DNA of 16,730 nucleotides from Myxococcota bacterium (lineage in GTDB: Bacteria > Myxococcota_A > UBA9160 > PR03). Made by a program: the position numbers and the translations under genes. The notes below the pieces were generated by a model. The model did no database searches and was not told where the DNA came from. It saw only the letters and a program-made list of their open reading frames with translations. The stretch lies in the NCBI GenBank assembly GCA_030066475.1, contig JASJBO010000169.1, positions 1 to 16,730 of the forward strand. Direction: 5' to 3'. Positions within the stretch are counted from its first letter, which is position 1. Each line of letters opens with the position of its first letter. Below are positions 1 to 16,730 of the stretch, one piece after another.

Positions 1-566
1 AGCGGCCGGGACAGGTCGGCGAGCAGGGCGGGGGCCACGCGCTTCGCCGCCTCGAGGATCGCCTCGACCCGCTTCGTCTCGCCCCGCCCCGCCGCGCGCT
101 CGAGTCCGACTCTGAGCGAGGCGGCCGGCTCCGCGAGTCCGGCGTGCAGCTCGAGCACCAAGGGCACGCACTTGTCGTGCACGAAGTTCCACAGGTCGTG
201 CTCGCCCCGCTTCAGCGCGACGACGGTTTCGAGCGTGGCGCCGTGCTCGACGAGCCAAGCCGCCAGCTCGGCCTCGCCCGCGCGCAGGGCCGAGGTGAGG
301 ATGTCCGCGTCCGCGAACTCGACGGGCGGTGAGACCTGCGCTCCGAGCTCGAGCAGCCGCTCCGCGATCTTGCCTTCGCCCCGCTTCATCGCGTCGCCGA
401 GGGGGTAGCGACCGTCCGCGTACTGGAGCTGGGCCAGGCGCGGATGCGCGTCGAGCAGCGCATCGCACCGCTCGCGATCCCCCTCCCAGATCGCCTCGTG
501 GAGCTGGGGAAGAGCGGCGGCCTCGGCGGGAGTCGGCTTCGGGGGGGAGCTCGACTTCGGACTCAT
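1..566 (-). CDS. Ankyrin-repeat-like protein, 3' end beyond window
   Basis: A leftward frame opens at ATG 566 and stays open to base 1, giving at least 188 codons with its stop outside the window. A GGAGG lies about 4 bases upstream of the ATG, which supports this start. After a Pro/Ser/Lys-rich N-terminus (MSPKSSSPPKP) the protein is helical. It shows ankyrin-like helix pairs such as LHEAIWEGDRERCDALLDAH, ALRAGEAELAAWLVEHGAT and RGETKRVEAILEAAKR, in which a GD/GE turn separates two amphipathic helices. This resembles a degenerate ankyrin solenoid, a protein-protein interaction fold; the partner is unknown. There is no signal peptide, so it is probably cytoplasmic. It is divergent from the DUF385-type gene at 735 with about 170 bases between. 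The repeats are poor matches to the ankyrin consensus, so the family call is tentative, but coding is well supported by strong G/C bias at third positions. Confidence 0.7.
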   Translation of the reverse strand, partial: MSPKSSSPPKPTPAEAAALPQLHEAIWEGDRERCDALLDAHPRLAQLQYADGRYPLGDAMKRGEGKIAERLLELGAQVSPPVEFADADILTSALRAGEAELAAWLVEHGATLETVVALKRGEHDLWNFVHDKCVPLVLELHAGLAEPAASLRVGLERAAGRGETKRVEAILEAAKRVAPALLADLSRP

Positions 567-734
567 GGAGCCTCCGTGGAAAGCCGGATCGGTCCGACGA
601 GCGTTCGCCTTGAAACGCGCAGCTCGTGCGCAACTTCGCCGCGCCGCCTCCACCACCGAGAACCCCGAGCCGCGCTCCTGGCTATCATGCTGGGGGCTCG
701 ACGATTCGGCTGCGAGCCCGTTCGGAGGTTGCTC

Positions 735-1154
735 GTGGAGCTCTCACGCGTTGCGAAGACCCTTGGGGTCGGGCTCCTCGCCTACGTGGGCTTGGTCGTC
801 GTATTCGAGACGTTACTCGGGGTCCTGCAGCCCGAGACCGGTGACACCATCGTCATCACGACGACGAACGCCGATGGTGTTTCGAGCGACCGCGTGCTCG
901 GGCGCGACTTCGCCGGCGGGAAGCACTACGCGTCTGCGAACCACTGGCCACGCGCCTGGTACAACAACGCGCTGGAGAACCCGCGCGTGCAGGTGACCAT
1001 GGACGGCAAGACCGCCGACTACGTCGCGGTTCCGGTCGATGATGAAGAGCACGAACGGGTCGCGGCGGAGATCGGCAATGGGATCGTGTTCAGGATCATG
1101 GTCGGGTTCGCACCGCAGAGATTCCTGCGCCTCGATCCCGTCGAGAACCGCTGA
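735..1154 (+). CDS. Nitroreductase/quinone reductase family (DUF385, Ddn-like) with N-terminal membrane segment
   Basis: 139 residues from GTG 735. The frame extends further upstream and contains ATG 687, but only GTG 735 has a good ribosome site (GGAGG at 724-728, 6 bases away), and its product begins exactly at a single hydrophobic helix (about residues 8-28, GVGLLAYVGLVVVFETLLG). The soluble part has the split-beta-barrel features of the deazaflavin-dependent nitroreductase (Ddn/DUF385) family: TIVITTTNADG, then SANHWPRAWYNNALENPRVQV, then a DYVAVPV strand and a terminal GFAPQRFLRLDP. Family members bind F420 or flavin and reduce quinones or nitro compounds. The N-terminal helix suggests tethering to the inner membrane, which fits a quinone substrate. 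The cofactor cannot be read from the sequence. It stands alone, with a leftward divergent neighbour and no downstream partner. Confidence 0.85.
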   Translation: MELSRVAKTLGVGLLAYVGLVVVFETLLGVLQPETGDTIVITTTNADGVSSDRVLGRDFAGGKHYASANHWPRAWYNNALENPRVQVTMDGKTADYVAVPVDDEEHERVAAEIGNGIVFRIMVGFAPQRFLRLDPVENR

Positions 1155-1467
1155 CTTCAGCTGACGAGCTTGCCGGCTGCGCAGCTGATCAGCTCGCGTG
1201 CGGCGGCGACGGGGGATCGTCGAACACGGTCCCCCCGGGCACGAGCGCGCCGAACCAGGCGCGAGACGGCGATCCGGGCTTCGCTCACATCTCGGCGATC
1301 AGCCCCGCGGCGCTGTACCAGGGGGTCGGTCGCCCCACCAGCGTGTGCGTCGCCGCTCTCGATCTGCACCGCGGCCCTCGCCGACGCGGGCGAGGTGCGG
1401 CCTGCCGTCCGCTCGGGCAAGCGGGCGGCGTTGCCAAAGCAGCACGTCCTCCTCTACTGTCGGCTAC
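1155..1467. other. 313-bp stretch with no confident gene
   Basis: It lies between the DUF385-type gene and the DUF169 gene. On the minus strand one frame is open to a stop at 1157-1159 with high third-position G/C in its upstream half, while another minus frame reads THTLVGRPTPWYSAAGLIAEM before a stop near 1288. Neither has a clear start or a family I recognise. Coding-like character appears to switch frame, as in a decayed gene remnant, but this could be chance in GC-rich DNA. The promoter of the downstream operon should also lie here; I see no convincing -35/-10 pair. Confidence 0.4.
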
Positions 1468-2220
1468 GTGGATGGTCACCGCGCGTCGGCGGAGCAGCTC
1501 CGCGCCTCGCTCGACCTGGCCTCGCCGCCGGTCGCGATCGCGTTCCGCAACGAGGTCCCGCCCGGAGTGCCGCGCTTCGACGGCATGGTCCCGGCCGGGT
1601 GCCGCTTCTGGGAAGAGGCGACGACGCGCACCTTCGTCACGTCCGCGGCCGATCATGCGCTGTGCTCGATCGGCATCTACACGCACAACCTCGCGGACGC
1701 GCCGGCGTCGCAGGAGGCGGAGCTGAAGGCGACGCTGGAAGCGATGACGGGGCTCGACTACGTGCGTGGCGACGAGGTCGCGGCCATCCCCGTAGTGGCG
1801 CAGCAGTCGAAGCACGTCGTCTACGGCCCGCTCGCGGAGTTTCCGGTCGAGCCGGACGTCGTCCTGCTCTTCGCCAACGCCGAGCAGGGACTCGTGCTGA
1901 GCGAGGCGACCGAGCGCATCGACGGCGCCACGCCGCCCGCCATGGGACGCCCCGCGTGCGCGGTGGTTCCGCAGGTGCTCGGCGGCATGAACGCGGCCGT
2001 GAGCCTCGGGTGCTGCGGGGCCAGAGCCTATCTCGACCTTCTCACCGACTCGGTGGCGCTCTGGGCGCTCCCCGGCCGAAGGCTCGCCGAGTATCGAGAG
2101 CAGATCGCGGTGCTGGCGCGCGCGAACGACGTCCTCACCGACTTCCACGTGCAGCGACGTCGGGACGTCGAATCGGGCGAGCACCCGAGCGTGCCCGAGT
2201 CGCTGGCGAAGCTCGGGTGA
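1468..2220 (+). CDS. DUF169 family protein
   Basis: 250 residues from GTG 1468 (VDGHRASAEQLRASLDL). The open frame continues upstream to 1198, but the Arg-rich translation there looks non-coding, and family similarity starts at about RASLDLASPPVAIAF. Seen in the sequence: the early PPVAIAFRNEVPPGVPRF segment, a central CRFWEEA...DHALCSIGIYTH block, VVLLFANAEQG, and a late SLGCCGARAY motif of the type typical of DUF169. The conserved cysteines suggest metal, cluster or redox chemistry, but the family's biochemical role is not established as far as I know. There is no signal peptide. It is the first gene of an operon: the SCP2-like gene starts 18 bases after its stop with its own GGAGG. The start codon is the least certain part of the call. 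Confidence 0.85.
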   Translation: MDGHRASAEQLRASLDLASPPVAIAFRNEVPPGVPRFDGMVPAGCRFWEEATTRTFVTSAADHALCSIGIYTHNLADAPASQEAELKATLEAMTGLDYVRGDEVAAIPVVAQQSKHVVYGPLAEFPVEPDVVLLFANAEQGLVLSEATERIDGATPPAMGRPACAVVPQVLGGMNAAVSLGCCGARAYLDLLTDSVALWALPGRRLAEYREQIAVLARANDVLTDFHVQRRRDVESGEHPSVPESLAKLG

Positions 2221-2238
2221 CGAGCGGAGGTCGCTGAA

Positions 2239-2790
2239 ATGGCGTTTCGACTGTTCCTCTCTGCGCTCGGCCTCGTCTTCACGGCCGCGAGCCGGTGGAG
2301 CGAGGCGTTTCGCCGGCAGCTCACACGAGACCTGGTCATCGAGCTGCGCTCGGACGATGGTGTCGCGCGCCACTTCGTCTTTCGCGACCGCCGCGCGACG
2401 AGCCAATCCGGCCGCGCCACATCGCCCGACTGCGCGATCCGCTTCGCGACGGCGGCTCAGGGATTCAGAGCACTGTCGGCGCACGACGGTCCACACCGAC
2501 TGCTCGCGGGCATGATCGAGGGAACGATCGCGATCGAAGGACGCACGACCCTCATGCCGTGGTTTCAGGGACTCGTCCCGGCGGCCATCCCGCTGATGCC
2601 CGTGCTGCGTCTCCCTGCGACGCCACCGCAACCCTATGTCCGACCCGGCGCATCGCCAGAGGTAGCGAAGCGCATCACCATCGAGCCCGCCGCCGTCGCG
2701 CTCGACCCCACGTGGACGGACGCCGCCGCCGCCCGAGAGCGCCTCCTCATGATGCGCGTGGCCGCCGGCGAGTCCGTGAAGCCCTTCTGA
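2239..2790 (+). CDS. SCP2 sterol-binding-like domain protein
   Basis: 183 residues from ATG 2239, preceded by GGAGG 9 bases upstream. The N-terminus (MAFRLFLSALGLVFTAASR) is hydrophobic and may lie against or in the membrane. Residues about 30-115 have the pattern of an SCP2-like lipid-carrier domain: a LVIELRSDDG strand, a FVF strand, then PDCAIRFATAAQGF, a helix, and GMIEGTIAIEGR before a Pro-rich tail (residues about 130-145). SCP2-like domains bind sterols, fatty acyl chains or other hydrophobic ligands. The gene is packed between a DUF169 gene and a linalool-dehydratase-domain gene whose ATG is 2 bases after this stop, so the three are very likely co-transcribed. I infer a carrier or substrate-presenting role for the third gene's hydrophobic substrate. 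The SCP2 assignment is from pattern only. Confidence 0.75.
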   Translation: MAFRLFLSALGLVFTAASRWSEAFRRQLTRDLVIELRSDDGVARHFVFRDRRATSQSGRATSPDCAIRFATAAQGFRALSAHDGPHRLLAGMIEGTIAIEGRTTLMPWFQGLVPAAIPLMPVLRLPATPPQPYVRPGASPEVAKRITIEPAAVALDPTWTDAAAARERLLMMRVAAGESVKPF

Positions 2791-2792
2791 CG

Positions 2793-4457
2793 ATGAGCGC
2801 AACGCCGCACCTCTCCGATCGATCACGCGGCTGGCTGCGCTTCGTGTGGGACAAGGCGACGACACCCGACGACTGGTCGAGCGCCGGCACGCCGAACCCC
2901 TGGTGGGACCGCGACAGCACCGCGCCCATGTGCGCGTTCCCGCGCTTCGACCTCGGCGAGACCGCCTACATCCTGCCCGTGCTCGCCGACCAGACGCCCG
3001 CCTGGCGCGAGGTCTACACGCGCATCGCTGACGAGCTGGTCGGCCGCCACACGACCTTCTGGGCGGCGATCGACTGGCTCACACTGATCGGCCACGACCC
3101 GGACCAGGCGAACTACCCGCCCGAGTGGCTGGGCTTTCTCCCCGAGCGGCTGCGCGGCCGCTACGACGCGCCCGGCTGGACGGGGAACGGCATCGAGCCC
3201 TGGGGCCTGCAGCCCGATCCCATCGGTTCCGACGGCAACCTCTTCTTTCGCGGCTTCTTCAATCTGCTGCTGTCCGTCTATCGCTCGGTCTCGGGAGACG
3301 AGAAGTGGGAGCGGCCGTTCGACGTCGCCGGCTACCAGGACCGGCGCTTCGAGTGGACGCACCATGACATCGCCGAGTTCCTCTACCTCCAGTGGAAGGA
3401 CCGCCCCCAAGGCCCGCACTGCGAGAACACGAAGATCTGGCCATTCTGCCTGAGCGCGGCGGGCCTCGGACTGCAGCTCTATGACGGCGTGGCCGGCACC
3501 GCATTTCACGGCGTCTACGACGAGTGGGTCGAGTACGCGAAGCAGCACTACCTGGTGCGCGACTCGAAGGGCGGCCTTCAGAACTTCCCCTTCTACTACG
3601 ACCCGATCGAGGACGTGATCTGTGGCTTTCCCGATCCACTGGTCGCGATGGCGGCGCTCTCGATCACGCCCTACCTCGTGCCGCAGCACCCCGAGTTCGG
3701 CCGCTACCTCTACGAGGAGGCCGTGCGGAAGCTCGGCTGGAACGATCCCTCGAAGCCGATCGTCGAGCTCTTTCCGGACCCGCGCTTCATCTCGGTCGCC
3801 CTGCTGGTGGCGCAGGACCTCGGCGACGAGACCACGGCCAAGCGCCTCGCCCGGCATGCCGAGGAGAAGTTCGACCCGCGCTGGTTCGGCGAGGAGAACG
3901 ATCGCTTCGGCTGGTGGTTCGGCCTCGACGAGCCGTGGCCACGCGGCCAGCTCTCGGCGCTGCAGATGGTCTGCGACGCGGCGGGCCCGGGGGCGTGGTC
4001 GCGCGCGTTCCGCGAGCCCAACCTCCAGAAGTTCGACGAGCCGACGGTCGAGGGCGTTGACTATCCGTCGCTCGCGATCCGCCGCGCCTGGAACGACCCG
4101 GACGAGGGTGTACTACTGGTCGGCACGTGCGTCGGCACGCCGTCGCGGCGAGGGGTCGCGACGACGTTCCGTGTCGCGCAGCTCCCCGAGGCGTCGTGCA
4201 CCCAGGTGTGCTGCGACGGCGAGGCGTTCCCGCGCTGGCGCGTGATCGACGAGCGAACGATCGAGATCGAGACCGACGTGGACGCCCACGAGTTCCGGAT
4301 CGCGACGCGAGTCGAGGCCGCCCGCGACCCGCGGGACGCGGGCGCGCGGGGAACGGCGCGGAGTGAAGAGGCCGCCGATCCCGTGACGGCCAACCGTCGC
4401 GACTACGCGCCGGCCGCCGCCGCGTCATGCTCGTGCTGCGCGGTGGGTGCCCCCTGA
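2793..4457 (+). CDS. Linalool dehydratase/isomerase-domain protein
   Basis: 554 residues from ATG 2793, translationally coupled to the SCP2-like gene (2-base gap). The body is rich in Trp, Tyr and Phe with alternating helices, as in the (alpha,alpha)6 barrel of the linalool dehydratase/isomerase (Ldi) family: WERPFDVAGYQDRRFEW, then THHDIAEFLYLQW, then CENTKIWPFCLSAAGLGLQL. The last segment has Cys210 and Cys219 nine residues apart. In Castellaniella defragrans Ldi the catalytic cysteines 171 and 180 have the same spacing, so I infer a conserved active-site pair. That enzyme interconverts myrcene, geraniol and linalool; the substrate here is unknown. The protein is longer than that enzyme (about 400 residues) and has a C-terminal beta-rich part (LLVGTCVGTPSRRGVATTF). 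No signal peptide is seen, unlike the periplasmic Castellaniella enzyme. The last ~45 residues are Ala/Arg-rich and end in a Cys cluster (SCSCCAVGAP), which looks non-conserved. Confidence 0.8.
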   Translation: MSATPHLSDRSRGWLRFVWDKATTPDDWSSAGTPNPWWDRDSTAPMCAFPRFDLGETAYILPVLADQTPAWREVYTRIADELVGRHTTFWAAIDWLTLIGHDPDQANYPPEWLGFLPERLRGRYDAPGWTGNGIEPWGLQPDPIGSDGNLFFRGFFNLLLSVYRSVSGDEKWERPFDVAGYQDRRFEWTHHDIAEFLYLQWKDRPQGPHCENTKIWPFCLSAAGLGLQLYDGVAGTAFHGVYDEWVEYAKQHYLVRDSKGGLQNFPFYYDPIEDVICGFPDPLVAMAALSITPYLVPQHPEFGRYLYEEAVRKLGWNDPSKPIVELFPDPRFISVALLVAQDLGDETTAKRLARHAEEKFDPRWFGEENDRFGWWFGLDEPWPRGQLSALQMVCDAAGPGAWSRAFREPNLQKFDEPTVEGVDYPSLAIRRAWNDPDEGVLLVGTCVGTPSRRGVATTFRVAQLPEASCTQVCCDGEAFPRWRVIDERTIEIETDVDAHEFRIATRVEAARDPRDAGARGTARSEEAADPVTANRRDYAPAAAASCSCCAVGAP

Positions 4458-4483
4458 GGAATGCGACACGTGTGATCGGGTAG

Positions 4484-4498
4484 GTGGGTCCGACCCAC
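4484..4498. terminator. Short inverted repeat after the Ldi-like gene
   Basis: GTGGGTC-C-GACCCAC is a perfect 7-base inverted repeat around one central base (in RNA a 6-bp stem with a 3-base loop), 27 bases after the Ldi-like stop. No T-tract follows, so it is at best a weak intrinsic terminator or a Rho-associated 3' hairpin. Confidence 0.25.
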
Positions 4499-4563
4499 TC
4501 CCCGCGCGTGTATCCCACTTGCATCCCGCCGAAAACCGGTCCAGCAGCGGAATCAGTGGCTTC

Positions 4564-4594
4564 TGGCGGAGCGGACGGGACTCGAACGCGCAAC
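4564..4594 (-). repeat. tRNA 3'-end-like sequence, copy A of a direct repeat
   Basis: Read on the minus strand, this stretch ends in TTCGAGT-CCCGT-CCGCTCC-G-CCA, which matches the T-loop, the 3' T-stem, the acceptor 3' strand, the discriminator base and CCA of a tRNA. The 5' T-stem strand (GCGCG) pairs only imperfectly with CCCGT, and no GGAGCGG acceptor 5' strand is present 75-90 bases away, so it is not a complete tRNA. A diverged direct copy lies at 11760-11791; the first 17 bases differ at one position. Partial tRNA 3' ends are typical of integration sites left by tRNA-targeting elements. Confidence 0.5.
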
Positions 4595-4704
4595 TTCCCC
4601 GACCGCCCTCCCCTGTTCCCGGGGACCTGGCGCGACGCTTGCCGAGGGAAGCTGCTACCTGGGTGGTACCTGGTCCGAGCGGGTTGGGGGATTCGGGGGT
4701 CGCC

Positions 4705-5601
4705 CTATTGGATCCGTCTGCGACAGCGATAGGCGCTCGGCGATTCCCCGGTCCAGCGGCGGAAGGCGCGCACGAAGTTGGCCTCGTTCGCGTAGCCGAG
4801 CTCGGCGGAGATCTCCGCGACCGAGAGTGTCGGCTCCTGCAGCCGCGCCTCGACCGCCTCGAAGAGGATCCGATCCAGCAGTCGCCGAAAGCTCATGCCC
4901 TCCTCGCTCAGCCGCCGCCGCAGCGTACGTGGGCTCGTCTCGGCGATCTCGGCAGCGAGGTCGAGCGACAGGTGCTCCGCGCCCACGAGGGGCGCGAGGG
5001 CCTGCTGGAGTGATCCCGCGAGGTCGTTGGCCGCAGCCGGGATCTCGGCTCCGGCGGGAATCGGATCGCTCGGCGTTCCGCGGGGGAGGCGAAGGTCGAG
5101 CAGCTCGTAGGGCACGGCGATCGCCAGCCGCCCGCCTTCGAAGCGAACGGAGCAGCCGCCGAGATCCTCGGCGCGCAGCAGCCAGTCGGAGGCGGCCGAC
5201 TCGGCCCGGACCGCCGGCGGAATCCAGGAGGGCCCGGCCGCGGTCCGCACCACCCGGATCATCGCCCCGAGGGTGTACTGCTCGCCCTGCCGCTCGCCGA
5301 CAGGGTCCTTCGGCGGCAGGTGGCGTCGGCGCCAAAGCCAGGCGTGGTCGGCCCCGTAGTCCACGCCGGCTTCCAGGAACGGGATGTCCCCGATGGCATG
5401 GGCGCAGAAGCAGTGCAGCGCATCGCGGAGCCGCCAGCAGCGGGGAATCAGCTCTCCCCAGCTGCCGATGTGCGAGCCGGGCGCCCGAAGCACGGCGCGG
5501 AAGGCGAAATCGTCCATCTCCAGCGTGCGCGCCGCGCCGGCGAGGAAGCCCAGCAGTCGCCGTGCGGGCAGGAACAGGTGCCCGGGCTCCTCCAGTCGGT
5601 C
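4705..5601 (-). pseudogene. AraC-family (OruR/Arabinose_bd type) regulator, N-terminus missing
   Basis: Recognisable sequence runs from about 5601 (DRLEEPGHLFLPARRLLGFL) to the stop at 4705-4707, about 298 residues. The first part is the ligand-sensing domain of OruR/ArgR-like AraC regulators (DDFAFRAVLRAPGSHIGSWGE, AGVDYGADHAWLWRRRH). The last ~90 residues form two helix-turn-helix motifs: LSLDLAAEIAETSPRTLRRR, then LSVAEISAELGYANEANFVR followed by AFRRWTGESPSAYR. Family members are about 330-340 residues, so roughly 30-40 N-terminal residues are absent. Beyond 5601 the frame stays open on the minus strand, but the opposite strand there clearly encodes a PEP-CTERM C-terminus. The only in-frame start-like codon nearby is TTG 5697, without a ribosome site. 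I infer the 5' end and promoter were deleted. If TTG 5697 were used, a chimeric N-terminus would result. The DNA-binding domain is intact, so residual function cannot be excluded. Confidence 0.75.
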
Positions 5602-5829
5602 TATGACGTCCCCTTGGACGAGTCTGCCTGGAATCAGAACCAGGGCCTCGATTTCTCGGAAGTCCTCCGCCTGGAACTCAACGTGAGTACGGGGCAAGCT
5701 GACTTCGTCGAGATCGACAACATCGCGACGGTGCCGGAGCCGGGCACGGCCCTGCTGCTGGGACTCGGTCTCGCCGGCCTCGCCGCGACCGGCCACTCGC
5801 GGCGGCGAGCGACCCGCGAGACGAACTAG
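5602..5829 (+). pseudogene. C-terminal fragment of a PEP-CTERM exoprotein
   Basis: About 75 codons ending at TAG 5827-5829. Seen: VPLDESAWNQNQGLDFSEVL, then LRLELNVSTGQADFVEIDNI, then VPEPGTALLLGLGLAGLAA and a basic tail (HSRRRATR). This is the end of a jelly-roll-like extracellular domain followed by a complete PEP-CTERM signal: VPEP box, hydrophobic helix, Arg cluster. That signal is recognised by exosortase in family members. There is no start codon, signal peptide or N-terminal domain. Immediately upstream the sequence turns into the antisense of the AraC gene, so the 5' part has been lost. It lies 76 bases before an intact PEP-CTERM gene in the same orientation. Confidence 0.8.
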
Positions 5830-5905
5830 GCCCGTCCACCAGCGGCGGCAGCGACTCCATGCTGCACCGCTTGCCCACCTTTCGAGCCCCTGGAGGAGAC
5901 CCCTG

Positions 5906-6601
5906 ATGCGTTGTCGAACTCTCGTCCTCGCTTCCATCACGCTCTTCGCGTTCGCCTCAGCAGCGAACGCCGCCAGCGTGACCTGGTTCTTCTCCGGGAA
6001 CAGATACTCGGGCAGCTTGCCCGGCGATACCGGCGATCTCTCCGGTGAAGTTACGGTCACCTTGGACGACGAGGGAACGCCGGGCAGCGTCGACATGCGC
6101 GTCGATGCGACCGACCTTGCGGGTCCGGACGACGCGATCACGGCCATATGGCTCAATACCGCCTTCGACAGCGACACGATGTTCGTCCAGGTGAATCCGA
6201 CGACTGGCGGCAACACCTACGACAGCAGAGCGAACAACGAAGACGGCTTCCCCGCCGGAAATACCGATCCCAATTTCAACGACGGGCCCCTTTTCGATCT
6301 CCGTCTACTCTTCAACACACCCACTGGTGGAGGGGATCTGCTCGGCGTAGACAACCCCATCTTCGAGGCGACGTTGACGCTCATGGGTGGTGACCTGACC
6401 ATGAGTGATTTCTTCCCTGAGCTATCCACCGAGAATCCGAATCCGATGGGCGACCAGGGGCCCTTCCAGATTTCGTTGCGCGCGGTCCAGACGCCTGGCG
6501 GTGGCGACGGCCATTTCGCAGGGGTCGTTCCAGAGCCCTCGACCGCCTTGCTGCTGGGCGGCGGCCTGGCCGCATTGGCCTCGTACCGGCGCAAGCGCTG
6601 A
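5906..6601 (+). CDS. PEP-CTERM sorting domain protein
   Basis: 231 residues from ATG 5906, with GGAGGAG at 5892-5898 as ribosome site. The N-terminus is a classic signal peptide (MRCRTLVLASITLFAFASAANA, cleavage after ANA). The mature part is acidic, Gly/Asp/Asn-rich and beta-predicted, with EVTVTLDDEGTPGSVDMRVD, AIWLNTAFDSDTMFVQV and FEATLTLMGGDLTMSDFFPE. It ends in VPEPSTALLLGGGLAALASY followed by RRKR, a complete PEP-CTERM signal: VPEP, one transmembrane helix, basic end. In known systems such proteins are exported by Sec, processed by exosortase and released to the cell surface or biofilm matrix. No exosortase gene is in the window. The domain family of the middle part is not one I recognise. 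Codon use resembles the neighbours, with slightly more A/T-rich codons. It follows a truncated PEP-CTERM stub, suggesting a former cluster of such genes. Confidence 0.88.
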   Translation: MRCRTLVLASITLFAFASAANAASVTWFFSGNRYSGSLPGDTGDLSGEVTVTLDDEGTPGSVDMRVDATDLAGPDDAITAIWLNTAFDSDTMFVQVNPTTGGNTYDSRANNEDGFPAGNTDPNFNDGPLFDLRLLFNTPTGGGDLLGVDNPIFEATLTLMGGDLTMSDFFPELSTENPNPMGDQGPFQISLRAVQTPGGGDGHFAGVVPEPSTALLLGGGLAALASYRRKR

Positions 6602-6678
6602 GGGCGCATCTGCCCGCCCGATGAAGATCGCAGGCCGACTTCCCCGCGCGGCGCCTCGGGCAGCCCGGGGCACGCCTC

Positions 6679-6790
6679 TCACCCTCGGTACGCAGTCGGC
6701 GAGAAGCGCCCCAGGATCTCAGCGATGCTGGCCACGGTGTGGTTCTCCGGGAGATGCTGCGCCGCAGGGAAGCAGGAGAGTAGGCGGCCG
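6679..6790 (-). pseudogene. Possible C-terminal remnant of an unidentified gene
   Basis: In the gap between the PEP-CTERM gene and the SDR gene, one minus-strand frame reads LLSCFPAAQHLPENHTVASI followed by AEILGRFSPTAYRG and a TGA at 6681-6679. It is protein-like (good third-position G/C, helix-like composition) but has no start codon and only about 37 codons before it reaches the end of the SDR gene. I do not recognise the family. I list it as a likely gene-end remnant, alongside the other fragments in this segment. Confidence 0.35.
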
Positions 6791-6798
6791 CGGCACAC

Positions 6799-7683
6799 CT
6801 ACGACCCGCCAAACGGGGGAGTGCCGGGCGCGCGGTAGCGATCGAGCGGGCTGCGCAAGGCGTCGCTGCCGTAGTAGCGCCCGCTGCCTTCGACCTCGCC
6901 GAAGAGCAGGTGGAGCGGGCAGCGCGCGCCCTCGGCCGGCGTCTTCATGCCCATCTCCTCGGGGCTTCGGCCACTCGCCGCGGGGTGGGGCCAGGTCATG
7001 TCGGTGGCGATGTAACCGGGCGTGCAGGCGTTGATGGCGAGGTTCGGATGCAGACGCGCCAGCACGAGTGTGTAGGTGTTGGTGCAGGCCTTCGAGAACC
7101 CGTAGGGACTGCCGTCGCCGAGCCCCCGGGCCCTGAAGGCGGCCGCGTCGGGGAGGCCCAGACACTCGTCGATGAATGCCGAGAGCGCCTCCCAGTCGAG
7201 CTCGCGATCGAGGAAGAAGCGCTGGCGCTCGGGGCTGCACTTCGCGACGAAGTTCGGGCCGGACGCCGAGGTGACGTTGACGATGCGCCCGCACGTGGGG
7301 TCGAGCAGCGGGAGGAAGGCCTCGCACACCCGCTGGACGCCGCGCGTGTTGACCTCGACGACGGACGCGAGGTCGCTTCCACCGAGGCCGATGCCGGCGT
7401 TGTTCACGAGGCCGTAGAGCGGCTGCGGCTCGCCGTCGAAGCGGCCGGCGACCTCGGCAGCGGCGGACCGGACGGACGCCTCGCTCGCCACGTCCAGCGA
7501 GAGCACCGACACGCGCTCCTCGAAAGCGGCCTCCGAAGTGATCAACGACTGGCGGGCCGCCTCACCGCGCTCCGCGTCGCGCGAGCCCAGGAGCAAGAAG
7601 GTGTCGTCGTGCTCCGCCAGAACGCCCCGGGCAATCGCCAGCCCGATGCCCTTGTTGGCGCCCGTCACCAGGACTCGTCTCAT
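6799..7683 (-). CDS. Short-chain dehydrogenase/reductase, CBR1-like carbonyl reductase
   Basis: 294 residues from ATG 7683, with GAGGAGG about 7 bases upstream. The sequence shows a full classical SDR set: cofactor motif TGANKGIG (7-14), NNAG (94-97), catalytic Ser near residue 139 (NVTSASG), and YGFSK with Tyr194 and Lys198. Between the Ser and the Tyr there is a ~50-residue insertion beginning AKCSPERQRFF. The same position and a similar CSPE sequence occur in monomeric animal carbonyl reductase CBR1 (human CSPELQQKF). The C-terminal NACTPGYIATDM block also matches that group. By analogy it should be a monomeric, probably NADPH-dependent, carbonyl/quinone reductase; the substrate is unknown. 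It is cytoplasmic. It is divergent from the PafA/Dop-like gene with about 200 bases between, which should hold both promoters. Confidence 0.88.
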   Translation of the reverse strand: MRRVLVTGANKGIGLAIARGVLAEHDDTFLLLGSRDAERGEAARQSLITSEAAFEERVSVLSLDVASEASVRSAAAEVAGRFDGEPQPLYGLVNNAGIGLGGSDLASVVEVNTRGVQRVCEAFLPLLDPTCGRIVNVTSASGPNFVAKCSPERQRFFLDRELDWEALSAFIDECLGLPDAAAFRARGLGDGSPYGFSKACTNTYTLVLARLHPNLAINACTPGYIATDMTWPHPAASGRSPEEMGMKTPAEGARCPLHLLFGEVEGSGRYYGSDALRSPLDRYRAPGTPPFGGS

Positions 7684-7881
7684 GCGTCGGCCTCCTCGGC
7701 TGGGATCCTTCCCAGCCTGTAGGCTAGCGGGGCTCCTGTTGTGCCGATCGGGACCGGGCTGGCATCCTGCGGCGCCGATCGACGCTCCGGTCGCACCGTC
7801 GGGCGCGGCCTCGGCCACGGGCGAGATCGTCTCGAGCATCGTCCCCACTCCTCCTCGGAGTCCGTTAGCATCTCGCGCTCG

Positions 7882-9705
7882 ATGCGCGAACGCGTCTTCG
7901 GAATCGAGACGGAGTACGCCGTCATCCACCATCCCGGCCGGCGCGAGACGCCGCGGCCGACCAATCTCGAGATCTACGGGCTCTTCGAGTCCCGCCTGGG
8001 GCGTCACCTCGCCAGTCTCCCGCGCGCCTTCTCGCTCTTGCGCTCGAAGCCGGGGCGCTTCCTGGAGAACGGCGCGTCCTTCCACTACGAGGCCACTCCG
8101 AAGGAGTTCGAACACGGCCTGCTCGAGATGGCCAGCCCGGAGTGTCGGGACCCCTTCACGCTCCTCTGTTGCGAACGGGCCAAGGACGCGTTGGTGGAGA
8201 CGCTCTGTCGGGAGGTCAACCTGAGGCTGGCCGGGATGGGCTACTCGGGGGAGGTCCGGATCGGGAAGAACAACGTCGACAGCCAGGGCCACACCTTCGG
8301 CTCCCACGAGAGCTACTGGGTGGAGGATCCTCTTCCCCTCCGCCGCAAGCTCCTGCTGCTTCCACTCTGGATCGTCCTCTGGATCCTTTCGCTCCCGGTC
8401 TTCGCATGGCTGCTCCTGGCCGTGCTGGGGATCCTGTGTGCAGTGCTCGCGGTATTCCTGGTGCCCGGGGTCGGCATGCTGTTGTCAGCTCTCTCCAAGC
8501 CGCTGGCTCGCGTTCAGCGGTCAGCGGCGCTCGGTCTCCGCCGGGCTGCCGCGCGACTGGCGGCGGTCCCGAGGCGGCTCATCGAGTCGGTCCAGTCCCG
8601 CCCGGGTGAGGTGGTGCGCCGACTCAGCTGGATCGAGCTGCCGCTGCGCCCGCTGATCTCCTTGCACTCGTGGATGCACAACCGCTTCCACTTCCAGCGA
8701 TTCCATCGGCACTTGACCGCCTTCCTCGTGACGCGCACCCTCTTCACTGGCGCCGGCTGCGTGGTTCTGGACGGCGGGCCGCCCTTTCGCCTGGCCCAGC
8801 GTCCCCCCTTCCTGCGCAGCCTGGCGCGCGTCTTCACATCCGGCGAGAACCGTCCCCTTTACGAGAGCCGCGACGTGTTCTTCCGCCCCTGGAGCGCTCT
8901 CGGCAGCCGGCGTCGCCTGCACCTGATGATCGGAGACGCGAACCTGTGCGACTGGGCCCTGGTGCTTCGCACCGGCGCCACCGCCCTGGTACTCGAGGCG
9001 ATCGAGACCGGCGCCTCCGCAAGCTGGCCCGAGATGGTCGACCCGCTCCGCGCGCTACGCGCGCTGAGCGCCGACCCGGAGCTGGGCCTCCGCTACCGGC
9101 TCTCGGACGGGAGCGAGCTCTCCGCCCTGGAAATCCAGCGCCGCTACCTGGACGGAGTGAGAGCGGCGCTGGCGGCAGAGATCGAATCCGAGGGCTGGAA
9201 GTCGGAAGTGATGGCGATGTGGGAGGAGACTCTCGACCTGCTGGAGCGGGATCCCGACGAGCTGCGGGACCGCATCGACTGGGTTGCGAAGCGCTCCCTG
9301 ATCCGACGGGAGATTCCCGACCCCGCCGACTGGGAGGCGATCGGGCGCCAGGGGTCCAGGGTGCTTCGCGCCCCGCCGGCTTCGGCCGGCGGGGATTCCC
9401 GTCTTCGCGACTTGGCGTTTCGCGCCCTGCGCGCAGATCTCCGCTATCACGAGCTGGGGCCGCGGGGCGGTCACCGCCACCTCGAGCATCGCGGGGAACT
9501 GCGCAAGCTGGCGGAGCCGGAGCGGGTCGACCGAGCCCGGTTGCAGCCCCCCACGGACACCCGAGCGCTTGCCCGGGGTCGGGCGATTCGCGAGGCGCAC
9601 TCGCGCTCCCTCGCGGGAGCTGCGACCTGGCACCGGGTCCGCTTGGGCCGTTTCGACTGGCGCTGGTATCCGGACCCCCTCGATCCCGGCACCGCGCCCA
9701 GTTGA
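7882..9705 (+). CDS. PafA/Dop (Pup ligase/depupylase) family protein with transmembrane insertion
   Basis: 607 residues from ATG 7882; family similarity starts at once (RVFGIETEYAV, residues 4-14, the ATP/metal-binding GxETEY motif). No good ribosome site precedes it; the frame is open upstream, but that part looks non-coding. In order: NGASFHYEATP (63-73) and SPEC (85-88), matching the family's NGARxYxDHAHPEY and PEC; KNNVDSQGHTFGSHESYW (129-146), matching KNNxDxxGxSYGxHENY; VTRTLFTGAG (283-292); IGDANLCDW (350-358); ALVLEAIE (368-375); and PPTDTRALARGR (556-567). These make membership in the Pup ligase/Dop glutamine-synthetase-like superfamily very likely. Two features are unusual. About 115-130 residues are inserted after HESYW (about 149-277), with strongly hydrophobic helices at 157-197. 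The position expected for the catalytic Asp (PafA Asp64) is Glu70. Members ligate, remove or deamidate the protein tag Pup with ATP. No Pup, Mpa or proteasome gene is in the window, so the substrate is unknown. Confidence 0.85.
   Translation: MRERVFGIETEYAVIHHPGRRETPRPTNLEIYGLFESRLGRHLASLPRAFSLLRSKPGRFLENGASFHYEATPKEFEHGLLEMASPECRDPFTLLCCERAKDALVETLCREVNLRLAGMGYSGEVRIGKNNVDSQGHTFGSHESYWVEDPLPLRRKLLLLPLWIVLWILSLPVFAWLLLAVLGILCAVLAVFLVPGVGMLLSALSKPLARVQRSAALGLRRAAARLAAVPRRLIESVQSRPGEVVRRLSWIELPLRPLISLHSWMHNRFHFQRFHRHLTAFLVTRTLFTGAGCVVLDGGPPFRLAQRPPFLRSLARVFTSGENRPLYESRDVFFRPWSALGSRRRLHLMIGDANLCDWALVLRTGATALVLEAIETGASASWPEMVDPLRALRALSADPELGLRYRLSDGSELSALEIQRRYLDGVRAALAAEIESEGWKSEVMAMWEETLDLLERDPDELRDRIDWVAKRSLIRREIPDPADWEAIGRQGSRVLRAPPASAGGDSRLRDLAFRALRADLRYHELGPRGGHRHLEHRGELRKLAEPERVDRARLQPPTDTRALARGRAIREAHSRSLAGAATWHRVRLGRFDWRWYPDPLDPGTAPS
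9371..9394 (+). other. 10-bp perfect hairpin with TTCG tetraloop inside the PafA/Dop-like gene
   Basis: CCCCGCCGGC-TTCG-GCCGGCGGGG: a perfect 10-bp stem closed by C(UUCG)G, one of the most stable RNA tetraloops. It falls in the codons for a poorly conserved linker (about residues 497-505, PPASAGGDS). It has no T-tract and so is not a terminator. It could be an mRNA-structure element or a small inserted palindromic sequence. Confidence 0.6.
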
Positions 9706-9713
9706 CCCGCGAC

Positions 9714-9809
9714 CCAGCCCTCGGGATGGCCGCCGATCGCGCGTCGTTCGTGACCGGAAGCTGCCTGGTCTGCGACGGCGACAACCTCATCGGCTCGCAC
9801 CTGCTCTGA
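9714..9809 (+). pseudogene. C-terminal fragment of a second short-chain dehydrogenase
   Basis: About 31 codons ending at TGA 9807-9809: ALGMAADRASFVTGSCLVCD followed by GDNLIGSHLL. This matches the invariant C-terminal end of FabG-like SDRs (LASDxASFVTGxxLxVDGG). The rest of the SDR is missing: directly upstream is the 3' end of the PafA/Dop-like gene. ATG 9726 is in frame but would give only 27 residues. It is read as a leftover 3' end after deletion or insertion, and is not related in sequence to the CBR1-like gene at 6799-7683, whose C-terminus is different. Confidence 0.75.
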
Positions 9810-10007
9810 GACGCGACCGGACGCCACGCCCCTCGAAGATGTTCGCCCGTCGAAGGAATGGCACACGGGCCGTCGATCTCCATTCGCGGGATGGGTGCTT
9901 TCCCCGATTCCTCGTGGGGTGAGGCCCCTGGTACGCTGCGCTCGGAGTCGAATCCCCGTGCGGGGTCGGGCGCAGGGGCGCCCGTTGATGGCTCGGAGGG
10001 AGCGCCA

Positions 10008-11693
10008 ATGACGAAGAAGCGACGGCGTCCCACACTCCTCCGGCAGCCGCCTCCTTTCTGCACGTGTGCCGTGGCCCTGCTGTTCGCGGCGGGTCCGGCG
10101 GCCGCTCAAGGCCGCGTCTCGCTCGAGGTCGTCGCCCTCACGGGCGATGCCGCGCCCGACGCCGGCACCGGTGTCTTCTACGAGGGCTTCGATGCTCCCC
10201 TACTGCGCGGCGATGGGAAGGTGGGATTCCGCGCCGACCTCGAGGGGCCCGGAGTGACAGTCGCCGACGACTCCGCGGTCTTCGGGCCAGACGGCTCCGG
10301 TGATCTCGTGCTCCTGGTGCGCGAGGGGGACCCGGCCGGGCCCGGAAGCGTCTTCCGCAGCCTCGATCTCGCGAAGCCGACCGACGCCGGCATCTACCTC
10401 GTGCCGGGGACGACGGGGTTTCCTCACGACGGGATCTGGCGGACCGTGCCTCTGGGAGGCCCCGACCCGATCGCCCGCCAGGGACTGCCCGCCCCGGGCA
10501 CCGGGACGACCTTCAGGTTCCTCGCGTCGCCCGCCCTCAACGAGGCGGGAGCCGCCGCCTTCATTGGCAGCTTCGAGGGCCGCTTCGGCGCGAGCAGATC
10601 TGGCATCTGGCGCATCGACCCGGCCGGCGCCCTCACCGAAGTGGTGATCGAGGGCGATCCGGCGCCCGGCTTCTCGACAGGCACCTTCGAGTTCTTCGCC
10701 TTCCCCATCGTGCTCAACGACGCCGGGAGCATCGCCTTCGGCGCCACCTTGGATTTGAACCTCGGCGGCGCGGGCCAGGCCGACGAAAGGGTCCTCTGGT
10801 TCCAGGCCGACGGGGGACCGCTGCAGCGGCTCACGAGCGAGAATACGGTCGCTCCCGGTCTCGATCCGCTGGGGGGCTTCCTGCTGTTCGGCACGCCGCG
10901 GCTCAACGCGCTCGACGAGGTCGCCTTCACGGCCCAGGTGTTCGGCTCGGGCGTCACACCGTTCAACGACCGCGGCATCTGGGGACCCCACGCCGGCGGC
11001 CCGTTCACGCTGAAGGTGCGTGAGGGCGATGCCGCGCCCGGGACGGAGCCGGGCACCGTGTTCGACGACTTCATCGAGGTCCTGTTGAGCGACGCGGGCT
11101 CGGTGGCCTTCCTCGGTTCCCTCAGCGGGCCCTCGGTCGTCGGCGGCAACGACCAGGGGATCTGGCTCGCCCTTCGCGACGGCTCGCTGCTCCCACTCGT
11201 TCGCGAGGGGGATCCCGTCGACGATCAGCCCGCGGGAACGGTGATCGACATCCTCTCGACGCTGCTGGTGAACGAGGCCGACGAGATCCTGTTCTCGGCC
11301 GTTCTCGCGGGCGGCGGCACGGACTCGTCGAACAACTGGGGGGCGTTCGCCATCGACGGAGCGGGAAACATCGTGACCCTCTTGCGCAAGGGCGAGGTGC
11401 TGGAGGTGGCGCCGGGCGACCTCCGAACCGTCGAGACGCTCTGGTTCCAGGACGACTACTCGAGCCTCTTTGGCCTGCGCAGCTGGAACGACGCCAGCCA
11501 GGCGGCCTTCCGCATCGTGTTCGCCGATGACAGCGAGGCGATCGTCGTCGCCACGCTGGGCCCTCCGGTGGCGGTCCCCCTGCTCGGACCCGGCGGGCTC
11601 GTCGTCCTGGCGGCGCTCCTGGCGTGGGCGGCTCTGCGACCGGCTGCGCCGACCGACCGCGCACGTACCCTGCTCTGGCGTTCGACGACCTGA
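10008..11693 (+). CDS. Secreted tandem-repeat (NxxGxxAF) protein with C-terminal membrane anchor
   Basis: 561 residues from ATG 10008, with GGAGG 8 bases upstream. A basic start plus a hydrophobic stretch (CTCAVALLFAAGPAAAQ) forms a Sec signal peptide, with cleavage after AAA. The mature protein is at least six units of about 60 residues. Each unit has a REGDPAPG-like turn, then GTxFxxF, then LNxxGxxAF: LNEAGAAAF near 177, LNDAGSIAF near 236, LNALDEVAF near 299, LSDAGSVAF near 360 and VNEADEILF near 421. This is the arrangement of the family NCBI names choice-of-anchor tandem repeat NxxGxxAF proteins; the fold is probably a beta-propeller or beta-solenoid. The C-terminus is VAVPLLGPGGLVVLAALLAW followed by Arg-containing residues: a VPLL box, one helix and a basic tail, like IPTL/PEP-type sorting signals. 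It is exported and cell-surface-associated; the biological role is unknown. It is monocistronic. Confidence 0.85.
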   Translation: MTKKRRRPTLLRQPPPFCTCAVALLFAAGPAAAQGRVSLEVVALTGDAAPDAGTGVFYEGFDAPLLRGDGKVGFRADLEGPGVTVADDSAVFGPDGSGDLVLLVREGDPAGPGSVFRSLDLAKPTDAGIYLVPGTTGFPHDGIWRTVPLGGPDPIARQGLPAPGTGTTFRFLASPALNEAGAAAFIGSFEGRFGASRSGIWRIDPAGALTEVVIEGDPAPGFSTGTFEFFAFPIVLNDAGSIAFGATLDLNLGGAGQADERVLWFQADGGPLQRLTSENTVAPGLDPLGGFLLFGTPRLNALDEVAFTAQVFGSGVTPFNDRGIWGPHAGGPFTLKVREGDAAPGTEPGTVFDDFIEVLLSDAGSVAFLGSLSGPSVVGGNDQGIWLALRDGSLLPLVREGDPVDDQPAGTVIDILSTLLVNEADEILFSAVLAGGGTDSSNNWGAFAIDGAGNIVTLLRKGEVLEVAPGDLRTVETLWFQDDYSSLFGLRSWNDASQAAFRIVFADDSEAIVVATLGPPVAVPLLGPGGLVVLAALLAWAALRPAAPTDRARTLLWRSTT

Positions 11694-11759
11694 ACGTGAA
11701 TCTGGCGCGGGAGTGGGGCAACGGCCCGCGAGGAACCCCCCTCGATCGACAACGGAGGA

Positions 11760-11791
11760 TGGCGGGGCGGACGGGAACCCGAACCCGAAAC
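11760..11791 (-). repeat. tRNA 3'-end-like sequence, copy B of a direct repeat
   Basis: TGGCGGGGCGGACGGGA (11760-11776) differs by one base from the start of the repeat at 4564, and about 27 of 32 positions match across the full element when one base is inserted. Read on the minus strand it ends in CCCGTCCGCCCCGCCA, again like an acceptor strand plus CCA. The T-loop part (TTCGGGT) has lost the conserved A58. Flanking sequences are not similar, so the shared part is sharply limited. It is 76 bases before the XRE/nucleotidyltransferase operator. Confidence 0.45.
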
Positions 11792-11834
11792 GCGGAACGC
11801 ATCTGCGACCCCGTTCCAGTTCCAGTGACCTGGA

Positions 11835-11859
11835 GCTATCGATAGCCAATTGGCTATCG
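11835..11859. promoter_or_regulatory. Palindromic operator before the XRE/nucleotidyltransferase operon
   Basis: A perfect 20-bp palindrome, CGATAGCCAATTGGCTATCG, occupies 11840-11859, ending 8 bases before the XRE gene's ATG. It overlaps a second perfect 12-bp palindrome, GCTATCGATAGC (11835-11846). Together they give three CGATAGC-type half-sites in alternating orientation. This is the expected form of an operator bound by the homodimeric XRE protein for autoregulation, as in toxin-antitoxin operons. Its nearness to the start codon implies repression of transcription initiation or a very short leader. Confidence 0.75.
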
Positions 11860-11867
11860 TCACACCC

Positions 11868-12194
11868 ATGTCGATCGCGAGCATCGTCCGGGAGGCCCGA
11901 AGGCGCGCCGGGTTGAGCCAAGCGGCCCTCGCCGAGGCGGCCGGCGTTCCGAAGTCCACCGTGGGCAGGATCGAGTCCGGGACGCGCGCGCCGTCGACCA
12001 AACTCGTGGAACGGCTCGTTCGGGCGGCCGGGCTCGAGGTCACCGTATCCCTTGCCGAGCCTGACCCGGGCACGGACTCGATGTTCGAACGGACGCTCCG
12101 TCGCACACCCGCGCAGCGGCTCGCCGATGCGACCCGAGTAGCCCGCTTCGTCCTGCGCGGCAGACGCGAAGTCAGGGCTTCGGCCGATGGCTAG
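11868..12194 (+). CDS. XRE-family helix-turn-helix regulator, probable antitoxin
   Basis: 108 residues from ATG 11868 (MSIASIVREARRRAGLSQ). An in-frame TTG at 11850 lies inside the palindromic operator and is less likely. Residues about 6-60 form a typical XRE/Cro domain: IVREARRRAGLSQAALAEAA, then GVPKSTVGRIESGTRAPST, with the turn and recognition helix intact. The C-terminal ~45 residues (DSMFERTLRRTPAQRLADAT onward) are helical and could contact the partner. The stop overlaps the nucleotidyltransferase ATG by 8 bases (ATGGCTAG), implying translational coupling. The order (small DNA-binding protein first, nucleotidyltransferase second) and the palindrome immediately upstream are as in autoregulated toxin-antitoxin pairs. 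No strong ribosome site is visible at ATG 11868. Confidence 0.88.
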   Translation: MSIASIVREARRRAGLSQAALAEAAGVPKSTVGRIESGTRAPSTKLVERLVRAAGLEVTVSLAEPDPGTDSMFERTLRRTPAQRLADATRVARFVLRGRREVRASADG

Positions 12195-12702
12195 CGGCGA
12201 CTTCGATCCCGAGCGGATGCTTTCCGTTCTGACGGCGGAAGGCGTGCGGTTCGTGCTGATCGGCGGGATGGCAGCCGTCCTGCATGGCGATGTCGGCGTC
12301 ACCGTCGACCTCGATGTGGTCCCGGACCGCGACGCAAAGAACCTCGAGTGCCTGGCGCGCGCACTACGAGCGCTGGGGGCGCGCATCCGAACCGAGAGCG
12401 AGCCCGAGGGCCTGGTCTTCGACTGCTCGGCCGACTTCTTCGGAAACCTCTTTCCGAACTCGATCGTGAACATGACGACGGAGGCCGGCGATCTGGATGT
12501 CACGTTCTGCCCGAGCGGAACCGAGGGCTTTCCGGACCTTCGGCGCGATGCGGTCGAGATCGAAGCGGCCGAGCGGCTGCACATCCTGGTTGCATCGCTT
12601 GCAGACGTCATTCGCTCGAAGGAGGCCGCTGGTCGGGAGAAGGACCGCCTCGCCCTGCCCCGCCTCCGCAGGCTGCTGGATCGTCTTCGCGAGGACGAGT
12701 AG
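12187..12702 (+). CDS. Nucleotidyltransferase, AbiEii/DUF6036-like, probable toxin
   Basis: 171 residues from ATG 12187. The N-terminal half has the minimal nucleotidyltransferase signature: FVLIGGMAAVLHG (GG at 26-27), followed by T39 and the metal-binding pair D41-x-D43 (TVDLDVVPDRD), then a third acidic strand near AGDLDVTFCP. The rest is helical and ends in a basic/acidic helix (RLRRLLDRLRED). It is related to small stand-alone NTases of the AbiEii/MenT/DUF6036 type, several of which are toxins that transfer nucleotides to tRNA or proteins. Whether this one is toxic is an inference from its pairing with an overlapping XRE gene and operator. At 171 residues it is shorter than AbiEii/MenT proteins (about 250-300), so it may be a distinct subfamily, or an ordinary housekeeping NTase. 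Confidence 0.78.
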   Translation: MASGDFDPERMLSVLTAEGVRFVLIGGMAAVLHGDVGVTVDLDVVPDRDAKNLECLARALRALGARIRTESEPEGLVFDCSADFFGNLFPNSIVNMTTEAGDLDVTFCPSGTEGFPDLRRDAVEIEAAERLHILVASLADVIRSKEAAGREKDRLALPRLRRLLDRLREDE

Positions 12703-12877
12703 CGCGCCACGCCGCGTTGGGTCGTTCGGATCCAGGACCCCGCACAAGGCCCTGTGGCGCCTCGCCCAGGTCCAGCCCCCCGATCGACTCCACGGTCGGA
12801 TTCTCCTGTTCATCCGCCGGCGCGCGGGAAACGGGCGCCACGCTCGCGTTTGGGCGCCGGACCGGAAGCCGAAGGGC

Positions 12878-14293
12878 CTAATCCAGAATCGGGTCGAGCC
12901 GGTAGAAGAGGAGGTTCTCGTCGTTCGGATCCTCGCCCGCGGTGACCATCGAGAGCCGCAGCAGGCGGCGATGCATGATTCGGACGAGGTCTTCGTCGCG
13001 CCCAGGGTCACCAGCCGCGATCACCTCCATCACGGCGGCGTCGGCAGACTCGAGATCCGGATACGAGTGACCCGTGAGCTGGCCGATGTCGGCGGCGGTC
13101 TCGCGTTCGAACCAATCGCGGTATCGCGCGTGGTTCAACAGGAACTTCGGGATGGCACCGAGCAGGTCGCGCTCCCACGTCGCGAACGCAGTGGACGTAG
13201 GAAGCCGTCCGATGTCGACTAGAAGCTTGCGAAGCCCGGAGTCCTCGAAGCGCTTGACCTCGGGCTCGGGCAGGCGCAGGTCCGTGTCGAGCGTCCGGCC
13301 CTCGAGTTCGGCCATGGCCTCGAGCCCTCTCCGCGTGATGCTGCAGTACTCGAAGACGCCCTCGATCCAGTTGCCGCCGATCGTGTCGGGGTCCATGAAG
13401 GTGAGCGCTGCGATCGAGGAGAGCTGCATGAAGTTGACGGTGTGGTAGCCAACCACGCGCAAGTCCACTTCCTGACCGCTCGCCTCCGCGTAACGCCGGT
13501 AGAGCGCAGGAATGTCGCCCATGTCCTCGTAGGGATGGCGGCCGCGAAAGCAGGCGAGATCCCAGTGGGTGTCGCCGATGGCTGCGATCTCGAAATCGAG
13601 CAGCCCGGCCACTGCGGCCCCCGCAGCCATGAACTGGCCCGCGTCGCCGGTGATGAAGCTGGGCTGCGTCCGGTGCTCGGGCACGTTGCGCCGAAGCCAC
13701 GACTGCAAGAACTCGAGCGGCGGATCGATGTTTCCCGTCGCGACGCCGTAGCGATACATGCGCTCGGTCGCCGTGAGCGCGATATCGGCGGCCGTCTCGG
13801 GCGCGGCCATTCCGCGGATGTGCGCGAACTTGTCGATGGGGACGCGATGAACCGCGGCGAGGTGATCCATGTAGTTCAACATCGCCTGCCAGCGCTCGCC
13901 GCTCATGCTCGGCGTTTCCTCGAAGGCGGTGTGGAGCATTCCGGGCGCGCGCTCTTCCGTATCGATCCAGTCCATCACGAAGGCCTTCGGCGAATCCATC
14001 CAGCCGTAGACGTGCGGAACCTTGATCCCGTTCTCCTCGAGCACTTGCATGACGTCCATCTCGAACCGCAGCGCGTTCTTGCCCGCATTCGGCCGGTTGC
14101 CGCGCACGAAGATCGCGCCGGTCTCGCCGCCCTTCTCGTACGTGACCTTCCAGCACGGGCGCCAGCGTTCGAGGCGCTCGATCTCGCGCACCTTCGCGCC
14201 GAGCGTGTCCGAAACCCACTGGGCAATCCCTGCGTGCTGACTCGCCTCGAGGGCGTCATGACCCTGGCCGTTCACAGTCGTGCGGTGTTCCAC
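12878..14293 (-). CDS. Phosphotransferase (APH/kinase-like fold) family protein
   Basis: 471 residues from GTG 14293 (VEHRTTVNGQG). ATG 14401 in the same frame would add 36 residues; neither has a clear ribosome site. Domain similarity begins near IAQWVSDTLGAKVREIERL. Seen: N-lobe strands (WKVTYEKGGETGAIFVRGNR), FEMDVMQVLEENGIKVPHVYG, hinge-like AFVMDWIDTEER, then the catalytic region FITGDAGQFM and LLDFEIAAIGDTHWDLACF. The overall order matches aminoglycoside-phosphotransferase/choline-kinase-like proteins of the kind found in lipid- or xenobiotic-degrading bacteria. The usual HGDxxxxN reads TGDAGQFM here: the Asp remains, but the His is Thr and the Mg-binding Asn is Met. DFE replaces the second motif. 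It could therefore be a variant kinase with a different metal site or a non-catalytic member. The long C-terminal helical domain (about 170 residues) is extra compared with APH enzymes. It stands alone. Confidence 0.82.
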   Translation of the reverse strand: MEHRTTVNGQGHDALEASQHAGIAQWVSDTLGAKVREIERLERWRPCWKVTYEKGGETGAIFVRGNRPNAGKNALRFEMDVMQVLEENGIKVPHVYGWMDSPKAFVMDWIDTEERAPGMLHTAFEETPSMSGERWQAMLNYMDHLAAVHRVPIDKFAHIRGMAAPETAADIALTATERMYRYGVATGNIDPPLEFLQSWLRRNVPEHRTQPSFITGDAGQFMAAGAAVAGLLDFEIAAIGDTHWDLACFRGRHPYEDMGDIPALYRRYAEASGQEVDLRVVGYHTVNFMQLSSIAALTFMDPDTIGGNWIEGVFEYCSITRRGLEAMAELEGRTLDTDLRLPEPEVKRFEDSGLRKLLVDIGRLPTSTAFATWERDLLGAIPKFLLNHARYRDWFERETAADIGQLTGHSYPDLESADAAVMEVIAAGDPGRDEDLVRIMHRRLLRLSMVTAGEDPNDENLLFYRLDPILD

Positions 14294-14454
14294 CCCTGCA
14301 GTATGACCAACCGAAGCGCTGGATCGCCAGTTCTCGAAGGCCTCACGAATCAGCGCGATGTCGAGCGACCCTCCAACGCCGACCGGTACGTCCCTCGCCA
14401 TCAGAAGGATTGGGGGATTCCGACCACCGGCTGTCAGGTCGAGGCTGGCCGCGC

Positions 14455-14958
14455 TCAGCGAATCGAGTCGCTCAATGCGGCGCTCATGGACGCCGGGAAC
14501 GCCACGATCACGATCCGCTTGAGGGCCAGCACGTCGTCCGTGCCCCACGGGCAGCGATCCAAGAGCGTCAGGAGCAGGCCCGCCACGAAGAGCGAGGCAG
14601 AGAAGGTCAGGAGCACGCGGATCACATAGGCGCCCAGGTGCTCGCGCAGATGGTGCTGGTAGAAGTTGCAGTACACGAAGGCGGCGATGAGGCCCAGCGA
14701 GAACCCACCGAGCACGCCAATTCGCGCCGTCGACAGCTGCTCGGCCAGGTTCCAGGCCTCCTCCGTCAGCGAGACGGGGACCGAGAGGACCGCGGCACCC
14801 ACGAGGATCTGGATCAGGTCCGCGGACTTGATCTCGACCATGAGCGGCGTGACGGCGTGGTGAACGATCCGACCCGCCTGATCCACGATCGGCGTGAGCT
14901 TGTGCAGGTGCCCTCCGACGCGGACAAGGGAGTGATCCTGGGTATCGTGCTCGGCCAT
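14455..14958 (-). CDS. DUF2391 (TIGR02587-like) integral membrane protein
   Basis: 167 residues from ATG 14958, with GGAGGAG about 4 bases upstream. After a ~45-residue soluble N-terminus (HDTQDHSLVRVGGHLHKLTP) come about four hydrophobic segments: ILVGAAVLSVPVSLTEEAW, IGVLGGFSLGLIAAFVYC, VIRVLLTFSASLFVAGLLLT and IVIVAFPASMSAALSDSI. The AFPAS...SD ending and the helix layout resemble DUF2391 putative inner-membrane proteins, whose function is not known to me. It is the last gene of a leftward operon, 23 bases after the DUF900 hydrolase stop, and downstream of a TrkA-C domain gene. That context suggests involvement in ion homeostasis or envelope stress, which is inference only. Confidence 0.8.
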   Translation of the reverse strand: MAEHDTQDHSLVRVGGHLHKLTPIVDQAGRIVHHAVTPLMVEIKSADLIQILVGAAVLSVPVSLTEEAWNLAEQLSTARIGVLGGFSLGLIAAFVYCNFYQHHLREHLGAYVIRVLLTFSASLFVAGLLLTLLDRCPWGTDDVLALKRIVIVAFPASMSAALSDSIR

Positions 14959-14981
14959 CGGGCTCCTCCGCCGCTCGCCGG

Positions 14982-16343
14982 CTACTCGCCCGTCGATCGC
15001 GCCGGCTCGCTGCCCCGCGACGGGTTCGGGTAGTCCTTCGGCATCGTCCAGAAGTTGAGGGTCTCGTGCCGGAGCGGCCGGGCCGGCTCCCCGGGTCGGT
15101 TTCCCCCCTGCAAGATGAGAATGAGGTCCGAGCTCGCGGCCGGGCTCGAGCGGTAGTAGGCGTGGCCGATCAAGCCGCCGACGCCCTCGACCTCGACGAT
15201 GTTCACGTTGGTCACTTCCGTGAAGATCTGCTGCTCGCGCTCGCCGAGGTCGGCTCCCTCCACCCGGCCGAACCGGGTCCCGCTCATCAGCGTCTGGGAA
15301 GCGCCCAGGGCCTTGTCCGCCTGGGTCGTGTAGATCGTGATCTGGCCGATCGCCGGGCCGAACTTCTCGGCCATCAGACGCTGGCGCACGACGTCGAGGT
15401 CGAGGTCGGGCGCCGCGAGAACGAGGTTGGCGATGCGCAGGCTCTCGCGCGGGTTCCTGCCCGCGGCGCGGGTTTCGATCACGAGCTCCCGCAGGGCGGT
15501 GGTGACCACGTCCGTCCCCCGGCTGTGAGCGAGGACGTGGATCCGCTCGACCTCCGGCGACGACGCCAGCAGCCGCAAGAACTCCTTCAGATGGAAGATG
15601 GTGAACTCCCCCGACTCCCGGTCGATGAAGTAGCCGAACAGGCCACCGTGCGCGGCGGGCCAGCTGTAGAGCACCGGCACGCCGCGACGCCCGAGGAAGT
15701 GCCACACCTCGGCCTGGGCCCGGGCGGCGAAGTCGAACGAGTTGTTGAAGCCGTGGACGTAGACGAGGACCTCCTTGTCCGGCACCGTCGCCAGGCGGCG
15801 ATGGAGATGCTCCAGGAAGTCTGCCTCGGCCCGCTTCTGCTCGGCCCGGACCTCGGGGGCCTCCACCGTGTCACCGCCCTCGACGGTGAAGGGTCGCGGA
15901 GTCGCGGGGAAGCGTCCGTGCTCCGTGATCGAGCGGACGTGCACCTTGGGGTTCCGGGCGCGTTGCTTCGTCCCGCTGACCTCGACGAGATCCTCCCAGG
16001 AGATCTCGTCCCCGATCTCGACCGTCACCGAGCCGTAGGCGGCCGAGGCAGAGCGGCGTGCGCCGTAGGCCAGGGCGCCGTCGACGGTCTCCGGCGCCCG
16101 GTCGGTGACGTAGAGCAGCTCCAAGCGACTGCTCCGAGCGGCCGCCGCCACCTGGCTCTCGGGATAGCCGCCGCTGCGAACGTAGAGGTTCGGTGTCGGC
16201 ATCAGGGGATGGCCCGTGGCGCAGCCGACCGATGTCAGGACCAGCAGGGTCGCAAGCGAGCGCAGCACGCTGAATCGACGCCCCTGGCTCCCAGAACACA
16301 CCCCGGCGGGGTAGCCGAGCCCGACGGCAGATTGGCAGGTCAT
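14982..16343 (-). CDS. DUF900 alpha/beta hydrolase, exported, probable lipoprotein
   Basis: 453 residues from ATG 16343, which has GAGG 7 bases upstream. GTG 16268 (VLRSLATLLVLTSVGCATGH) would give a more compact signal peptide and is a real alternative. The hydrophobic segment ends in TSVGC; Cys41 may be lipidated, but the lipobox is imperfect (Ser at -3). The mature part is a DUF900-type esterase/lipase fold: LELLYVTDRAP, then KEVLVYVHGFNNSFDFAA, YSWPAAHG, and the nucleophile elbow LAHSRGTDV with Ser274 (HxSxG). Asp and His of the triad are plausibly in LAAPDLDLD and GHAYYRS. It would act in the periplasm or envelope; the substrate is unknown. The gene lies between a TrkA-C domain gene upstream and a DUF2391 gene downstream, with short gaps, so they are likely one operon. 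Confidence 0.85.
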   Translation of the reverse strand: MTCQSAVGLGYPAGVCSGSQGRRFSVLRSLATLLVLTSVGCATGHPLMPTPNLYVRSGGYPESQVAAAARSSRLELLYVTDRAPETVDGALAYGARRSASAAYGSVTVEIGDEISWEDLVEVSGTKQRARNPKVHVRSITEHGRFPATPRPFTVEGGDTVEAPEVRAEQKRAEADFLEHLHRRLATVPDKEVLVYVHGFNNSFDFAARAQAEVWHFLGRRGVPVLYSWPAAHGGLFGYFIDRESGEFTIFHLKEFLRLLASSPEVERIHVLAHSRGTDVVTTALRELVIETRAAGRNPRESLRIANLVLAAPDLDLDVVRQRLMAEKFGPAIGQITIYTTQADKALGASQTLMSGTRFGRVEGADLGEREQQIFTEVTNVNIVEVEGVGGLIGHAYYRSSPAASSDLILILQGGNRPGEPARPLRHETLNFWTMPKDYPNPSRGSEPARSTGE

Positions 16344-16382
16344 ATCGGATCCTCGATGGCTTCCACGATCGATCCTTTTCGC

Positions 16383-16730
16383 TCAGCGGCCGGCGGCCGA
16401 TCGCTCCTCTCGTGAGATGCGCTCCTGCTCTGCGACCGCGGCGTGGTGGGACCGCTCCCCGTCGCCGTCGCAACGGCGACGATCGATGTCGGCGATGCGG
16501 GGAGTGCGCCCGTAGAGAAGGAGCCGATCGCGCTCTCGGATCTCGGTGTCCTGGGCCGGCGCACCGATGAACTGGCCTCCCGGGCACTCGATCCCCAGAA
16601 CGAGCACACCCTCCTTCGACAGGCCCGCCTCGGCGAGCGTCCTGCCGCACAGCCACTCGCCGGGCTGCACGCGGAGGTCCGACACGCCGTAGTCCTCGCG
16701 GAGGTGGAGGAGGCGAGCGTAGTCCCGGGC
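16383..16730 (-). CDS. TrkA-C (RCK_C) domain protein, 5' end beyond window
   Basis: The frame is open from base 16730 to its stop at 16383; at least 115 codons are visible and the N-terminus lies outside. The visible part begins RDYARLLHLREDYGVSDLRV and continues as a TrkA-C domain: VQPGEWLCGRTLAEAGL, EGVLVLGIECPGG, QFIGAPAQDTEIRERDRLLL, then YGRTPRIADIDRR. Such domains bind ligands (for example nucleotides) and gate K+ channels or antiporters. The ligand-gated partner, perhaps a transmembrane segment in the same protein, is not visible. The last ~40 residues (DGDGERSHHAAVAEQERISR) are charged and helical. A GTG at 16685 is in frame, but the coding signal continues above it, so it is not taken as the start. 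It precedes the DUF900 hydrolase gene by 39 bases in the same direction. Confidence 0.85.
   Translation of the reverse strand, partial: ARDYARLLHLREDYGVSDLRVQPGEWLCGRTLAEAGLSKEGVLVLGIECPGGQFIGAPAQDTEIRERDRLLLYGRTPRIADIDRRRCDGDGERSHHAAVAEQERISREERSAAGR

Follow-up and report, generated by a model that had tools for sequence, protein, structure and literature searches.

The window, as we call the whole analysed stretch of 16,730 nucleotides, encodes at 7882..9705 (+) a PafA/Dop-family enzyme that carries a large hydrophobic insert within its core. Enzymes of this family put the bacterial protein tag Pup onto proteins or take it off. Judged from sequence, the chances are about even that this protein is a membrane-tethered third ligase of the family which uses the ordinary Pup of its host. 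It belongs to an insert-bearing clade, here called m, whose sister clade, a, contains Plesiocystis-like enzymes.

Family assignment and locus

The assignment as a PF03136 (Pup_ligase) family protein of the m clade draws on the reading frame, Pfam, NCBIfam and a phylogenetic tree. The frame is open from the ATG at 7882 to the stop codon at 9703-9705 and encodes 607 amino acids. PF03136 matches the protein with an E value of 1.2e-87 and 295.1 bits (cut-off 25) over profile positions 1-440 of 441, and is its sole Pfam match up to an E value of 1. Membership in the Pup ligase family, as proposed in a first-pass annotation of this DNA, is thus upheld, and the PafA/Dop core motifs quoted there are all present in the stated order. 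One of them, NGAxxxxE, was wrongly taken as canonical: PafA and Dop copies have Asp at the last position, whereas the Glu is a mark of the insert-bearing clade. The equivalog models for PafA (TIGR03686) and Dop (TIGR03688) score the protein at 210.3 and 196 bits, below their respective cut-offs of 551.3 and 492.3. A sequence search of the PDB returned five distinct sequences, every one a Dop or PafA entry, and several relatives bear the NCBI title 'proteasome accessory factor PafA2 family protein [Myxococcota bacterium]'. A search for viral relatives found none.

The gene is flanked by a divergent short-chain dehydrogenase gene (6802..7683, -) and, downstream, by a gene for a DUF7453 protein (10008..11693, +), the start codons of both having been chosen by hand. 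Counterparts of these two genes were not found beside the enzyme genes of relatives, and the enzyme gene seems to stand alone.

Core fold and active site

According to computation and a structure model, the insert leaves the glutamine-synthetase-like core of PafA/Dop intact in the window protein, a point which the first-pass annotation had wanted checked. For the active-site comparison, 115 m sequences (drawn from the best 120 of 785 matches) and 119 a sequences (drawn from the best 120 of 463) were aligned with nine PafA and nine Dop sequences; five of the 120 m and one of the 120 a sequences had been excluded for length. In the window protein the catalytic Asp of PafA/Dop corresponds to Glu70, the last residue of the motif NGASFHYE (residues 63-70; 8068..8091, +). 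The residue following NGARxYx is Glu in all 115 m and all 119 a proteins aligned from these best matches and the catalytic Asp in 18 of 18 PafA/Dop sequences. An earlier, pattern-based count over the same best 120 of 785 and best 120 of 463 had found Glu in 114 and 101 proteins, the remainder being unparsed. About seven additional residues follow this position in the insert clade as compared with PafA/Dop, and the exchange and the added residues together could change the reaction. We take the replaced Asp to be the one numbered D94 in Dop. The available text of PMC8599861 names D94 as the most likely activator of water; that of PMC10465538 gives no help on the catalytic Asp.

Apart from this exchange, the m proteins are conservative. 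Among those aligned from the best 120 of 785, the residues H142, Q306, R307, R330, H347, D559 and R561 are kept in 115 of 115, as in 18 of 18 PafA/Dop sequences, and E9, E11, E87, N130, N354, D398 and H523 show one to four exceptions; in the HEN motif, Asn is replaced by Ser in 88 of the 115. The a proteins (from the best 120 of 463) have Gln at the H142 and H347 sites and Gly at the R330 site in 119 of 119, Glu (113) or Gln (6) at the Q306 site, Lys (118) or Arg (1) at the R307 site, Asp at the D559 site in 44 of 119 only, and mostly Pro at the R561 site (109 of 119). Retention of these residues in m, whose hosts have a canonical Pup, and their alteration in a, which has a divergent one, suggests that m enzymes may bind canonical Pup. 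Because m and a are sisters, however, the retention could also simply be the older state. The segment between GIETEY and NGA, the site of Dop's extra loop, measures 50 residues in the window protein, 37 in nine of nine PafA and 69 in nine of nine Dop sequences.

The hydrophobic insert

The insert begins after HESYW (residues 142-146; 8305..8319, +), which ends a core strand. From HESY (142-145) to FLVTR (281-285) the window protein has 135 residues, as against 17 in PafA/Dop (15 of 18 sequences parsed), so that the insert amounts to about 118 extra residues; the first-pass annotation had estimated 115-130 and a canonical spacing of 10-20, and both estimates hold. A hydrophobic run at residues 155-206 (8344..8499, +), the presumed membrane anchor on the strength of hydropathy and the structure model, has Kyte-Doolittle means over 19 residues of at least 1.6 throughout and a peak of 3.02, and it covers the very hydrophobic stretch noted earlier at 157-197. 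None of 2000 shuffles of the protein reached this peak (highest 2.81, mean 1.68). A second, borderline stretch (278-296; 1.65) is located at the start of the core. A similar run occurs in the same place in 23 of 23 insert-bearing copies tested (14 m, 9 a) and at the insert site in none of six copies without the insert; a seventh, divergent copy without it (G206x1) has a single weak run elsewhere, at 354-374. The segment is thus absent from PafA/Dop copies, in which its presence would have spoken against an anchor peculiar to this protein.

The run is followed by amphipathic, mostly basic helices (residues 207-269; 8500..8688, +), which, by model and charge, may lead the chain back to the core. 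AlphaFold2 places helices at 213-239, 241-252 and 255-269, and the mean net charge over the columns of residues 207-252 is +5.7 (range 2 to 10) in 70 m rows, in agreement with the basic, helical stretch described before. In the m clade the mean identity is 40% in the hydrophobic part, 72% in the N-terminal and 62% in the C-terminal core, yet the hydrophobic part stays hydrophobic. In four pairs among five relatives from one sub-lineage, the window protein not among them, dN/dS lies between 0.10 and 0.29 in the core and between 0.16 and 0.37 in the insert, and both parts are therefore under purifying selection in that sub-lineage. Since a hydrophobic insert that PafA/Dop copies lack is conserved in this way, tethering of a ligase-type enzyme to the membrane, as first proposed, is the likely reading of the sequence. 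AlphaFold2 models residues 153-208 as one continuous helix, which exceeds the length of one straight crossing of the membrane; the insert is compatible with a hairpin of two passes as well as with a helix lying in the membrane plane.

Phylogeny and distribution

The tree was built from 57 proteins and 460 columns with a column-occupancy limit of 60%. The 32 insert-bearing rows make up 56%, and columns filled by these rows alone hence fall under the limit. The m and a proteins together are separated from all other rows (PafA, Dop and ungrouped) by a branch with support 100/99, and m, a, PafA and Dop each form one side of a branch with support 100/100; some branches are long, chiefly those of three ungrouped and three a rows, and joins between such branches may be false. 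With the same caution, the window protein falls outside the PafA clade and outside the Dop clade.

PF03136 is present in 68 of 282 genomes sampled from Myxococcota, the phylum of G004. Enzymes of the m kind occur in nine of the 282 (G004, G011, G094, G154, G164, G236, G239, G259, G281) and those of the a kind in another nine (G054, G063, G189, G218, G227, G266, G270, G274, G285). Both kinds together were seen in none of the 282 genomes, the m/a classification applying to fetched copies other than PF03136 fragments at contig ends (e.g., in G139, G144, G187, G238, G244, G263 and G268). In the class of G002, 14 of 90 genomes have an m enzyme and 87 have some PF03136 relative. Unusual sets of PF03136 genes were seen in two further assemblies. 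G206 has, on a contig other than that of its canonical locus, an adjacent pair of additional, strongly divergent PF03136 genes (L081:6588-8420 and L081:8424-11117, +), the second with a long C-terminal extension. In the 1.4 Mb assembly of Patescibacteria group bacterium AH-259-L07 (L006, L007), PF03136 matches four times, on two contigs, and PF05639 (Pup) not at all.

Pup and proteasome genes in the two insert-bearing groups

In the a group, a small Pup-like ORF lies directly upstream of the enzyme gene in nine of nine loci, the ninth being L080. The tail of these proteins approximates YLRETxVPxGGE, with Y, VP and GGE invariant in all nine. PF05639 matches nothing in the nine a genomes, and the model thus misses Pups of this type. 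A single PF03136 match was found in eight of the nine hosts; in the ninth, G270, pieces of it lie on two contigs. Six of the nine have one proteasome-family match, on a contig other than the enzyme's, and these matches probably represent HslV. If the single PF03136 match and the divergent GGE-ending Pup are the whole system, the a enzyme must be a ligase. By analogy, this pairing suggests a ligase rather than a depupylase for the insert clade.

The situation in the m group was assessed from the relatives' genomes alone, with 13 of the 14 m hosts tested (all but G288). Canonical Pup (PF05639) is found in 10 of the 13; the three hosts with no match (G002, G003, G259) are all represented by assemblies of 1.6-2.0 Mb. 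The same 10 hosts have three proteasome-family (PF00227) matches, taken as 20S genes, two of which share the contig of Pup except in G001, where they are on the contig of the second canonical enzyme. Besides Pup, the 10 hosts also have canonical PF03136 copies, which in G001, G004, G005 and G239 are distributed over contigs or truncated at a contig end. PafA and Dop were both identified by motif and tree in eight of 10 fetched loci, and by NCBIfam at one locus each (L060 PafA, L058 Dop). The m gene and the Pup gene are on different contigs in 10 of 10 hosts; in G011 they lie well inside separate contigs of 47 and 55 kb. The canonical Pup of m hosts ends in EEFVKNYVQRGG followed by E or Q.

A dedicated Pup for the m clade found no support beside the gene, in the whole window or in the genomes of the 14 relatives. 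No recognised Pup-like ORF lies beside the m gene in any of 14 loci, the window included. The search beside the gene covered 2.5 kb and took in every complete ORF of 40-140 aa with [GR][EQ] at its end, several of the loci being short (43 bases before the gene in L071, 261 bases after it in L064); eight such ORFs in six of the 14 loci were obtained, none with a Pup-like tail as judged by eye. The whole window contains two ORFs with a similar end, neither of them Pup-like. A profile of the nine a-type Pups, which recovers its own nine source sequences, gave no match at E 0.001 in the 14 m genomes (best 0.066), with only 150 of the candidates scored in 10 of them. A strongly divergent Pup could have escaped these searches. 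With neither an adjacent nor an a-type Pup found, canonical Pup is the only one recognised as available to the m enzyme.

Other neighbours of the m genes

The first-pass annotation had proposed comparing the neighbourhoods of homologues. Homologues with the same insert were found, but no neighbouring gene is common to all m loci, which rules out a general conserved operon. In five of 15 m loci (L001, L004, L067, L068, L070) the enzyme gene is immediately preceded, on its own strand, by a rhomboid-like gene with a GASG motif, whose end lies 28-119 bases before the reference point of each locus; it was assigned by Pfam in L068 and by BLAST in the other four. In some sub-lineages this rhomboid-like intramembrane protease might act together with the enzyme. 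Six of the 15 loci (L002, L003, L065, L066, L069 and L122 of G288) instead have an amidase-like gene downstream on the same strand, most of them with relatives of Fpg, ThiI and a DEAD helicase divergently upstream (Pfam on L066, BLAST on the others). The window locus has neither a rhomboid-like nor an amidase-like neighbour. With respect to membrane-protein neighbours, the five m loci have the rhomboid-like gene, and none was found among the ten window ORFs scanned with Pfam.

Relation to described enzymes

The first-pass annotation knew of no described membrane-anchored member of the family. Novelty of the anchor itself has to be rejected, because this kind is already known: Iyer, Burroughs and Aravind (2008; PMC2588565) described, in the text available, Pup ligases with a transmembrane insertion from Plesiocystis and Rhodopirellula. 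There, the insertion follows core strand 4 and comprises four transmembrane segments, Pup is encoded adjacently together with a neighbouring membrane-protein gene, and no proteasome genes lie beside the enzyme gene (PMC2588565). As far as that description goes, the window protein resembles this type in being a PF03136-type enzyme with a hydrophobic insertion after core strand 4 and in the absence of proteasome genes beside its gene. The a group, including Pseudenhygromyxa (P0207), fits the type when matched by description. The described type has its own adjacent Pup (nine of nine a loci), whereas none was recognised in 14 m loci; most m hosts, unlike that type, have canonical PafA, Dop and Pup; and in place of four transmembrane segments the window insert combines a single long hydrophobic stretch with amphipathic helices.

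Some Planctomycetes have a PafA/Dop homologue that served as outgroup in PMC7947786. Compared by description, it lies outside the PafA and Dop clusters like the window protein, but it is a single-copy gene, and the available text mentions no insert or anchor (PMC7947786). From PafA (TIGR03686; PDB 4bjr, 4b0t) the window protein differs by the insert of about 118 residues, the Asp-to-Glu exchange, a score under the model cut-off and its position outside the PafA clade; from Dop (TIGR03688; PDB 5lrt, 7oxy), by the GIETEY-NGA length of 50 instead of 69, the same exchange, a score under the cut-off and its position outside the Dop clade. A literature search that mostly did not extend to subscription journals yielded no report of a third PafA/Dop paralogue and no paper title on a 'PafA2' enzyme, and the available text of a 2025 review (PMC12288473) contains no word for myxobacteria, planctomycetes, membrane or paralogue. 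In the literature searched, we have not met a third paralogue that lacks an adjacent Pup and exists next to a Pup-proteasome system, nor the clade-wide Asp-to-Glu exchange.

Possible functions

As a tethered ligase, the window enzyme would use ATP to activate the glutamate at the C terminus of the ordinary host Pup and attach this Pup to lysine residues of proteins in or near the membrane, which would thereby be marked for the proteasome or for regulation. The insert would most likely dip into the membrane as a hairpin of hydrophobic helices that starts and ends at the cytoplasmic core, and both halves of the core would then be cytoplasmic. Some features argue against this assignment: the cut-offs of both the PafA and the Dop model are missed, the catalytic Asp is exchanged for Glu with about seven added residues after it, the Asn of HEN is Ser in most m proteins (88 of the 115 aligned from the best 120 of 785), the GIETEY-NGA length lies between the values of PafA and Dop, the m loci share no common neighbouring gene, and the single long helix of the structure model does not settle how the insert would cross the membrane. 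A rival reading is a membrane-tethered depupylase or deamidase, which would strip Pup from membrane proteins or mature Pup. Such a role is distinctly unlikely, as m hosts already have a canonical Dop, the sequence models slightly favour PafA (210 versus 196 bits), the segment of 50 residues falls well short of the 69 found in nine of nine Dop sequences (37 in nine of nine PafA), and the a group pairs a single enzyme with a GGE-ending Pup.

Alternatively, the enzyme might be an ATP-dependent carboxylate-amine ligase that takes its donor from elsewhere than Pup, such as a different peptide or, at the membrane, a lipid-linked substrate or a small molecule. The lack of a recognised Pup gene next to it at all 14 loci, the separate contigs of enzyme and Pup genes, the Asp-to-Glu exchange and the rhomboid-like protease or amidase next to the gene in sub-lineages would all fit such an activity. 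We nevertheless regard it as unlikely, if well worth considering, because nearly all other tested conserved PafA/Dop residues are kept, including those altered in a, and 10 of 13 hosts have a usable Pup. That all 234 aligned proteins (from the best 120 of 785 and the best 120 of 463) have another residue in place of the catalytic Asp could also indicate a paralogue with weak catalysis or none, serving at the membrane as a receptor or regulator to which Pup or pupylated proteins bind. This is quite improbable: the replacement is another acid, the metal-, ATP- and phosphate-binding residues listed in the accessible part of Iyer et al. (2008) are otherwise largely retained, and the a group has the same Glu with no second PF03136 match in eight of nine genomes.

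If the tethered ligase does use ordinary Pup, one lineage of Myxococcota might feed a single Pup into two pupylation routes: the ordinary soluble system of PafA, Dop and 20S, and a third ligase, encoded apart from it, tethered to the membrane and with Glu in its active site, that would tag proteins there. We propose this tentatively, at somewhat less than an even chance. Such a Pup system would have several ligases, each serving a cell compartment of its own. The presence of an extra membrane-bound enzyme alongside a Pup-proteasome system would make the turnover of membrane proteins by pupylation testable. Moreover, the exchange in the insert clade offers a natural experiment on the residue thought, according to the available text of PMC8599861, to activate water in Dop.

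Other genes in the window

A match to the linalool dehydratase/isomerase domain (PF18566) was found at 2295-4457 (+), and the gene is followed by an AraC-type regulator on the opposite strand within 4705-6216. Two neighbouring ORFs at 5320-5829 and 5906-6601 (+) end, as noted by eye, in VPEPGTALLLGLGLAGLAA... and VPEPSTALLLGGGLAALASYRRKR, which look to us like PEP-CTERM sorting signals. At 11850-12702 (+), a small HTH protein (PF01381) precedes a protein that matches the nucleotidyltransferase family DUF6036 below threshold, a pair that resembles a toxin-antitoxin arrangement.
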